63,576 bases of DNA from Vulcanimicrobiota bacterium (lineage in GTDB: Bacteria; Vulcanimicrobiota; JAJTBE01). The translations under genes were made by a program, and so were the position numbers. Where the stretch lies: assembly GCA_021107945.1 (NCBI GenBank), contig JAIORV010000007.1, positions 1 through 63,576 of the forward strand, given 5' to 3'. The notes under the pieces are model-generated. The model was not told the origin of the DNA. It made no database searches and saw nothing but the letters and a program-made list of their open reading frames with translations. Numbering within the stretch: position 1 is the stretch's first letter; each line of letters opens with the position of its first letter. Shown one piece after another: positions 1 to 63,576 of this stretch.

Positions 1-51
1 CGCTTTCCTGGGAAAATCCTTTATGCCGATGAATTACTAGGGGCTGAATAG
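1..51 (+). CDS. possible 3' end of a gene cut by the window edge
   Basis: Frame 1 is open from the first base to a TAG at 49-51, encoding 16 residues ending in DELLGAE. The following sequence is repeat-rich non-coding DNA, so this may be the C-terminus of a protein starting outside the window. The piece is too short to identify, and the open frame could be chance. Confidence 0.25.
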   Translation, partial: RFPGKILYADELLGAE

Positions 52-716
52 TTACCAATTAACAAAGTAAATATCGCTGAAGCCCGATTTTTATTAATCA
101 GGACTTTTGCATAACATACTTGCGAGGAGCGCAGCGGTCCTGAGTAAAGCGAAGGAACTAATCTCAACGTTCTTCTACATTTTGAAGAGATTGCTTCGCT
201 TCGCTCGCAATGACAACACTCTTGAACCGTTTCTACTTAAGCCCTGCAAAAAATGCTCCGGCGTGAACTGTAACGACTGGAGGATATGATTTTTGGACAT
301 AAACTGTATTTGTTAAATGTCATGAAAGATTAGAAATAAATTCAGGGCAAGCTCAGAACACGAAGAGAATGAATGATGGCGACTCTATTTTTCAATGCAG
401 AGATTTCAGAGGATAACCGGAGAAAGCGTTGATATCTCTGTATTCTCTCTGTGGTGGATAGTGATGCCCAAATGTGGAATTCTGATGTATATTTTTCATG
501 TTATATATTAATTATTAAATAATAAAGAATTTTTAATTTTATGTCTAAAAGAATGGAAAATGGGTAAAAATATTAGTGGTAGAAGTAGTGAACCGATGTT
601 CAGAGCATAAATAATTGATTATTTAAAATCAAACAGGAAGAGCATGAATTCGATTCATTACACCTTCACCAACGGCTGTTGCAAAAATTTCTGTATGTTG
701 GTGGAAAACCTGAAAA
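52..716. repeat. non-coding stretch with degenerate dispersed repeats
   Basis: No convincing gene. At 100-110 the sequence AGGACTTTTGC resembles the outer end of the 271-bp element seen at 12219 and 34901. At 120-210 an element is bounded by the inverted ends TTGCGAGGAGCG and CGCTCGCAA. At 333-360 is a block found again at 42321-42347. At about 365-475 is the AGAG/CTCTGTG-rich block that recurs in most gaps of this window. The last 200 bases are AT-rich and presumably hold the MarR promoter, but I see no clear -35/-10 pair. Confidence 0.5.
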
Positions 717-1190
717 ATGGGAGAGATAGCATTGACTACATCAGCCTTAAAAAGTGAAGCGGTGGAAGCTTGGCAACTGTTACAAAAGGTTTATCAGACA
801 ATTTATCGGGAACTCCAGAAGGATTTTTACGATAAGGGTATTACTACCGCCCAGTTTGAAGTCCTGATGGAATTGACAAAACATCGTGAATTACCCATGT
901 GGAAGATTGGCAACCTTTTATCTGTAACAGGAGGTAATGTTACCGGACTGATTGATCGACTGGAGAAAAAGGGACTCGTTGTCAGGAAGAGGAGCGACAA
1001 GGACAGAAGAATGATAATGGCAGGGATTACTTCGCAGGGAGATAGTGTTTTTGGGAAAGTAAGAGGAGAATTCGAACACAGACTTGAGGAAGCCCTTTCC
1101 GGACTTGGCAATGGAGAACTAGGCAAATTCAACCGCACCCTGGACAAGCTTTATCGCGAGTTAAAAACCGTTAAAATTACAACTATTTAA
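717..1190 (+). CDS. MarR family transcriptional regulator
   Basis: A 157-residue protein of usual MarR length, expected to bind DNA as a homodimer through a winged helix and often to respond to small phenolic or oxidative ligands. The winged-helix core spans about residues 40-115 and includes the characteristic wing DRLEKKGLVVRKRSDKDRR. Helical dimerisation segments lie at both ends. The ATG at 717 sits inside the best Shine-Dalgarno match (GGGAGAGA, 719-726). A TTG at 732, in frame and correctly spaced from it, is therefore the likelier start (152 residues). It is convergent with queD and has no obvious target gene beside it. The family call is firm; the ligand and regulon are unknown. Confidence 0.9.
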   Translation: MGEIALTTSALKSEAVEAWQLLQKVYQTIYRELQKDFYDKGITTAQFEVLMELTKHRELPMWKIGNLLSVTGGNVTGLIDRLEKKGLVVRKRSDKDRRMIMAGITSQGDSVFGKVRGEFEHRLEEALSGLGNGELGKFNRTLDKLYRELKTVKITTI

Positions 1191-1216
1191 CGAATTCCAA
1201 TCTGTATAACTGATAA

Positions 1217-1585
1217 TTACTCGGGCAAATAGGAAGCCCGGCATTCCGGAGATTCCCAGACCTTTATTTCTTCAATGATCAAAGGCTCTGGGGTCTTTTC
1301 TTTTATGCTCTCATATATCTCACGGGCGAGATGCTCGGCCGTGGGGTTTATCTTATCAAAAGGCGGAATGTCAACGAGATTCTTATGATCGTATTTGCCG
1401 ACGGCTTCCTTTAATATGTCCTTTATCAATCCAAAATCCGCCGCCATACCCATTTCATCCAGGCAGTGAGAGAATAAGATTACCTCGACTTCCCACCTGT
1501 GACCGTGAAGAAAGCGACACTTGCCGGGATATCCCCTAATCTGATGCGCCGCGTCAAAATGTGTTTTAACTGCAATTTTGTACAT
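1217..1585 (-). CDS. queD: 6-carboxytetrahydropterin synthase / PTPS family (QueD)
   Basis: A 122-residue protein of the QueD/PTPS family, which converts dihydroneopterin triphosphate to 6-carboxytetrahydropterin in the 7-deazaguanine (queuosine) pathway. From the start chosen here, the zinc ligands are H14, H27 and H29, the last two in the motif CRFLHGH with the expected catalytic Cys at 23. DHKNL and a C-terminal Glu complete the family pattern. The frame stays open upstream to 1684, but those 33 residues read through a degenerate CTCTGCG-type intergenic repeat. I therefore place the start at the ATG at 1585, preceded by GGTGA. No other queuosine gene is nearby. A pterin role other than queuosine cannot be excluded. 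Confidence 0.88.
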   Translation of the reverse strand: MYKIAVKTHFDAAHQIRGYPGKCRFLHGHRWEVEVILFSHCLDEMGMAADFGLIKDILKEAVGKYDHKNLVDIPPFDKINPTAEHLAREIYESIKEKTPEPLIIEEIKVWESPECRASYLPE

Positions 1586-1639
1586 ATTTATCACCGTAAT
1601 ACTTTCAAATTCACCGTCATACGACCTGAGGTTATTGAA

Positions 1640-1815
1640 TAAGTGTTTTTTAACCGCGGAGTTCGCAGAGACTGCAGAGGACAATTCGCTGAAAACTGCG
1701 ATGACTCTGTGTTCTTTGTGGTAAAATCGAATAATTCAGGCTAAATCTCCGTGTTCTTCGTGTCTTCGTGGTTTACCCTGAAAAATCTCTGTGTCCTTTG
1801 TGGTGAATTGTTAAC
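1640..1815. repeat. degenerate CTCTGTG/TTCGTGGT intergenic repeat block
   Basis: Three imperfect units of the motif family reading like CTCTGTGTTCTTTGTGGT lie head to tail between queD and the epimerase gene. Related units occur near 370, 3910, 25055, 27170, 29310, 30130, 42240, 50625, 53715, 57150, 59460 and 59770. The function is unknown. The block opens a spurious N-terminal extension on queD. Confidence 0.6.
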
Positions 1816-1817
1816 TG

Positions 1818-2774
1818 TTATACTCTCTGCCGCCAGTAATCCAGTATGTCTTCCAGCGTCTTTTCAAGCGGGATCTCCGCCTTCCAGCCCGTCAACTCCG
1901 TAAACCGTGAATTGTCGCCATATATTGCCGGGGCATCGCATGGGCGTAGGCGTGAGGGATCCTCCTTCACCTTGACTTCCACGGAGCTTAACTCAAGCAG
2001 TATATCAAGTATGTTTCGGATTTTTATCACATGTCCGGAGCATATATTTAAAACCTCGCCCGGCGGGCATTTTTGTACCATCATCCAATAGGCGCGAACC
2101 ATATCACGAACATCGGTATAATCCCTTTTCGCCTCAAGGTTCCCCACCTGTATCACAGGCTCTTTCTTTCCTTTTTCTATAAGGGCGATCTGCCTGGCGA
2201 AATTCGACTCCACAAAGTTTAGCTCTCTGCGGGGGCCTGTATGGTTAAACGCACGGGCACGGTAAATCTTCAGGCCGTAACTCTTGCAATACTGGAACCC
2301 GGCAAGATCCTGGACAACTTTGCTCACAGCATATGGACTCAACGGGTGGAGAAGTGTGTCCTCGGTTACCGGGAGATCGCCCTCCCCGATCATTCCATAT
2401 TCCTCGCTGGATCCGGGGATGAGTATCTTGCACTCCGGGTTGTATTCATGTAAAGCTTCGAAAAAGTTTATCTCGCCTATGATGTTGGTGATAAGCGTTT
2501 CACGGGGGGCATGCCAGGATGTGAATACCGACGATTGAGATGCCATGTGAAATATTATGTCGGGTTGAACATCCTTCACAAGGCGGCGCACCGAGACACC
2601 GTCACGAATATCGCAGTCCTTTAATGTGATTTTTGATTTTATATGCTCTATATTATCCATTCGGCTTCGCCACCTGTAAGTGCCGAAAATATCTATATCG
2701 GTCATATTTTCAATTAAATATTCCGCCATGTAACTTCCCACAAGGCCTGTGATGCCGGTTATTAATACTTTCAT
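1818..2774 (-). CDS. NAD(P)-dependent sugar epimerase/dehydratase, GDP-6-deoxymannose reductase (Rmd)-like
   Basis: A 318-residue extended short-chain dehydrogenase. The Rossmann motif GITGLVG is at residues 7-13. The catalytic triad is Ser in GSSEEYG (121-127) with Y148 and K152 of YAVSK. RAFNHTGPRR and the C-terminal TGWKAEIPLEKTLEDILDYW pattern are typical of GDP-4-dehydro-6-deoxy-D-mannose reductase and GDP-mannose 4,6-dehydratase relatives, so the role is nucleotide-sugar synthesis for a deoxyhexose in surface glycans. The start has a good site, GAGGTGAAAGT, before the ATG. A close paralogue lies just upstream. Dehydratase versus reductase cannot be settled by eye. Confidence 0.85.
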   Translation of the reverse strand: MKVLITGITGLVGSYMAEYLIENMTDIDIFGTYRWRSRMDNIEHIKSKITLKDCDIRDGVSVRRLVKDVQPDIIFHMASQSSVFTSWHAPRETLITNIIGEINFFEALHEYNPECKILIPGSSEEYGMIGEGDLPVTEDTLLHPLSPYAVSKVVQDLAGFQYCKSYGLKIYRARAFNHTGPRRELNFVESNFARQIALIEKGKKEPVIQVGNLEAKRDYTDVRDMVRAYWMMVQKCPPGEVLNICSGHVIKIRNILDILLELSSVEVKVKEDPSRLRPCDAPAIYGDNSRFTELTGWKAEIPLEKTLEDILDYWRQRV

Positions 2775-2845
2775 ACTTTCACCTCGTATTTATTCAGACC
2801 GCCCTGACCAAAAACGTAGCCGAGGTTCTAGACCTCCCTATATTT

Positions 2846-2863
2846 GCGGGTTTAAAAACCCGC
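2846..2863. repeat. GCGGGTTTAAAAACCCGC palindrome, copy 1
   Basis: A perfect 18-bp palindrome followed by GCTACGT. The same block occurs at 25172-25189 and 50776-50793. The flanking GCTACGT supplies, on the minus strand, the TAG stop codon of the neighbouring epimerase gene. Confidence 0.8.
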
Positions 2864-2864
2864 G

Positions 2865-3830
2865 CTACGTGGTTGGCTTATAATTTCTCCAGTAATCAAG
2901 CAAATCTTCCAATGTTTTTTCAAGCTGTATCTCCGGTTTCCATCCTGTCAATTTATTAAACTTTGTATAGTCTCCCAGCAGAATCGGTACGTCTGACGGA
3001 CGAAGTCTGTTGGGATCAATTTCAATTTTTATTTCAACTCCCGCCTTCGATACGAGTATATCAAGGAGATTTTGTATAGATATGGCCTTTCCTGAGCATA
3101 AATTATAGACATCGCCGGGTTTGCCTTTCTCAATCGCAAGGCAATACGCCCTGACAATATCCCTGGCATCGGTAAAATCTCTTTTTGCCTTCAGGTTGCC
3201 TACCCGGACGATTGGTTCTTTTCTTCCCTTTTCGATATCCACAATCTGTTTTGCGAAATTGGACTCGACAAAAACATCACCTCTTCTGGGTCCCGAGTGG
3301 TTAAATGCACGGGTTCTTATGAGATGGAACCCGTAACTCATATAATACTGGTATGCCAGCATATCCTGCCCCACCTTGCTCACTGCGTAGGGACTCATGG
3401 GGCGCAATGGGTTGGTTTCTTTTATCGGCAGCTCGTCAGGATTGACAAGCCCGTATTCCTCGGAGGATCCTGCTATCAACATCCTGCAGTTTATATTAAG
3501 CTCCCGCATTGATTCGAGTATATTCAACTGCCCTATGATGTTATTACTGATGGTGTCGGCGGGGGCATGCCAGGAAGATAGAACATAACTCTGGGCGGCA
3601 AGGTGGAAAATCCAATCGGGTTGAACATGCTCCATCATACGACGCACGGAGCTGCTATCATGAAGATCGCATTCCACCATATTGAGCTTATTTTTTATTT
3701 GATCAATATTCTCCATTCGACTTCGCCAGCGGTAAGTACCATAGATTGAGAATGACGGGTCTTTCTTTAATAGATATTCCGCCAGGTGACTTCCCACAAA
3801 TCCTGTAATTCCCGTAATTAATATCTTCAA
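2865..3830 (-). CDS. NAD(P)-dependent sugar epimerase/dehydratase, Rmd-like (paralogue)
   Basis: Paralogue of the 1818-2774 gene, 321 residues from a TTG start at 3830. It has GITGFVG, GSSEEYG, YAVSK and RAFNHSGPRR in the same order and the same C-terminal LEKTLEDLLDYW ending. The frame extends to an ATG at 3878, but AAAGGAG lies 8 bases before the TTG and the extra residues are not found in the paralogue, so I use the TTG. The two genes, 90 bases apart on one strand, may carry out successive steps on one GDP-sugar, for example dehydration then reduction. The stop codon lies in the repeat at 2846, so the last residues (YKPTT) differ from the paralogue. Confidence 0.85.
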   Translation of the reverse strand: MKILITGITGFVGSHLAEYLLKKDPSFSIYGTYRWRSRMENIDQIKNKLNMVECDLHDSSSVRRMMEHVQPDWIFHLAAQSYVLSSWHAPADTISNNIIGQLNILESMRELNINCRMLIAGSSEEYGLVNPDELPIKETNPLRPMSPYAVSKVGQDMLAYQYYMSYGFHLIRTRAFNHSGPRRGDVFVESNFAKQIVDIEKGRKEPIVRVGNLKAKRDFTDARDIVRAYCLAIEKGKPGDVYNLCSGKAISIQNLLDILVSKAGVEIKIEIDPNRLRPSDVPILLGDYTKFNKLTGWKPEIQLEKTLEDLLDYWRNYKPTT

Positions 3831-4009
3831 AGGGACTGCTCCTTTCAAATCAGAGGTCAGAGGTCGTGAGGGTATCAAAAAACCTCAAATCCCGTTTATT
3901 TCCCGTTTCTATCCACCAGAGAGGACACAGAGGTATAATATTTTTCCTCCGGTTATCCTCTGCGGACTCTGCGCTCTCTGCGTTGAATAAAACTAAACTT
4001 TCTATAACG

Positions 4010-5365
4010 TTATCCTTTTTCCTCCTGTTGATGGGGGCGCGGAGGTTGAACGCAGGTGTATTTGAATGATGAAAAGGCCAATGATATTGCCTGCATAATG
4101 AAAGGCAGGTATATAATTCCCCAGTATTGGCGAAATGTTGAGGGTCCTGCTATCAGAAACACTATCATGGGGAGAGTCGCCGACCCGAGGAGTATCCTTC
4201 CCGCATAATCTTTTCTCAATGCATAAAATGCCGAGAAGAACAGGACAAGAATCAAGGGTAAGATATACTTCGCCCTTGACCACAGGACCGAGGCAAATGA
4301 AAATGTAACCCGGAAATGCCTGAGATCGCCCTTTAACCAATCACCTGTGGGAGGAACTATAGCTCCGGGCAGGGACATGATATGAAGGTAATGGAAAAGG
4401 AATGCAAAAAGAAATATGATTCCGGGAATCAACAAGTATAGTGCCTGCTTTTTTTCCTTTTTGAGAAATGCCGGGATTATTGCTCCCAAGTATGAGAGAA
4501 TGAAAAAACTCCGGATGAGAGGTGCAAATGTAAAACCTATTAATGCGGCGATTTTGTTTTTCTTGAAAATCCCCCATATTCCCAACATAAAGAAAAATGC
4601 CCCCCAATACTCGGGGAATGTAAACCAGAAGCCTGCCGAGCCGAATACGAAAAGAGGGACGATAAGCGCGGGGGCAATAAGATTCAGGGGCTTTTTCAGG
4701 TAGCCGCCGGCGATATCGAACGAGAAATAGAGAAATAAAACCGACATAATAAGGTAGAGATAAAAAATATAAAACCCGTCCGTTGGAAGCATCCAATTCC
4801 ATATATAAAAAATAGTGGGCATGCGCCAATTCCATACGCTGCCGGGATCTTGCCCGAAAGTATCATGTTTTGAGGAAAAAGCGCGGGAATAGGCGTCGTA
4901 AAAACCAAAGCCTCTCTTCATGAGGTAGAATGTTTTTATATTGAGGGAGTTAAAATTATTGTACTTCCCGACAACAGGCTCTCTTGAGGCCATTTTGACC
5001 GCAGCGGGGTTGAGATCCACCGATATTGCGGCAAAATTGATGCAGATTAATATGAATATTGCCCAGGTTATATATAAAATTGGTTTCTTGTGATTTTTCA
5101 GAAGTGTGGCGGCTCCCCACCCCAAAACGCCCCCCAGGATTCCGAGAAGCAGAGGAGGACTGAATCTGAGCATTTCAGATTGTCTGATAATAACCTGACT
5201 GAGAACCGCTACCTCGGGGACGCCCCCTGGAGATTTTCCCGGTGGGAGAGAGAAAATAATGCTGCATATTGAAGTGATGATGATGGAGCCCAGCGCAGAG
5301 AGTTGTTTTTCTTCCAGGATAAATGAAATAATAAAAGCTACAAATAGGGGTACGAATATAAACAC
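4010..5365 (-). CDS. polytopic membrane protein, possibly a glycosyltransferase-39/DUF2029-like or polymer-export protein
   Basis: About 451 residues with roughly ten hydrophobic segments, aromatic-rich loops and a short charged C-terminus. I recognise no catalytic motif. The architecture of many helices with one larger outer loop (about residues 115-185) resembles lipid-linked-sugar mannosyltransferase-like membrane proteins, but this is only shape. The GTG at 5365 has no good ribosome site. The frame stays open upstream to the stop codon of the preceding KaiC-like gene (5483-5485) and encodes another hydrophobic segment there, so the true start may be a non-ATG codon near 5450. It is the last gene of the probable sigma-KaiC-KaiC operon. 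Confidence 0.65.
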   Translation of the reverse strand: MFIFVPLFVAFIISFILEEKQLSALGSIIITSICSIIFSLPPGKSPGGVPEVAVLSQVIIRQSEMLRFSPPLLLGILGGVLGWGAATLLKNHKKPILYITWAIFILICINFAAISVDLNPAAVKMASREPVVGKYNNFNSLNIKTFYLMKRGFGFYDAYSRAFSSKHDTFGQDPGSVWNWRMPTIFYIWNWMLPTDGFYIFYLYLIMSVLFLYFSFDIAGGYLKKPLNLIAPALIVPLFVFGSAGFWFTFPEYWGAFFFMLGIWGIFKKNKIAALIGFTFAPLIRSFFILSYLGAIIPAFLKKEKKQALYLLIPGIIFLFAFLFHYLHIMSLPGAIVPPTGDWLKGDLRHFRVTFSFASVLWSRAKYILPLILVLFFSAFYALRKDYAGRILLGSATLPMIVFLIAGPSTFRQYWGIIYLPFIMQAISLAFSSFKYTCVQPPRPHQQEEKG

Positions 5366-5482
5366 GGGAATGGCGGGGATGAAACTTCCTGCGGAAAAAA
5401 GAAGAACAGCGACAATTATCGATACCGCTATTCTGTGGATTTTTTCCTGTCTTGTCAGTTTAGCCTTATTGATATCTTCCCC

Positions 5483-6199
5483 TCAAGATTCGTGAATTGC
5501 GCTAAGGATTTTGATCCCGTCTTTCTTATGAGAAAGCTGAAATCTTTTCAGGCTGTGGTTTACGCCTCGCATTTTAACTATTTCTATATATCGGATAACA
5601 TCATCAAGTGTCTCCATCATACCAAGTCGAATAATGCCGTCGGCAAGAAAGTGGTATGGTAGTTTGTCCGTTTGATTTGAAAGATTGTCGCCTCTTTCGA
5701 TAACTATCCAGTTATTTGTGCTAAGTTCACTAATATAGCTGAAGAAGTGGAAAAGGACTCTTCTTATGTTATCATCTCCTATGTCCGTTTCCATAACGTT
5801 GACGGGATCGATTGCAAGTATTTTTATTTTATCCCCATATTTTTCATAGTACTCGGATAAAATTGATGAAAATCCGTCAAACATATCCCTGCTTTTTGTT
5901 GTTGTTCCGATTCTGTCTATAATATCGTCATAATCAATAATAAAAAGTCGCTTATTGTTGATAAAATCCCCAAATTCCTCGTGAGAATAATAAAAATTCT
6001 TGTCTTCTTTCAGGGAAACAAAAACACATATATTGCTTTCATCTCGTTTGAGGCAATGTTTCAGGCATTCCAGAACGAAAGTTGTCTTGAGGACCCCCGT
6101 TTCTCCCTCAATAAGTACCGTTCTTCGTTCAGGAAGCTTTGAAAAAATTACCTTGTCAATTCCCTGAATTTCATTCATTGAATACCATCTCACATTCAA
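5483..6199 (-). CDS. KaiC-like RecA-superfamily ATPase (1)
   Basis: A 238-residue single-domain KaiC/RecA-type P-loop protein. Walker A is GETGVLKTT (about residues 32-40) and the Walker B strand is KILAIDPVN. Near the end, VKMRGVNHSLKRFQL matches the conserved KaiC-family strand around the 'K.RG..HS' motif. Circadian KaiC has two such domains; single-domain relatives are common signalling or regulatory ATPases. The TTG at 6199 and ATG at 6178 are both possible starts; the ATG has GAGATGG six bases upstream. It lies 31 bases downstream of a second KaiC-like gene and ends one stop codon before the membrane protein's open frame. The role is unknown. Confidence 0.8.
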   Translation of the reverse strand: MNVRWYSMNEIQGIDKVIFSKLPERRTVLIEGETGVLKTTFVLECLKHCLKRDESNICVFVSLKEDKNFYYSHEEFGDFINNKRLFIIDYDDIIDRIGTTTKSRDMFDGFSSILSEYYEKYGDKIKILAIDPVNVMETDIGDDNIRRVLFHFFSYISELSTNNWIVIERGDNLSNQTDKLPYHFLADGIIRLGMMETLDDVIRYIEIVKMRGVNHSLKRFQLSHKKDGIKILSAIHES

Positions 6200-6230
6200 A
6201 AATCATTATTGGACTAAAAACTCTCCGTTG

Positions 6231-6911
6231 CTATCGGTATACCGCCCCAAGAATAGACAATCCTTCATCGCTTGCCACAAGTTGTCTTTTTTTAAGACTA
6301 TGTGAAGACCAGGCATATTTTATCGGTTGTAAATACCTCACCACGTTTCCGCGGCTTCGTATGATGCCCAGAGATATTATACCGTCGGCAAGGAATCTCT
6401 CTCGAAATTCGCCCTCTATATTCTCGGATGCTCTTTCAAATATTACCAGGGATATTATATCTAATTCTTTTAGTTTCCGGAAGAATGATAATATGGAACT
6501 TTTAAGGTATTCAGTGTCAGTTATAGAATAAATGGCGTTCAAGGAATCGAGGGTGAAAATGCGGAATTTTTCCTTCTTCTCGGATTTTATGGATTTCAAC
6601 ATCTCCAGGATTGAGTCAAACATATTTACGCATGTCTCTTCATCAGGCATTGCTTTTCTCATAATATTATAATCGCTGACCAAGAGATTCTCAGGATTCG
6701 CCAGTCCCAGGGATTTCATATTATTAAGATGGCTTTGCCAGGGCTGCTCGAATGTAAGATAAAGACCAAAGTTCTCTTTGTCTTTAAGAATATCAAGCAT
6801 AAGACTGAAACAAAGCGCTGATTTTAATGTGCCTGCGGATCCCTCTACCAGAAATAACGATGATTTCACAGGATCAACAGAAAATATATCTTTAAATGTG
6901 ATAGGTTTCAT
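6231..6911 (-). CDS. KaiC-like RecA-superfamily ATPase (2)
   Basis: A 226-residue single-domain paralogue of the neighbouring ATPase. Walker A is GSAGTLKS (residues 24-31) and the Walker B region is FRIFTLDSLN. LADGIISLG and SSHSLKKRQL match the corresponding segments of the downstream protein. The start ATG is preceded by AGGAGTTGCA. Two divergent single-domain KaiC-like proteins encoded side by side may form a heteromeric ring or a pair of antagonists, which is inference. Both follow the sigma factor on the same strand with a 78-base gap. Confidence 0.8.
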   Translation of the reverse strand: MKPITFKDIFSVDPVKSSLFLVEGSAGTLKSALCFSLMLDILKDKENFGLYLTFEQPWQSHLNNMKSLGLANPENLLVSDYNIMRKAMPDEETCVNMFDSILEMLKSIKSEKKEKFRIFTLDSLNAIYSITDTEYLKSSILSFFRKLKELDIISLVIFERASENIEGEFRERFLADGIISLGIIRSRGNVVRYLQPIKYAWSSHSLKKRQLVASDEGLSILGAVYR

Positions 6912-6989
6912 TGCAACTCCTGTGTTCTTTTGTTATTATTATAAAGCATAGAATTTCCTTTAATTTTTGTATTTACTATAAATTCACTC

Positions 6990-7769
6990 TTAACTTTTAT
7001 TAAGTTCGTATTTATTGTCATCTCCTTTGGTCTTTTGTTCCAATTCACCTTTAATAAATACCGCTATTTTACGTCTTGCCCTGAAAAGTGCGTTCTCGAC
7101 CTGTTTCTTGGATAGACTGTTATGTTGTGCCATCTCATCCACCGAGGAATCCGCAATTTTCATGGAAATGATCTTGTATTCCATCGGTGACAAAATATTT
7201 TTGAAGGATTTATACATTTCATTTTTAGATATTTTACCCAATACATGCTCTTCTACGTCCATTTCCGAGAACATTGATGCATAATAATACGGATCTTCGT
7301 CCAGAGAGTATGCTTCACTTAGTACTTTTTGCTTTAACTGAGTCGCCATCCTGACGGCGCGAAGAATTCGATTTCTGATAGAAAGGCTTGCATAATCATC
7401 AAAATGGGTTTTATATTTAAGATCATAATTGACAATAGCATTGAAAAGGCCAATCATTCCTTCCTGAACAAGGTCTTCCTTTGTTGAGCCGGGAAGGAAA
7501 AATTTCTTACCTATTTGATATACAAACCGGGAATACTCGTCAAAGAGCTCATTGATTGCTTGTTCATCTTTTTCCCGGGCTTTTTTAATAAGATTGATGA
7601 TTTCTTTTTGATGCTCTTGGTAGATGAAGCAATTATCACAGGTAAGACTCGAATCTTTCCGGCAAAAACAACCGTTTTTCAACAGCCAACAATTGCGAAG
7701 GGACATTTTGGCCGGGCATGAAAGGTACTCATGTAATTGGCACTTATATATTTCGTGGCATTTTCTCAC
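6990..7769 (-). CDS. sigma-70 family sigma factor with N-terminal cysteine cluster
   Basis: A 259-residue protein. Residues about 55-240 are a sigma-70 family factor of SigH/Sigma-30 type: region 2 contains DLVQEGMIGLFNAIVNYD and region 4 contains a helix-turn-helix ending QVENALFRARRKI. It is preceded by eight cysteines within 47 residues (positions 4, 10, 18, 27, 34, 36, 44, 47), including CPA, NCW and CDNC. This resembles the 'two-CW' type cysteine-rich module and could bind zinc or an Fe-S cluster, or sense redox state. Alternative sigma factors normally lack such a module. Start GTG with GGGGGA upstream. It heads the operon with the two KaiC-like ATPases, which could act as regulators of the sigma factor (inference). 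Confidence 0.85.
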   Translation of the reverse strand: MRKCHEIYKCQLHEYLSCPAKMSLRNCWLLKNGCFCRKDSSLTCDNCFIYQEHQKEIINLIKKAREKDEQAINELFDEYSRFVYQIGKKFFLPGSTKEDLVQEGMIGLFNAIVNYDLKYKTHFDDYASLSIRNRILRAVRMATQLKQKVLSEAYSLDEDPYYYASMFSEMDVEEHVLGKISKNEMYKSFKNILSPMEYKIISMKIADSSVDEMAQHNSLSKKQVENALFRARRKIAVFIKGELEQKTKGDDNKYELNKS

Positions 7770-7887
7770 GCAGTATCCCCCGTCTTTTTTTATAATTTAT
7801 AGCTTCTAAGAGCATGTCGTTTTTCCTTTATAGAGAAGCCTATTTGTAAACTGTTAACAATTCTGTAACAAAGGAGTAATTCTCATG

Positions 7888-7896
7888 TGATATAAT
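7888..7896 (+). promoter_or_regulatory. possible extended -10 promoter
   Basis: TGATATAAT is an exact extended -10 motif in the gap between the divergently transcribed sigma factor gene and the 864-residue protein gene. No clear -35 hexamer is seen. The same nonamer occurs at 27549-27557 upstream of the pilus cluster. Confidence 0.35.
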
Positions 7897-7919
7897 TTAA
7901 AAAATAATGGCAATACTAT

Positions 7920-8047
7920 AAGCTGTTTCTAATTAGTATTATCCTTTTCGATCTGCGGCGAAACGCCGCAGTTACTGACATTGTTATAATGGTGGGGGTG
8001 GCGTCTCGCCGCCCAGACAACAAGACATTATTTTCGAGAAACAGCTT
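7920..8047. repeat. 128-bp element with perfect 11-bp terminal inverted repeats
   Basis: AAGCTGTTTCT at 7920-7930 is exactly complementary to AGAAACAGCTT at 8037-8047. Between them lie a GCGGCGAAACGCCGC hairpin and, further in, a GGTGGCGTCTCGCCGCC hairpin. The element has no ORF and abuts the ribosome-binding site of the next gene. It resembles a miniature inverted-repeat element or a composite structured leader. Confidence 0.65.
7982..7990 (+). promoter_or_regulatory. possible extended -10 promoter inside the inverted-repeat element
   Basis: TGTTATAAT is an extended -10 match located 93 bases before the start of the 864-residue protein gene, between the two internal hairpins. There is no recognisable -35 box. 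If active, the inserted element drives the downstream gene. Confidence 0.35.
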
Positions 8048-8082
8048 GTTTTATCAGATGTTCAGGATATGGAGGTATGGAA

Positions 8083-10677
8083 ATGGAAATTAGAAAAGGT
8101 TCATATATAGCAGGTGGCAAGGGAAATGACAGGACCGGGAAATTAAATAAATCTTTAACAACAAAGCAACCGGGAGACAGGGTCTCACTGGGTGGAAAAC
8201 CGGAAAAGCTACCCCAAAAACCTGCAGTGGAAAATGTAAAAGCAACCGGGAATACAGCGAAGAAAACACAATTGGCCAGCGTCACGTCGGGGTTCACGGC
8301 AACGGATGCGGCAGCTTCGGCTGTAACCGGAAGCGCGGGGGCGGCGGCGAAAGGGCTCAACCTGCAGGTAATGAAGAACACCATTGAAAGCCTGAAGAAA
8401 GCTAACGTTTCATTCCTCAAGAAGAAGGGATTCTACATACCTTTTGTAACTGGTAAATTTGCCAAAATCGGCGCCGACGAAGTGGCGAAGGAACTCTCGG
8501 AGGGCAGGGACGAGGACAAAAAGAATCTTCGGGTTCAGCCTCAGGGGCTTGGTATGATGCCCATAATGGATGAGGGAGATGTGCAGGAGCTCGGGGCGTT
8601 TCATCTGACAGGAGCTACAGGCTTATTGCCCCGGAATGAAATTGCAGGATTTCTTAACGACGCAGTTTCATCAGGAATGGAATTAAAAGGATTGTCGGGG
8701 GAAAATCTCGGAGCGTACGGCGCTTATAATTATGTGACCACGGGATGGGAATCGGCCGGGGTCGAGAAACAATCAGTGGATCTCTATCGTGACGGCACAG
8801 CCGTTTTAAGACTCACTCCCGATAAGATACGGGATCCATTTGCGGTAAAGAAAGAATTGAAAGATGCATGGGATGCGTATAATACTCTTGAGAAATATGG
8901 TAGCAAGTATTTGTCCACCGTCGGGGAGCCTATTGGCAAAACCTCTTTTCTCAAGAAATTTGAGATTTTTGAAAAACTGAAGAAAATAGAACAAGGCAGT
9001 GACGATGCAGAAATCGTTTATTCCGTGATTGAAAAGAAAACCGAATCGGGCGAGGATTTTGAGAAGGTTGCCAGCTATTACTTTGATATCAGGAATGAGG
9101 TAGATAAGTACTTTGATACGATGGATGCTCTCAAGGCGTTTAATTATGCAAGAAGCAACCTGAAAGATAATCCCGTGCTTTCGAAAGCTTTTGTTGATAT
9201 TGTCAAGGGAACCGGTGATGTAAGCGATGCAATAAAAGCTTTGCGTCTCATCACAGCCCCGGTGGCAAAAGAATCCTTCAACGACAGGCGTGAGGCAATG
9301 CTAATGCTGACAGACGTCGCCAATAATGAGGGAGTGGAAGCCTATGAACTGGCATCTCAATATATGCTGCCGGGCGAGACAATAAAGGACTCTGCGAAAG
9401 AATATGCGGAAATGAGGAAAGGTCAGAGTTACCGTAGTGGAAAACAGGTTCCCGGAGCTTTCGAATATATGAGAACCGAATTGAAGGACAGCCCGGAGCA
9501 GAGGGAGATATTCAAGGGATTATTTAAAACTATACCAGATAAGTTTAAAGCAATAAGGATAATGAACAGCCTGAAAGCCCCGTTTGGTGACTCGACATAT
9601 AAAGAAAGGGCAGAAATAATGACAGGGCTGCTGAAGTCTGAGGATTCTGAGAAGGCTCGGGAAGATTTCGAGTACATAAAAGGCCAGACGAAAAAAGGTG
9701 AGAAGCTTGTCGATGTTGGCCGCCTCTATGCAGATATGCTCGATGCTGTCAAGAAAGGTTACTATCAAGAACAGGCGAGAAAAGCATTTAAATATGTTCG
9801 AGATACACTCAAACAAGATCCCGGTAAAACCTCCAGCTTCAGCAAGATACTGCGTAAGTCGGATTACACCAGTAATGCCATCAAAACATATGAAACCATA
9901 CAGAAACCTGTTAAGGGCGAGGATTACCAGATGAGGGAGAATACAGCACTGAAGCTTCTCGAACATGGTGATTTCAAGGAGAATTACGAGGTTATATCCA
10001 AACACATCTATTCCGGTGAGACACTGGAGAAAGTTACCGACCAATTCCTGGCAATACATAAGGCAATGGGTAATAAGGAATACTATACCGATGAAAGCCG
10101 GAAGGCGTTTATCGATATGAAGGAGAAATCGAAGAACGATCTCACGAAGTTTGACCGTTATATCAACCTGCTAAAGGAGTTCAAGAATTTCGACCTGGCA
10201 AAGAAGGCGCAGGAGCTTCTTGAAAAACCTGTGAAGAATGAGGGATATGAGGCTCGTGAAGAAGTTCTCCTGAATATGTTAAAATGGGAGGACGGGTCTG
10301 ACAACTCAAGTAAAGACGCAGTTGATAATTACGAAACTCTCGTGAAGAACATGGATAAAGATGAGACTCTCCCCGATGCGCAGAAACGATTCAAGCTCCT
10401 GTTTGATGTCCTGGGAGCAAGGGAGAAGTCGGAAGAGGTCAGAGATGCCTTCTCATTTGTGGGAGAGCATGTCAAAAAGGGAACATTCCCCGGTAAGAAC
10501 TCAAGGGAAGTAACGGATGAACTGGTCAGATCATTGCTTATATCCGACAGTCTTGAGGACGCGAAGGAGCATCTGCTCTTCCAGGCAAATCAGGGCAAAG
10601 ACAACTCTGATAATACCATCAGGCACGAGGATGATTATGTGATAATCGGCGGAGTGAAACTGAAAAAGAAAAAATAA
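8083..10677 (+). CDS. large alpha-helical repeat protein of unknown function
   Basis: 864 residues with no recognised family. The first ~75 residues are polar and low in complexity and carry PGDRVSLGG. A hydrophobic Ala/Gly-rich stretch follows near residue 90. From about residue 340 the chain is a series of four to five imperfect ~120-residue helical units of pattern AFxYxRxxLKxxP ... AIKxxxxIxxPV ... YxxRxExxxxLL ... GExLxxVxxxYxxMxxA. This suggests a superhelical scaffold. There is no signal peptide. GGAGG lies seven bases before the ATG at 8083; the ATG at 8077 overlaps that site and is rejected. The same leader motif and start arrangement occur in the phospholipase D protein at 48716. 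The terminus is Lys-rich (KLKKKK). Confidence 0.8.
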   Translation: MEIRKGSYIAGGKGNDRTGKLNKSLTTKQPGDRVSLGGKPEKLPQKPAVENVKATGNTAKKTQLASVTSGFTATDAAASAVTGSAGAAAKGLNLQVMKNTIESLKKANVSFLKKKGFYIPFVTGKFAKIGADEVAKELSEGRDEDKKNLRVQPQGLGMMPIMDEGDVQELGAFHLTGATGLLPRNEIAGFLNDAVSSGMELKGLSGENLGAYGAYNYVTTGWESAGVEKQSVDLYRDGTAVLRLTPDKIRDPFAVKKELKDAWDAYNTLEKYGSKYLSTVGEPIGKTSFLKKFEIFEKLKKIEQGSDDAEIVYSVIEKKTESGEDFEKVASYYFDIRNEVDKYFDTMDALKAFNYARSNLKDNPVLSKAFVDIVKGTGDVSDAIKALRLITAPVAKESFNDRREAMLMLTDVANNEGVEAYELASQYMLPGETIKDSAKEYAEMRKGQSYRSGKQVPGAFEYMRTELKDSPEQREIFKGLFKTIPDKFKAIRIMNSLKAPFGDSTYKERAEIMTGLLKSEDSEKAREDFEYIKGQTKKGEKLVDVGRLYADMLDAVKKGYYQEQARKAFKYVRDTLKQDPGKTSSFSKILRKSDYTSNAIKTYETIQKPVKGEDYQMRENTALKLLEHGDFKENYEVISKHIYSGETLEKVTDQFLAIHKAMGNKEYYTDESRKAFIDMKEKSKNDLTKFDRYINLLKEFKNFDLAKKAQELLEKPVKNEGYEAREEVLLNMLKWEDGSDNSSKDAVDNYETLVKNMDKDETLPDAQKRFKLLFDVLGAREKSEEVRDAFSFVGEHVKKGTFPGKNSREVTDELVRSLLISDSLEDAKEHLLFQANQGKDNSDNTIRHEDDYVIIGGVKLKKKK

Positions 10678-10762
10678 TCCGAAGTTATTTCCGTAGGAAA
10701 ATTGTTCAATGTGTCTAAACCTTCTTTGAATTGTTCTAAAAATAAGGAGGAAATATATAATC

Positions 10763-11497
10763 ATGTCCGGACATTCCAAATGGCATAACATAAGAGTAAA
10801 GAAAGAAAAAGTCGATGCAAAGAGGGGAAAAGTGTTCACAAGGATCTCCAAGGAGATAATGCTTGCCGTAAAGGAGAGCGGCCCCGATCCTGACACAAAC
10901 TTCAGGCTCGCTACAATAATCCAAAAAGCAAAAGAAGTTAATATGCCCAATGCGAATATTCAAAGGGCGATAGACAGCGCCTCCGGAGAGTTATCGGGAG
11001 AAGGGATAGAAGAGGTTGTCTATGAGGGGTACGGTCCGTTCGGAGTGGCAATTTTCATAGAAGTGGCAACGGATAATAAGAACAGGACGGTACCGGAAAT
11101 CAGGAATATTTTCGGCAAGTACGGAGGAGCACTCGGTGAGTCGGGTTGTGTTGCCTGGATGTTTGATAGAAAAGGTCTCATCATGATTGATGCAAGCGTC
11201 GCTGGTGAAGAAGAGATATTTGAGATTGCTCTGGAAGCAGGGGCGGAAGATATTGAGAAGGAAGGGAATGCTTACCGGATCACAACCGCTTTCGAGGATT
11301 TCTACGAGGTAAAGAAGGCTCTTCAGGAGAAGAAAATCTCCATGGAGTCCGCCGATATTACAATGATTCCTCAAAACGAGATTACACTGAACAAATCACA
11401 GGCGCAAACGATCATGAAACTTATGGAATTCCTGGAAGAACATGATGATGTGCAAAATGTCTTCGCCAATTTTGACATACCCGATGATGATGGATAA
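10763..11497 (+). CDS. yebC: YebC/PmpR (TACO1) family protein
   Basis: A 244-residue protein of standard YebC length. It begins MSGHSKWHNIRVKKEKVDAK, close to the family's near-universal start, followed by KVFTRISKEIMLAVKESG and the GGALGESGCVAWMF segment. YebC proteins have been described as DNA-binding regulators and, more recently, as ribosome-associated factors helping translation of difficult (for example proline-rich) stretches. AAGGAGGAAA precedes the start. It is followed by ruvC, a common neighbour order (yebC-ruvC) in bacteria. The gap of 178 bases to ruvC contains degenerate TTAGAGG/CCCATTTCCC repeats. Confidence 0.95.
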   Translation: MSGHSKWHNIRVKKEKVDAKRGKVFTRISKEIMLAVKESGPDPDTNFRLATIIQKAKEVNMPNANIQRAIDSASGELSGEGIEEVVYEGYGPFGVAIFIEVATDNKNRTVPEIRNIFGKYGGALGESGCVAWMFDRKGLIMIDASVAGEEEIFEIALEAGAEDIEKEGNAYRITTAFEDFYEVKKALQEKKISMESADITMIPQNEITLNKSQAQTIMKLMEFLEEHDDVQNVFANFDIPDDDG

Positions 11498-11675
11498 TGG
11501 ATAAAAGAAGAGAGAAGTTAGAGGTTAGAAATTGGAAGTTAGAGGTGAGGATATTGAAAACCCTCAAAAATCAATTATTGGTTTTCAGTTATCAGCGGTC
11601 ACTGCCGACCGACAACTGACTAATCCCATTTCCCATTTCCCATTTCTTTTCTCATGAATAGAGGCAGGTAAATAG

Positions 11676-12155
11676 ATGATCATATTGGGAATCGATCCCG
11701 GGCTTGCGACAACAGGGTATGGAGTTATAAAGGAAGAAGGGGAGGCTCTTGAATCGCTGGGCTACGGGTGTATAAAAACCAAAGCGGGCGTGGAAAAGAC
11801 AAGACGTTATTGCGAAATATTTGACGGGATTATGGAAATTATGAGGGAGTTCAAGCCTGATATTCTGGCGGTGGAATCCCTCTTTTTTAATAAAAATACA
11901 AAGACAGCCCTCATGGTGGGGGCGTCGCTGGGGATAATTTTTCTTGCGGCGGGAAAATTCGGCATACCCCTGGTGGAATATACACCCCTGCAGGTGAAGG
12001 AATGCCTGACAGGATTCGGCAGGGCAAAAAAGAACCAGATAAGGGAAATTGTTCAGATCGAACTTGAACTGGAAAAACCCCCAACACCCATAGACGCCTC
12101 GGACGCCCTTGCAATAGCCCTTTGCCATTATCATCTGGATGAAATGGATGAATAG
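11676..12155 (+). CDS. ruvC: Holliday junction resolvase RuvC
   Basis: A 159-residue RuvC, the dimeric endonuclease that cleaves Holliday junctions bound by RuvAB. The RNase H-like fold starts MIILGIDPGLATTGYG with catalytic Asp7. The second acidic residue is the Glu in LAVESLFF, and the closing pair is in DASDALAIALCHY. FNKNTKTALMVGASLG is the conserved DNA-binding segment. Length matches the family. ruvA and ruvB are not in the window. The gene is followed by a MITE-like element, not by ruvA. Confidence 0.96.
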   Translation: MIILGIDPGLATTGYGVIKEEGEALESLGYGCIKTKAGVEKTRRYCEIFDGIMEIMREFKPDILAVESLFFNKNTKTALMVGASLGIIFLAAGKFGIPLVEYTPLQVKECLTGFGRAKKNQIREIVQIELELEKPPTPIDASDALAIALCHYHLDEMDE

Positions 12156-12218
12156 ATGAAATTTTTTCCGGTAAAAGGAAAATCCAGGGAAAGGTGAATA
12201 CCTACAATATCTAATATC

Positions 12219-12489
12219 AGGAGTTACGCAATTGTCATTCTGAGCGTTATAAGAAAGAATAAGTTTACTCCAATGACTTTCTCAAAGACGGAATATTCTT
12301 GATGTTCGTGATTCACATAGCGAAGAATCTCCTTATGCCTTGGATTGGTTTGACGAGATCCTTCGCTTTGTAAGACATCGAAGGCAAGTAAAATTCATTC
12401 TTGCCGGGGTTTATCCGGAAAAGGAAAAGATCGTATTCCGCTCAGGATGACAGTTTTACGCATTTTTTTCCTGGAAATGAGTAAGTCCT
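12219..12489 (+). mobile_element. MITE-like 271-bp element, copy A1
   Basis: Non-coding element bounded by inverted ends: AGGAGTTACGCA at the left and, at the right, the complement of AGGACTTACTCA, each followed inward by GTCATTCTGAGCG or GTCATCCTGAGCG. The interior aligns along its whole length with the copy at 34901-35172 in opposite orientation (for example both contain CCAATGACTTTCTCAAAGAC and ATAGCGAAGAATCTCC). It carries no ORF. It lies just upstream of the ATPase pair. Confidence 0.75.
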
Positions 12490-12514
12490 ATAATATATTA
12501 CCAGGGGGCAAAAA

Positions 12515-13795
12515 ATGATAACCCGCATGGAAGCATATAACTATCGGTGTTTTAGAGATCTGGACATCAAAATTTCTCCTTTTTCTATTCTTGTTGGTGC
12601 AAACGGATCAGGAAAAAGCACTTTTATGGATATTTTGGGATTTCTGAAGGATTTGAATAATGATGGTCTATATGAAGCTATCAAAAAAAGAGCAAACTAT
12701 CTTGAAGAGATTTTATGGATGAACAGGGGAGATAAATTTGCATTAGCTGTGGAAATGGAGATACCGGACAGAATTCGAAAGGAATTAGCGGAAAAATGGA
12801 CACATTGCAGGTATGAAGTTTGTATTGGGAGATTTAAATTGAAGTATAAGGAAGATCAATATTTAGATATATTTCAGTACATAAAAAATGAAAGCAAGAA
12901 GAACGATTTAAAAAAGTCCTATAAAGAAATAGAAATCTTATCTGAAAAGCTGATTTTATATGATGATCCAAATGATAAAGGTGAAGATGAACAAAGAAAA
13001 GAAAATGTAATAATAAAAAATATATTAGGAGATACAAGGTTTATTTCAGAAACAAAAAGAGAAGATCATGAGCTTGAATTCAATATAAAAAAAGGTAAAT
13101 CTGCACTTTCAAATATTCCTGAAGATGAATCTCGTTTCCCGGTTTCATTATGGCTAAAAGAAACATTGAGAGATAGAGTTCAAATAATATCTCTAAATTC
13201 TGAAAAAATGAAAACCCCCTGTCTGGCTTATGGAACACCTGAATATACTTCTGACGGATCGAATCTTCCTTTGGTCATAAAAAACTTTAAGAAAGAACAT
13301 CCTGATCAATATAAAGACTGGATTAAACATTTGCAAACATTCCTTTGTGATTTAAAAGATATTCGTATAATAGAAAGGGAAGAAGACAGACATCTTTATA
13401 TTAAAGCCAAATTTAAATTTGAAAAGAACTATCAGATTGAGATCCCATCATGGCTTCTGTCCGATGGGACTCTTCGAATGATAGCACTAACTCTTTTGGC
13501 ATATCTTCCTTATAAGGATTATATTTTTCTTATTGAAGAGCCTGAAAACGGAATTCATCCTTTGGAAATTGAAACGGCATACCAATCTTTATCATCGATT
13601 TATGATTCCAATGCAATGGTCGCCACCCATTCGCCGGTTCTTTTGAGTTGTGCGGAATTAGATGAATTAATATGTTTCAGAAAAGAAAAAGGGGGGCTTA
13701 TTTCTGTGGTCAGGGGGACTGATCACCCAAGGCTCAAGAACTGGAAAGACAGCCCAAATTTAAGTATCCTTTTTGCATCAGGGGTGATGGCATGA
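12515..13795 (+). CDS. AAA/ABC-type ATPase of a probable defence module
   Basis: 426 residues of the AAA_15/AAA_21 (RecF/OLD-like) class. Walker A GANGSGKST is at 28-36. A long charged insertion (about 110-230) would form the arm. LSDGTLRMIALTLLAYL is the signature-like motif, Walker B is IFLIEEPENGIHP (about 338-350), and ATHSP (about 369) is the switch His. The next gene overlaps it by four bases (ATGA), so the two are translationally coupled. The AT-rich, Lys-rich coding sequence differs from the flanking housekeeping genes and suggests transfer. The pair resembles my memory of the MAD3 ATPase and MAD4 genes of methylation-associated defence systems, but the other MADS genes are absent; this comparison is unverified. 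Confidence 0.75.
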   Translation: MITRMEAYNYRCFRDLDIKISPFSILVGANGSGKSTFMDILGFLKDLNNDGLYEAIKKRANYLEEILWMNRGDKFALAVEMEIPDRIRKELAEKWTHCRYEVCIGRFKLKYKEDQYLDIFQYIKNESKKNDLKKSYKEIEILSEKLILYDDPNDKGEDEQRKENVIIKNILGDTRFISETKREDHELEFNIKKGKSALSNIPEDESRFPVSLWLKETLRDRVQIISLNSEKMKTPCLAYGTPEYTSDGSNLPLVIKNFKKEHPDQYKDWIKHLQTFLCDLKDIRIIEREEDRHLYIKAKFKFEKNYQIEIPSWLLSDGTLRMIALTLLAYLPYKDYIFLIEEPENGIHPLEIETAYQSLSSIYDSNAMVATHSPVLLSCAELDELICFRKEKGGLISVVRGTDHPRLKNWKDSPNLSILFASGVMA

Positions 13796-14451
13796 AAGAC
13801 CTTTTAGTTATTACTGCTGATAAAACTATGAAAAGATCCTTTTATATAATTTTATCTAAAATTAACAAAGAATTTTTAAACATACAAGAGATTAACATTG
13901 AAGAGAATGATATATTGAGTCATCCGGAAAATGATCCAGGTGTAAGGAAAGGAGGAGTCGAGCTTTCGAGATCATATACTAATGAATATAAACACTGCCT
14001 TCTTGTTTTTGATTGGGAAGGTTGTGGCAGAGAGAAAAAAAGTTCTATAGAGAAGGAAGTAAAAAAAATAAAAAGCGGACTTTACAGAACAGGATGGGGA
14101 GACAGGGCAGAAGTTATAATTATAGATCCTGAGTTGGAAATATGGATATGGAATAATTCTCTTCATGTGGCAAAAGCATTAGGATGGAAGAGGTGGCGTG
14201 ATTTAAGAGAATGGTTGATTGGAAAAAAATATCTCAGAGAAGATGAAGTAAAGCCTAAAATGCCGAAGGAAGTCCTGAGGGAAGCATTAAAAATCGGAAT
14301 AAAGGGAAAGACACAAAGAAAGGCGTTTTCTTCCGCTATACATATGGAAATTGCAAGAAAAGTTTCATATAGAAAGTGTGAAGATCGAAATTTTGGCAAG
14401 TTGATTTCAACCTTACAGGAATGGTTTCCAACACAAAAAAAGTCTTCGTAA
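13792..14451 (+). CDS. partner protein of the ATPase, possible Toprim-like effector
   Basis: 219 residues, starting within the stop of the ATPase gene. Notable are the N-terminal strand LLVITADKTM, HPENDPG, a buried strand ending LLVFDWEGCG and a second ending EVIIIDPELEIWIW. Acidic residues at strand ends (D in ITAD, DWE, DPE) recall Toprim/DUF4276-like nucleases encoded beside OLD/AAA ATPases, but the canonical early Glu is not evident. The C-terminus has the basic helix SYRKCEDRNFGKLISTL. It resembles proteins annotated MAD4 in methylation-associated defence loci (from memory, unverified). Likely function: the effector of a two-gene phage-defence pair. Confidence 0.65.
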   Translation: MKDLLVITADKTMKRSFYIILSKINKEFLNIQEINIEENDILSHPENDPGVRKGGVELSRSYTNEYKHCLLVFDWEGCGREKKSSIEKEVKKIKSGLYRTGWGDRAEVIIIDPELEIWIWNNSLHVAKALGWKRWRDLREWLIGKKYLREDEVKPKMPKEVLREALKIGIKGKTQRKAFSSAIHMEIARKVSYRKCEDRNFGKLISTLQEWFPTQKKSS

Positions 14452-14460
14452 TTCACACCC

Positions 14461-14499
14461 ACAGGGGATTGGGGATCTATTGCTTTTGCCCCCTGTTTT
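14461..14499 (+). terminator. possible rho-independent terminator after the ATPase pair
   Basis: ACAGGGG and CCCCTGT can pair across a ~22-base loop and are followed by TTTT. It lies ten bases after the stop of the partner gene. The long loop makes it a moderate candidate. Confidence 0.4.
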
Positions 14500-14762
14500 G
14501 CATGGCTCAAAATAAGCTTTTCCAGATGTTCAAATTGCAGGTATGGTCAAGAAATCCTTAAAGGAATTATACAGGATATTGTCAAATTTATCTATGTTTT
14601 TTATATTACATTTTTTTTTACCGGGTACAGATTAAATTATGGTATTTATACAGGCCTCCCACTGTAGGAGAGGTTAACGGTCTCGATATTTGCGGCAGGA
14701 TGCCTATATTATCTTGGCAGGATGCCACTCCTACATAAAGAAGGACTGAATGTTTATAAATC
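14500..14762. repeat. intergenic stretch with GTAGGAG-type repeats
   Basis: No gene. At about 14651-14737 there is a degenerate repeat of the 'gcaggatgcc ... ctcctaca' type also seen near 42010-42090, 44228-44260, 50728-50755 and 52340-52400. The preceding ~100 bases are AT-rich with a T9 run and show nothing recognisable. Confidence 0.4.
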
Positions 14763-15203
14763 ATGAAAAGAGGTATGATCTTGCAATTTACTAAAGTCGG
14801 AAACACATTTTGCATCAGGATAATGAAGGGTGAGGAGCTTGTTGAGACATTAACCGAATTTTTACAGGCTAATAATCTCAAATCGGGCTACATATCGGGC
14901 ATCGGAGCCACCGATGATGTGACACTGGGATATTTTGACGCCAAAACGGGTGAATATAACAAGAAGGATTTTCAGGAGTCTTTCGAGATATTGAACCTGA
15001 CGGGAAATGTTTCGTCTGTTGGCGGGAAGTCTTTCGTGCATATGCATGTAACCCTTGGAAAAGAGGATTTTTCCTGCATCGGCGGACATCTTTTCCGTGC
15101 GAATATCAGCGTAACGTGCGAAATTTATCTCAAAGTGCTGGGTGTTGTTTTCAGCAGGGAGCATGATTCTGAAACGGGATTAAAGCTTCTGGCGTTGAAA
15201 TGA
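14763..15203 (+). CDS. PPC (DUF296) domain DNA-binding-type protein
   Basis: A single-domain PPC/DUF296 protein of up to 146 residues. The family is found in plant AT-hook proteins and as free-standing bacterial proteins that trimerise. Family landmarks are the early strand GEELVETLTEFLQ, GYISGIGATDDVTLGYFD, and the metal-site motif FVHMHVTLG followed by GGHLFRANISVTCEIYL. The ATG at 14763 has no ribosome site. AGAGG lies seven bases before an in-frame TTG at 14781, which may be the real start. The role in bacteria is unclear. It sits alone between the ATPase pair and preT. Confidence 0.85.
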   Translation: MKRGMILQFTKVGNTFCIRIMKGEELVETLTEFLQANNLKSGYISGIGATDDVTLGYFDAKTGEYNKKDFQESFEILNLTGNVSSVGGKSFVHMHVTLGKEDFSCIGGHLFRANISVTCEIYLKVLGVVFSREHDSETGLKLLALK

Positions 15204-15293
15204 TAACCTTTGTTTTTAATTAGATGACATTGAACAAGGATTCAGGATAATCACAATGAAGAAATAGGCAAAGAATGAAGAAATAGACAAAGA

Positions 15294-17510
15294 ATGCGGA
15301 AAGGAAGTGAGATTTTGGAAAAGACAGAAGAAAAATTGGATTTTGAGGAGCTTCGCCCGAATTTTCTTCCACAACAGGCGATGCTGGAAGCGAACAGGTG
15401 TCTTTATTGCTATGATGCCCCTTGTCGCAAGGGATGTCCCGTGAATATTGACATTCCTCACTTTATCCAGTCCATCCGCTCGGGCAATTTGAAAAGGTCT
15501 GCGCGTCTTATAAACGACGCAAACCCATTCGGCTCGGTATGCGGTAGAGTCTGTCCTGTGGAGAGATTGTGCGAGGAAAAATGTGTTCTCAGCGAAATCG
15601 GAAAACCTGTTGAGATTGGGATGCTACAAAGATTTGCAATGGATTACGGGGAATATCTTAGACAGCCTGCAGCCAAAAACGGACGTAAAGTTGCAGTTAT
15701 AGGATCGGGACCGGCGGGTCTCTCCTGTGCTTCCGAGTTGGCAAGGAATGGATACGAGGTTACCGTTTTTGAATCAAAACAAGTTCCCGGGGGTATGGTT
15801 GCGTATGGAGTTCCTGAATATCGGTGTCCCCACAGTGTAACAGCGGCGGAAGTTGAAAAGATTGTCAACGAGGGAGTCGAGATCAGATCCGCTACACCTG
15901 TGAACAGGGATGTATCCGAGTTGTTTGAACTGGGATACGAAGCCGTCTTCGTGGGAGTCGGATTAACAAAAACGAGTCGCTTTACCGTTCCGGGCATGGA
16001 ATTGAAAGGCGTCTATATGGGCCTTGATTTCCTGAACCGGATATCCGCAGGCGATCGCCCCGATGTGGGAAGAAAAACTGTGACAATAGGCGGAGGGGAT
16101 ACAGCTCTTGATTGCGCAAGATCAGCTTTGAGACTGGGAGCGGAGGAGTCAACGATAGTCTATCGACGCTCGTTTGTCGAGCTTCCGGCGGATAAGAGAG
16201 AGATAGAAGAAGCGCTTGAAGAGGGAGTCGTGTTCAGAACTCTGGCTCAGCCGATGGCGTTTTACGGAGATGACCAGGGAGTTCTTCGCGCCGTGGAATG
16301 TGCCAATGTGAAGCTGGGGAAACCCGACGAGTCCGGCCGCAGAAGCCCTGTCATTATAAAGGGATCCGAATTCAGATTTGCCGCGAACACCGTTATTTTT
16401 GCAACAGGAACACAACCATCAGGACTCCTCAGAAGAATACTAGTGGCGGCGGAGTATGTGGACAACAGATTCCTCAAGGTCAATCCTGAGACAATGGAGA
16501 CCTCAATAACCGGTGTATTCGCCGGTGGCGACGTTGTCAACAAGGGGCAGACCGTTGTTCAGGCAGTTGCGGAAGGCAAACTCGCTGCCAGGGGAATGTT
16601 GAAGTACCTGGAAACGAAGGCGGAGCCTGTACCAATGGAAGAAGTTGTCCCCGCTGAAGCACCTGATGTTGAAGAAGTGGAACTTGAAGTGGAAGAAGTA
16701 GAAGAAACTCCCATGAAAGAGCAGAAGCTTGAGCATATCGAGGATAAGGTGGAAGAAGCCCTGGAGCAGGCAAGAGAAACATTAAAGAAGCTCGAGGAAG
16801 AGGAAAAAGAAATAAGTGAAGAGGTTGTTCACAAGGTAGAAACTACTGAAGAAGAGGCAATAATCGAAGAGGAAGTCGAAGAACCCGAAGAAGAAACGGA
16901 ATCGGCCGAAGCAGCCCCTGAGAAAGCGGAAGAACTGGAGGTAGAAGAGCTTGAGGTAGAAGAGCTTGAAGCAGAAGAGCCTGAGGTAAAAGAGCTTGAG
17001 GTAGAAGAGCTTGAAGCAGAAGAGCCTGAGGTAAAAGAGCTTGAGGTAGAAGAGCTTGAAGCAGAAGAGCCTGAGGTAAAAGAGCTTGAGGTAGAAGAGC
17101 TTGAAGCAGAAGAGCCTGAGGTAAAAGAGCTTGAGGTAGAAGAGCTTGAAGCAGAAGAGCCTGAGGTAAAAGAGCTTGAGGTAGAAAAGCTTATGGAAGA
17201 AGAGCTTGTGGAAGAAGAGCTTTTGCCAGAAGAGCCTGAGGCGGAAGAACCTGAAGAAGTCCTGGAAGAGGCAGTGGAGGCGGTTCAGCAAGATACGGAT
17301 GAGCTTATCGGGAAAATCGAAGCCGATGAAAAAACGGTTGAAGAAGCCCTCGAGGAAATAATCGAAAGTAAAGAAGAAGAGCCATCTGAAGAAGAACCAT
17401 CTGGAGAAGAGCCGGTGGAAAAAGCTGAGGAAGAGGAAACACAGGAGGAGACTTCTGAAGAAGAGAAACCGGGAGATATAGGGGAGAAAGGAGGACATCA
17501 TGGGAATTGA
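15294..17510 (+). CDS. preT: PreT/GltD-like NAD(P)H-dependent oxidoreductase subunit with long acidic C-terminal tail
   Basis: 738 residues. The first ~445 form a GltD/PreT-type flavoprotein: an N-terminal Fe-S domain with CLYCYDAPCRKGCP and CGRVCPVERLCEEKC, an FAD site VIGSGPAGLSC (about 135) and an NAD(P) site TIGGGDTALDC (about 264). PreT passes electrons from NADH to PreA in dihydropyrimidine dehydrogenase; GltD serves glutamate synthase. The overlapping downstream preA supports PreT. Residues ~446-738 are an extraordinary Glu-rich tail that includes five near-identical 15-residue units. PreT homologues normally end near 410-460 residues. AAGGAAG precedes a TTG at 15315, which may be the true start instead of the ATG. 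The tail may be a flexible tether or charge buffer (inference). Confidence 0.85.
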   Translation: MRKGSEILEKTEEKLDFEELRPNFLPQQAMLEANRCLYCYDAPCRKGCPVNIDIPHFIQSIRSGNLKRSARLINDANPFGSVCGRVCPVERLCEEKCVLSEIGKPVEIGMLQRFAMDYGEYLRQPAAKNGRKVAVIGSGPAGLSCASELARNGYEVTVFESKQVPGGMVAYGVPEYRCPHSVTAAEVEKIVNEGVEIRSATPVNRDVSELFELGYEAVFVGVGLTKTSRFTVPGMELKGVYMGLDFLNRISAGDRPDVGRKTVTIGGGDTALDCARSALRLGAEESTIVYRRSFVELPADKREIEEALEEGVVFRTLAQPMAFYGDDQGVLRAVECANVKLGKPDESGRRSPVIIKGSEFRFAANTVIFATGTQPSGLLRRILVAAEYVDNRFLKVNPETMETSITGVFAGGDVVNKGQTVVQAVAEGKLAARGMLKYLETKAEPVPMEEVVPAEAPDVEEVELEVEEVEETPMKEQKLEHIEDKVEEALEQARETLKKLEEEEKEISEEVVHKVETTEEEAIIEEEVEEPEEETESAEAAPEKAEELEVEELEVEELEAEEPEVKELEVEELEAEEPEVKELEVEELEAEEPEVKELEVEELEAEEPEVKELEVEELEAEEPEVKELEVEKLMEEELVEEELLPEEPEAEEPEEVLEEAVEAVQQDTDELIGKIEADEKTVEEALEEIIESKEEEPSEEEPSGEEPVEKAEEEETQEETSEEEKPGDIGEKGGHHGN
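16936..17190 (+). repeat. 45-bp coding tandem repeat
   Basis: A 45-bp unit starting CTGAGGTAAAAGAGCTTGAG repeats without interruption from 16981 (units at 16981, 17026, 17071, 17116, and a fifth diverging from 17161), with a partial unit before it. It encodes the acidic 15-residue unit EVEELEAEEPEVKEL. The identity between units implies recent expansion by slippage or unequal exchange. Because 45 is a multiple of three, copy-number change keeps the frame. Confidence 0.9.
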
Positions 17511-18723
17511 TCTTAGTATTGAATATTGTGGAGTAAAATTTCCAAATCCATATATACTTGCCGCCGCTCCTCCCACCGACAAACCCGATATGGTGAGACG
17601 GGCGTTTGATGCCGGATGGGGTGGCGCAATTATCAAAACTATGTCAGTAAAGGAAGAGCCGGTAAGTCTTGTCTATCCCATGATGCATGGATTGTCCTAT
17701 AGGGGACAAAGACTCATGGGACTTGAGAATATCGACCTTATATCCGAGCATTGTGTGGATGAGTGGTTGCCGGAAATCACCAAAATCAAAAAGGAATACC
17801 CAGATCAGGTTCTTATTGCCAGTATAATGGCCTCTAAAAAAGAGGACTGGCAGGATCTGGTCCGTCGCCTGGAAGATGCGGGAATTGATATGATCGAATG
17901 CAGCTTCTCCTGCCCTCATGGTATGCCTGAAAGAGGTATGGGAAGCACGATCGGACAGAACGCAGAGCTTACCGAGAGGACCGCAAGGTGGGTGAAAGAG
18001 GCGGCAAAAAATATCCCCGTAATTATCAAATTAACACCAAATGTAACCGACATTACCATTATCGCCGAGGCGGTGAGAAAATCCGGGGCGGACAGCGTCT
18101 GCGCCGCGAACACGGTAAAGGGACTCATCGGGTTCAACCTTGATACATGGTCACCGTATCCCGAGGTTAACGGCAAGTCAACATACGGCGGGTACTCGGG
18201 CCCGGCTATTAAACCTATTGCATTGAAATGTGTCGCGGAGATAGCCAAGAAGGTTGAAATACCCATAACCGCTGTCGGCGGGCTCTGGGACTGGAGAGAT
18301 GCAGTGGAGTTCCTCCTCGCCGGAGCGGAGACGGTTCAATCCTGTACCGCAGTAATGGCAATGGGATACAGGATCATAGATGACCTGAACGAGGGTCTTG
18401 CCAATTACCTGGAGTCCAAAGAGTTATCCTGCGTGAGAGACCTTGTGGGCAAGGGACTTGAGAACGTCATGAGACACGAGGAGCTTTCCAGGGAATGGCA
18501 GGTACGCGCTTTTATAGACCAGGATCTCTGCATAAAATGCGACCTGTGTTATATTGCCTGTAGAGACGGTTCACACCAGGCGATAGAGCGATTTGACGAT
18601 AGGTCTGTAAAAGTTGACCCTGATAAATGTGTCGGATGTGGATTCTGTCCCCAGATATGCCCGGTAAATTGTATAACATTACAGCCTTATGAGGTTGAGT
18701 CCGGGGAAGAGGTATCGCTTTAA
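17500..18723 (+). CDS. preA: PreA-like dihydropyrimidine dehydrogenase catalytic subunit
   Basis: 407 residues. An FMN TIM-barrel of the dihydroorotate/dihydropyrimidine dehydrogenase family (about 1-330) begins VKFPNPYILAAAPPTDKP. It is followed by a two-cluster ferredoxin domain with CIKCDLCYIAC (about 344) and CVGCGFCPQICPVNC (about 376). With PreT it would reduce uracil or thymine using NAD(P)H, or run in reverse. Its start overlaps the end of preT by 11 bases and is preceded by AAAGGAGG inside preT, so the two are coupled. Split transketolase genes follow on the same strand. A role with another cyclic substrate is possible. Confidence 0.9.
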   Translation: MGIDLSIEYCGVKFPNPYILAAAPPTDKPDMVRRAFDAGWGGAIIKTMSVKEEPVSLVYPMMHGLSYRGQRLMGLENIDLISEHCVDEWLPEITKIKKEYPDQVLIASIMASKKEDWQDLVRRLEDAGIDMIECSFSCPHGMPERGMGSTIGQNAELTERTARWVKEAAKNIPVIIKLTPNVTDITIIAEAVRKSGADSVCAANTVKGLIGFNLDTWSPYPEVNGKSTYGGYSGPAIKPIALKCVAEIAKKVEIPITAVGGLWDWRDAVEFLLAGAETVQSCTAVMAMGYRIIDDLNEGLANYLESKELSCVRDLVGKGLENVMRHEELSREWQVRAFIDQDLCIKCDLCYIACRDGSHQAIERFDDRSVKVDPDKCVGCGFCPQICPVNCITLQPYEVESGEEVSL

Positions 18724-18774
18724 TTATCGGGGAATCAATTATTTTTAAAAATAAATCGGATAAGGAGTTGAGCT

Positions 18775-19626
18775 ATGTTTTCAAAGGCATATGTTGAAGC
18801 TCTGGAGCAAAGATGCAGTCAAGTCAGAAGAGATCTTCTGACAATGCTCCATGAAGCCAAATCGGGACATTCGGGAGGATCATTATCTTCCGTGGAAGTA
18901 ATGGTCGCCCTCTATTTTTACAAGATGAAGCACAATCCCGAGAATCCCGGCTGGGAAGGAAGAGATTACTTTATATTATCAAAGGGTCATGTTTGTCCGA
19001 CTCTCTACGCGGTTATGGCCCAAGCGGGTTATTTACCTGTCGAAGAGTTGATGACTCTGCGCAAGATGGGAAGCAGACTTCAGGGACATCCTCATAGGTT
19101 CAAACTTCCCGGACTGGAGACATCATCGGGTTCTCTTGGTCAGGGTCTTTCAATTGCAAACGGAATTGCACTTGCATTGAAGCATGACAAGAAGCCAAAC
19201 CGTGTATATTGTCTTCTCGGCGACGGTGAGATTCAGGAGGGACAGGTCTGGGAAGCGGCAATGACCGCCGCTCATTATCAACTGGATAATGTATGCGCCA
19301 TTGTTGATTACAACAACCTCGAGATTGACGGATTTGTCGAGGATGTAATGGGAATATATCCTATCGTTGACAAGTGGAAGGCATTCAATTGGCATGTACA
19401 GGAATGCGACGGTAACGATATGGCAAGCGTCATGAAAGCTTTCGATCGTGCCGGTCAGTTCAAGAGGAAACCCACCGTCATAATCGCCCATACAACAAAA
19501 GGCAAGGGCGTTTCATTCATGGAGAATGTGGACCTCTGGCATGGAAAGATTCCTAAGGATGATCAGCTTGACCAAGCTCTGGCGCAACTGGAAGGCACAT
19601 GCAGCCTGTATAAATCCTGGAATTAA
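18775..19626 (+). CDS. transketolase, N-terminal subunit
   Basis: 283 residues, the thiamine-diphosphate-binding half of a split transketolase. Seen are SKGHVCPTLYAVMA, QGHPHRFKLPGLETSSGSLG, and the ThDP/Mg motif starting GDGEIQEGQVWEAA (about 148) and closing with Asn in VDYNNLEIDG. Such N- and C-halves form an alpha2beta2 enzyme in the non-oxidative pentose phosphate pathway and are common in anaerobes. TAAGGAG precedes the ATG. The partner half begins 121 bases downstream after a repeat-filled gap. Confidence 0.95.
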   Translation: MFSKAYVEALEQRCSQVRRDLLTMLHEAKSGHSGGSLSSVEVMVALYFYKMKHNPENPGWEGRDYFILSKGHVCPTLYAVMAQAGYLPVEELMTLRKMGSRLQGHPHRFKLPGLETSSGSLGQGLSIANGIALALKHDKKPNRVYCLLGDGEIQEGQVWEAAMTAAHYQLDNVCAIVDYNNLEIDGFVEDVMGIYPIVDKWKAFNWHVQECDGNDMASVMKAFDRAGQFKRKPTVIIAHTTKGKGVSFMENVDLWHGKIPKDDQLDQALAQLEGTCSLYKSWN

Positions 19627-19647
19627 TATTAAGACGGAGGATGGATC

Positions 19648-19681
19648 TGTAGGAGGGATGTCCTCATCCCGATAAATGGAT
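19648..19681. repeat. GTAGGAGGGA...TCCCGATAAA repeat unit
   Basis: A short block reading TGTAGGAGGGATGTCCTCAT, then CCCGATAAA, lies between the transketolase halves. Related units occur at 27205-27235 and 27315-27345 (inverted), 30022-30052, 42172-42200 and 59515-59545. It opens a spurious N-terminal extension on the next gene. Confidence 0.6.
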
Positions 19682-19747
19682 AACAGAGGACGGATGACGG
19701 ATCCCACTTCCCATTTCTCATCTCTCGAAAAGGAGGAAGATAGAAAT

Positions 19748-20734
19748 ATGCGCATGGAAGAAAAAATGAAAGACCGGAAGATGGAGGCAACCAGGGTTGG
19801 TTTTTCCAGGGCACTCCTGGATTTAGGAAAAACAAATCCCGATGTTATGGTTCTGGACGCCGATCTTGCGAAATCCACTTTAACAAAGAATTTTATGGAT
19901 AAATACCCGGAGAGGTTTTTTGATATAGGAATAGCGGAGCAGGATATGCTGGGAACCGCCGCCGGCCTGGCGCTGGCGGGCAAGATCCCGTTTGCCTGTA
20001 CGTATGGTGTATTTATTGCAGGGAGAGCATGGGATCAAATACGCACAACAATATGCTACGGAGATATTAATGTCAATGTCTGTGGTATGCACGGCGGAAT
20101 ATCCGTGGGTCCAGACGGTGCGACACATCAGGCTCTTGAAGAAATCGGGCTCATGAGAGTCCTGCCCAATATGACCGTGCTTGTCCCTTGCGATTCGATC
20201 GAGTCCTACAAGGCCACTATGGCGGCGGCGAATGAAGTTGTGGGGCCGACCTACCTTAGATTTGGTCGTGAAGCAGTTCCCATCATCACAAAAGAAGAGG
20301 ATCCCTTCGAGGTCGGCAAGGCAAATGTCCTGACGCAGGGCAATGACTGTGCCATAGTCGCATGCGGGTTTATGGTCGGTGAGGCGCTTGACGCCGCAAA
20401 GGAATTGAAGGAAGAGGAAGGCATAAACTGCAGAGTCATTAATATGCATACCGTGAAACCTCTTGATGAGGAAGTCGTCCTGAAGGCGGCGAAGGAATGC
20501 GGAGCAATCGTAACCGCCGAGGAACACCAGGCCGCTACAGGGCTCGGAGGTGCAGTAGCCGAATTTATATCACAGAAATACCCCGTACCGATGAAAATAA
20601 TCGGAATTCAGGATCGCTTCGGTGAATCGGGGCAGCCCTGGGAATTGCTGGAAGAATTCAACCTGACCTGGAAAGACATCAAACAGGGAGTAAAACGTGT
20701 CATGAAGATGAAGAGGGAGAAAGTGGGAGTGTAG
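19748..20734 (+). CDS. transketolase, C-terminal subunit
   Basis: 328 residues, the pyrimidine-binding plus C-terminal domains of split transketolase. Landmarks are DADLAKST, FDIGIAEQDMLGTAAGLALAG with the catalytic Glu, GMHGGISVGPDGATHQALEE, and the C-terminal domain motif VTAEEHQAATGLGG. An in-frame ATG at 19676 lies in repeat DNA. AAGGAGGAAG directly before the ATG at 19748 fixes the start there. It acts with the 18775-19626 product. A terminator candidate follows at 20803. Confidence 0.95.
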   Translation: MRMEEKMKDRKMEATRVGFSRALLDLGKTNPDVMVLDADLAKSTLTKNFMDKYPERFFDIGIAEQDMLGTAAGLALAGKIPFACTYGVFIAGRAWDQIRTTICYGDINVNVCGMHGGISVGPDGATHQALEEIGLMRVLPNMTVLVPCDSIESYKATMAAANEVVGPTYLRFGREAVPIITKEEDPFEVGKANVLTQGNDCAIVACGFMVGEALDAAKELKEEEGINCRVINMHTVKPLDEEVVLKAAKECGAIVTAEEHQAATGLGGAVAEFISQKYPVPMKIIGIQDRFGESGQPWELLEEFNLTWKDIKQGVKRVMKMKREKVGV

Positions 20735-20802
20735 GTATCCCAGGCATCCTGCCGTATTTCTTCTGAAATAAAATGACAGGTTTAAAATAACATTATCAGG
20801 AT

Positions 20803-20830
20803 CAGAAGGGGCAAATCGCCTCTTCTTTTT
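20803..20830 (+). terminator. rho-independent terminator after transketolase
   Basis: AGAAGGGGC pairs with GCCTCTTCT (one wobble) across a short AAATC loop, followed by TTTTTCTT. It is 68 bases past the stop of the transketolase C subunit and probably ends the preT-preA-transketolase transcription unit. The remaining ~240 bases to the next gene show nothing recognisable except the start of the duplicated segment (about 21010). Confidence 0.6.
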
Positions 20831-21072
20831 CTTGTTGGGACGATCCGGTTCAACTCCAATACCCATTTTGTGAAAATGGCAAGAATGTGAATTCTTAAAG
20901 AAGGGGCAGGGGCGAATTGAGCGAAATATCCATTTGTTTTGAATATCCGTGAGGCGTTAATGTTTGTTTTTATCATAAATAGAAATTCATTTAACGGAAA
21001 AATCATTACATTGGAAGAACATTTGAGCGGAGAACATGAAAGGTTAAATCTGAATTATGGGATGGAAATCCT

Positions 21073-22458
21073 ATGAGTGGAGCAGGAAGTTTGCAGAATC
21101 AGGCGGACCGACAAGAGAAGAAACCACCGGACAACAGGGGCCCAGAGAAAAAAAAAGGAAGTTGGATTTCAATCGCTTATCGTTTATTTGTTGTGGTTTT
21201 TCTATTTGTTTCATCTCTATATATTCTCTGGTATTTATCATCGATTCCTTCGTTTTTGTCTAAAAGTAATGTTGGCGAGAGGCTTGGCATGATGTACGCG
21301 ATTCAATTAAAAAGTCCTCCCCTGGGCAGTGAGATAATCACTCTTATGGGAGTACTTTTACTTATTGGAGTATATCTTGTAATAGATCTCTTTTTTCTGC
21401 AAAAGGTTAGCTTTAAAGCAAAAATATTATTTAATCTTATCTGGATTATTATGCTCTTTGGTACAGTTGAACTCTTCTTAACCCGTTATGTCAGGCTTAA
21501 TCCTGATCTATACCGGCCTCACCCCACATTAATATGGGAGTTAACCCCAAATTTCTTTGCTGATAGAAAGGATTTTCACGATCCCAACAATGCTTCCGGC
21601 AGGGAGTATCCTGATTTCCCTGCCAACAAAGGGAGAGCCGGGGCCATTCAGAATCGCATTAACCGCTTCGGCATGCGCTATCCTGATTTCCCTGTTAAAA
21701 AGGAACCCGGGGAATTCCGTTTTATTATACTGGGTGATTCCAGCGCCTTTGGTCTTGGCGTACCGGAGTGGTGTCGATATACTGACATTCTGGAAGAAAA
21801 ACTTCAGGAAGCTTATCCTCACAGGAAAATCAGAATTATTAACGCGGCGGTGCCCGGATATACAACATTTCAAATGAATTCGCAAATGAAATTGCACATG
21901 AAGAAGTTTAAGCCAGATTGTCTGATTCTTGCCACCATTAATGATCACGCAACCGATTATGCCGGGGATAAAAAGCGGGGTCCATCGGAAATCCTCATGC
22001 CCCTTTTTAATCTTCTGTATAGAAGTAAAATATATATGGTTTTACGAAAGAATATTTTTAACTGGAGTTTTAATCGGAAATTAAGGGACCACAAGAAAAC
22101 AGCCACAAAACCCCGGCCGACGTCACATCGTGTAAACATTAATGATTCCAAAAAATTTCAGGAAGAAATGATAAACAGGATAAAATCCTGGGGTGGAAGT
22201 GCAATTATCATATCACAGCCTGTCAGAGATAGTTTTCTTGAAGGGGATACTGCAAGGAAGTATAGGAATGTAATGAGGGAGGTTTGTCAATCTACAGGCT
22301 CTCTTTTTGTGGATATTAATTCACAATGGACAAGGCAGTATAGTGAAGGGCTTTTTTATGATTGCGTACACCCAAATAGGGAAGGACATAGAAAGGAAGC
22401 TGAAATCCTCTATGAGATGATAATTAGCAATGATGTTATCCCAAAAAACAAGAGATGA
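21073..22458 (+). CDS. membrane-anchored SGNH/GDSL-family hydrolase (copy 1)
   Basis: 461 residues. A polar N-terminus (SLQNQADRQEKKPPDNRG) is followed by three hydrophobic helices (about 36-56, 89-110, 117-137) and a periplasmic SGNH-like domain from about 215. Block I is FIILGDSSAFGLG with nucleophile S223, a Gly/Asn-bearing middle block is INAAVPGYTTFQMN, and the C-terminal DCVHPNREGH supplies Asp430 and His433. The family includes esterases and O-acetyltransferase partners acting on envelope polysaccharides, so surface glycan deacylation or acylation is likely. It is a tandem duplicate of the next gene. Confidence 0.8.
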   Translation: MSGAGSLQNQADRQEKKPPDNRGPEKKKGSWISIAYRLFVVVFLFVSSLYILWYLSSIPSFLSKSNVGERLGMMYAIQLKSPPLGSEIITLMGVLLLIGVYLVIDLFFLQKVSFKAKILFNLIWIIMLFGTVELFLTRYVRLNPDLYRPHPTLIWELTPNFFADRKDFHDPNNASGREYPDFPANKGRAGAIQNRINRFGMRYPDFPVKKEPGEFRFIILGDSSAFGLGVPEWCRYTDILEEKLQEAYPHRKIRIINAAVPGYTTFQMNSQMKLHMKKFKPDCLILATINDHATDYAGDKKRGPSEILMPLFNLLYRSKIYMVLRKNIFNWSFNRKLRDHKKTATKPRPTSHRVNINDSKKFQEEMINRIKSWGGSAIIISQPVRDSFLEGDTARKYRNVMREVCQSTGSLFVDINSQWTRQYSEGLFYDCVHPNREGHRKEAEILYEMIISNDVIPKNKR

Positions 22459-22590
22459 GACCTCCGTAGAGATGTGTTTTTTCACTTACTATTTTCAAAC
22501 GCCATCGGGGACATTTTTTTGAAAAATTATTAGAAGAACATTTGATCGGGAATATGAAGGGCAAAATCTGAATTATGGAGTGGAAATCCT

Positions 22591-23973
22591 ATGAGTGGAG
22601 CAGGAAGTTTGCAGAATCAGGCGGACCGACAAGAGAAGAAACCACCGGACAACAGGGGCCCAGAGAAAAAAAAAGGAAGTTGGGTTTCAATCGCTTATCG
22701 TCTTTTTATTGTGATTTTTCTATTTATTTCATCCCTATATGTTCTCTGGTATTTATCATCGATTCCTTCGTCTTTTTCTGAGAGTAATATTGGCGAGAAG
22801 TTTGGCATGATGTACATGCTTCAATTAAAAAGTCCTCCCCCGGGCAGTGAGATAATCACCCTTGTGGGAGTATTTTTGCTTATTGGAATATATCTTGTAA
22901 TAGATCTCTTTTTTCTGCAAAAGGTTAGCTTTAAAGCCAAAATATTATTTAATCTCATTTGGATTATTCTACTTTTTGGTACAGTTGAACTTTTCTTAAC
23001 CCGTCATACCAGGCTTAATCCTCTGCCAAACAAGCTTCACCCCACATTAATATGGGAGTTTACCCCAAATTTCGGTGTTGGTAGAAGGGGTTTTCGAAAG
23101 CGTATCGGGGCTTCCGGCATGGGTAGTCCTAATTTCCATGCTGACAAAAGGAGAATCGGGTTTATTCAAATTAACCGCTATGGCATGCGCTATCCTGATT
23201 TCCCTGTTGAAAAGGAACCCGGGGAGTTCCGTTTTATTTTGCTGGGTGATTCCAGTGCCTACGGTCATGGCGTGTCTGTGGGGTGTCGATATACTGACAT
23301 TCTGGAAGAAAAACTTCAGGAAGCTTATCCTCACAGGAAAATCAGGGTTATTAACGCGGCGGTGCCCGGATATACAACATTTCAAATGAATTTGAAAATG
23401 AAATTGTACCTGAAGGAGCTTAAGCCTGATTGCCTGATTCTTGCTACTATTAATGATCCCATACCCGATTATGCCGAGGATAAAAACCGGGTTCCCCCGG
23501 AAATCCTCATGCCCCTTTTTAATCTTCTGTATAGAAGCAAAATATATATGGTTTTACGAAAGAATTATTTTGCCTGGAGTTTTAAAAGGAAATTAAGGGG
23601 CTGCAAAAAAGCAGTCGAAAGACCCTTGCCGACGTTATGTCGCGTAAGCATTGATGATTCCAAAAAAAATCAGGAAGAAATGATAAACAGGATGAAATCC
23701 TGGGGCGGGAGTACAATTATCATATCACAACCTATCAGATCTGACAGTTGTCTTGAAGGGGATGTTACAAGGAATTATAGGAATGTAATGAAGGAGGTTT
23801 GTCAATCTACAGGCTCTCTTTTTGTAGATGTTTATTCACAATGGAAAAGACAGGATAGTCAGAGACTTTTTATTGATACTGAACATCCAAATATGGAAGG
23901 ACATAGAAAGGAAGCTGAAACCCTCTATGAGATGATAATTGGCAATGATATTATCCCAAAAGATGAGAAATGA
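22591..23973 (+). CDS. membrane-anchored SGNH/GDSL-family hydrolase (copy 2)
   Basis: 460 residues, duplicate of the preceding gene at a period of 1518 bases. The first ~35 residues and the block around TDILEEKLQEAYPHRKI are nearly identical, while the segment between the membrane helices and the hydrolase domain has diverged. GDSSAYGHG, INAAVPGYTTFQMN and DTEHPNMEGH keep the nucleophile, Asp and His. Upstream DNA is duplicated as well (from about 22527), so both copies share the same leader. Membrane topology as for copy 1. Substrate unknown. Confidence 0.8.
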   Translation: MSGAGSLQNQADRQEKKPPDNRGPEKKKGSWVSIAYRLFIVIFLFISSLYVLWYLSSIPSSFSESNIGEKFGMMYMLQLKSPPPGSEIITLVGVFLLIGIYLVIDLFFLQKVSFKAKILFNLIWIILLFGTVELFLTRHTRLNPLPNKLHPTLIWEFTPNFGVGRRGFRKRIGASGMGSPNFHADKRRIGFIQINRYGMRYPDFPVEKEPGEFRFILLGDSSAYGHGVSVGCRYTDILEEKLQEAYPHRKIRVINAAVPGYTTFQMNLKMKLYLKELKPDCLILATINDPIPDYAEDKNRVPPEILMPLFNLLYRSKIYMVLRKNYFAWSFKRKLRGCKKAVERPLPTLCRVSIDDSKKNQEEMINRMKSWGGSTIIISQPIRSDSCLEGDVTRNYRNVMKEVCQSTGSLFVDVYSQWKRQDSQRLFIDTEHPNMEGHRKEAETLYEMIIGNDIIPKDEK

Positions 23974-24020
23974 GACTTCCAGGGAAGGTTTGGGGTTCAA
24001 AAAGCCCATGATTATCTTTT

Positions 24021-24986
24021 CTATGGATCTCGTCTCAACACTCCTGTCAAGCAACGTGCTCCGGATCCGTACTCCATTGTTTCTTTCAGGGGAACTGTCA
24101 ATACTTTCATTCCCCTTTTTCTATATTCATCTGCTATTCCCGGGAAATGATCCGCCATTAAAATAGTCTCTTCATCTATACTCAAATTATTGGCTCCGGC
24201 AACTTCATCTAATCTTATTTCAATTTTATCCCATTTTGTCAGGGGATCAGGCAAGCCGTCAACAAGAGCCTCCGGGCAATAAGTCAATAATCCCGGTCTG
24301 TTTAAAGTCAGAATCCAGTCCAGATGGAAAAGATTTGGATTCAGTCTTATAATGTGGATTCTGTATTCATCCCCCAAAAGCTGTTTTAACCACTCTACTC
24401 CTGCTTTGCTGGTTGAATTACCCGACATTCCAACATAAATATTATGTCCGTCTATCATTATGTCTCCATTTTCAAGGTAAAGATCGTCTTCCCTGTAATG
24501 TGGAGAAGGAGGTGGAGTGGATATATAAGTTGCGTTGCTGTCTTTCAGAAGGGGTTCCAACGCTTTTCTAACAACCCAAACCTGTTTTCTCCTGAAAGGC
24601 ATACGAAAAGAATTAAGCAATATTACTGTTGTGCCGATTACCCGGAGAAAGTCGGCTCCGCCAAAAAGCATATTCCCTTTTTGAATACCGGATAGATAAT
24701 CCTTTTCTTCAGGATACTCCATCGGCAATATTCTATGTACTTTGACTCCATTTTCAGACAAGACCTTTGCTATGGTGTCCAATGCTTTTTGAAGTCTAGC
24801 TGATATTTCAGGAAATATTTCTTTTGTAACCTGCCCCGCTCTTTCCCTGACGGCTTTTTTGCCCTCTTCAGACAGCCAGACTAATGCGGGAATGTAATCG
24901 GGCTCAACTGTCCAATCTTCGTTCCCTATAAAGCATTCTCTCAGTCGCCCCCACTCATTCCAGACGCCTATAACCCGTTTACTCAT
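24021..24986 (-). CDS. amidinotransferase / arginine deiminase superfamily enzyme
   Basis: 321 residues of the guanidino-group-modifying fold, closest in layout to glycine or inosamine-phosphate amidinotransferases. Catalytic elements visible are the Asp in LENGDIMI, the His in FHLDWILTL and the nucleophilic Cys in GSGARCLTG near the C-terminus. The start MSKRVIGVWNEWGRLRE matches the family, and the ATG is preceded by TTGGAGGAAAG. The enzyme would move an amidino group from arginine to an amine, or hydrolyse a guanidine. No aminocyclitol or creatine pathway genes are nearby. It is convergent with the SGNH pair. Confidence 0.8.
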   Translation of the reverse strand: MSKRVIGVWNEWGRLRECFIGNEDWTVEPDYIPALVWLSEEGKKAVRERAGQVTKEIFPEISARLQKALDTIAKVLSENGVKVHRILPMEYPEEKDYLSGIQKGNMLFGGADFLRVIGTTVILLNSFRMPFRRKQVWVVRKALEPLLKDSNATYISTPPPSPHYREDDLYLENGDIMIDGHNIYVGMSGNSTSKAGVEWLKQLLGDEYRIHIIRLNPNLFHLDWILTLNRPGLLTYCPEALVDGLPDPLTKWDKIEIRLDEVAGANNLSIDEETILMADHFPGIADEYRKRGMKVLTVPLKETMEYGSGARCLTGVLRRDP

Positions 24987-25171
24987 TTCTTTCCTCCAAT
25001 ATAATAATAACTGTTTATCACTTCACTGTATCTTCCTTTGAAAGTGAGTAATTATTCACCGCAGAGCTCGCAGAGGACACTGAAACAAGTTCAGTGCAGG
25101 CTCCTAGCAATGACAAAATGGGAAAGTCCTGTTCCAATATCCAAACTCCAACTTCTGACTTCCGATTATTG

Positions 25172-25189
25172 GCGGGTTTAAAAACCCGC
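25172..25189. repeat. GCGGGTTTAAAAACCCGC palindrome, copy 2
   Basis: Exact copy of the 18-bp palindrome at 2846, followed by GCTACGT. It lies in a 256-base gap filled with CAACTTCTGACTTCCGA-type degenerate repeats between the radical SAM and amidinotransferase genes. Confidence 0.8.
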
Positions 25190-25242
25190 GCTACGTACCT
25201 ATATCCGATTTCCGACCTCCGACATCTGACTTCCGACTTCCA

Positions 25243-26823
25243 TTATTGCGATATCAGTTTCGATAATGACCCGTACTGACGAAGTTTGAAGAATGTCAGC
25301 TCGCCGTTAAAGAGCATCTCGAACCCTATCTGCGCCATTCTGAAAAGGTTGCATACTTTCGAGAAGAAAAAGAGAGGTCCCGGGTTTTTTTTGAAATATT
25401 TGTTTTGAGAAAGCCACTTTACGAAAAATCGGGGAATGAATCCCTTGGATACCAACAGAACAAGCGAGAGCCAATATATATCTTCCTTCGATCTGGGATA
25501 ATCCAGGCTTACCCTGAACTGCCTCCATGCCTTCGTATTCTTTCCCTCGATATCATCTTCGGTTATCAGTCCCTGCTCCAGCATATCCTTGGCAAGCTCG
25601 GTCCCGGGGAATATCACAAGAGAATATAAATAGAGCCTATATGGACCGGGAAGCTCCATGAGGAAATCGAACAGGGCCTTTTTATCTTCCTCCGTTGCAA
25701 GTGGGTTGTCAATTATAACGTCATATACAACCTCAATCTTCAGCTCTTTATTCAACTCGGCGAACTCCATTATTTGCTTGTTTCCCGGAGCACGCTTGAA
25801 TATTTCTGTCATCTCGGACTCGGATGCGCTCTCTATCCCGACCTGAACCTTGATTAATCCGGCGTCCTTGAGCAGATGGAGAACATCCTCTTTCAACAGG
25901 TGAGGATGAATGAGACATTCGAATGGAATCCCGATTTTTTCTTTATAGAGCTTGCAGAATTTAACAACCCATTCCTTCCCGAATGCAAATGCGGTGTCGT
26001 CATCTACCTTGACTCTGCGGATACGGGGGAATATCTCTTTTGCGGACTCAAGCTCTTCGATAACATGTTCCGGGCTCCTGAACCGGAAATATTTTCCCTT
26101 TCCCTTATAGATTCGCCTTAAAATCGAGTTGTAGCAATATGAGCAGGCATAAGGACATCCCCTGGAAGCATAAATCCTATACTCCACCCCTGCAAGGAGA
26201 GGCTCGCCTTCGATTACCTTATTGCTGTCGATAAGATATTTTTCCTCCGAAGAATGATCGGGATGCGGCAGGGTGTCCAAATCCTGTATGAGCATCCTGG
26301 AGGGCGTTTTCCGGATCTCGCCGTCCTTTTTGAGCCATATGTTCTCTATATTCTCTCCAGTTTCGCCTTCAGACAGGGCTGTTACAAGGTCAAGGAGAGG
26401 TCCCTCGCCCTCGCCGAGACATACATAATCGGCATGTTCCAGGCATTCTTCCGGGGCGGTTGTGGCATGAATCCCACCCCATAGAATGGGGGTTTCGATC
26501 TCCTCTTTTATTTTTTCCGTCAGATCTCTTGCAATACAAAGAAAAGATGAGATGAAGCTGAGTCCGATGAGATCGGGATTCAACTTTTTCAGGAGATTGA
26601 CAAGCAGGTTGACTTCCTTGTCGGTAGGTCTTTCGTTTGCGTTATTTCGCCATTCCTTGAAGAATATTGTAGAAACCCTGTATCCCGCCCGTTTTAAATG
26701 CGCGGCAAGGTATCTCACCCCGTCGTTTTCCGTGCCGTATAGGGCGATGAGGGCAAGGTGAAAACCGCTTTTTATTATTCCGGTTGTGTTGTTATTGTTT
26801 TGATGCATACTATTATTTTGCAA
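25243..26823 (-). CDS. cobalamin-binding-domain radical SAM protein
   Basis: Up to 526 residues. An N-terminal B12-binding-like Rossmann domain (about 20-150: LALIALYGTENDGVRYLAAHL, then GLSFISSFLCIA and ILWGGIHATT) is followed by a radical SAM domain with CPYACSYC (about 221-228) and a C-terminal extension. Such proteins use SAM and often cobalamin for methylation or ring rearrangements of lipids, cofactors or natural products. Start is a TTG at 26823 or an ATG at 26808; neither has a strong ribosome site. No substrate clue comes from the neighbours. Confidence 0.85.
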   Translation of the reverse strand: MQNNSMHQNNNNTTGIIKSGFHLALIALYGTENDGVRYLAAHLKRAGYRVSTIFFKEWRNNANERPTDKEVNLLVNLLKKLNPDLIGLSFISSFLCIARDLTEKIKEEIETPILWGGIHATTAPEECLEHADYVCLGEGEGPLLDLVTALSEGETGENIENIWLKKDGEIRKTPSRMLIQDLDTLPHPDHSSEEKYLIDSNKVIEGEPLLAGVEYRIYASRGCPYACSYCYNSILRRIYKGKGKYFRFRSPEHVIEELESAKEIFPRIRRVKVDDDTAFAFGKEWVVKFCKLYKEKIGIPFECLIHPHLLKEDVLHLLKDAGLIKVQVGIESASESEMTEIFKRAPGNKQIMEFAELNKELKIEVVYDVIIDNPLATEEDKKALFDFLMELPGPYRLYLYSLVIFPGTELAKDMLEQGLITEDDIEGKNTKAWRQFRVSLDYPRSKEDIYWLSLVLLVSKGFIPRFFVKWLSQNKYFKKNPGPLFFFSKVCNLFRMAQIGFEMLFNGELTFFKLRQYGSLSKLISQ

Positions 26824-27664
26824 CCATTCACCGCAGGGGACACGGATTCTTTTTGTGGTTAATAGATACTATTGCCATCTGCACATGAAATTGCCGCCCT
26901 TATATCCTCTCTCTCCAATTCAAAATAACTGTTTCTCTTCCTATTTTACTGTTAAATCAATAAAATGAAAACCCCTCTTTTTATTTTACTATTCATAAAG
27001 GCGACATTATTGTGGGACAATTTATTGGGGACAGACACCAATAGGGAAGCCACTGAAGTGGCTGGGAAAGTAAAGGGGTGGGATTCCTTTCTTCTCCCGG
27101 TTGAAACCGGGGGTTAATCTAATGGGACGCACTATTTTCGTCATTCCATTTTCCGTTTCCCATCATCGGCCCTTCGTGGTGAAAGGCATTTTCGTTCTGC
27201 ATTTATCGGGATGGGGACATCCCTCCTACAGATTTGGTCTGCGTTTTCGGGCTTGTGTCATCTTCTTCGTGTTCTTCGTGCCTTCGTGGTGAAAGGCATT
27301 TTCGTTCTGCATTTATCGGGATGGGGACATCCCTCCTATAGATTCGACCTTTGGTTTCTTCTCCGTGGTGAAAATCTTTGTTTTTTCGTTATCCTTTTTC
27401 CTGATTTCCTAATTTCCTAAGAGGGAACAAATTCCTTATTATCCTTATTTCTCTTACCCTCCTCATTTCCTTATACGGAATTAGTTCGATTGATGAAAAA
27501 TAGCTTGAAAGTACCGTCATATGAACAATTTATTGCTGTGCCACAACATGATATAATGATAGTGGTTAATAATAAATATAGATAATATTCTTAATTCCTT
27601 TTCTTAACAGGCGGAATTGAGCCTCCCTCCATTTGTTAATTTTTCTTAAACGATTATACTAAAT
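26824..27664. repeat. 841-base gene-free stretch with hairpins and direct repeats
   Basis: No gene. It contains the hairpins AGCCACTGAAGTGGCT (27048-27063) and CCCGGTTGAAACCGGG (27096-27111). The second is followed by a flank found inverted at 42376-42405. Two near-identical 65-base direct repeats lie at 27171-27235 and 27281-27345, each ending with the inverted GTAGGAGGGATGTCCCC-type unit. The last 200 bases are AT-rich and hold a promoter candidate. Confidence 0.6.
27529..27557 (+). promoter_or_regulatory. promoter candidate for the pilus cluster
   Basis: TTTATT (weak -35), a 17-base spacer and TATAAT at 27552-27557, with TG at -15 giving an extended -10 (TGATATAAT). It lies about 108 bases before the first pilus gene. 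Confidence 0.45.
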
Positions 27665-29011
27665 ATGGTTGTGATTTTATTGTCGGGAAAGCTATCAGAA
27701 TGCCATTTGCATAAGCAAAAAGGAACTGCGTTATTCCTCACGATGGTCGCTATCACGATCCTTGCGATTATTGCTTATGCTCTTGTTACAATTTCCATGA
27801 TTCAATCAAGAGTTACCGCAGAACGGCTGGGAGAGAGCAAGGCCTATTATTACGCGCGGGTCGGAGTATCAAAAGCGATTGATGAGCTTGAGCATGACTA
27901 CTGGTGGGGGACTTCAGGCGTTCAAACATTCCAGCTTGAAGACGGCATGTATGATATAGTGGTCTGGGCACCGGAATCGAATCAGACTTCTCCTGACAAG
28001 ATATGGAAAGTTACTTCATCGGGAAAATACAGTGGAAAAACAAGGAAGATAGAAGCATGGGTAAAGTTAGAATCATTTGCCAAGTTTGCCTATTTCACCG
28101 AAGTTGAGAAGACGGGTTATACGACAATCTGGTTTACAGACAGGGACAAACTGACCGGAAGTGCTCATACGAACGGCTACTTCAGCATTTACCGTACTCC
28201 GCAGTGCTCCGAGAGAATGACCAGTCATAATAAAGACGACTCTCGTTACAATTCCGCAACCCGCATATATACTCAGGGAGGGAATACATATACGGACCCC
28301 GCCAAATTTTATAACTATTACTCAAATTATACTTATGATTACCCAATACCCCTTGACGGAAGTCCTGATTTTGCATTTGCAGGAGGTCAACCCGATATCC
28401 CGCTTCCACAGGACACAACAAGCGTGGAGGAACAAGCGCAACACAAATTTGACACCGACGTGGAAATCACATTTCTTGAAACGGGACAGATTGAAGTGAA
28501 ACCGGCAGGTGTGGATGATATAACAACTATTGATACGAATGACCTTACCTTGCATGTTAACGGGGACATTATTATCAAGGGAGGCACAATGAAAGGCAGC
28601 GCCACAATCGGATGTACGGGGGATATTAAAATCCAGGAGAGCATTCTCTATCAGGATAAAGAAAAAGACATCCTTGGGTTGATTGCGGGTGATGACATAA
28701 TAATTGACACCGACCCATATACATATAATAATATCGAGATTAACGCAATTATGATGGCTCTTAGCGGCTCTTTTTATGTAAGTTCATATTCATCGGGAAA
28801 TCCCAGAGGGACTCTTAAAATATTCGGTGGACTGATTCAGTTTTCGAGAGGCCCAGTGGGAACTTTCAGCTCCTATTCAGGACAGGTTGTGACCGGTTAC
28901 AGCAAGGATTACGAATACGATACCAAATTGATCAACTCACCACCACCAAATTACCCCACGACAGGGAACATAAAGATTTTATCATTAAAGGATAATGGAG
29001 CTTTACAATAG
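27665..29011 (+). CDS. PilX/DUF4900-like pilus assembly protein (1)
   Basis: 448 residues. The N-terminus KQKGTALFLTMVAITILAI is a prepilin-like hydrophobic helix of PilX type without the Glu at position +5. YYYARVGVSKAIDELE and a large beta-rich domain follow, with the DUF4900-like segments FTDRDKLTGSAHTNGYF and ILGLIAGDDIIID. Such proteins are exported, inserted in the inner membrane and act as minor type IV pilus or pseudopilus components. The start at 27665 lacks a clear ribosome site. Its paralogue is at 30882, and the two flank the pilV- and pilW-like genes. Confidence 0.75.
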   Translation: MVVILLSGKLSECHLHKQKGTALFLTMVAITILAIIAYALVTISMIQSRVTAERLGESKAYYYARVGVSKAIDELEHDYWWGTSGVQTFQLEDGMYDIVVWAPESNQTSPDKIWKVTSSGKYSGKTRKIEAWVKLESFAKFAYFTEVEKTGYTTIWFTDRDKLTGSAHTNGYFSIYRTPQCSERMTSHNKDDSRYNSATRIYTQGGNTYTDPAKFYNYYSNYTYDYPIPLDGSPDFAFAGGQPDIPLPQDTTSVEEQAQHKFDTDVEITFLETGQIEVKPAGVDDITTIDTNDLTLHVNGDIIIKGGTMKGSATIGCTGDIKIQESILYQDKEKDILGLIAGDDIIIDTDPYTYNNIEINAIMMALSGSFYVSSYSSGNPRGTLKIFGGLIQFSRGPVGTFSSYSGQVVTGYSKDYEYDTKLINSPPPNYPTTGNIKILSLKDNGALQ

Positions 29012-29546
29012 AGTTCAAAATGTGGTTGGCCTGTGATAAAATGCATTCAAAGTTACTGTTCATTGCAGAGGACGCAGAGTTTTAATGAAGTTAACGTTTC
29101 AGATGATAATTGCCGAATTTAAAAGTGCATTTTGATTTCTTCGGTGACAATATGAACTAGAGTAGTATTAGAACTAAGAAAAAGATCGAACTGGATAGAA
29201 ATGGCAAGTTTTTTTATTTTGAATTTTGTTAAATGAGTCGTAATTTGACAAACATACCAAGTAATAGTGACTTCGAGCATGATTGCCGGTGGAAGGCCAT
29301 AGAATCACATAGAGACCGCGGATCTTGCAGAGGACAAGCACAGAGAAATGAGGGTTTCTCTGTGCTCTCTGTGTCCTCTGTGGTAAATGGGAAGAAATAA
29401 TCAGAGTAAACCAAGAGGTCTTATAGCTAAATTATTGAAATGTCTATCTCTATCGGTTATATTATGGGATAGGCTATATAACAGTTTGAATATTAATCCC
29501 ATCCGGGGATAAAAAAAGCCGGTGGACTCCGGCAGATGAGGTTTAA
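29012..29546. repeat. 535-base gap inside the pilus cluster
   Basis: No gene seen. A CTCTGTG/CTCTGTGGT degenerate repeat in both orientations lies at about 29305-29395. The rest is AT-rich. A GCCGGTGGACTCCGGC hairpin (29519-29534) lies just before the next gene's ribosome site and could affect its translation. Confidence 0.45.
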
Positions 29547-29948
29547 TTGAAAAGGAACAAATTTAAATATAATAAAGGACTTTCACTCATAGAGGTTTTG
29601 ATTGCTCTTGGAATTCTTGCAGTCGGGATTTTAGCGATTATAGGTATTTTCCCCAGTATCTTCCGGCTCAATGCAAATTCCTGGAATACGACTGAAATTA
29701 TGCTGATTACCCAGGAGAAGATGGATGAGGTTCTTGCCAACAACCAGTATATAAGTACCAGCGCCCAGGAAGATTATCCTTCGCAGATTCCCCGGGACGC
29801 CCAGGGAAATCCCACAGGATACAGGAAATGGTGGGGAGAGGCAGACCCGGGAGGTAATCCCAATATTCAGATAATCCAGGTAGAAGTGGTATGGATTGAG
29901 AGTGGGAGAGTGAAAAGATACAATCTAACCGGGGCGGTTTCACCGTGA
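29547..29948 (+). CDS. PilV/GspI-like prepilin
   Basis: 133 residues from a TTG start, with GAGG six bases upstream. The class III signal peptide NKG^LSLIEVLIALGILAVGILAI is cleaved after Gly and keeps Glu at +5, so it is a substrate of a PilD-type prepilin peptidase. A short soluble domain follows, with WNTTEIMLITQEKMDEVLA, typical of PilV or GspI minor pseudopilins. It is part of the minor pilin cluster with PilW- and PilX-like genes. Type IV pilus versus type II secretion cannot be decided because no ATPase or secretin is in the window. Confidence 0.85.
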   Translation: MKRNKFKYNKGLSLIEVLIALGILAVGILAIIGIFPSIFRLNANSWNTTEIMLITQEKMDEVLANNQYISTSAQEDYPSQIPRDAQGNPTGYRKWWGEADPGGNPNIQIIQVEVVWIESGRVKRYNLTGAVSP

Positions 29949-30236
29949 GGAAATGAAGAATTTTATCTCTAAGGAAATTAGGAAATCAGGAAAACGGAGG
30001 ACGGAGGTCAGAGGTCGGATCTGTAGGAGGGACGTCCCCGTCCCGATAAACGGAAAACGGAAAACGGATTATGGATGTCGGAGGGCGGTTTTTTAACAAT
30101 GAAGCTACGGAGTTAACGAAGAAAATCATTTAAAAACTCCGTGCCCTTTGTGTCTTCGTGGTAAATATCGGAGGACTGATCTCATTTCCCACTTCTCGTT
30201 TCCCGCCTCCAATTTGGGATATAGGTGATGCACAGA
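29949..30236. repeat. repeat-filled gap between prepilin genes
   Basis: A GTAGGAGGGACGTCCCCG-type unit (30022-30052), ACGGAAAACGG runs and a TTCGTGGT block fill the gap. A functional cluster broken by such repeats implies they insert into operons without obvious polarity loss. Confidence 0.5.
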
Positions 30237-30869
30237 ATGTTTTCAAATAAAAAAGGATTTACACTCTCAGAGGTAATGGTTACTGCCGTTGTCTTTCTTT
30301 TGTTTGCTATGTCAGTTCTGGGAATGTTGATAATGGGAATGAGATATCTCAACAAGGCTGATGCGGATATCGCGGCACAACAAAATTGCAGGGATATCCT
30401 GGATGTAATGACAAGCGAATTGAGACAGGCGGCTCCATGTCCGGATCCCGGGCAGGGAAGCAATCCTGCAAGGGGATATATAGCCATAGATCCTCCGGTG
30501 GGATCAACTTCCGTGCCGCTCCCAAATAAAAATAATACAAAGTCAACGGATCTGCTGGAGTTCACGGAGCCAAATTACTCGAATTTTGATCCGTCGGATC
30601 CAGATTTCGACCATACAAATCCTTCAAATTATCAAAAAATAAAATATGAGGTAACGGGAAACAAGGTGCTCACAAGAGAAGTTACGACCTATAATACCGA
30701 TGGAAGTGTTAATACAACCGATTCCGCTGAAGTTGCTGTCACTCAAAACGGACAAATAGGCTTTGATGTTGTCTGGCAATCCAACAAGGTGTTTGATGTG
30801 ACCGTATCCACGGAGGAATCCGGAAAGCATTACAACGGAACAGCCAAGGTTTTTGTTTTGGTGGAATAA
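30237..30869 (+). CDS. PilW/GspJ-like prepilin
   Basis: About 210 residues from the ATG at 30237 (AGGTG eight bases upstream; the frame is open to a GTG at 30225). The prepilin signal is NKKG^FTLSEVMVTAVVFLLF with Glu at +5, followed by MRYLNKADADIAAQQNCRDILDVMTSELRQA, the amphipathic helix common to PilW and GspJ. The C-terminal part is a small beta-rich domain. It lies 12 bases before the second PilX-like gene, so the two are likely co-transcribed. Confidence 0.83.
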   Translation: MFSNKKGFTLSEVMVTAVVFLLFAMSVLGMLIMGMRYLNKADADIAAQQNCRDILDVMTSELRQAAPCPDPGQGSNPARGYIAIDPPVGSTSVPLPNKNNTKSTDLLEFTEPNYSNFDPSDPDFDHTNPSNYQKIKYEVTGNKVLTREVTTYNTDGSVNTTDSAEVAVTQNGQIGFDVVWQSNKVFDVTVSTEESGKHYNGTAKVFVLVE

Positions 30870-30881
30870 AATGGACGGGAT

Positions 30882-32237
30882 GTGGTTATTATAGAAAGAA
30901 ATAACTATAAATATAAGAAAAAGCAGAAAGGAATAGCCCTGTTTCTTACGCTTATTGCCTTGACTCTGCTGTCTATCATAGGCTTTGGACTGGTGGGGAT
31001 TTCAACGATTCAGAGCAAAGCGGCCCTTGTTCAACAGGATGCCGTTCGTTCATATTACTACGCCCGGATTGGTCTCTCGACTGCCAGGGAAGAGTTGAAG
31101 AAAAACTATTCCTGGGACGGTGGATCCCATACATATGTACAGGGAAACCAGGCACAGATGCAAGAGGGATATACCGTTACCGTATGGAGGCCGTCGGATT
31201 TCTATACCACAACAAACAAGGTCTGGAAAGTCACTTCGACCGGAGTATATGGCGGCTCAAGAAGAACTCTTACTTCCTGGTTGAACCTGGAATCATTCGC
31301 AACATACTTATATTTCACGGACAGGGAAAAAATGGGCTCGACCACTATTTGGTTTATCTGGAAAGATAAGCTTCATGGAAGAGTACATACAAACGGGTAT
31401 TTCAGTATGTATTATCACCCGCAGTTCTCGGGAAAGGTAACAAGCCATAATGGCGGCGATTCATATTATGACTCCGCTAATCGAAAATATCACCAGGGAG
31501 GGAAATGGTACACTGATCTGTCCAAATTCTTCCACTATTACCACAGTTACAGTAATGACTGTCCAATTGCCGTATCCGGGCAAGAGAGCGACTTCTCGTT
31601 TGCCGGTGAACAACCTGAAGTTTCGTTGCCGGCGAACACAAACAGTATTCAGGCAAATGCGGATTTTTCTTACTCGAGTACCACAAAACTGAAATTCTAT
31701 GATGAAGGAAAAGTCAGGGTCATGAATTATTCCGATGGAAGTTGGCACACGGAGTATAAAAACACGGATAACATCACGATTTATGTTGACGGTAAGGTAG
31801 TAATAGAGGGAGGAACGCTCAAGGGGAAATGCACCGTGGGATGCACAGGAAATATGGAAATTGAAAACAGTCTTGTTTATAACGACCAAAATCTTGACGT
31901 AATGGGGGTCGTGGCGGGACAGAATATAATTATCAAAACAGGTCCATACACATCAAAAAATCTTACTCTTCATATGGTTTTAATGGCTCTTAACGGCTCG
32001 TTTTATGTGGATCAATATGGCAGTGGAATACCAAGGGGAAAACTCACAATTCTGGGCGGATTGATCCAGGGGAGTAGAGGCCCCGTAGGCACATTCAGCG
32101 GGGGCGATATAAGAACCGGATACAACAAGGATTATAAATATGACAAGAAGCTTCTGAACATGCCACCGCCCAATTATCCCACAACGGGAAATGTTATACT
32201 ACTATCAATCGAGGACTCAGCCTCGTTGGGACATTGA
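30882..32237 (+). CDS. PilX/DUF4900-like pilus assembly protein (2)
   Basis: 451 residues from a GTG start. It is colinear with the product of 27665-29011: KQKGIALFLTLIALTLLSIIG, SYYYARIGLSTAREELKK, WKDKLHGRVHTNGYFSMYY, and the C-terminal ILGGLIQGSRGPVGTFSGG and PPPNYPTTGN. The hydrophobic helix lacks Glu at +5, as in PilX relatives. Two related PilX-like subunits in one locus are unusual and may form alternative tip complexes (inference). The next gene follows 27 bases downstream. Confidence 0.75.
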   Translation: MVIIERNNYKYKKKQKGIALFLTLIALTLLSIIGFGLVGISTIQSKAALVQQDAVRSYYYARIGLSTAREELKKNYSWDGGSHTYVQGNQAQMQEGYTVTVWRPSDFYTTTNKVWKVTSTGVYGGSRRTLTSWLNLESFATYLYFTDREKMGSTTIWFIWKDKLHGRVHTNGYFSMYYHPQFSGKVTSHNGGDSYYDSANRKYHQGGKWYTDLSKFFHYYHSYSNDCPIAVSGQESDFSFAGEQPEVSLPANTNSIQANADFSYSSTTKLKFYDEGKVRVMNYSDGSWHTEYKNTDNITIYVDGKVVIEGGTLKGKCTVGCTGNMEIENSLVYNDQNLDVMGVVAGQNIIIKTGPYTSKNLTLHMVLMALNGSFYVDQYGSGIPRGKLTILGGLIQGSRGPVGTFSGGDIRTGYNKDYKYDKKLLNMPPPNYPTTGNVILLSIEDSASLGH

Positions 32238-32264
32238 CAAACAGCTTGAAGGATGTGAAGCCGG

Positions 32265-32828
32265 ATGACGGATCAGGACGACGAACTCAAAAAAATTATT
32301 GAAGCCGCCGAGGAAAGCGTCAAGGAAGGCAAAAAACAAAGGGAGGAAACTCCCCAGAAGCCCGCGGAGCCTGAAAAGACTTCTACTTCGCCTCCTTCCG
32401 ACGAAATCGTGGATGAAAATAAAAAGAATGAGTGGGAGAAATGGAGTACGGATCAACTGGGAAAAGATGAAACCACTCCTGAAGCAAAAAAAGCCAAAAC
32501 AATAACCACGGTTTTTATTGCAATTGCAATTGCGTTGGCATTGGTTGTGTTTATTATATTTAATATCAATTTCAGTAAGCATTATAAGAAGATGAATAGC
32601 AGACGCAAAATTTCTGTCAAACAGCTTAAAAAGCAGAAAACACCCACTGCTCCAGCTACGCCGGGAGTCATTACACATAAAGGAGTTCCTTCCGCCCAAA
32701 AGCCCCCGGGCTGGAAACAACCAATCAGAAAGCGGAAAACTCCCAAACCCGGAGAGATACCCGACTGGCAGAAGGAGAACCCCCCACCGACTGCAACGCC
32801 GGGAGGAAAGCCAATTATTATACAATAG
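32265..32828 (+). CDS. single-pass membrane protein of the pilus cluster
   Basis: 187 residues, no recognised family. A charged cytoplasmic N-terminus (about 1-85, rich in Lys/Glu/Pro) precedes one membrane helix (TTVFIAIAIALALVVFIIF, about 84-102) and a basic, Pro-rich external tail ending KPIIIQ. It is placed last in the pilus cluster. Possibly an assembly or anchoring factor, from position only. Confidence 0.65.
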   Translation: MTDQDDELKKIIEAAEESVKEGKKQREETPQKPAEPEKTSTSPPSDEIVDENKKNEWEKWSTDQLGKDETTPEAKKAKTITTVFIAIAIALALVVFIIFNINFSKHYKKMNSRRKISVKQLKKQKTPTAPATPGVITHKGVPSAQKPPGWKQPIRKRKTPKPGEIPDWQKENPPPTATPGGKPIIIQ

Positions 32829-32936
32829 GGTTGTTCTTTTGGGGATGCATGGGTGTTCAGACTAAAAATTCAACCATTTCAATTGACGACACATCATTGA
32901 TGGTGTATGATTATATTAGAAATAGAGAAAAATGAA

Positions 32937-33152
32937 ATGACAATGAAGGCTCATCAAATGTTAAAAATGTACTTACGAAATGGATGGTACATTAAAAGGC
33001 AGACCGGTCATTATATAATGGCGCACAATCTTTATAATGGCGCAATTCCTATTCCTCGCCATAAGAAAGAACTTAAGAAAAAAGAAGAAGTTAATCTGCT
33101 TAAAGCTTTTAATCAAGCAAAAGAAAAAGAGAGGATAATTCAGAATGATTAA
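32937..33152 (+). CDS. hicA: HicA-type toxin (mRNA interferase)
   Basis: A ~71-residue dsRBD-like HicA: GWYIKRQTGHYIMAH carries the active-site His (GHY in place of the usual GSHH), followed by IPIPRHKKELKKKEEVNLLKAF, matching the family's P(H/R)xKKELKxG segment. HicA cleaves mRNA and is neutralised by HicB. I use the ATG at 32937. Upstream in-frame codons back to 32907 and the ATG at 32943 are alternatives. It overlaps hicB by eight bases. Confidence 0.85.
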   Translation: MTMKAHQMLKMYLRNGWYIKRQTGHYIMAHNLYNGAIPIPRHKKELKKKEEVNLLKAFNQAKEKERIIQND

Positions 33153-33567
33153 ATATCCTGCAAGATGGGAACCGGATGGAGACGGGTTCTTTATCCAATT
33201 CATTGATATTCCTGATGCATTTACCGAAGGTGATACAATGGAAGAACTCATAAAAATGGCTGAAGATGCTCTTGCTGGAATTATTGCCTGTATTATGGAA
33301 GATAATGAAGAAGTTCCTGAACCGTCAAATATCCAGGGGGATAATATCATATATATTAAACTCCTTCCTGAAGTCGCCCTGCCTTTACTTATAAAGAAAA
33401 CTCGTAATAAAATAGGTGTATCCCAGGATAATATTGCTCAAAGAATGAAAATCCCTTATCAAACCTATCAACGGTGGGAAAGAGCTGAAGGATTTAATCC
33501 GACTCTTAAAACTCTAAAAAAAATTGCCCGGTCATTGGAAAAAAAGTTGGTTGTTGAGTTTGAGTAA
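33145..33567 (+). CDS. hicB: HicB-type antitoxin with C-terminal XRE helix-turn-helix
   Basis: 140 residues. The N-terminal partially degraded RNase H-like HicB domain (YPARWEPDGDGFFIQFIDIPDAFTEGDTMEELIKMAEDAL) blocks the toxin. The C-terminal helix-turn-helix (SQDNIAQRMKIPYQTYQRWERAE) probably autorepresses the operon. The gene order toxin-antitoxin with overlap is normal for hicAB. It marks the start of an accessory islet with hairpins, a recombinase relic and a HEPN gene. Confidence 0.88.
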   Translation: MIKYPARWEPDGDGFFIQFIDIPDAFTEGDTMEELIKMAEDALAGIIACIMEDNEEVPEPSNIQGDNIIYIKLLPEVALPLLIKKTRNKIGVSQDNIAQRMKIPYQTYQRWERAEGFNPTLKTLKKIARSLEKKLVVEFE

Positions 33568-33636
33568 GGAAGATAACCGCTCTATTAAAACTTTACTGTC
33601 TATCTGCCTGTCCGTTGTGTCGATCTGCCGTTGGGT

Positions 33637-33850
33637 TAGGACAACACCCGGATTTCAACCGGGTGGGAGGACAAATGCTCCAAGCTTCAAGTTTTAACCG
33701 TTTCAACGGTTTCCCATTATTTGTCTGCTCCTGTCCTGGAAACCACTGAAGTGGTTAAATCAAGCGAAAAGAAGTGGTTATGTCCTTCCTTCCACCATAA
33801 TAAATTATGGTGTTGTCTTAACTTTTTCACCGCTATAAGTTGTGGTGTTG
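33637..33850. repeat. cluster of five short hairpins
   Basis: Hairpins: CACCCGGATTTCAACCGGGTG (33645-33665), AACCGTTTCAACGGTT (33696-33711), AACCACTGAAGTGGTT (33741-33756), CACCATAATAAATTATGGTG (33793-33812) and CACCGCTATAAGTTGTGGTG (33828-33847). Stems differ in sequence but share a 6-9 bp stem, a 2-8 base apex and an AACC or CACC foot. The same architecture occurs at 27048, 42405, 43473, 44290-44448 and at the window end. Confidence 0.7.
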
Positions 33851-33890
33851 TTCTAATTTTCGAACCTTTTTTGGCGGGGATAGATTTTAG

Positions 33891-34130
33891 ATGTGGAAAA
33901 AAATTTGCTCATCAATTTTTGGTATCAAAAAAACTAAAGATTTGTTGCAAATAATTTTCGAATTTAGTATTATTAAGACAGTTTTGCAAAAAGTAGAAAA
34001 ACAAGCCGCAAGAAAGGTAGGAATCGCTAAACAAGCAAGTTTTTATGCTTTGGGGCATTCATTTGCAGCCAATCTATTGCAGCCAATCTATTGCAGCCAA
34101 TCTATTAGAAGCAGGACATGATATAAGATA
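33891..34130 (+). pseudogene. relic of a tyrosine recombinase (Xer/IntI-like C-terminal part)
   Basis: The translation contains KQAARKVGIAKQASFYALG then HSFAANLL, which matches the integrase core segment 'A..AGI.K..t.H.LRHSFATHLLEAG.DI'. The catalytic Arg of LRH reads Gly. A 14-base unit GCAGCCAATCTATT is present three times (34065-34106), adding 28 bases and breaking the frame before LEAGHDI. The N-terminal part and the catalytic Tyr region are absent. It is a decayed fragment beside hicAB and the HEPN gene. Confidence 0.6.
34065..34106 (+). repeat. three tandem 14-bp units breaking the recombinase frame
   Basis: GCAGCCAATCTATT occurs at 34065, 34079 and 34093 without interruption. One unit is expected from the protein pattern ANLLEAG. 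The two extra units (28 bases) shift the frame, so this looks like a slippage mutation in already useless DNA. Confidence 0.85.
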
Positions 34131-34226
34131 AGCTTAGAAGTTATCAGTCCTTTACTATGGTTAGAAATAGCCATAATTGCAATTCTATTAGCATCTATAG
34201 ACCCATGTTAGGCGAAATTTAAGACT

Positions 34227-34874
34227 ATGATAAATAGCGAAATAACAGAACGGTATCGTAAGAGAGTCGATGAGCTTCTTAATAAGTTGAAAGTAGGACA
34301 GGTTAATCGTGCAAAAATTGATGGATGCTTTTTGGGAACTTTGACAATCATTCAGTCTTTATATGGCGAAAACAGCCTGCAGGTAAAGGTGCTATTTGAG
34401 GCAAAAGAGACATCCAACGCATATCATCATATCCTCGAGAAGTTGAATTCGTTGGGAGGATCTATTAATGGTACACTCATTAACATTCGTGAAGAGCTTG
34501 ATGCGGATTTGATAAGAAGTATTTCTACCGAGGCAGCAGGTTTAGTAATTGGAGATTTGGTTGCTCTTGCAAAAGAAGAACTAAAAGCCGGGTACTCAAG
34601 TGTTGCGGCTGTGTTGGCTTCAGCTGCACTTGAGGATGCCCTGAAGAGGAAAGCTGAAGAATTGGGTGGAAATGTCGAGAATAAAACGCTCAGCTCTGTC
34701 ATAAACTTGCTAAAGTCAGAATCTTTTTTTAAAGGGGCGCAGGGTCCAATAGTCTCTTCATTTATTAAATTGCGAAATGCAGCCATGCATGCGGATTGGG
34801 ATAAAATTCAAGATTCAGATGTAAGCAGTCTTATAGGGTTCCTGGAGCCATTCTTATTGAAGCATTTTTCATAG
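34227..34874 (+). CDS. HEPN-domain protein (DUF4145-like)
   Basis: 215 residues, alpha-helical. The C-terminal half (about 120-215) matches the HEPN/DUF4145 pattern: YSSVAAVLASAALEDALKRK, a middle LSSVINLL helix and FIKLRNAAMHADW containing the Rx4H motif (R-NAAM-H) of HEPN ribonucleases. Such proteins are common as toxins or defence effectors. The N-terminal half is unknown. There is no ribosome site before the ATG; instead GTTAGGC (34207-34213), the consensus of an integron attC boundary, lies 13 bases upstream, so it may be a former gene cassette (weak inference). It is followed by a MITE-like element. Confidence 0.7.
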   Translation: MINSEITERYRKRVDELLNKLKVGQVNRAKIDGCFLGTLTIIQSLYGENSLQVKVLFEAKETSNAYHHILEKLNSLGGSINGTLINIREELDADLIRSISTEAAGLVIGDLVALAKEELKAGYSSVAAVLASAALEDALKRKAEELGGNVENKTLSSVINLLKSESFFKGAQGPIVSSFIKLRNAAMHADWDKIQDSDVSSLIGFLEPFLLKHFS

Positions 34875-34900
34875 TTGTATAGTGTATGGTATAGTATAAC

Positions 34901-35172
34901 AGGACTTATGCATTCCCAAGAAAAAAACGCATAAAATTGTCATCCTGAGTGGAATACGATAACCTTTCTTTACTGGATCAACCCTTGCAAGAACGGATTT
35001 TACTTACCTCCGATGTCTTAATCAGTGAGGGATCTCGTTAAGCCAATCCAAGGCGTATGGAGATTCTTCGCTATGTAAATCCCCGGATACAAGAAAATCC
35101 CGTCTTTGAGAAAGTCATTGGAGCAAAGTAATCCTTTCTTGATCCGCTCAGAATGACAATTGTGTAAGTCCT
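34901..35172 (-). mobile_element. MITE-like 271-bp element, copy A2 (inverted)
   Basis: Full-length second copy of the element at 12219, in opposite orientation. It starts AGGACTTATGCA and ends with the complement of AGGACTTACACA, each followed inward by GTCATCCTGAGTGG or GTCATTCTGAGCGG. The interior corresponds to A1 throughout with substitutions. No ORF. It fills the gap between the HEPN gene and the radical SAM gene. Confidence 0.75.
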
Positions 35173-35195
35173 GTATTAATACATTCACAGATATC

Positions 35196-37019
35196 CTACC
35201 TGAAAAATACCACCCTATAAGTCTCATCAAGCCTTTTATATAAGGGCAAAAAGAGGTTTGTGAATATTTCGTTCTCGTTTCCTGTTATATTTTTCTCCCG
35301 GCAGAAACGATGGACTGCTTCTCTTACCGTCAATTTGCCCGATGATAGTTCATAAACAAGAATCTCGTTGGGATCTTTGAGAGTTTCGTTTTCTATGGAT
35401 TTATTTATTATGGATCCAGGCAGTTTGAGGGTCCCGTCCGTATTATAATTCCTCTTTTCATGAACCCGCATCGGTCTCCAGAAGCCTATCTCGTCGGGCG
35501 GCAGATGGGACAGGTCTTTGAAACGGGGTGAATCGAGAAATTTGAAGTAATTCTTTATTGTATCCAACTTGCCCAGGAAAAAAAGATACCAGAGAGAGTA
35601 AATTTTATATCTTTCAACCCATTGATAATGTCTTTTGATGAGATCCCGGGGGATCCGGTGAAGGTTTCTTCTCATTGCGCTGATAACGCCATCATAGAAC
35701 CTGCCTTCCAGTTTTCTGATCCCGGCTTTGTCAAAGCAGTCGGTACTCATCTGGACATCGGACAGGCTCAGTCCTTTTATGAAATCCACTTCTTCCATTT
35801 TAAGCCCGAAACGGGATGGGTTCGTCGAGATTGCCGTGCCTGGATATGCCCCCAGGAACCCGGCGGAAGATTCGAATATACCGGGAGCTTCTTCAATAAG
35901 CTCAATTGCCAGGTTGAGTGTGTTGTCAAATGTTTTTTCGTTTTCATGAGGACCGCCAAGAATGAAGCCGCCAACGACAAGTATATGCCCGGTATCCCTT
36001 ATATGCTTCACCGTCCGGCGCACCTGGTCCGTGGTGATTTGTTTGCGATACAGTTCCAGGGTGTCCGGGTCGCCGGATTCGATTCCCAGTTGTATTTTTG
36101 CCAGTCCCGCCCGATAGAGCGCCGGGATTATCTCCGGGTGTTTATCTATTATATTTGCCCGTCCCTGGCAGAAAAAGATAAAATCTCTCCTTGTTTTCTT
36201 GCGGTATTCCTCGATTTGCTCTGCAATTTCCACGCATCTTTTCGGCTCCATTATAAATGCATCATCAATGAAATCAAATCCCACAACGGGCATGGAGTCG
36301 AGATTTTCCTTTATTTCTCTTGCCACGTTTTCAGCGGAGCGAAACCGGAATTTCAGTCCATGTCCGGCCTGGAAGCAAAATGCGCATTTATATGGGCATC
36401 CCCTGCCCGATACTATCTGGAAAACCTGTTGATTCTTGAAATACTTACGATCGGGAAATGGGAGTGAATCGAGATCTTCTATCGGAGAGGTGGGTTTCCC
36501 ATGTACAACATCATTGCCCTTCCTGAATATAACCCCCGGAGCATTGCTAATATCCCCTTTTCCCTTAATAATTGCATCTGCAACTATTTTCAGGGCAACT
36601 TCACCCTCGCCGGTAATTACCATATCAAACGGAAAATCTCTCATCATATTGTCGCCCATTGACGCCGCCAGGGGGCCGCCTGCTATGACGCTAGCTTCCG
36701 CCAGCCATTCTTTTATATCTCCCGCCATATCCTTTACAAGCTCATAGTTGTCCGATACCGTATAAAACCCCACAATAGACGGCCTTTTTCTCCTGAACCA
36801 TCTCCTCGTTTGCTCCCGGCTCATTCTATAAATATCAGGAGGCGAGAGGATCTCAACCCTGTAGCCTTTCTCTTCCAGGCATGTTGAGATGTAAACCAGT
36901 CCCATATTAATGCTTGAGAATTCCAATTCGTAAAACAGGTCACAATGGACAAGGAGAAGATCAATCTTCTCCTCTTTTTTTCTCTTTTTTAAGTTAGTGA
37001 GTATCTCTGCTACTTTCAT
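35196..37019 (-). CDS. cobalamin-binding-domain radical SAM protein coupled to a histidine kinase
   Basis: 607 residues. The B12-binding-like N-terminal domain includes SINMGLVYISTCLEEKGYRV, VGFYTVSD and VIAGGPLAASMGD. It is followed by a radical SAM domain with GRGCPYKCAFC (about 204-214), FDFIDDAFIMEP and KIQLGIESGDP. The C-terminal ~180 residues have no recognised domain and may bind substrate. Family members act on lipids, hopanoids, bacteriochlorophyll or peptides; the substrate here is unknown. The start overlaps the stop of the upstream histidine kinase gene by four bases, so both are translated together. The stop lies just after MITE copy A2. Confidence 0.85.
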   Translation of the reverse strand: MKVAEILTNLKKRKKEEKIDLLLVHCDLFYELEFSSINMGLVYISTCLEEKGYRVEILSPPDIYRMSREQTRRWFRRKRPSIVGFYTVSDNYELVKDMAGDIKEWLAEASVIAGGPLAASMGDNMMRDFPFDMVITGEGEVALKIVADAIIKGKGDISNAPGVIFRKGNDVVHGKPTSPIEDLDSLPFPDRKYFKNQQVFQIVSGRGCPYKCAFCFQAGHGLKFRFRSAENVAREIKENLDSMPVVGFDFIDDAFIMEPKRCVEIAEQIEEYRKKTRRDFIFFCQGRANIIDKHPEIIPALYRAGLAKIQLGIESGDPDTLELYRKQITTDQVRRTVKHIRDTGHILVVGGFILGGPHENEKTFDNTLNLAIELIEEAPGIFESSAGFLGAYPGTAISTNPSRFGLKMEEVDFIKGLSLSDVQMSTDCFDKAGIRKLEGRFYDGVISAMRRNLHRIPRDLIKRHYQWVERYKIYSLWYLFFLGKLDTIKNYFKFLDSPRFKDLSHLPPDEIGFWRPMRVHEKRNYNTDGTLKLPGSIINKSIENETLKDPNEILVYELSSGKLTVREAVHRFCREKNITGNENEIFTNLFLPLYKRLDETYRVVFFR

Positions 37020-38839
37020 TCTTCAATTATCCTTGATGCAGGTATTGTGAAATAAAATGTTGTCCCCTTGTTTTTTTCTGATTCGAACCATATGTCTCCT
37101 CCATATGATCTGATAATTTTTCTGGCGATAGCTAATCCTGCCCCTGATCCGTCAATAATTTTCTCCTTTGTCCTGTAGAAGAGGTTGAAAATCTTATCGT
37201 GGTGCTCGCTGTTAATGCCGATTCCATGATCCTTGATACTGAAGCGGATTTTATCATTATGTCTCCTGCCACGTATTTCAACTTCCACCGGTTTCCCTTC
37301 AACACAGAATTTATGTGCATTTGTGAGGAGATTTTCAAAAACCCGGTGAATTCTCCCCGGGTTTATGCGAATAATTGGTAAATTTTCGGTTTTCATAAGG
37401 AAATTCTTCCTGCCTACCTGCCATTGGATATTACGAACAATTTCTCTCACCACACTGTTAAGATCAACGGACATTTCATCTTTTGATGTTATTCCAGCTC
37501 TCGAGAACTCTGTAAGATCCTTGATCAGCGACTCCATGTTGTTAATATTTGCGTGAATTCTTTCAAACATCTCCAGTACTTTTTCGTCCTGGAGTTCATT
37601 TCCAATAGATTCCCTTATCAGTGAGATGTAATTGTCAATAGAATGTAGCGGTGAGCGCAGGTCATGGGATACAACATTAATAAGGTGCTCCATCTCTTCG
37701 TTTTTCTTTTGCGTTTCTTTCAGCGTTATTTCCATTTCGGAGAGATCTCGTAATATGGCGGAAATTCCGGTAAATTCACCTTCCTCATCATAAAAGGCGG
37801 TTATTGAAAAACCAATGTATTTAACCTTGCCATCCTTACATTGCCGGGGTGCAATGTAATTCTTGATATGTCCCTCTTTCTTGATCAGCTCGATATATAG
37901 CTCTTGCTTTTCTCTTGCTTCCTCATCGGGACAGAAAATGCTTATCGACTTCCCCAGTACTTCTTCTGGAGTATATCCCAGTATATCCCCTGCACCCCTG
38001 TTCCACATTGTAATCTTTAAATCTTTATCCGCCGCTACAATTCCTTCTCTCGAACTTTCGATGAGATGCTTGAGGAAAAGTTGATTTCTCCTGGCCTCCT
38101 TTTTCATCCTGACGTCCGTGAGAACTGCCAGAAAATTAGCGGGGCGGCCTCTATAATCAATAATAAGCTTTGCGTTTACCTCGATGGGGAGTAATGTGCC
38201 GTCCTTTTTCTTTATTCTTGTTTTGAGGTTGACATCTCCACTGTTTTTTAATGACTTTTTCATCATTTCCCTGATGTTATCTATTTCTGTTTCATCAATA
38301 AACGCGAAGATTGATTTTCCTATTAATTCACCCGGAGTGAAACCCGATATACGGGCATTGCTGTTTATTATAATACCTTGAGTGTTAAATAAGACCGCTC
38401 CGTCCGGTATTAATTTCATCAGTGCCTTGGAAAGAGCCTGACGTTTATATAGCTCTTTCAAAAAAATGGAATTTCTAATAATGAATCTTGACAGGCAAAT
38501 TATTGATTTGCTAAAGAAACTTGTGGGATATTCCTCGAACAGTTTATTGTCTATCCAGATCGGCTCTTTTTTCCCGGATTCTCCGTCGTAGAGACGGACT
38601 GTTGATAATGCAGGCAATTGATTGGCAAATTTCAATATCTGCTCTTTATCTTTTCCATATATGATTAATATGTCATACAGTTTACAGTCCCCGGATTCTT
38701 TCCAGTGAAGATATTCTTCAAATTGTGAGATGTCTCCATATTTAACCTCTGTCTTCTTATCTATAAGCTTCACGGCTTCTTTCAGGAGTCCGTCATAAGT
38801 ATTGTTTTTCCTCAGAAACAGAATTCTGAAAGTATCCAT
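37016..38839 (-). CDS. PAS-domain sensor histidine kinase
   Basis: 607 residues from the ATG at 38839, preceded by GGAGAG (an in-frame upstream start at 38893 lacks a site). The N-terminal ~135 residues have no known domain. Two PAS domains follow (about 145-255 and 265-380; LIPDGAVLFNTQGIIINSN and SSREGIVAADKDLKITMWN). Next come HisKA with H392 in VSHDLRSPLHSI and HATPase with NLLTNAHKF, DHGIGI and GSGAGLAIA. No membrane helix is seen, so it is probably cytosolic. No response regulator is adjacent. It is co-translated with a radical SAM protein, an unusual partner. Confidence 0.9.
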   Translation of the reverse strand: MDTFRILFLRKNNTYDGLLKEAVKLIDKKTEVKYGDISQFEEYLHWKESGDCKLYDILIIYGKDKEQILKFANQLPALSTVRLYDGESGKKEPIWIDNKLFEEYPTSFFSKSIICLSRFIIRNSIFLKELYKRQALSKALMKLIPDGAVLFNTQGIIINSNARISGFTPGELIGKSIFAFIDETEIDNIREMMKKSLKNSGDVNLKTRIKKKDGTLLPIEVNAKLIIDYRGRPANFLAVLTDVRMKKEARRNQLFLKHLIESSREGIVAADKDLKITMWNRGAGDILGYTPEEVLGKSISIFCPDEEAREKQELYIELIKKEGHIKNYIAPRQCKDGKVKYIGFSITAFYDEEGEFTGISAILRDLSEMEITLKETQKKNEEMEHLINVVSHDLRSPLHSIDNYISLIRESIGNELQDEKVLEMFERIHANINNMESLIKDLTEFSRAGITSKDEMSVDLNSVVREIVRNIQWQVGRKNFLMKTENLPIIRINPGRIHRVFENLLTNAHKFCVEGKPVEVEIRGRRHNDKIRFSIKDHGIGINSEHHDKIFNLFYRTKEKIIDGSGAGLAIARKIIRSYGGDIWFESEKNKGTTFYFTIPASRIIEE

Positions 38840-39040
38840 ATTGTTTCTCTCCCGGATTCCGCTTGATGTTATCTTGCCAGGTACTGTCATCAAGATCGGA
38901 TAGATTTATTTCATGCTTTTAATTTACCATTAATATATGTGAAATACTTTGGGTTACTATATTGGACCACATAAGTTAAGAATAATGTTCTTTGCAGCTT
39001 TGATAATAATCCAATAAAAAATATTACTTATTGAAAAGAG

Positions 39041-39760
39041 CTAAATACTTAATATCCTCCTGATGTTTCCACCAATTACCTTTTCTTCCTGATGCTGAGT
39101 CAATCCGGCCATTTTTACTTTTTTCAGTTCAAGATCGGGAGGGCATCCGGGTCCGTCCGACGCAAAAAGTACCCGGTCCTCACCTATTGTGTCCACTGCA
39201 TCTTTTATTTTCCACGGATATGGCATGGCCGAAGTTTCGAGGTAAATGTTGGGGTGCGTCAGGGCGGCAATTATGGCATCTTCGACATGAAAATACCCGC
39301 CCATATGTCCCAGTATTATTGTCGCCGACGGACATTTTTTCGCCGCAGAGGCAACTTGGAGGGGAAGTGTCAACTCCTCGTCGCCGCAGTGAAAAAGAGT
39401 CGGTACTCCCAGTCTGGCGGCGGTTTTTATCAAATTAATGGATGTTTCATCCGCGGGGTGAACCAGGTTTCCCACAGGATGGAGTTTCAAGCCCTTCATC
39501 CCAAGGTTAACAACAGAATGCTCAAGGAGACTGCAAGCCGATTCCCCCATCGAGGGATCAAGTCTTGTATAGCCTATTAATTTTTGTGGAAATCGCTCTA
39601 CGGATTTATGAATATAATCGATAAGATCGGGTGAATCGGAATATGTCATAATAACGGCCATATCAATGCCCGCCTTGTCTATAAGTTCGACGATTCGTTC
39701 CGGCGGTGAGTCCCAGAACCCCGATGTTCTCTGAACGTGTGTATGAGAATCGATAATCAT
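39041..39760 (-). CDS. amidohydrolase-type metal-dependent hydrolase
   Basis: 239 residues, a compact TIM-barrel of the amidohydrolase_2/TatD-like class. Metal ligands visible are H6 and H8 in DSHTH, the His in LFHCGD, the His in ILGHMGG and the terminal Asp in LFASDGPG. The reaction is hydrolysis or decarboxylation of an unknown small molecule. The gene stands alone, divergent from pfkA. Confidence 0.85.
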   Translation of the reverse strand: MIIDSHTHVQRTSGFWDSPPERIVELIDKAGIDMAVIMTYSDSPDLIDYIHKSVERFPQKLIGYTRLDPSMGESACSLLEHSVVNLGMKGLKLHPVGNLVHPADETSINLIKTAARLGVPTLFHCGDEELTLPLQVASAAKKCPSATIILGHMGGYFHVEDAIIAALTHPNIYLETSAMPYPWKIKDAVDTIGEDRVLFASDGPGCPPDLELKKVKMAGLTQHQEEKVIGGNIRRILSI

Positions 39761-39907
39761 AAAATTTCTTCTTCCTTTTATTAATAATTCTCCGACACAA
39801 ATCGATCCCCTCCTTCATGCGGTTTACATCAAATTTAGATCATGTTAGACAGCAGGATTAAATATCGTTATGAAGAAAAAAAGTGCAAATAGAACAGGTG
39901 ACAAATA

Positions 39908-40939
39908 ATGAAACTTGGTATTTTAACGGGAGGCAGTGATTGCCAGGGATTAAATGCGGCGATTCGCTCAGTGGTTCGTTCAACTCTTGTGGAAAAGGAT
40001 GCCGAGATAGTCGGTTTTCTCCAGGGATGGAAGGGGCTTGTGGAAAATCTTTTTATCCCGCTCACAATGAAAGACGTATCCGGAATATTGCCCATAGGCG
40101 GAACTATTCTGGGCACATCACGCGCTAATCCCAGGAAACTGCAAGACGGCTTTTCCAGGATAGAAGCCAATTTAAAGCAAAATAATGTCGATGCCCTGAT
40201 TGTTCTTGGCGGGTATGATACCCAGGGTGTCGCTCTTGAATTGCACAAGCGGGGCTTCCCGGTGGTCGGCATTCCTGCCACAATGGATAACGATGTGGGA
40301 TGTACCGATTATTCAATAGGTTTTTTCTCCGCTGTAAATGTGGTTGCCGATGCCGTTGACAAGCTTCATTCAACCGCTTCATCTCATCATCGTGTAATGA
40401 TTCTCGAGGTGATGGGAAGATACTCGGGCTGGGTTGCTCTCTATGGCGGAATTGCCGGGGGAGCGGATTGGATCGTCATCCCCGAGGTTCAGACGAATTT
40501 AAGTGATATTATCAATCACCTGAAAAATCGTCGGAAGCTGGGAAAGTATTTCAGTATAATCGTGGTGGCCGAAGGTGCTACTATGCACGAGATACCGGTG
40601 GCGGATGTTACCGAGAAAGACGAATTCGGTCACATAAGACTTGACCGTAGAAGTGTCGGAGCCAAGGTTGGCGCACAAGTTGAAAAAATGACAGGTTTCG
40701 AGACCCGTGTTACAGTTCTGGGACACCTGCAAAGGGGAGGCTCACCGGCGATGTTTGATCGTGTCCTTGCCGCAAGATTGGGATACAAGGCGGTGGAAAT
40801 GGTTGCAAACAGGGAATTTGGAAAGATGGCTACATTTGCAGGTAATCGGGTGGAATCCGAAAGCATTCTGAGGGTTGTAAAGGAATCTCCCAAAAACGTC
40901 TCGATCGACCTTTATGATATTGCCAGGATTTTTTATTAA
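39908..40939 (+). CDS. pfkA: 6-phosphofructokinase family protein with atypical phosphate-donor site
   Basis: 343 residues of the PfkA family, numbering almost identically to E. coli PfkA. The catalytic Asp127 and Asp129 (PATMDND), Arg162 and Met169-Gly-Arg171 are kept. At the donor site it reads GGYDTQ (101-106): Tyr103 replaces the Mg-binding Asp, Asp104 is the residue typical of pyrophosphate-dependent enzymes, and position 124 is Ala, neither the Gly of ATP enzymes nor the Lys of PPi enzymes. The phosphate donor is therefore uncertain. A FtsB/DivIC-like gene follows 30 bases downstream. Glycolytic role likely. Confidence 0.9.
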   Translation: MKLGILTGGSDCQGLNAAIRSVVRSTLVEKDAEIVGFLQGWKGLVENLFIPLTMKDVSGILPIGGTILGTSRANPRKLQDGFSRIEANLKQNNVDALIVLGGYDTQGVALELHKRGFPVVGIPATMDNDVGCTDYSIGFFSAVNVVADAVDKLHSTASSHHRVMILEVMGRYSGWVALYGGIAGGADWIVIPEVQTNLSDIINHLKNRRKLGKYFSIIVVAEGATMHEIPVADVTEKDEFGHIRLDRRSVGAKVGAQVEKMTGFETRVTVLGHLQRGGSPAMFDRVLAARLGYKAVEMVANREFGKMATFAGNRVESESILRVVKESPKNVSIDLYDIARIFY

Positions 40940-40969
40940 TCTATAAATTAGGAAACCAGGTGATTCTAT

Positions 40970-41365
40970 ATGCCGGAAAATGAAAAGAAGAAAAGGGAAG
41001 GGACACAGGATATTGACCTTGGGCCGCTTCTGTTTCTGCTTATAGCTTGCCTTCTTATCCCGGTGGCGGTAAAGTTTCATGATGCCTATGTGAAAAAGCA
41101 GAGAGTAACCGCTGAAAAGGTAGGGGAAGAAAGACGGCATAAGAAAGAGATGGAACATGACAGCAATAAACTCAAGTTAATGAAGGAAGAGGTGATTGTG
41201 AGCAGATCATTCAAGGGAGTGGAAAGAGAAGCTCGAAATAAACTCGGCCTCATAAAACCCGGTGAAGTGCCTTTTGTCGTAACCCGGGATAAAGGTGAAA
41301 GCGAAAATATTAAGGATAAAAAGAATAAAAAGGATAGGAATCAAGTAAAATCGAAGAAAGAATAG
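40970..41365 (+). CDS. FtsB/DivIC-like septum-formation protein
   Basis: 131 residues. A short charged N-terminus, one membrane helix (GPLLFLLIACLLIPVAV, about 18-34), a Lys/Glu-rich coiled-coil segment, then REARNKLGLIKPGEVPFVV, which is the conserved end of the FtsB/DivIC domain. A basic tail (KDKKNKKDRNQ) follows. Such proteins link FtsL/FtsQ (DivIB) in the division complex. It sits just before an S1-domain protein, the same order as divIC-yabR in Firmicutes. Confidence 0.8.
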   Translation: MPENEKKKREGTQDIDLGPLLFLLIACLLIPVAVKFHDAYVKKQRVTAEKVGEERRHKKEMEHDSNKLKLMKEEVIVSRSFKGVEREARNKLGLIKPGEVPFVVTRDKGESENIKDKKNKKDRNQVKSKKE

Positions 41366-41397
41366 AAAACACAATGAAAATGGAGGAAAAGACGGGA

Positions 41398-41829
41398 ATG
41401 TCTTTGGAGATTGGAGCCGAAGTTGAAGGTGTTGTCACGGGTATTACAAATTTTGGTGCTTTTGTAAAGCTACCCGAGGGAAACACCGGATTGATACATA
41501 TCTCGGAAGTCGCAGACGACTACGTCCGGGATGTGCGTCATTATATCAATGAAAAAGATAAAATTACAGTAAAAGTTCTCGGAAAAAACAACAAGGGAAA
41601 ATACGATTTATCCCTCAAACAGGCAACAACGAAACCTGCCAAGGAGTCTGAAGAAGTTCCGAAAAAGGAACCCAGACCTGTGTTCATCAGGGAAAGGGAA
41701 CCTAAAAGAACATTTAAGGCTCTTACTTTCGAAGATAAATTGAAAAAATTTATTAAAGAAAGTGATGAACGTATCCTTGACCTCAAGCGCAATACAGAAT
41801 CAAAGAGAGGCAAGGGAAGAAGGAAGTAG
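41398..41829 (+). CDS. S1 RNA-binding domain protein (YabR/general stress protein 13-like)
   Basis: 143 residues from the ATG at 41398. The S1 domain is at about 1-72 (EIGAEVEGVVTGITNFGAFVKL, GLIHISEVADDYVRDV, VKVLGKNNKGKYDLSLKQA), followed by a basic tail rich in Lys/Arg. It binds RNA or the ribosome. An upstream in-frame ATG at 41374 lacks a ribosome site, while GGAGG lies 11 bases before 41398. It is probably co-transcribed with the FtsB-like gene. Confidence 0.85.
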   Translation: MSLEIGAEVEGVVTGITNFGAFVKLPEGNTGLIHISEVADDYVRDVRHYINEKDKITVKVLGKNNKGKYDLSLKQATTKPAKESEEVPKKEPRPVFIREREPKRTFKALTFEDKLKKFIKESDERILDLKRNTESKRGKGRRK

Positions 41830-42575
41830 TCCGGGATAAGTGGGTTTAAATCTTTTCTTAAGAATATCTTGATGTTATTTCCGTCTTTACGACTGTTCAA
41901 CCCCCCTATGATTTTCAGGTAGCAAGGGGTAACCGCCTTATGTATTGCACCGAGGGCGATTATCCCCTGCTACCCGGGTTGAGGGTACATTTGTAGGGGT
42001 TCTATCTTGCTACGAAAATTGAGGCAGATAGTCTCTCCTGTGTAGAAGTGGCATCTTGCCACGAAGATTGAGATATACAGTCTTTCCTGAGATAAAAAAA
42101 TAAAGGGCGGATGATGGAAGACGGAGAACGGAGAACGGATCCCCTTTCCCACGTCCCTTTTCCCATTTCCCTTATAGGAGGGATTTCCCAACCCCGATAA
42201 ACGTATATCGCAGGACGGAATATTTTTTTTCCACCGCAAAGCCCACAAAGCCCACAAAGATTTGGCAAGGGAAATTAATGTCGAACCGGAGCCCATTTTA
42301 TTTTACCACGAAGGCATCATGAAATAAATTCAGGGCAAGCTCAGAACGCGGAGGGCGGATAACGGGAGATGGGATGACGAAAATAGTTCGTTCCATTAGA
42401 TTAACCCCCGGTTTTAACCGGGGGAAGAAGTGAACTCCCCCCACTGATTCAGGCGCTTCAGCGTCTTCCCGGGAAGGATAACGCAGTCCGGATATTGTTT
42501 CACCACAAACCCATAAAGCCCACACATCCGGGCGTATTAAAAACCTTGAATTACCTGGAATTACCTGGAATTACA
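41830..42575. repeat. 746-base repeat field
   Basis: No gene. Seen are two GAGG...CTCTCCTG-type units (42010-42090), GGAGAACGG/TTTCCC runs, a TATAGGAGGGATTTCCC unit (42172-42200), CCCACAAAG repeats (42240-42260), the block shared with 333-360 (42321-42347), and the hairpin CCCCCGGTTTTAACCGGGGG (42405-42424). The hairpin's flank TTCCATTAGATTAA is shared, inverted, with 27112. Just before the next gene ACCTGGAATT is repeated. Confidence 0.6.
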
Positions 42576-43397
42576 ATGAACATTCTTATAATAATTGCAA
42601 TAATTGTCTCCATCTTTCTTCTCATTTTGCTATTCATAAAAAGGAAGACCACAAGGCGCAAACCCGTTGTCGCAATAAAGGAAGAACCTTCCGATAAATC
42701 CGTATTCAAATTGAAGAAAACTTCCGGGCATCCGATGAAATATTATATTTCGCTGCCCGAAGGCTGGAGCCCCGACAAAAAATGGGATGTTATCATCCTT
42801 GTGGAGGGGCGGGGATGCAAATGGCTCAAAATGGGAAAAGCATTTGCCCGTGAAAGAAAGAATCTTCCGTTTATCCTTGTTGTCCCGCAGGCTTTTTCCA
42901 ATACCGATATCGTAAAAAGAGAGAAATATTTTTACAGTGATGATATTCTTGAGAAATATGAGAAAACAGGGGTTATGTCTCCGGAAAGGCTGAAGTTTGA
43001 CGAGGAGGGAATTCTTGCCCTGACCTCCGATATTCATAAGGAATATGGCGGAAATGAAAGGTTCTTCATTGCAGGGCATTCCGGGGGCGGGCTTATCATA
43101 TGGAGGCTAATTACCAGGCATCCTGAAAAATTGCAGGCCACCGCGTTCGGTTGCGGATGTTTTTACAATCCCAAACCCGTGTCCGACTCCGCTGGGAAAG
43201 AAGACCTCCCCATAATGGCATTCCAGGGGGAAGACGACAAGTATATAGTAACCATGAACGGCCAGTGGGCAAGGGCAAAGCTTTTCTGTAAGGAATACGG
43301 CATGAAAAACGTTGACAGAAAGATTGTCCCGGGCAGAGGTCATGAATTTTTTGAGGCGGAGATAATGGAATTTTTCTCGAGATTGATTGAGAATTAA
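42576..43397 (+). CDS. membrane-anchored alpha/beta-hydrolase (esterase/polyhydroxybutyrate depolymerase-like)
   Basis: 273 residues from the ATG at 42576 (an upstream in-frame ATG at 42495 lies in repeat DNA). An N-terminal signal anchor (MNILIIIAIIVSIFLLILLF) is followed by an extracytoplasmic alpha/beta-hydrolase. The nucleophile Ser is in GHSGGG, the acid in GEDDKY and the His in GRGHEF. LPEGWSPDKKWDVIILVEG is the typical entry strand of PHB-depolymerase-like esterases. Substrate unknown. Confidence 0.8.
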   Translation: MNILIIIAIIVSIFLLILLFIKRKTTRRKPVVAIKEEPSDKSVFKLKKTSGHPMKYYISLPEGWSPDKKWDVIILVEGRGCKWLKMGKAFARERKNLPFILVVPQAFSNTDIVKREKYFYSDDILEKYEKTGVMSPERLKFDEEGILALTSDIHKEYGGNERFFIAGHSGGGLIIWRLITRHPEKLQATAFGCGCFYNPKPVSDSAGKEDLPIMAFQGEDDKYIVTMNGQWARAKLFCKEYGMKNVDRKIVPGRGHEFFEAEIMEFFSRLIEN

Positions 43398-43472
43398 TAA
43401 AAAGGTGTCTATCCCCATTTGTCAAAATAGGTGAGAAGGCTACTGTTTAGACCGCCTCACTATTTGGGTAGA

Positions 43473-43492
43473 GGCTGGTCTCCCGACCAGCC
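43473..43492. repeat. GGCTGGTC/GACCAGCC hairpin
   Basis: GGCTGGTCTCCCGACCAGCC is a perfect 8-bp stem with a TCCC loop, between the esterase gene and the SpoIIAA-like gene. There is no T-run, so it is a repeat-type hairpin rather than a terminator. Confidence 0.7.
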
Positions 43493-43664
43493 TGGAAACG
43501 GCATGAAATCGAGTTTCGAGAGCTCTTCCCACAAGAGAGGTCTGAAGAAATACGTGAGAAGACCCGGAAAACAGAAAGTATGGGGCGCAGTCTGCATATT
43601 CTCAATCCGAAGCAGGTTATGCCCGCCAAGCTTATCAATCCAAAAACGAAGGGAGAAAAAGTAA

Positions 43665-44027
43665 ATGATCAAGATTCTTGAAAGAAGCAAAGGTAATGTA
43701 TTCGGATTTGAAGCATCGGGAGAAATATCGGAATCTGATATTAAAAGCGTGGCCGCACAAATGGATGAGGCCGTCAAAAAACTTGGGAAGATCAATTGGC
43801 TTTTCATTGTGAAAACAACGAAATACACAGGCCTTCGCGCAATGTACGAAGACATGATGTGGATGTTGAAGAACATAAAGCATTTCGACCGGATGGCCAT
43901 AGTCGGGGACAAGAAATGGGAAGAGCTTCTGGTTAAAGCTGACAGTCTTATTTTTGGTGAAAAATATTTCGATATCTCACAGCTTGAAGATGCCTGGAAG
44001 TATGTCGAGGGCGAAGCGAAGAAGTAG
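43665..44027 (+). CDS. SpoIIAA-like (STAS/SEC14-fold, DUF3478) protein
   Basis: 120 residues. FEASGEISESDIKSVAAQMDEAV, WLFIVKTTKYTGLRAMYEDMMWMLKNIKHFDRMAIVGDKKW and the closing FDISQLEDAWKYV match the SpoIIAA-like family. These are small stand-alone proteins with a STAS-like fold and no established function. Not linked to sporulation genes here. Confidence 0.85.
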   Translation: MIKILERSKGNVFGFEASGEISESDIKSVAAQMDEAVKKLGKINWLFIVKTTKYTGLRAMYEDMMWMLKNIKHFDRMAIVGDKKWEELLVKADSLIFGEKYFDISQLEDAWKYVEGEAKK

Positions 44028-44081
44028 GAGCCTTTTGAAAGATACTATTCAGATATAATTATTCAGTCCGCCGGGGCTTCT

Positions 44082-44190
44082 TGTCCTTCTGAGCGGATCA
44101 AGAATGAATTACTTTACTCCGATGATTTTCTCAAAGACGCGATTATCTTGTGTCCAGGGATTTACACAGCGAAGAATCATAAAGAGATTG
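44082..44190 (+). mobile_element. MITE-like element, truncated copy A4
   Basis: The left half of the 271-bp element: TCCTTCTGAGCGGATCAAGA, then ACTTTACTCCGATGATTTTC and a CACAGCGAAGAATC segment matching copies A1 and A2. The right half is missing. Confidence 0.6.
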
Positions 44191-44559
44191 GCGAAGTGGT
44201 TTTTAACTGAGGTCTTCTTCTGTCCTCGATGTTCGCGGCAAGATGCCAGTCCTGCAAGGATGAGGACTGAATACTTGTCATGAGATTAACCCCCAACTTC
44301 AGTTGGGGGCTAAAAAGACAACCTCTCCTCTTTGAGGTTTAGCCGTTTTAACGGCTTCCCACTGGGAATTTGGCTTGGGAAAGATGGGTAAACCGTTGAA
44401 ACGGTTAAAAGTTCTTTTCTTTACTCAACCCCCGGCTGAAGCCGGGGGATAATCTCATGGGTTGCATTTGGAATAATCTCATGGGTGACATTTGGGACAA
44501 TCTCTGGATGTTATTCGGGATAATCTCTTGGATAGTATTCGGGATTATGTTGTTTGGGC

Positions 44560-44905
44560 AGGAGTTATGCCAAATGAGGAGTGAGTCCTGTTATTGTGAG
44601 CGGCACAAAAAAGAATTACTTTGCTTCGAGGACTTTCTCAAAGACGGGATTTGCTTGGTTTACGGAGATTCACGTGGCGAGGAATCTCAAATTACCAGAG
44701 TTGGGCAAAGCCATACACCCGGGATTGGTGGTCGGATCCGATACCCGATACTGATAAGATGTTGTTGTTTTTTAAAAAAATACTTGAAGGAGATCGTTGC
44801 CACAGAAGAGATCCTTCGCTGATTAATACATCGGAGGTAAGTAAAATCCGTTCTTACCAAAGCTTATCCAGTAAATTAAGAGATCGTATTCCGCTCAGGA
44901 TGACA
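44560..44905 (+). mobile_element. MITE-like element, copy A3 with internal insertion
   Basis: It starts AGGAGTTATGC and keeps the left interior (GAGGACTTTCTCAAAGACGG) and right interior (GAGATCCTTCGCTGATTAAT, then GATCGTATTCCGCTCAGGAT). About 110 extra bases separate the halves, and the outermost right end is missing. Confidence 0.65.
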
Positions 44906-44949
44906 TGGCGGTGGGATCTGAATAGTAATAAATATTTTTGAAAGGAAAC

Positions 44950-45417
44950 ATGTGCCCCCAAATGAGAGCGGAATTTCAAGTACTTATTATTCCCTTTATA
45001 AAAGATGAAAATGGCAGTATAAAGTATGCTGTTTTCAGGAGAAAGGATAATAAAAACTGGCAATTTATAGCCGGTGGCGGTGAAGACACAGAGAAACCCC
45101 CGGACGCCGCCAAACGAGAAACCAAAGAGGAAGCAAATATTACATCAGACGATTTCTTCATTCTTAAAACAAAAACAATGATACCGATTACTGAATTTGA
45201 TGCCCATAGAAACAAAAAGGGATTATACGTAATCCCGGAATACTGCTTTGGAGTAAAAATAAATAGTCTCTCTATCGATATTTCCAATGAACATACAGAG
45301 TTTAAAATAGTTGAATATGATGATGCGGTTTCTCTTCTACAGTACGATGGAAATAAAACCGCGTTGTGGGAATTGAATGAGAGAATAAAGGAGGGTGATT
45401 TGAAACGGGCTTATTAA
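44950..45417 (+). CDS. Nudix hydrolase
   Basis: 155 residues. The Nudix box reads GGGEDTEKPPDAAKRETKEE, fitting Gx5Ex7REUxEE with Asn in place of the usual Gly near its end. It hydrolyses a nucleoside diphosphate linked to another moiety; the substrate is unknown, and (di)nucleoside polyphosphate or NTP clean-up is typical. I use the ATG at 44950 after AAAGGA. A TTG at 44938 is in frame but lies upstream of that site. The gene is monocistronic between repeat fields. Confidence 0.88.
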   Translation: MCPQMRAEFQVLIIPFIKDENGSIKYAVFRRKDNKNWQFIAGGGEDTEKPPDAAKRETKEEANITSDDFFILKTKTMIPITEFDAHRNKKGLYVIPEYCFGVKINSLSIDISNEHTEFKIVEYDDAVSLLQYDGNKTALWELNERIKEGDLKRAY

Positions 45418-45818
45418 GCTTTATCTGGTTAATTGCGTCCTTTTTGGCTCCCCTCTTCGTGGGGACTGACTAAAAAAGTGTGTAGTCATCATGAAGACGT
45501 CATCCTGAATTTGTTTCAGGATCTAATGTTTAAGCCGTTTTTTAGATCCCGAAACAAGTTCGGGATGACTTATTGGACAACCCTCAATATGAATTTTTTG
45601 AATCGGTAAAATATAAAAAAAACAATCCAACCCGTCGATGCATCTGAGCCGTGAAAACAGAGCATTATCCCAATTTTATCGGAAATCCAAAAATTTGCTT
45701 ATTCAAGGGGATGAGGAAGAGGGGGATATTTTCTTGTTTATTTGTGTGTTTTTTTACTTATTATCAAATTTCACCTATAAATGTGAATGTTGTGTGTTGG
45801 TTTAAATTAAACTTTAAG
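45418..45818. repeat. 401-base gap with a 71-base inverted repeat
   Basis: At 45499-45524 and 45544-45569 are 26-base arms (GTCATCCTGAATTTGTTTCA... and its complement with three mismatches) around a 19-base centre. This resembles a REP-like element of a type common in many bacteria. The remaining ~250 bases are AT-rich and show nothing recognisable. Confidence 0.6.
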
Positions 45819-48293
45819 TCAATCTTGTATTCCTTTAACCTTCTTGCGAAGGTTCCAATTCACTTGTCCGCAGTTACAGCGAACGGCCACAGGTTTTTTT
45901 CCCATGGTAGCAAGATGTAACATCCCACTACATTTGCTACACAAATACAACCCATACAGATCCTGAAACGCTTCTACCACCGGTCGGAAATCATTCTCAG
46001 AAAAATTGGCCCAGTTATTATGGTGAACGTTGGTATTCACAGCCCACTGCTCAACATTTGAACGAGTGAATATCGAACCCCTAGTACTGTCCAGCTCTTG
46101 GAACATATCTAAGTAAGTCTCGTTACCCCACGATTTTGCTGCATTTTTCGCTTGCCCCAGTAATTTTTTGTATTGATGCATCGCTGCGAGCAGAAAATCT
46201 CCAAGTTCCCATAGGCCATTCAATTTGTATGTTACTTGCGCCCCTAGAGCATCACATACCATCCCGAAAAACTGTTCCGATCCCCGCCGTAACCGAGCAG
46301 CCGCACTTGGGACATCATTTTTTTTAAGGTCTTCCTCTATTCGTTTCCATATGTCCGCTTCATAATTCACCTGTGGTCCGGTCTCGATGTGCCAGTTGCA
46401 AAATTCGACCATTCCTTCCGGGTCCACGACGCCTTCGTTTCTTAGCTGTTTGGCCCAAGTCCTGTCATGTGTTGTGATGAAGAACTGTCGATCGGGAAAG
46501 AAAGTTGCTAAGAGACGGCAAACCTGCCTCCGGTGGTCCGAATCAACAGACATCACTACATCATCAAGGATGACTAAATCGATTAGGCCTTCAGCTAAGC
46601 GCTCAGACAAAGCCAAATATAGGCAAAATCCCATGCTATCTTGATGTCCTTCACTATGAAGGGCGTGAGGCGGATGCGTACCACGCCCGTAAAAATCGAC
46701 CTTTAAATCGAGTCCAGCTTTTGCAGGTTCGATTTTTGCAGAAAATGTGCTTTCATCGAGTTCATGCAACTTCCTATACAAATCTACAAATCGATCTCTA
46801 ATGGCATCATAAAGATTTCCTAGAATAACATCTCTTGCACTAATGAAACTATCATGCAGGATTTTCGCTCTTCTAAGAGATAACTCCGCGTTCTTAAGCT
46901 GAACTTGTACACTTTCGAGAGCCTTCAAATTCTCTTCGAGGCGCGTTAAGATATCCCAGGCTTTCTGTTCTGGCGTACTCTCTGGGTATTTAGCCTTGAC
47001 TGCAGTATGAATACGGGTGAGAATTTGAACAACTTCGGCAGGAGCAAGCATTCGTTGGACTTTATCCGAGCCAAAATGAGGGTCTGGATACTTCTCTATA
47101 GTGGCACTTAATGCACTTGACAACTCCCGCAAATCACGAAGCCAAGACTGAAGCATTAATACCTCATCATTGAGATCCACAATCTTCGCTGCATTAGTGA
47201 CTTTTTGAAGGTTTGCGATGGTACTATTAACACACTCTTCAATGGTGGCGGACATTTGGGTGATACTATCCTTCTGTTGCTTCACGACCCGTGCCCTTGA
47301 GATCTTTTGTTTCAAGTGTTCGCACAGCTCGCCAGGAGGCCAAAGAGTGTCACATAACGGACAATTGCCGGTCTCATCGATCAATTTAATGCCAAGATTA
47401 GTCAACTGGAAGCGTGAAAGAGCGCGCAGCATTCGAGGATTTGAGCGGACGGTTGCTATCAAATCTCGTAGTTGGCTATCATTTTTGGCGATTTCAGCTT
47501 GATTTTGTTCTGATATCACGTTGCGAAGCTTCTTGATGTCTTCCTCAAACAGAGTGACATTGATGGGCTTGCCGCTGGAGAAAACAGTAAGCGGTTTAAT
47601 GCCTATTTTTAATTCTGTAGAGCAGAGAGTCAAAATAGCCTGACCGCCCAGAATCGCACGATTTCTATTGACAAATTTCAAAACGATGTCTTCGCTGAAG
47701 GTTTTCTCTTGGATTGTAGCTTTAACCGCCTCTCTTGCTGTTTCAACAGCATGCTTCGCAGTCTTGACATCCTTCTTAAAACCATTTTCTACTTTTACAA
47801 GTTTTTTTCTGATGTCCTCGATATCCGAGATGTTGAGGAGTTCTTGAATCTCTTCCGCTCGTGTACCAGCTTCAGCAGTTATATATTTTAGGATTTCACG
47901 TCTAGTCAAAACATGTTGTCCTCGCCTTGCAAGAATCATTATAGGTTCTAAGTAGGATATTTTTGACACGTCAAATTCCAAGTTGTCTGGATCAGCCATG
48001 CAACGCTTTATCTCTACTGGCTTGGCTATTTCTGGTAACTGAATTATGGCGCGTACCATTGCTTCCTCAGGTTTATGATCAATATGTGGACCATGTTTGC
48101 TCAGTGTTATGCCCGAAGTCCCTTTCCCAGCCAGCCGGGAAACCCGCCCTGTCATCAAGAAGTCAATAGCGTCTACAACTGCGCTCTTTCCCGATCCATT
48201 TGGTCCCCATATGACACAATTTAAACCCTTTGGCGTAAGCAATAAATGGGTAATTCCTCGTATATTGTTAACCTCAAGCTCTAGTAATTTCAT
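45819..48293 (-). CDS. SMC/RecF-like ATPase with zinc-hook and C-terminal zinc ribbon
   Basis: 824 residues. Walker A GPNGSGKSA is at 30-38. Coiled-coil arms surround a CPLCDTLWPPGELCEHL zinc hook (about 312-330). The signature region is DSMGFCLYLALSERL (about 551), Walker B is LVILDDVVMSVD (about 570), and the switch His is in ITTHD. A C-terminal extension of ~200 residues ends in CSKC...CNC, a zinc ribbon. The layout recalls RecF/Rad50-type ATPases found in defence islands, with an extra C-terminal module of unknown role. Its ATG overlaps the stop of a 64-residue upstream ORF by four bases. Richer GC and many Ala/Leu codons set it apart from neighbours, suggesting transfer. Confidence 0.8.
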   Translation of the reverse strand: MKLLELEVNNIRGITHLLLTPKGLNCVIWGPNGSGKSAVVDAIDFLMTGRVSRLAGKGTSGITLSKHGPHIDHKPEEAMVRAIIQLPEIAKPVEIKRCMADPDNLEFDVSKISYLEPIMILARRGQHVLTRREILKYITAEAGTRAEEIQELLNISDIEDIRKKLVKVENGFKKDVKTAKHAVETAREAVKATIQEKTFSEDIVLKFVNRNRAILGGQAILTLCSTELKIGIKPLTVFSSGKPINVTLFEEDIKKLRNVISEQNQAEIAKNDSQLRDLIATVRSNPRMLRALSRFQLTNLGIKLIDETGNCPLCDTLWPPGELCEHLKQKISRARVVKQQKDSITQMSATIEECVNSTIANLQKVTNAAKIVDLNDEVLMLQSWLRDLRELSSALSATIEKYPDPHFGSDKVQRMLAPAEVVQILTRIHTAVKAKYPESTPEQKAWDILTRLEENLKALESVQVQLKNAELSLRRAKILHDSFISARDVILGNLYDAIRDRFVDLYRKLHELDESTFSAKIEPAKAGLDLKVDFYGRGTHPPHALHSEGHQDSMGFCLYLALSERLAEGLIDLVILDDVVMSVDSDHRRQVCRLLATFFPDRQFFITTHDRTWAKQLRNEGVVDPEGMVEFCNWHIETGPQVNYEADIWKRIEEDLKKNDVPSAAARLRRGSEQFFGMVCDALGAQVTYKLNGLWELGDFLLAAMHQYKKLLGQAKNAAKSWGNETYLDMFQELDSTRGSIFTRSNVEQWAVNTNVHHNNWANFSENDFRPVVEAFQDLYGLYLCSKCSGMLHLATMGKKPVAVRCNCGQVNWNLRKKVKGIQD

Positions 48294-48484
48294 TGTATTC
48301 CTCCCGATGCCGACTTTATAACATCTTTAATTTGCACCGTTTCCCCCAAATTTCCACTTTTTGCCAGTCCTTTTATTTCTTCTATTGTCTCGGCATCGAA
48401 TTCGTCCGTTCCCTCTATCTTTTTGAACATTTCATCAAATATCTGTTCCACAAGGGATTTTTGAACAATGACTTTTTCTGTCAT
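48290..48484 (-). CDS. small acidic protein coupled to the SMC-like ATPase
   Basis: 64 residues, predicted mostly helical: SLVEQIFDEMFKKIEG, then TIEEIKGLAKSG. No family recognised. AGGAGG lies seven bases before the ATG at 48484, the best ribosome site in the pair. The stop overlaps the ATPase start (ATGA), so the ATPase is probably translated by re-initiation. A small partner directly ahead of an SMC-like ATPase suggests an accessory or regulatory subunit (inference). Confidence 0.75.
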   Translation of the reverse strand: MTEKVIVQKSLVEQIFDEMFKKIEGTDEFDAETIEEIKGLAKSGNLGETVQIKDVIKSASGGIQ

Positions 48485-48715
48485 CAAATTACCTCCTAAT
48501 TACAACTCTTCCGATTTCCCTTTCTTTCAGTTTTTCCTCCGATTTAGATAATGAGAGTCAAGGGGAACAAAGAGAAGTAGAATAAAACTTGTCATTGGTT
48601 TAAACTGCAATTTAAATCAAGGGTTCCCAATTTCCCGTCCCCCATTTCACTCCAAACAACCTTTTAACATCAAAATTCCTGGAAAAATAGGGGCTAAACA
48701 CATTTACACCTCCCC

Positions 48716-50548
48716 CTACAACAACTCCCGCATAACCTGACCATAGAACCACTGTTCCAACTGATCTGCCCCTGTTTCTTTGCCTAGATCCTCAGTGGTT
48801 ATTTCTTTGGACATTTTCAGGTCTTCCCTGAACATTTCGTGCATTTGTTTTCCGAATTCTTTGTCTTGAATTACGAGGGTGTCTTCGTTGTTTAGTTTGA
48901 AGCTTCGGGGGTCGAGGTTGTGGGATCCTACTGTTGATACTTCTCCGTCGAAGACGCTTGCTTTTGTGTGTAGGGTGCTGAATTTGCCGGGGTTGTCCTT
49001 TTTCAGCTCATACATTCTCACTCCGCCCTTGAGCAGATCCTTGTAAAATTCCCTGCCTGCCTGTGTCAGGGGCGGGAGATCGTTTGTTTCTGTGGAGTTT
49101 GTCAGGACTCTTACGTCAACTCCCCGTTTTGCCGCGTTGATTAGAGCTTTGCGGAATTTTTTGGATGAGGGCAGGAAGTATGCATTGCTTATGTACGCCG
49201 TCTTCTTGCAGTTTCCCAGCATCCCGTAGTACCAGTTTTCGATATTTTCATCTTTTTTCTCTTTGGGCTGATGTTTTATGAACCTGGTTGGAGTGCCGCC
49301 CTCTATCCCCGGCGGCGGGTTCTCCGTCATGATTTCCCCGGGGTTCTTTCCCCCGGCGATTTCCCAGTTCTCGGCAAAGACCCGGTTTATTTCCCCAACT
49401 ACGGGACCCTCCGCCTTCACATCGGTGTCCTTGAAACATTCCGCGGACATTGAGCCGGCGCCGTTGGAGAGATCCCTCCGGTCGGTTCCTCCATACGCAT
49501 ATTCCGAGCCTATATTGATGCCTCCCACAACCGCTTCCTTTCCGTCAACCGTGAGCATCTTCATATGCCAGCGGTTATTGAGCTTGTGAATTAGAAGCGG
49601 CGGGTATTCTATGAGTCGCTCGAAAACTTCCTTGTTATTCTTCTTCCAGAATTTAAAATCTTTCTTCCCTCTTTTTTCAATCCATTTCGGAAGATTATCA
49701 ATATCTTTTCCGTTCATATTTTTCGCAAAATCTTTGAAAGCAGATTTTATGTGGCCGTCGATATTTTTCAGGTTCTCACCATGCCATTTAAAATCAGCGG
49801 GAGGATTGAATGCTATTAATTTGACACCTGCATCCTCCATCATTTTGAACATTTTTGGATCGGAATCGGCGGATGAAACCCAGTCGTATATAACCCTGCA
49901 TTTCACACCTTCTTTAGCTTTCTTCGCAAGGAGATTCGCCGTTTTCCACCCGGTCTCATCGCTGTGTATGATGAGGGTCTGAAGATTGATGCTGTGTTTT
50001 GCGTTTTCCATCATCCGGTATCTTTCAGGGAAAGATTCCACGCCGTTTTTCAACAATGTCGTCCTGTTTCCCTCAACAACGCGGGAATCGGTTGTCCGGT
50101 CAATTTCTCTTTGAACATCGGGTCTTAGAAGCCCGGATTCCTTTATGTCGGGATTCATTATAACATCGGATCCCGGCGGAACCCTCTCCGCTTTTTTATT
50201 TTCGCTTTTGAACCAGGACATGGGGGAATTCATGACGGCTCCCACCGTGACACCGCCTGCAAGTCCCGCCAATGCGCCGCATACCGCACCCGCGGGTCCG
50301 AAAGCCAGACCTCCGAGAACGCCCAGTCCCACGCCTCCGATGCCAATGCTTGAAAGGTATGTCCTTACCTTCAGGCTCATGAGCTTGTTTTTAAGTTTGC
50401 CCAGTCTTTCTTTAAATCCGGGTTTCTTATCCCCTTGCAAATCAACCCTGTCGCCGGACGGAATTTCCTGTTTTGGTGTCTTTTTTATGTTTTTCACAGG
50501 CGATCCCGCGTTTGCGAGAAAGTTGGCTTTCCCTGTAGGTTCTATCAT
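48716..50548 (-). CDS. phospholipase D superfamily protein (cardiolipin-synthase-like)
   Basis: 611 residues with two HKD motifs: HMKMLTVDGKEAVVGGINIG (about 326) and LHTKASVFDGEVSTVGSHNL (about 524). This is the pair needed for a PLD-fold transphosphatidylase or phosphodiesterase. The N-terminus is polar with GDRVDLQG, then a Gly/Ala-rich hydrophobic region (about 75-115) that may insert in the membrane. GGAGGGG lies just upstream; the ATG at 50548 is well spaced, while the GTG at 50554 overlaps the site. Cardiolipin synthesis is the commonest role. The leader motif matches the 864-residue protein. Confidence 0.85.
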   Translation of the reverse strand: MIEPTGKANFLANAGSPVKNIKKTPKQEIPSGDRVDLQGDKKPGFKERLGKLKNKLMSLKVRTYLSSIGIGGVGLGVLGGLAFGPAGAVCGALAGLAGGVTVGAVMNSPMSWFKSENKKAERVPPGSDVIMNPDIKESGLLRPDVQREIDRTTDSRVVEGNRTTLLKNGVESFPERYRMMENAKHSINLQTLIIHSDETGWKTANLLAKKAKEGVKCRVIYDWVSSADSDPKMFKMMEDAGVKLIAFNPPADFKWHGENLKNIDGHIKSAFKDFAKNMNGKDIDNLPKWIEKRGKKDFKFWKKNNKEVFERLIEYPPLLIHKLNNRWHMKMLTVDGKEAVVGGINIGSEYAYGGTDRRDLSNGAGSMSAECFKDTDVKAEGPVVGEINRVFAENWEIAGGKNPGEIMTENPPPGIEGGTPTRFIKHQPKEKKDENIENWYYGMLGNCKKTAYISNAYFLPSSKKFRKALINAAKRGVDVRVLTNSTETNDLPPLTQAGREFYKDLLKGGVRMYELKKDNPGKFSTLHTKASVFDGEVSTVGSHNLDPRSFKLNNEDTLVIQDKEFGKQMHEMFREDLKMSKEITTEDLGKETGADQLEQWFYGQVMRELL

Positions 50549-50775
50549 TTCCACCCCTCCATATTATTGATTTATTGAATACATTTCTGAATTAAGCTTT
50601 ATAGTTAATAGTACCATTTTTTTTACCGCAAAGACCACAGAGTTTATAAAATAATTATCTTTGCAGATTTGCTGTTTTATTGATTTTTATTAGTTGCCTT
50701 TGTTGGAGTTTGTCTTGCCGCGAATATCGAGGCTGGAAGCCTCTCCTACAGTGGGGATCGAGGTTAGAAACCTTA

Positions 50776-50793
50776 GCGGGTTTAAAAACCCGC
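50776..50793. repeat. GCGGGTTTAAAAACCCGC palindrome, copy 3
   Basis: Exact third copy with the same GCTACGT flank, 24 bases from the 3' end of the ferritin-like gene. A GAGGCTGGAAGCCTCTCCTA unit lies just upstream at 50729-50748. Confidence 0.8.
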
Positions 50794-50816
50794 GCTACGT
50801 GTTTTGTCAAACCTCA

Positions 50817-51335
50817 TTACCACCAGTCGCGATATATGCCGGGGATGGTTTCTACCGGTCTTGAAAGGGGTGTTTCTTCCTCGTAGAGTTTCAATTCCAG
50901 TTCGAGCATCCGGCGGTGAGTAGCTTCTTCCTCTGCGAGGTAGTTGAAGATATCTTTCAAGGCTTGCTCTTTCGAATTGAGGGAAAGCGTTACATAATAT
51001 GCGTTTGATTCTTTTTCTTTCTCGACGGCTATTTTCAGCAATTCAGGCGTATTGAGTTTTGCAAGTTCTCCGGTTTTGCTTTCATCGGGGAATTTGACCA
51101 TTGAATCGAAGTCTTTTTTCTTTCCCACTATTTTCTTAAATAGATCCTGAAGGTTTTCCTTGTGACTTTGCTCTTCATCTGCCAGGAACCGGAGTTTATT
51201 TATCAAGTGTTGAACTTTTGAATATTTTGCTATTGTCCTGTACATGAATTCAGCCTTGATCTCTCTCTCAATAGCAAGCTCCAGCGCTTCTGCATAGTTA
51301 ACTTCGCCCTGGGCGGGCAGAATTATTTGTTCCAT
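50817..51335 (-). CDS. ferritin-like/rubrerythrin-type diiron protein
   Basis: 172 residues in a four-helix bundle. Helix pairs carry EREIKAEFMYRTIA and LADEEQSHKENL, and EKEKESNAYYVTL and LAEEEATHRRML, giving the duplicated E...ExxH diiron ligand pattern of rubrerythrins without the rubredoxin domain. Likely role: peroxide reduction or iron handling in a low-oxygen organism. GGAGG precedes the ATG. The extreme C-terminus ends in IYRDWW. Confidence 0.88.
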   Translation of the reverse strand: MEQIILPAQGEVNYAEALELAIEREIKAEFMYRTIAKYSKVQHLINKLRFLADEEQSHKENLQDLFKKIVGKKKDFDSMVKFPDESKTGELAKLNTPELLKIAVEKEKESNAYYVTLSLNSKEQALKDIFNYLAEEEATHRRMLELELKLYEEETPLSRPVETIPGIYRDWW

Positions 51336-51493
51336 AATATTACCTCCTCAATTTTCCTTCCCCGACTTTGGTTTAAGAATAATAATAAATGAGGAATAGA
51401 ACTCCTGAAGACAAACAAAAACACTCCTGTTGTTGTATGTTTCAATATTCTATTCATTTCCCTTTAAGAATCAAATTAACAACAAAGTTAAAG

Positions 51494-51907
51494 CTATTCC
51501 CCTATTGCTTTTAATATCATCTTCTTTGGTCTCTGTCCGTCGAACTCACCGTAAAACACTCTCTGCCATGGTCCCAGGTCAAGTTTGCCGTTTGTAATGG
51601 GAATCATAACCTGATGCCCCATGAGCATGTTCTTCAAGTGGGCGTCGCCGTTTACCTCCCCTGTGAGATGGTGGTTGTAGTCGGGGCCATTTGGCGCAAG
51701 TTGTTGGAGCCATTCTTTGATGTCCTGATGGAGTCCCGGCTCGTTGTCATTGATAAAAACGCTTGCAGTGATGTGCATTGCGGATACAAGGAGAAATCCC
51801 TCCTGGATTTCAGATTTCTTCAGCACCTCCGTACAGAGATCGGTGATGTGAACGAGTTCGTATTTTTTTCTTGTGTTAAATGTTTTATACTCGGTATATG
51901 ATTTCAT
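51494..51907 (-). CDS. YjbQ/UPF0047 family protein
   Basis: 137 residues, the normal length of YjbQ. Landmarks are [20 protein letters not shown], the His-rich active-site area [25 protein letters not shown] and the closing [16 protein letters not shown]. Some members have weak thiamine phosphate synthase activity; the physiological role is unsettled. GGAAG lies upstream of the start. Small membrane protein genes lie just upstream on the same strand. Confidence 0.92.
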
Positions 51908-51924
51908 ATATGCTTCCTTTCTTG

Positions 51925-52230
51925 CTATTCCATACTTTGATCAACAACTTTTCTCCAATAATAGACTGCAACAATCAACCCGATAGATAACAAAACCGTG
52001 AAGTATGCAGATTTCATTTGAGGTAATCGGAAAAAAATATATATCCCCGCAACCGCTAACAGGAGGGTAATGCCGAGAACTGTAAGTTTAAATTTTTTAT
52101 AGAAAGAGTGCCCTAACCCCCCGTGTTTTCTAAAGCCCTCCCATTCTTCCTCTCTTTTTATCTGGCATTGTTTCTGGTCAAATATATCAACGGAGGCCAA
52201 GCTTTCAAGGATTTCTTTCTCCCGATTCAA
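51925..52230 (-). CDS. small two-helix membrane protein (paralogue 1)
   Basis: 101 residues. A charged N-terminus leads to [14 protein letters not shown] and then two hydrophobic helices (about 49-66 and 74-91), ending [12 protein letters not shown]. No family recognised. The motif K.HGGLG..F.KKFK, the helix pair and the (Y).RKV.D..ME ending are shared with the protein encoded at 52431-52742. It lies 17 bases upstream of yjbQ and is probably co-transcribed. Confidence 0.75.
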
Positions 52231-52430
52231 AACATCTCACCACTCTTAAGGCACTTTTTCATTCTCTCTATTATAATATGTTTTTCATAAAACCTCAAGT
52301 GATAAAAGCGCTCTTCTTTTTTAAGGGATACAGAAGTGGTATCTTGCTATGAATATTGAGATTGGAGGTTGTTGGAATCGAGGGCGGAAGCCTCTCTTAC
52401 AGGTTTTTTTGTTTTTACATGAAAAATAAT

Positions 52431-52742
52431 TTATTCCATGTTGTTATCCTGTACTTTCCTCAGGTAAAAGACGGATGCAAGGAGGGCGGATCCAAGTACT
52501 GATACGGAATAGGCTCCTCTCAGTGCGGGTATCATTCTAAATATAACGACGCCCGCTATCAATAGAAACACTGTAAAAATGGCAATGATAATTTTGAACT
52601 TCTTGACAAAGTCCATCCCCAGTCCCCCATGAACTTTCATGCTCTTCAAATCTTTTTTAATTTTACCGTTATATTCCTCATGCCTTTCAAGTTCGTTGTC
52701 TATTTCATAATGGAATTGTTCTCTTGGCTTAGTCAAAGGCAC
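52431..52742 (-). CDS. small two-helix membrane protein (paralogue 2)
   Basis: 103 residues with the same plan as the downstream paralogue: charged start (EQFHYEIDNELERHEEY), KVHGGLGMDFVKKFK, two helices and the end YLRKVQDNNME. A 200-base gap between the two genes contains GAGGGCGGAAGCCTCTCTTA-type repeat DNA. The conserved juxtamembrane motif suggests a defined interaction, not just a membrane anchor. Function unknown. Confidence 0.75.
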   Translation of the reverse strand: MPLTKPREQFHYEIDNELERHEEYNGKIKKDLKSMKVHGGLGMDFVKKFKIIIAIFTVFLLIAGVVIFRMIPALRGAYSVSVLGSALLASVFYLRKVQDNNME

Positions 52743-52957
52743 CCACCTTCCTTTAATGCTCTTTGCCCATACAGTTATACTTACCTTTTCAATTATATTT
52801 TCGCTTCATTATCAAAACTCTTTTAAGTTTGATAATTTTAATACTAAAGTATTATTCAATTGTGTGGGCAAACATTTAGAGGATTAGGATTAGCCGCAAA
52901 GAAAAGCAGTTAAAATGTCATTAATAACAGGAAATAGCTTGAAAAATTAATACTAAC

Positions 52958-54241
52958 ATGAAAAAAAAAATAAATTCTATATCATCCCTGGGGTTCGGGA
53001 CACTGACCCTGGGACCCTATCAGAAAAACTTTCCGATTGATCGGGGAGCGGACTTGATTGTTCATGCGATTAAAAGAGGAATTAATGTAATCGACACTGC
53101 CGATCTTTATATGACATACCCGTATATTAAGTCTGCGCTGAAAAAGATCGATCCCGACATGAGGGAAAATCTTGTAATAATGTCCCGCTCTTATGATTAT
53201 ACTTACGAGGGTATGGCAAAAGGCTTTAATAAGGCGTGTGTGGAAATGGGTGTGGAGAGGATTCCCGTATTCATGCTTCACGAGATGGAATCGGAGCTTA
53301 CCCTCAAAGGTCATGCTCCCGCCCTGAAATACCTTGTTGAAATGAAAACACAGGGAAAGATTGACCTTGTGGGCATATCGACTCATTATATCAGGGCGGT
53401 CAGGGCGGCGGCGGATCATCCCGACATCGACTGCATATTCGCCATATTAAACAGAAGAGGGCTGGGGATAATGGACGGCGATGCACAAGAAATGGAATCC
53501 GCCCTGAGCCAGGCGCATGATAAGGGTAAAATCATTTTCATAATGAAGGCAATAGGCGGCGGCCATCTTTTCAGAGAGGCTGAGGAGTCGCTTGCGTATG
53601 TAAGTGCCCTTCCGTTTGTGGATTCCGTGATAGTGGGAATGCAGTCGGTGGAGGAGATAGAGTGTAATATCGAGATTATGGAGAACGGAGAACGGATGTC
53701 GGAGGACGGATCTATTTTTTCACCGCAAAGACCACAAAGACCGCAAAGGGTATTGGATGACATAAGAGTATCGAAAAACCTCAAAAATTCTATATTTCCC
53801 TTTTCCCATTACCCTTTTCCCTTTTCTCTCTTCCCTCTTCCCATCCACCCCAGAGGACACAAAAGGATAAAAGAAAAAAGAAATTGGATAAAGGATCCAT
53901 TATCTTTATTCCATCTTCCATATTCCTATTTCCCGCTTCCCTCTGGAGGTATCCCTGTTTTTTCTATAGCTATTCTCCGCGAACTCTGCGATCTCTGCGG
54001 TGAAAAACCCCCTTGTTCGATAAATGGAAGTCGGAAGTCCGAAGATGTATCCCGTTTCTTGCATAAAGAGCGGAAACTCCTGATCGAGGATTATTGCAGG
54101 GGATGCGGTGAATGTGAAAAAGCATGTCCATTTGGCGCAATCAGGGTGATTGAGGGAAAAGCCCGGGTTGATTATGATAAATGTATGCTTTGTTCATACT
54201 GCGCATATAAATGCCCTGATTTCTGTATAAAGGTGATCTGA
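52958..54241 (+). CDS. aldo/keto reductase with C-terminal ferredoxin domain, interrupted in frame by repeat DNA
   Basis: 427 residues as read. Residues 1-~242 are an aldo/keto reductase barrel (VIDTADLYM with the catalytic Asp, VFMLHEME, LVGISTHYI). Residues ~366-427 are a two-cluster ferredoxin domain (CRGCGECEKACPFGAI, CMLCSYCAYKCPDFC). In homologues a short linker joins the two. Here ~120 residues between them translate intergenic repeat types (PQRPQRPQR, FPFSHYPFPFSLFPLP, RELCDLCGEK), with the frame preserved. The enzyme class reduces an unknown carbonyl using NADPH or ferredoxin. Whether the protein still folds is open. There is no clear ribosome site. Confidence 0.8.
   Translation: MKKKINSISSLGFGTLTLGPYQKNFPIDRGADLIVHAIKRGINVIDTADLYMTYPYIKSALKKIDPDMRENLVIMSRSYDYTYEGMAKGFNKACVEMGVERIPVFMLHEMESELTLKGHAPALKYLVEMKTQGKIDLVGISTHYIRAVRAAADHPDIDCIFAILNRRGLGIMDGDAQEMESALSQAHDKGKIIFIMKAIGGGHLFREAEESLAYVSALPFVDSVIVGMQSVEEIECNIEIMENGERMSEDGSIFSPQRPQRPQRVLDDIRVSKNLKNSIFPFSHYPFPFSLFPLPIHPRGHKRIKEKRNWIKDPLSLFHLPYSYFPLPSGGIPVFSIAILRELCDLCGEKPPCSINGSRKSEDVSRFLHKERKLLIEDYCRGCGECEKACPFGAIRVIEGKARVDYDKCMLCSYCAYKCPDFCIKVI
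53685..54045. repeat. repeat DNA inside the aldo/keto reductase coding sequence
   Basis: About 360 bases composed of motifs otherwise found only between genes: GGAGAACGGATGTCGGAGGA, CACCGCAAAGACCACAAAG, TTCCCTTTTCCCATTACCC, GAACTCTGCGATCTCTGCGG and TGGAAGTCGGAAGTCCGAAG. No stop codon occurs in the host frame. Exact edges are estimated from where homology to the enzyme family stops and resumes. Confidence 0.7.
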
Positions 54242-54365
54242 ATTATATGGGATTGGGGTTGGATCAGGACTAATGACTTTCCCAAATAAGGAATAAGGAA
54301 GATGGACAACGAATTGCGCTTCCGTTTTCTCCTTTCTTTTATCCATTATCCTTCTTTGATTGCTG

Positions 54366-54465
54366 GAGATCCTTCGCTGTGGAAGATATCGGAGGTCTGA
54401 AAATCTCATTCCTACCAGGGTTTATTCAGGAAAGATAAAGATCGTGTTCCGCTCAGGATGACAGG
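54366..54465 (+). mobile_element. MITE-like element, truncated copy A5
   Basis: Right half of the 271-bp element: AGATCCTTCGCTGTGGAAGA through GATCGTGTTCCGCTCAGGAT and GACAG. The left half is replaced by unrelated repeat text. Confidence 0.6.
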
Positions 54466-54584
54466 CTGTGGCGGGTTCATTGTTCGCTGTGTAAGACATT
54501 GGAAGTACCATAAATACCATCAATTTCTCTTCATTTTTATTAATTCAACACCTTAAAGAATCTTATTCACCTAATCAACATAAT

Positions 54585-54602
54585 TTGAATAAATATATTC
54601 AA
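54585..54602. promoter_or_regulatory. operator-like palindrome upstream of nrdD
   Basis: TTGAATAAATATATTCAA has 7-bp perfect arms around AATA, and TATAAA follows 14 bases later. It could be the site of an anaerobic regulator (it loosely resembles FNR/Crp-type sites), but it is AT-rich and could be chance. Confidence 0.35.
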
Positions 54603-54744
54603 AAAAGAACGTCTGTATAAAATTGGTAATTTATTTCCTTTTATGCAAAATACTTTTCGCGATCAATCTTGCCAAGGCTATTGCTGAGATAGCGCATAAT
54701 CTTATAAATAATTTAGAATTAAAAAAAAAATCGAAAGGAGTTCC

Positions 54745-54834
54745 ATGAGCGTCATGGAATTATTTCCGAAAGAAAGGTTTTCTTGTAAAAAAAGTCCTTT
54801 TTACGACAACCCTTTATTTGCCGGGGAAGGCTAA
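54745..54834 (+). CDS. 29-residue upstream ORF before nrdD
   Basis: Starts ATG with GAAAGGAG four bases upstream, the best ribosome site in the 700-base leader, and encodes MSVMELFPKERF then SCKKSPFYDNPLFAGEG. No known family. It could be a leader peptide regulating nrdD or a small protein. Only 121 bases separate it from nrdD. Confidence 0.45.
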   Translation: MSVMELFPKERFSCKKSPFYDNPLFAGEG

Positions 54835-54955
54835 ATATAAAGAAAATCGGGAACCCGGAGAAACAGAGAGTTTTGCTAAAATACCTTGATTTTTTGGCGG
54901 TTTATATGCCAAGTTTTCGCGATTAAAATTTTCTAGTCCGGAGGTATGGAAATCA

Positions 54956-57091
54956 ATGAAATTTCCAGATGTTGTAAAAAGAACCGGGGATGTTGTCCCT
55001 TTCGACAAAGACAGAATTAATAAAGCTATATTAAAGGCAAATGAAGCTACAAACGAGCTCAATGAATCCAAAATCAACAAGATCACGGAAACCGTATGCT
55101 ACTTTATAAATAAATCCAACAGGTTTAACGGTAAGATTGCCGTAGAGGAAATTCAGGATCTTGTGGAATTTGCCCTGATGTCATCGAGTTATTACAAGAC
55201 AGCCAGGGCATATATCGTCTATAGGGAAAAAAGGGCAGGAGTCCGCGATTCCAGCTCCGTGGCGGTGGAGGTAAGTAACACCATAAACGAATACCTTCAC
55301 AGAACCGACTGGAGAGTGAATGCGAACGCTAACCAGGGATTCTCTCTGGGCGGGCTTATACTGAATACGTCGGGAAAGATAATCGCCAACTACTGGCTGA
55401 GTTATGTATATCCGGTGGAGATAAAGAATGCCCACACGGATGGCGATTTCCACATACACGACCTGGATATGTTCTCGGGATATTGCTCCGGTTGGAGTCT
55501 CCGGCAATTGCTGGAAGAGGGTTTCAACGGTGTGCCCGGCAAGGTGGAGTCATCGCCGCCGAGGCATCTTGAATCCGCCGTTGCCCAGATAGTCAATTTT
55601 CTCGGGACTTTACAGAACGAATGGGCGGGAGCCCAGGCACTCTCATCGTTTGATACTTTTCTTGCGCCCTTTCTAAGACTTGACAATATGGGATTTTCAA
55701 AGGTAAAGCAATCCATACAGCAGTTCGTGTTTAATTTGAATGTCCCGTCACGCTGGGGAACTCAGACGCCCTTTACGAATATTACCCTCGATTGGGTCTG
55801 CCCCGAGGATCTCAGGAACAGAAGACCCCGGGTCGGCGGGAAAGAGCTTGATTTTACATACGGCGATTGCCAGAAGGAAATGGATATATTAAACCGCGCC
55901 TTCCTCGAGGTTATGTCCGAGGGAGATTCAAAGGGCAGGATTTTCACATTCCCCATTCCCACATACAATATAACCCCAGATTTTAACTGGGAGAGTAAAA
56001 ATGCAGGATTGCTTTTCGAACTGACAGCGAAATACGGAATTCCATACTTCCAGAACTTCATCAATTCACCACTTAGCCCCAGTGATGTCAGGAGTATGTG
56101 TTGCAGGCTGCAGCTTGATCTCAGGAAATTGAGAAGCAGGGGAGGCGGACTTTTTGGCTCCGCGGAAATGACGGGAAGTATCGGCGTTGTTACAATCAAC
56201 CTCGCAAGGCTGGGCTATCTTGCCGATACAAAAGAGGATTTCTTCAAGAGACTCACTCATCTGACGGATCTTGCAAGAAATTCCCTTGAAATAAAGAGAA
56301 AAGTTATCGAAAAAAATATCGAGCAAGGATTGCTTCCATATACAAAACGATATTTATATAGCCTGAAAAATCATTTCTCAACAATCGGACTCAATGGAGG
56401 TAATGAAGCTTGCCTCAATTTGCTCGGAGAGGACATAACTTCTCCCGCAGGTAAAACTTTTGCCCTTGAAATACTTGATTTCATGAGAGACCGACTGGCG
56501 GACTACCAGGAGGAGACCGGGAATTTCTACAATCTGGAAGCGACACCGGCGGAGGGAGCTACATATAGATTCGCCAAAGAAGACAAGATTCGCTTTCCCG
56601 GGATCGTCCAGTCCGGAACAGCGGACGCCCCATATTACACCAATTCCACGCAACTCCCCGTCTGTTATACTGATGATTCCATCGAGGCGTTGGAGCATCA
56701 GGACGAGTTACAGGCAAAATATACCGGGGGAACCGTTTTTCATCTTTTCCTGGGAGAGAGGCTTCCCGACTGGCGCGCCTGCAAGAGATTGGTGAGGAAA
56801 GTGTCAAATAGCTTCAAATTACCGTATTTCACAATAACTCCCACATTCAGCATATGCCCCACACACGGATATCTGAACGGCGAAGTGCAGAAATGTCCTC
56901 AATGCGGCGAAGAATGCGAGGTATGGTCAAGGGTGATGGGGTATCACCGGCCGGTCAAGCAATGGAATAAAGGGAAACAGAGCGAATTCAACGAGAGAAA
57001 AGTATTCACCCTGGATCAAGAAAGTAAAAAGATGAGTTGTGGGAAGCCGGAAGTGAGAGAATCGAAAGTCCTCGTGAATTCAGGTGTTTGA
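54956..57091 (+). CDS. nrdD: anaerobic (class III) ribonucleoside-triphosphate reductase
   Basis: 711 residues. The ATP-cone (about 3-90: VVKRTGDVVPFDKDRINKAI) senses dATP/ATP. The catalytic barrel follows (HIHDLDMFSGYCSGWSLRQL, GGNEACLNLLGEDI). The C-terminal zinc site is CPTHGY...CPQCGEEC (about 631-653), and the glycyl radical loop is SRVMGYHRPV (about 661). It makes dNTPs under anaerobic conditions after activation by NrdG, encoded 121 bases downstream. The usual C-terminus seems extended by ~20 residues read from repeat DNA (GKPEVRESKVLVNSGV). Confidence 0.95.
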   Translation: MKFPDVVKRTGDVVPFDKDRINKAILKANEATNELNESKINKITETVCYFINKSNRFNGKIAVEEIQDLVEFALMSSSYYKTARAYIVYREKRAGVRDSSSVAVEVSNTINEYLHRTDWRVNANANQGFSLGGLILNTSGKIIANYWLSYVYPVEIKNAHTDGDFHIHDLDMFSGYCSGWSLRQLLEEGFNGVPGKVESSPPRHLESAVAQIVNFLGTLQNEWAGAQALSSFDTFLAPFLRLDNMGFSKVKQSIQQFVFNLNVPSRWGTQTPFTNITLDWVCPEDLRNRRPRVGGKELDFTYGDCQKEMDILNRAFLEVMSEGDSKGRIFTFPIPTYNITPDFNWESKNAGLLFELTAKYGIPYFQNFINSPLSPSDVRSMCCRLQLDLRKLRSRGGGLFGSAEMTGSIGVVTINLARLGYLADTKEDFFKRLTHLTDLARNSLEIKRKVIEKNIEQGLLPYTKRYLYSLKNHFSTIGLNGGNEACLNLLGEDITSPAGKTFALEILDFMRDRLADYQEETGNFYNLEATPAEGATYRFAKEDKIRFPGIVQSGTADAPYYTNSTQLPVCYTDDSIEALEHQDELQAKYTGGTVFHLFLGERLPDWRACKRLVRKVSNSFKLPYFTITPTFSICPTHGYLNGEVQKCPQCGEECEVWSRVMGYHRPVKQWNKGKQSEFNERKVFTLDQESKKMSCGKPEVRESKVLVNSGV

Positions 57092-57212
57092 AGTCCTTTT
57101 TCCAATTTCCAACTTCTAACATCTATTTTGGAGATATCACTATTTTCCTTTACCTTATCCTCTGTGAACTCTGCTCTTTTTGCGGTGATTAAATACAAAT
57201 ATAGGAGAAGCT

Positions 57213-57851
57213 ATGCGTATTGGTGGTTTTCAGAAAATGACATTGACGGACTACCCGGGATATATCGCCTCCGTTATATTTACGCAGGGATGTAATTTCA
57301 GGTGTACATATTGTCATAACGATGAGTTGATACCCAACAGATCGGGCAGTATTGATGAGAAAGAAATTCTTGATTACCTGAACGGCAAAAAATATTTTCT
57401 TGACGGTGTTGTGATAACGGGGGGAGAGCCAACGATTCAAAAAGACCTTGCCCAATTTATAAAAAAGATAAAGAAAATGGGGCTCCTGGTAAAACTGGAT
57501 ACAAACGGAAGCAACCCGGATATTGTCGAAGAGCTAATAAACGAAAAGCTTGTTGACTGCATAGCGATGGATCTCAAGGCAAGCTGGAAGAATTATTCCA
57601 GGCTCATTCATCGGGAGGGTTTTGAAAATGAATGCAGGAGATCATTTGAATTGCTTCAAAGATCTCCCGTTTCGCATATTTTCAGAACAACAGTTTTCCC
57701 CACCGTTAATACAGAAGAGGATCTGGAGTCCATAAGAGCTGAATTGCTTCCTTCGGATAAATACGTACTTCAAAATCTCCATGCTTCAGATAAATTCGCT
57801 CATAACGTAGCTAGGGTCTTCAGACCCGCAATTGCAGGATCCGCTTCATAA
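57213..57851 (+). CDS. nrdG: anaerobic ribonucleotide reductase activating enzyme (radical SAM)
   Basis: 212 residues. It starts MRIGGFQKMTLTDYPGYIAS and carries CNFRCTYCHNDEL (Cys at about 27, 31, 34), which binds the 4Fe-4S cluster that cleaves SAM, and VVITGGEPTIQKDLA. It installs the glycyl radical on NrdD, its neighbour. TAGGAGAAGC precedes the ATG. Its 3' end overlaps the convergent fdrA by 32 bases. Confidence 0.92.
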   Translation: MRIGGFQKMTLTDYPGYIASVIFTQGCNFRCTYCHNDELIPNRSGSIDEKEILDYLNGKKYFLDGVVITGGEPTIQKDLAQFIKKIKKMGLLVKLDTNGSNPDIVEELINEKLVDCIAMDLKASWKNYSRLIHREGFENECRRSFELLQRSPVSHIFRTTVFPTVNTEEDLESIRAELLPSDKYVLQNLHASDKFAHNVARVFRPAIAGSAS

Positions 57852-59379
57852 TATCCGCCACAAATCTCGATGCCCTCGCATTTGAAGGAAGAACGATAAC
57901 GCCTGCATCCCGCAGTTTTTTTGTTTGCTCTTCTGCATTCTGTGGGTCCTCATTAACGCCGCAAACAGAAGCTGCAAATATCAGATGCCTTCCCGCTTCC
58001 TCGGCTATTTTTCTTGCTTCATTTATTGCAGGTATAAGTTCCCCGGCGGGATCCGGGTTGGAACCGTAACCGAGGACCACATCCATCAGGATAACGGCGG
58101 TTTCCGGGTCCTGTGCTTCCCGGATTATTCTGTACTTTCTCTTCGTATTGTCAATCATCGGGTGGGGCGCGCCCTTCGTGAACGCATCATCCCCCATATC
58201 AACAAGTGTATCCAATTTTGATTTAAATACATCCTTCATTTTGAAATCAGGATTTTTCGTGACATTAGAGAAAATTTTCATTCCTGAATCCTCAAGGATA
58301 ATTCTGGTTTCGTTACAGAGGGTTCCACCGGAATAAAGTCCCCTTAAATATTTCTGGCCCGGCGATAATTTTTCAATTTCTTTCCGGATCAACTTGTCCA
58401 TGTTTTCTAACTCCGGGAGGTGTGCCTTGCCACCTGAAGCTTCAATCGCCATAGCGGCGGCATCTTCCATTGTCCTGGCAAATTTGAATCCTCTCTTTTT
58501 CGCCTCTACACCGTCACTTCCCAGGAAGTTTATGATGACAGGCTTTTCAACGCCTTTGAGAACTTCGTATATCGCTGTTTCAACATCGGGATGCGGAGGC
58601 TTTGAAACAAGAACAAGAACGTCTGTTCCCTTGTCTGTTAACAAAGAGCGAATCCCCATTTTCATCGTGATTCCGCCCACTTCTTTGGACAGGTCTCTTC
58701 CTCCCGTGCCTATGGCGTGGGATATTCCACCTCCCATCTTGTGAATGAGTGTGGAGACCTCCTGTATTCCTGTGCCCGCGGCGGCGACGATACCGATATT
58801 TCCTCTTCTGACCACATTTGCAAACGCCAGAGCGGCGCCATGAATTATGCTTGTGCCACAGTCCGGACCCATGACCAGAAGTCCTTTTTCTTCTCCCTTC
58901 TTCTTGAGCTTGATTTCGGTTTCGAGGGAAACGTTGTCGGAGAATATCATCAGGTGAAGTCCCTTGTCAAGTGCCTTCTCGCCCTCCCAGTCAACATATT
59001 CTCCGGGAATGGAGATAAGGGCGAGGTTTGCAAGCGGCATGACTTCTATTGCGCCTTCAAGGGAGCGGGGCTGATAATCTTCTGTTTTGACGACCGCTTT
59101 TGGAGCGAGGATCACTCCGATTCTCTCTTCCAGGCCTTCCAGCTTGCTCTCATCATCGATTGTGACGGCTATGATGAGATCGCCGGGAGAGGCGGACTCA
59201 CCCCCGGGGGTCAGTAATCCTGTAGTTCGCAGTATGTCTTTGTTTGCGTCGGTTCCCATCATGAGAGATACCTGGTTTGTTCCGATTTCTTCCTTTATCT
59301 TCTCGGAACCTCTCATTAAAACAACTGAATCGTAATAACGGTTTGGTAAAATAATATTTTTAGTAATCATAATACCCAT
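57820..59379 (-). CDS. fdrA: FdrA-like acyl-CoA synthetase (succinyl-CoA ligase superfamily)
   Basis: 519 residues, the length of FdrA. CoA-binding and ligase-type segments are visible: LLVMGPDCGTSIIHGAALAFANVV, GIVAAAGTGIQEVSTLIHKMGGGISHAIGTGGRDLS and LMDVVLGYGSNPDPAGELIPAI. FdrA relatives often occur with a DUF1116 protein and carbamate kinase in allantoin/oxamate degradation; none of these is here, so this is an orphan. A link to the PreTA pyrimidine pair 40 kb away is speculative. The ATG at 59379 lacks a strong ribosome site; the ATG at 59370 is an alternative. Convergent overlap with nrdG. Confidence 0.88.
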   Translation of the reverse strand: MGIMITKNIILPNRYYDSVVLMRGSEKIKEEIGTNQVSLMMGTDANKDILRTTGLLTPGGESASPGDLIIAVTIDDESKLEGLEERIGVILAPKAVVKTEDYQPRSLEGAIEVMPLANLALISIPGEYVDWEGEKALDKGLHLMIFSDNVSLETEIKLKKKGEEKGLLVMGPDCGTSIIHGAALAFANVVRRGNIGIVAAAGTGIQEVSTLIHKMGGGISHAIGTGGRDLSKEVGGITMKMGIRSLLTDKGTDVLVLVSKPPHPDVETAIYEVLKGVEKPVIINFLGSDGVEAKKRGFKFARTMEDAAAMAIEASGGKAHLPELENMDKLIRKEIEKLSPGQKYLRGLYSGGTLCNETRIILEDSGMKIFSNVTKNPDFKMKDVFKSKLDTLVDMGDDAFTKGAPHPMIDNTKRKYRIIREAQDPETAVILMDVVLGYGSNPDPAGELIPAINEARKIAEEAGRHLIFAASVCGVNEDPQNAEEQTKKLRDAGVIVLPSNARASRFVADIMKRILQLRV

Positions 59380-60000
59380 ATTTTCTTTTTCTGAATAAAT
59401 TTTCCTTTGTTTTTTTATTCACCGCGATATATGCGGAGAACGGATTATGGATGAAGGAGTCCAGATTTTTAAAAACCACAGAGACCACAAAGATTTCGCA
59501 GAGGAAATTGATGCTGTAGGAGGGGTTTCCTAACCCCGATAAACGGATTCCGTTTTAAACCCGGATAATGCTTTTAAATTCAACGCAGAGATCGCGGAGG
59601 TCGCAGAGAACTTATTATATCGAAGTTTCATTGTTAATTAATCGCATTAATTTTCAGGCATTCTCCGATATAATTTTATATTGGTGATAAATGGACTATT
59701 TCCCCGGTAAAAGCTGCAATATGGCAATTAAAAGACTCCAAATGCATTATTAGGGTTAAAGACTCCGTGTTCTTCGTGACTTCGTGGTAGATGTCGGAAA
59801 TGTGAACAATAATAAATCTACCCTATGAAGGATTTTTTTTGCGGATAAGAAATAACACAGAGAGTTTTATGTCGTAATTTTGCATGAAAACTACGGAGGA
59901 CATTTTGATCTATGAGAAGAATAATATAAAACAAAGTAGGTCATGATTATTTAGAAAAGAAATCAAAAAACATTTTTTTATTAAGAAAGGAGTTTTAAAT
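59380..60000. repeat. 621-base gap with intergenic repeat blocks
   Basis: No gene. CACAGAGACCACAAAG and GTAGGAGGGGTTTCC...CCCGATAAACGG (59515-59545), CGCAGAGATCGCGGAGGTCG (59584-59603) and GTGACTTCGTGGTAG (59777) units are present. The AT-rich last 180 bases probably hold the protease promoter; no clear hexamers are seen. Confidence 0.5.
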
Positions 60001-61272
60001 TTGAGAAAAGAGAGATTCAGTAAGTGGTTGTTTCTTTGTCTGATTCCTATTATTCTCCTGACCGTCGGGCTCATTGCCGGCTGTACAACAGGAGGGGATG
60101 ATATTACAGACGAGGTTGAACCTTCAAGGGTAAAATCCTGGACGGTACTGGTCTATCTGTGTGCCGATAATGATCTGTATTATGAGGGTTGGACTGACAT
60201 GAATGAGATGGAGAAAGTCGGCTCTACGGATTCGGTAAACATAGTTGTACAGTTTGACCAGAATCCGGAGTTTAGTTCTGATTACAACTTCGGGGAGAAG
60301 GGTTGCGGAAGATACATAATGACTCGCAATCCCCAGAACGAGATAGGAGAGGTTACATCTCCGCAGGTTGAATGGCTTGGAGATGTCAACTCAGGTGATC
60401 CTGACACACTCGTAAATTTTGTAAAATGGGGAATGAAGAATTACCCGGCAAACAAATATGCAGTTATTTTATGGAATCATGGAGCCGGTTGGAGAGCAAA
60501 GGGCGCAAGAACGAGAGCTATCAAGGGCATTTGCTATGATAGTGAATATAACGACCATATAAGCGAATACGAATTAAAACAGGCATTTGATCAGATAAGA
60601 GAAAACTACGGTCAAAAAGTTGAGTTTATTGGAATGGACGCCTGCCTGATGGGTATGGTTGAAGTTGCATATGATGTCCAGGACGCTGGAAAATGGTTAG
60701 TAGCATCTTCCGAGACAGTACCGGGAACCGGGTGGCCTTATGACTACTTCCTGGCGGACCTCAGAGAAGACCCCGCTATGAGCGGACAAGACCTGGCAAG
60801 AACGGTAGTAACAAGATATAAACAGTATTATGATGACAACTCTGTAACAACTACTGACATTGCAGCAACAAGTCTTGACAGGATAAACACTGTTGTAACC
60901 GCTGTGAATAACTTTGCAGATGATGCAGTGACCAAAATTGATGCGGAGAAAGACAATTTGCTTACTGCCCAGACAGAGGCACAGCATATGTCATATTCTG
61001 ATTTCGTTGACATTAACGATTTCATGTACCAGGTGACACAAAACGTTACCGATACAGGACTTACAGGCTTGGCAACCAACGTTATGGGTGCTCTGGAAAC
61101 TACGGTTGTATATGAGTATCACGGCGCTTCTCTTGCCACCAACACCGGAGGACTTTCAATCTGGCTTCCGGACTTGAACTTCTATTCCACATACGTCACC
61201 AGTTACACCGCATTACCTTTCGCAGAGGACACGGAATGGCCCGAATTCCTCCAGGTACTGCTTGCAAACTGA
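60001..61272 (+). CDS. clostripain-like (peptidase C11) lipoprotein protease
   Basis: 423 residues from a TTG start with AAAGGAG eight bases upstream. The lipoprotein signal ends LIAGC with the lipidated Cys at 28. A caspase-fold C11 peptidase follows: VLVYLCADNDL, the catalytic His in VILWNHGAGWR (about 160) and the catalytic Cys in FIGMDACLMGMVEVAY (about 213). C11 enzymes cleave after Arg or Lys and often self-process. Anchored to the cell surface, it would degrade external proteins or mature surface proteins. It is followed by a clear terminator. Confidence 0.93.
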   Translation: MRKERFSKWLFLCLIPIILLTVGLIAGCTTGGDDITDEVEPSRVKSWTVLVYLCADNDLYYEGWTDMNEMEKVGSTDSVNIVVQFDQNPEFSSDYNFGEKGCGRYIMTRNPQNEIGEVTSPQVEWLGDVNSGDPDTLVNFVKWGMKNYPANKYAVILWNHGAGWRAKGARTRAIKGICYDSEYNDHISEYELKQAFDQIRENYGQKVEFIGMDACLMGMVEVAYDVQDAGKWLVASSETVPGTGWPYDYFLADLREDPAMSGQDLARTVVTRYKQYYDDNSVTTTDIAATSLDRINTVVTAVNNFADDAVTKIDAEKDNLLTAQTEAQHMSYSDFVDINDFMYQVTQNVTDTGLTGLATNVMGALETTVVYEYHGASLATNTGGLSIWLPDLNFYSTYVTSYTALPFAEDTEWPEFLQVLLAN

Positions 61273-61300
61273 TAATCAAACAATCAATTGAAATAAATCA

Positions 61301-61327
61301 GGGGTGGACACAAGTCCACCCCTTTTA
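61301..61327 (+). terminator. rho-independent terminator after the C11 protease
   Basis: GGGGTGGAC, the loop ACAA and GTCCACCCC form a perfect 9-bp stem followed by TTTTACTTT, 29 bases after the stop. On the other strand it lies after thrS and could also end that transcript, although the T-run there is poor. Confidence 0.85.
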
Positions 61328-61383
61328 CTTTCGGATTATATATTACAGTTATGTGGTAAAATAACAACCACTAATAACTGGAA

Positions 61384-63306
61384 TTAATTCTTCTTCTCAA
61401 CTCGCTCCCTGAGTATGTCAATAAGGCGATGAATATCCATTGCTCCCAGGTCGCCCTGCTTGCGTTCCCGAACCGCTATCTTTTGCTCCTCGATTTCATT
61501 ATCGCCTATGATGAGCATGTACGGAACCTTTTGGATCTGTGCCTCTCTGATTTTGAAGCCTGTCTTTTCTCTGCGCTTATCAACTTTAGCCCGGAAATTT
61601 TCATTTTTCAGTTGTTTCGCCACCTGGTCGGCATACTCAATATGCCTGTCGGCGATGGGCAGAACCATGACCTGTACGGGGGAAAGCCATGCTGGGAATG
61701 CTCCTCCGTAGTGCTCCACAAGACATCCGAAGAATCTCTCCAGAGATCCCATCAAAGCACGGTGAACCATGAAGCATCGATGTTCCTGTCCGTCTGCTCC
61801 GATGTAATTGACATCAAACTTCTTTGAAAGGTTGAAATCAAACTGAATTGTGGGTCCCTGCCAGTGTCTTCCGAGAGCGTCCTTGAGCTTGATATCAATC
61901 TTGGGTCCGTAAAATACGGCTCCACCCTCGTCAATTGTGAACGGAAGTTCTTGCTCGTTGAGGGCTTTCCTCAGAGTATCTTCTGCAGTATCCCACTCCT
62001 GGGATGTTCCGGCAAATTTCACCGGTCTGGTTGCGAGGAATATATCATATTCACTAAATCCAAATGATTCGATAATAAATATGGCAAATTTCACACAATT
62101 GATCATTTCTTCCTTGAGTTGATCGGGCGTACAGAATATGTGAGCGTCGTCCTGTGTAAAACCTCTCACGCGCAGAAGTCCGTGCAAGACGCCTGAGCGC
62201 TCGTATCGATAAACAGTGCCAAGTTCCGCCCACCTCAGGGGTAAATCCCTGTATGAGTGAATCTTTGTTTTATATATCAATATATGGAAGGGGCAGTTCA
62301 TGGGCTTGAGGATATATTCCTGTCCGTCGATTTCCAGGGGAGAATACATGTTTTCCCTGTAGAAGTCGAGATGTCCCGATGTTTCCCAGAGATGCGCCCG
62401 GGCAATATGCGGAGTATAGACCAGATCATATTCACGTTTGAGATGCTCTTCCTTCCAGAATGTTTCTATGATATGTCGAATAAGTCCGCCGTTGGGGTGC
62501 CAGTATGCAAGTCCCGGTCCTCCGTCATCCTGGAAGCTGAAGAGATCCAACTCTTTGCCCAGTTTCCTGTGGTCTCTGCGTTTTGCCTCCGCCAGGTTTT
62601 TCAGGTGTTGATCAAGCTCTTCTTTATTATTGAAGGCTGTTCCATAAATCCGCTGAAGCATTTTGTTCTTCTCGTCGCCCCGCCAGTAAGCTCCGGCCAC
62701 ATCAAGCAGTTTATATGACTTTATCTTGCTTGTTGAGGGTATATGGGGACCACGACATAGATCCACAAAATCTCCCGATTTATAGACTGAGACGGTTTCC
62801 ACTTTCTCATTTTTGACAAGATCCTCGATAAGCTCAACTTTGTAAGTTTCACCCATATCCCTGAACATCTTTATGGCATCATCAACTGTGAGAATCTGTT
62901 TTTCGAATGAATGATTTTCCTTGATTATCTTTTTTATTTCCTTCTCGATCTTGGGCAGATCCTCGGGAGTAAAAGGCTCATCTCTGTCAAAATCATAATA
63001 GAATCCGTTTTCAATTGACGGTCCTATTGTGACCTGCACATCGGGGAAGAGTCTTTTGACTGCCGCCGCCATAATATGAGATGTGCTGTGTCTGAGGATT
63101 TCCAGCCCCTCGGGTGTATCCGCTGTTAGTATTTCTATATCAACATCCTGAGTGATGGGAGTGTTCATATCCACCAATTTTCCATCAATCCTGGCGACAA
63201 TCGCTTTTCTTGCCAGCTTTTTGTCGAAAGCTTTTACCGCATCTGTCATGCTAATCCCCGGTTCCATTTCCCTCTCTTTTTCCCGATACAATACCCTGAC
63301 GCTCAT
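61384..63306 (-). CDS. thrS: threonyl-tRNA synthetase
   Basis: 640 residues, full length for ThrRS. Domains in order are a TGS domain (about 1-62), an editing/SAD domain with HSTSH (about 73-77) and the class II core, in which PMNCPFH carries the zinc Cys and motif 2 is RYERSGVLHGLLRVRGFTQDD. The C-terminal anticodon-binding domain contains PVQVMVLPIADRHIEYADQV. It charges tRNA-Thr and removes mischarged Ser. The start follows GAAGGAGG. No T-box leader is evident in the 270 bases upstream. Confidence 0.97.
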   Translation of the reverse strand: MSVRVLYREKEREMEPGISMTDAVKAFDKKLARKAIVARIDGKLVDMNTPITQDVDIEILTADTPEGLEILRHSTSHIMAAAVKRLFPDVQVTIGPSIENGFYYDFDRDEPFTPEDLPKIEKEIKKIIKENHSFEKQILTVDDAIKMFRDMGETYKVELIEDLVKNEKVETVSVYKSGDFVDLCRGPHIPSTSKIKSYKLLDVAGAYWRGDEKNKMLQRIYGTAFNNKEELDQHLKNLAEAKRRDHRKLGKELDLFSFQDDGGPGLAYWHPNGGLIRHIIETFWKEEHLKREYDLVYTPHIARAHLWETSGHLDFYRENMYSPLEIDGQEYILKPMNCPFHILIYKTKIHSYRDLPLRWAELGTVYRYERSGVLHGLLRVRGFTQDDAHIFCTPDQLKEEMINCVKFAIFIIESFGFSEYDIFLATRPVKFAGTSQEWDTAEDTLRKALNEQELPFTIDEGGAVFYGPKIDIKLKDALGRHWQGPTIQFDFNLSKKFDVNYIGADGQEHRCFMVHRALMGSLERFFGCLVEHYGGAFPAWLSPVQVMVLPIADRHIEYADQVAKQLKNENFRAKVDKRREKTGFKIREAQIQKVPYMLIIGDNEIEEQKIAVRERKQGDLGAMDIHRLIDILRERVEKKN

Positions 63307-63345
63307 ATATAATCCTCCTTCTCAGTAGTGTCTAATTCAAAAAGC

Positions 63346-63372
63346 TTTATACTACAGATTTCATCAGTTCAA
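63346..63372 (-). promoter_or_regulatory. promoter candidate for thrS
   Basis: On the minus strand TTGAAC, a 15-base spacer and TATAAA lie about 40 bases before the thrS start. The spacer is short. A TTGACA is also present further upstream (complement at 63478-63483) without a convincing -10. Confidence 0.35.
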
Positions 63373-63560
63373 TTTTTCCTTATCATGCTTAGCAAATTCA
63401 AGATTATACTTCTTTAGATAAGATGAGTACTTCTTAGATTTCGCACGCCTGACATCTTTTAATTAAATCACTCAATTTGTCAAAAAAGCGATTGAATTAC
63501 TATCTTTAATTGCCTTATAACCTTATGTCATAATATTTATATACTTTTCGAGTTTTTAAG

Positions 63561-63576
63561 ACAACACCCGATTTCA
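63561..63576. repeat. start of a palindromic repeat cut by the window edge
   Basis: ACAACACCCGATTTCA matches, with one base missing, the first half of the hairpin at 33641-33656. The rest lies outside the window. Confidence 0.5.

Follow-up and report, generated by a model that had tools for sequence, protein, structure and literature searches.

A SigH-like sigma factor with an N-terminal cysteine module of two-CW type, encoded beside single-domain KaiC-like ATPases

In a stretch of 63,576 nucleotides from the genome of a Vulcanimicrobiota bacterium (contig JAIORV010000007.1; the whole stretch is here called the window), a SigH-like sigma-70 factor carries eight cysteines in an N-terminal module and is encoded next to two single-domain KaiC-like ATPases (Table 1). 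The cysteines are conserved in the orthologue, the module is akin to the two-CW domain, and the sigma and KaiC-like genes are adjacent at both known loci and co-occur across the phylum. The locus is a new combination of known parts, and the regulatory idea attached to it is unproven but testable. It is tempting to see in it a sigma-70 factor of SigH type whose N-terminus, of two-CW type, serves for sensing or docking and whose partner switch is a single-domain KaiC-like ATPase, a tentative reading to which we give slightly less than even chances.

Table 1. Features of the locus, with positions in the window
Feature	Positions	Strand	Basis or details
SigH-like sigma-70 factor with N-terminal cysteine module	6990..7769	-	TIGR02937, PF04542, orthologue P0005
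Divergent two-CW-type cysteine module, residues 1-57	7599..7769	-	C4, C10, C18, C27, C34, C36, C44, C47
Predicted helix 48-65, from the last CxxC of the module to sigma region 2	7575..7628	-	AlphaFold2, whole sigma factor
Sigma-70 region 2, residues 75-141	7347..7547	-	PF04542, 46.5 bits (cut-off 24)
Sigma-70 region 4, residues 199-235	7065..7175	-	PF08281, 15.6 bits, below cut-off 25.7
KaiC-like ATPase a, single domain, P-loop GSAGTLKS	6231..6911	-	PF06745, 65.7 bits; 226 residues
KaiC-like ATPase b, single domain, P-loop GETGVLKT	5483..6178	-	PF06745, 97.8 bits; reading frame open from TTG 6199
Hydrophobic, probably multi-spanning membrane protein	4010 to about 5461		After ATPase b

The sigma factor and its cysteine cluster

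The sigma gene encodes 259 amino acids, starts with GTG and has a GGGGG Shine-Dalgarno-like run upstream. Membership of the sigma-70 family follows from the TIGR02937 score (78.3 bits, cut-off 42.9) and likewise from PF04542. The original prediction had spoken of normal sigma regions 2 and 4, which stands for region 2, with scores above the cut-offs, while region 4 taken alone stays under its Pfam cut-off; AlphaFold2 predicts helices in this stretch at residues 195-205, 210-216 and 221-250. The nearest named group is SigH by HMM score, by PDB sequence (best relative 3mzy, a SigH) and by Foldseek, and it is in regions 2 and 4 that the likeness of sequence and fold is found. The window sigma factor differs from known SigH, which are without a cysteine module, and with 76-93 bits it misses all SigH equivalog cut-offs (208-414 bits for NF006147, TIGR02859 and relatives), as for instance NF006147 (92.9 bits, cut-off 212) and TIGR02859 (87.8 bits, cut-off 294.8). 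A sigma profile run on 398 genomes of another phylum, that of genome G064, retrieved ordinary SigH that lack the module.

All eight cysteines of the protein lie within the first 47 residues, at exactly the positions that had been predicted, and none is found in the other 212 residues. Such clustering has a probability of about 7e-7 under random placement; the window has a single occurrence of the spacing pattern, and 100 shuffles gave none. The predicted fusion of the cluster to a sigma factor is confirmed within a single reading frame of 259 residues. The module alone gave nothing above cut-off against Pfam and NCBIfam. The B-box was considered as identity of the module and discarded, the match being insignificant.

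A search of 58 genomes of the phylum with the sigma factor gave a sole orthologue, the full-length protein P0005 (46% identity) of the groundwater genome ‘Armatimonadetes bacterium NC_groundwater_315_Ag_B-0.1um_31_7’ (G005). The original prediction had been staked on conservation of the cysteines, and 8 of 8 are kept at identical positions in this orthologue. The module aligns without gaps, and the first 57 residues are 53% identical against 46% for the whole protein. Judged by these sequence comparisons, the cysteine cluster is a genuine domain and a conserved one. No match came from a single-protein scan of 84,980 species genomes; in the same collection the exact cysteine-spacing pattern gave 43 DNA matches, one of them in a protein with sigma regions (L083, the G005 locus) and the others in chance or low-complexity frames. 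The architecture is rare, and it is conserved across a family-level distance.

Modelled alone with AlphaFold2, with no ligand included, the module is compact and helical (mean pLDDT 80, pTM 0.59), and Foldseek found no match for this model in the PDB. The model of the whole sigma factor has a pTM of 0.56, so that the overall placement of the domains is uncertain, and shows the helix that leads from the module to region 2 capped by the last CxxC, within a block of pLDDT 83-97. This model suggests that the helix may transmit a change in the module to the part of the protein that binds the polymerase.

A paralogous SigH-like sigma factor, P0007, is encoded in the same genome (L170 5691-6548, contig C107), with 36% identity over the sigma part. 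Its N-terminal cysteine cluster is shorter and different (CPAGNIGSCPNDCPNFKLC) and may represent a reduced version of the module described here. The gene adjoins a flagellar gene cluster, with no KaiC nearby.

Relationship of the module to the two-CW domain

When the two sigma modules were compared, profile against profile, with 13 others taken from outside the window genome and G005, the probability was 97.3 and the E value 2e-11, which bears out the two-CW-like reading of the cysteine cluster proposed originally. The seven-cysteine order C..C..CPA..CW..C..C..C of the two-CW domain is present in the sigma modules as in the other 32 modules of the set, and across all 34 the seven cysteines and the Trp after C27 are invariant. 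Only the second of the two CW motifs is present in the sigma modules, the first being CH in the window and CT in G005. C34 was found in the sigma pair only. The NCBIfam model NF045718 ‘two-CW domain’ (cut-off 35 bits) was matched by 20 of the 34 related modules, and neither sigma module matched it at E up to 10, so that they are not filed as members.

The likeness to the two-CW domain thus lies in the seven cysteines in matching order, in the second CW and in the form of a small portable module at one protein end. The sigma modules differ from it in the replacement of the first CW Trp by His or Thr, in the added eighth cysteine and in the lack of an NF045718 score, and also in the carrier, which is usually a signalling protein (chemoreceptors, HTH regulators) and here a sigma factor. 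On these grounds the sigma module is best regarded as related to the two-CW domain and sharing its plan, though divergent, and not as a curated member. The phrase ‘two-CW domain’ was not found in the literature covered by our incomplete search.

A profile of the two sigma modules retrieved a TPR-TM-module-GAF-GGDEF protein in genome G017, and after this row had been added a second TM-module-GAF-GGDEF protein of the same genome, from outside the profile, was found at E 4.7e-13. G017 thus encodes two membrane-anchored diguanylate cyclases (L121, L124; TM, module, GAF, GGDEF) with the module on the cytosolic side and CC in place of CxC. In two other phyla, a four-row profile found relatives of the module in 28 of 398 genomes of the one and 34 of 247 of the other. 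Most of them are methyl-accepting chemotaxis proteins, MerR/HspR-like, XRE-type HTH, HD-GYP and small proteins, and no other fusion of the module to a sigma factor was seen among the relatives examined in those phyla. The module was absent at E up to 0.01 from 68 genomes of Hydrogenedentota, where there was no positive control, and in viral contigs there were two chance matches and nothing related to the sigma pair. The phylum of genome G058 has many MerR/HspR-like and XRE-type regulators whose C-terminus carries a module of two-CW type (L150-L168). Many modules of that phylum fall below or outside NF045718, which seems to cover just part of the family.

Small cysteine-rich folds are often structural zinc sites. 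The module could accordingly be a structural zinc-binding or docking extension, always loaded and non-sensing, while expression, or the ATPase by itself, would determine how active the sigma factor is; the commonness of such sites and a model that is compact even without ligand are both in line with this. The same type of module is nevertheless carried by many unrelated input-responsive proteins (MCP, HD-GYP, GGDEF, MerR, XRE), as would be expected of a sensory domain, and we consider a purely structural extension unlikely.

The KaiC-like ATPases and the extent of the unit

The genes are ordered sigma, ATPase a and ATPase b on the minus strand, with gaps of 78 and about 52 nt, and the shared strand and short gaps point to an operon. 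Both ATPases score above the PF06745 gathering cut-off (26.6 bits), in agreement with the two single-domain KaiC-family proteins predicted after the sigma gene on the same strand. ATPase b probably starts at ATG 6178 and not at TTG 6199. Like KaiC and the archaeal KaiC-like single-domain ATPases (for example PH0186, PDB 2zts), both have the KaiC domain, P-loop and Walker B. Circadian KaiC has tandem domains, whereas the sigma-linked copies have one each and a Leu in the P-loop, and the two of the window score 31.7 and 41 bits against the circadian KaiC model TIGR02655, whose cut-off is 546.25. The Leu replaces the second Gly of Walker A in all three sigma-linked copies (GxxGTLKS or GVLKT), unlike in the two-domain relatives compared. 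By alignment, the first of the two catalytic Glu of KaiC is kept in ATPase a (TFEQ) and in its G005 orthologue (TLEQ), and ATPase b has SLKED at this position. Drawing on what is known of KaiC, a may be the active copy and b a weak or modulatory one.

At the G005 locus, a KaiC-like gene (P0006) ends 22 nt before the sigma gene on the same strand. Its product is 41% identical to ATPase a and more distant from b, which makes it the orthologue of a. One KaiC is found next to the sigma gene in G005 and two in the window, and the gene order differs. The second KaiC is therefore not conserved, and the idea that a pair of KaiC-like ATPases is needed was not supported. The other G005 neighbours, named from reading of their sequences as Hsp20-like protein, response regulator, receiver-histidine kinase and TlpA-like thioredoxin, are absent beside the window sigma gene, so that the sigma factor and KaiC alone are common to both loci.

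Among 149 genomes of the phylum, the module-bearing sigma factor is present in two only, G000 and G005, and the short single-domain KaiC of the sigma-linked type is present in the same two; the remaining KaiC matches in the phylum are long, mostly two-domain proteins. If the traits were independent, coincidence in the same two genomes would be expected about once in 11,000. The prediction had named random KaiC linkage as an observation that would count against it. What was found is a KaiC gene adjacent in 2 of 2 loci and no single-domain type in the other 147 genomes. A KaiC profile run on 395 genomes of the G058 phylum also gave long, mostly two-domain KaiC only. No report joining KaiC-like genes with a cysteine-module sigma factor was found in an incomplete search of the literature. 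The main caveat on the co-occurrence is that it could reflect shared descent of one moved cassette, the linkage resting on only two loci.

The KaiC genes might, in the same vein, be co-acquired or co-regulated neighbours of the sigma gene, as for instance its targets, that moved jointly as a cassette and whose products are not its protein partners. The three genes do form an AT-rich island, two loci are known, and the other neighbours differ between the genomes. Against such a cassette of non-partners, adjacency has been kept at 46% and 41% identity in spite of the changed gene order, and co-occurrence is strict in the 149 genomes, which leaves it on the unlikely side though worth keeping in mind.

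The sigma-KaiC-KaiC block has 36.8% G+C (36-39% for the single genes) and ranks 7 of 246 among window stretches of its size, whose mean is 42.8 (sd 2.8). The membrane protein has 44.1% G+C and, together with two epimerase-like genes, spans 44-48%. It lies outside the AT-rich island and is therefore probably not part of the unit; it is not conserved either, and its involvement is not supported. The unit therefore consists of the sigma and KaiC genes, which were perhaps acquired together.

The two epimerase-like genes, downstream of the membrane protein, are tandem paralogues of sugar-nucleotide epimerase/reductase type (window 1818-2774 and 2865-3878, minus strand). Divergent from the sigma gene, a gene at 8077-10677 (plus strand) encodes an 866-residue protein with no family match, which looks mostly helical with repeated motifs.

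Weak PADLOC matches, of the sigma factor to MzaA and of ATPase b to mad8, could place the locus among the phage-defence cassettes of MZA or MADS type. What matches MzaA, however, is just residues 71-145, the widely shared sigma region 2; none of the neighbouring genes that were read could be recognised as a further component of either system, and viral contigs yielded no relative. We reject this assignment as very improbable.

Possible mode of action and precedents

In the reading that we prefer, with a sensory or docking module and a KaiC-like partner switch, the seven or eight cysteines would bind metal, as zinc or as an iron-sulphur cluster, or act together as a thiol switch, and the state of loading or oxidation would alter the compact module. 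The change would pass via the last CxxC and the helix into region 2, and set the uptake of the sigma factor by core RNA polymerase. ATPase a would bind the sigma factor or its module in a nucleotide-dependent manner, and hold or release the sigma factor as haloarchaeal GvpD does with GvpE, while the second copy b could be a modulator in the window genome. For the ligand, the signal, the transmission through the helix and all protein-protein contacts, we draw on the use of the module elsewhere and on precedent.

Several observations are counted against this scheme. Two loci are all that is known, so that the linkage could stem from a single transferred cassette, and the second KaiC is not conserved. 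With their altered Walker A motif the ATPases may or may not bind or hydrolyse ATP, and P0007 presumably works with its shorter, different cysteine cluster and no KaiC near.

The closest precedents for the sigma factor are CorE and CorE2, which are switched by metal via their own C-terminal cysteine-rich domain (PMC8999054). These ECF sigma factors are like that of the window in carrying a cysteine-rich domain of their own, and differ in that the domain is C-terminal and accompanied by a CxC in the linker between regions 2 and 4 (PMC8999054), whereas the cysteines of the window sigma factor are all N-terminal, with none after residue 47. The module is moreover of another kind, and the sigma factor is SigH-like and not ECF238. 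For the ATPases, there is the Walker ATPase GvpD of haloarchaea, which binds the activator GvpE and reduces its amount, the Walker motif being required (PMC4390858). The parallel is one of arrangement, a Walker ATPase encoded beside a transcription activator, and homology is not part of the comparison; GvpD and GvpE are archaeal, and GvpE is leucine-zipper-like and not a sigma factor. A KaiC-like regulator of Haloferax has also been discussed as a modulator of a transcription factor (CirA/CsmR, PMC13286277).

The new regulatory architecture originally proposed is supported in part, namely in the conserved two-CW-like module and the KaiC linkage, and not in the necessary KaiC pair or the membrane protein. 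That the locus embodies a hitherto undescribed form of control, a two-CW-type metal or redox sensor within the sigma factor combined with nucleotide-dependent KaiC-type anti-sigma or pro-sigma ATPases and no membrane anti-sigma factor, seems rather improbable to us; if true, one sigma factor would integrate redox or metal state with ATP state. KaiC-like ATPases occur widely, and a role as signalling hubs has been proposed for them, with outputs that are mostly unknown; a concrete, testable output would follow if their pairing with one sigma factor is a conserved one. The locus also joins a module of two-CW type, found in this analysis on chemoreceptors, c-di-GMP enzymes and DNA-binding regulators, to the core machinery of transcription, so that in vitro transcription could report directly on its ligand and its on/off logic.

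Elsewhere in the window, a gene at 15294-17510 (plus strand) encodes a protein resembling the small chain of glutamate synthase, whose long, acidic C-terminal tail is made up of near-identical repeats (EELEVEELEAEEPEVK and similar). Tandem near-identical membrane proteins with an SGNH-hydrolase-like domain are encoded at 21073-22458 and 22591-23973 (plus strand), indicating a recent duplication. An anaerobic ribonucleotide reductase (NrdD)-like gene at 54956-57091 (plus strand) is consistent with an anaerobic host.
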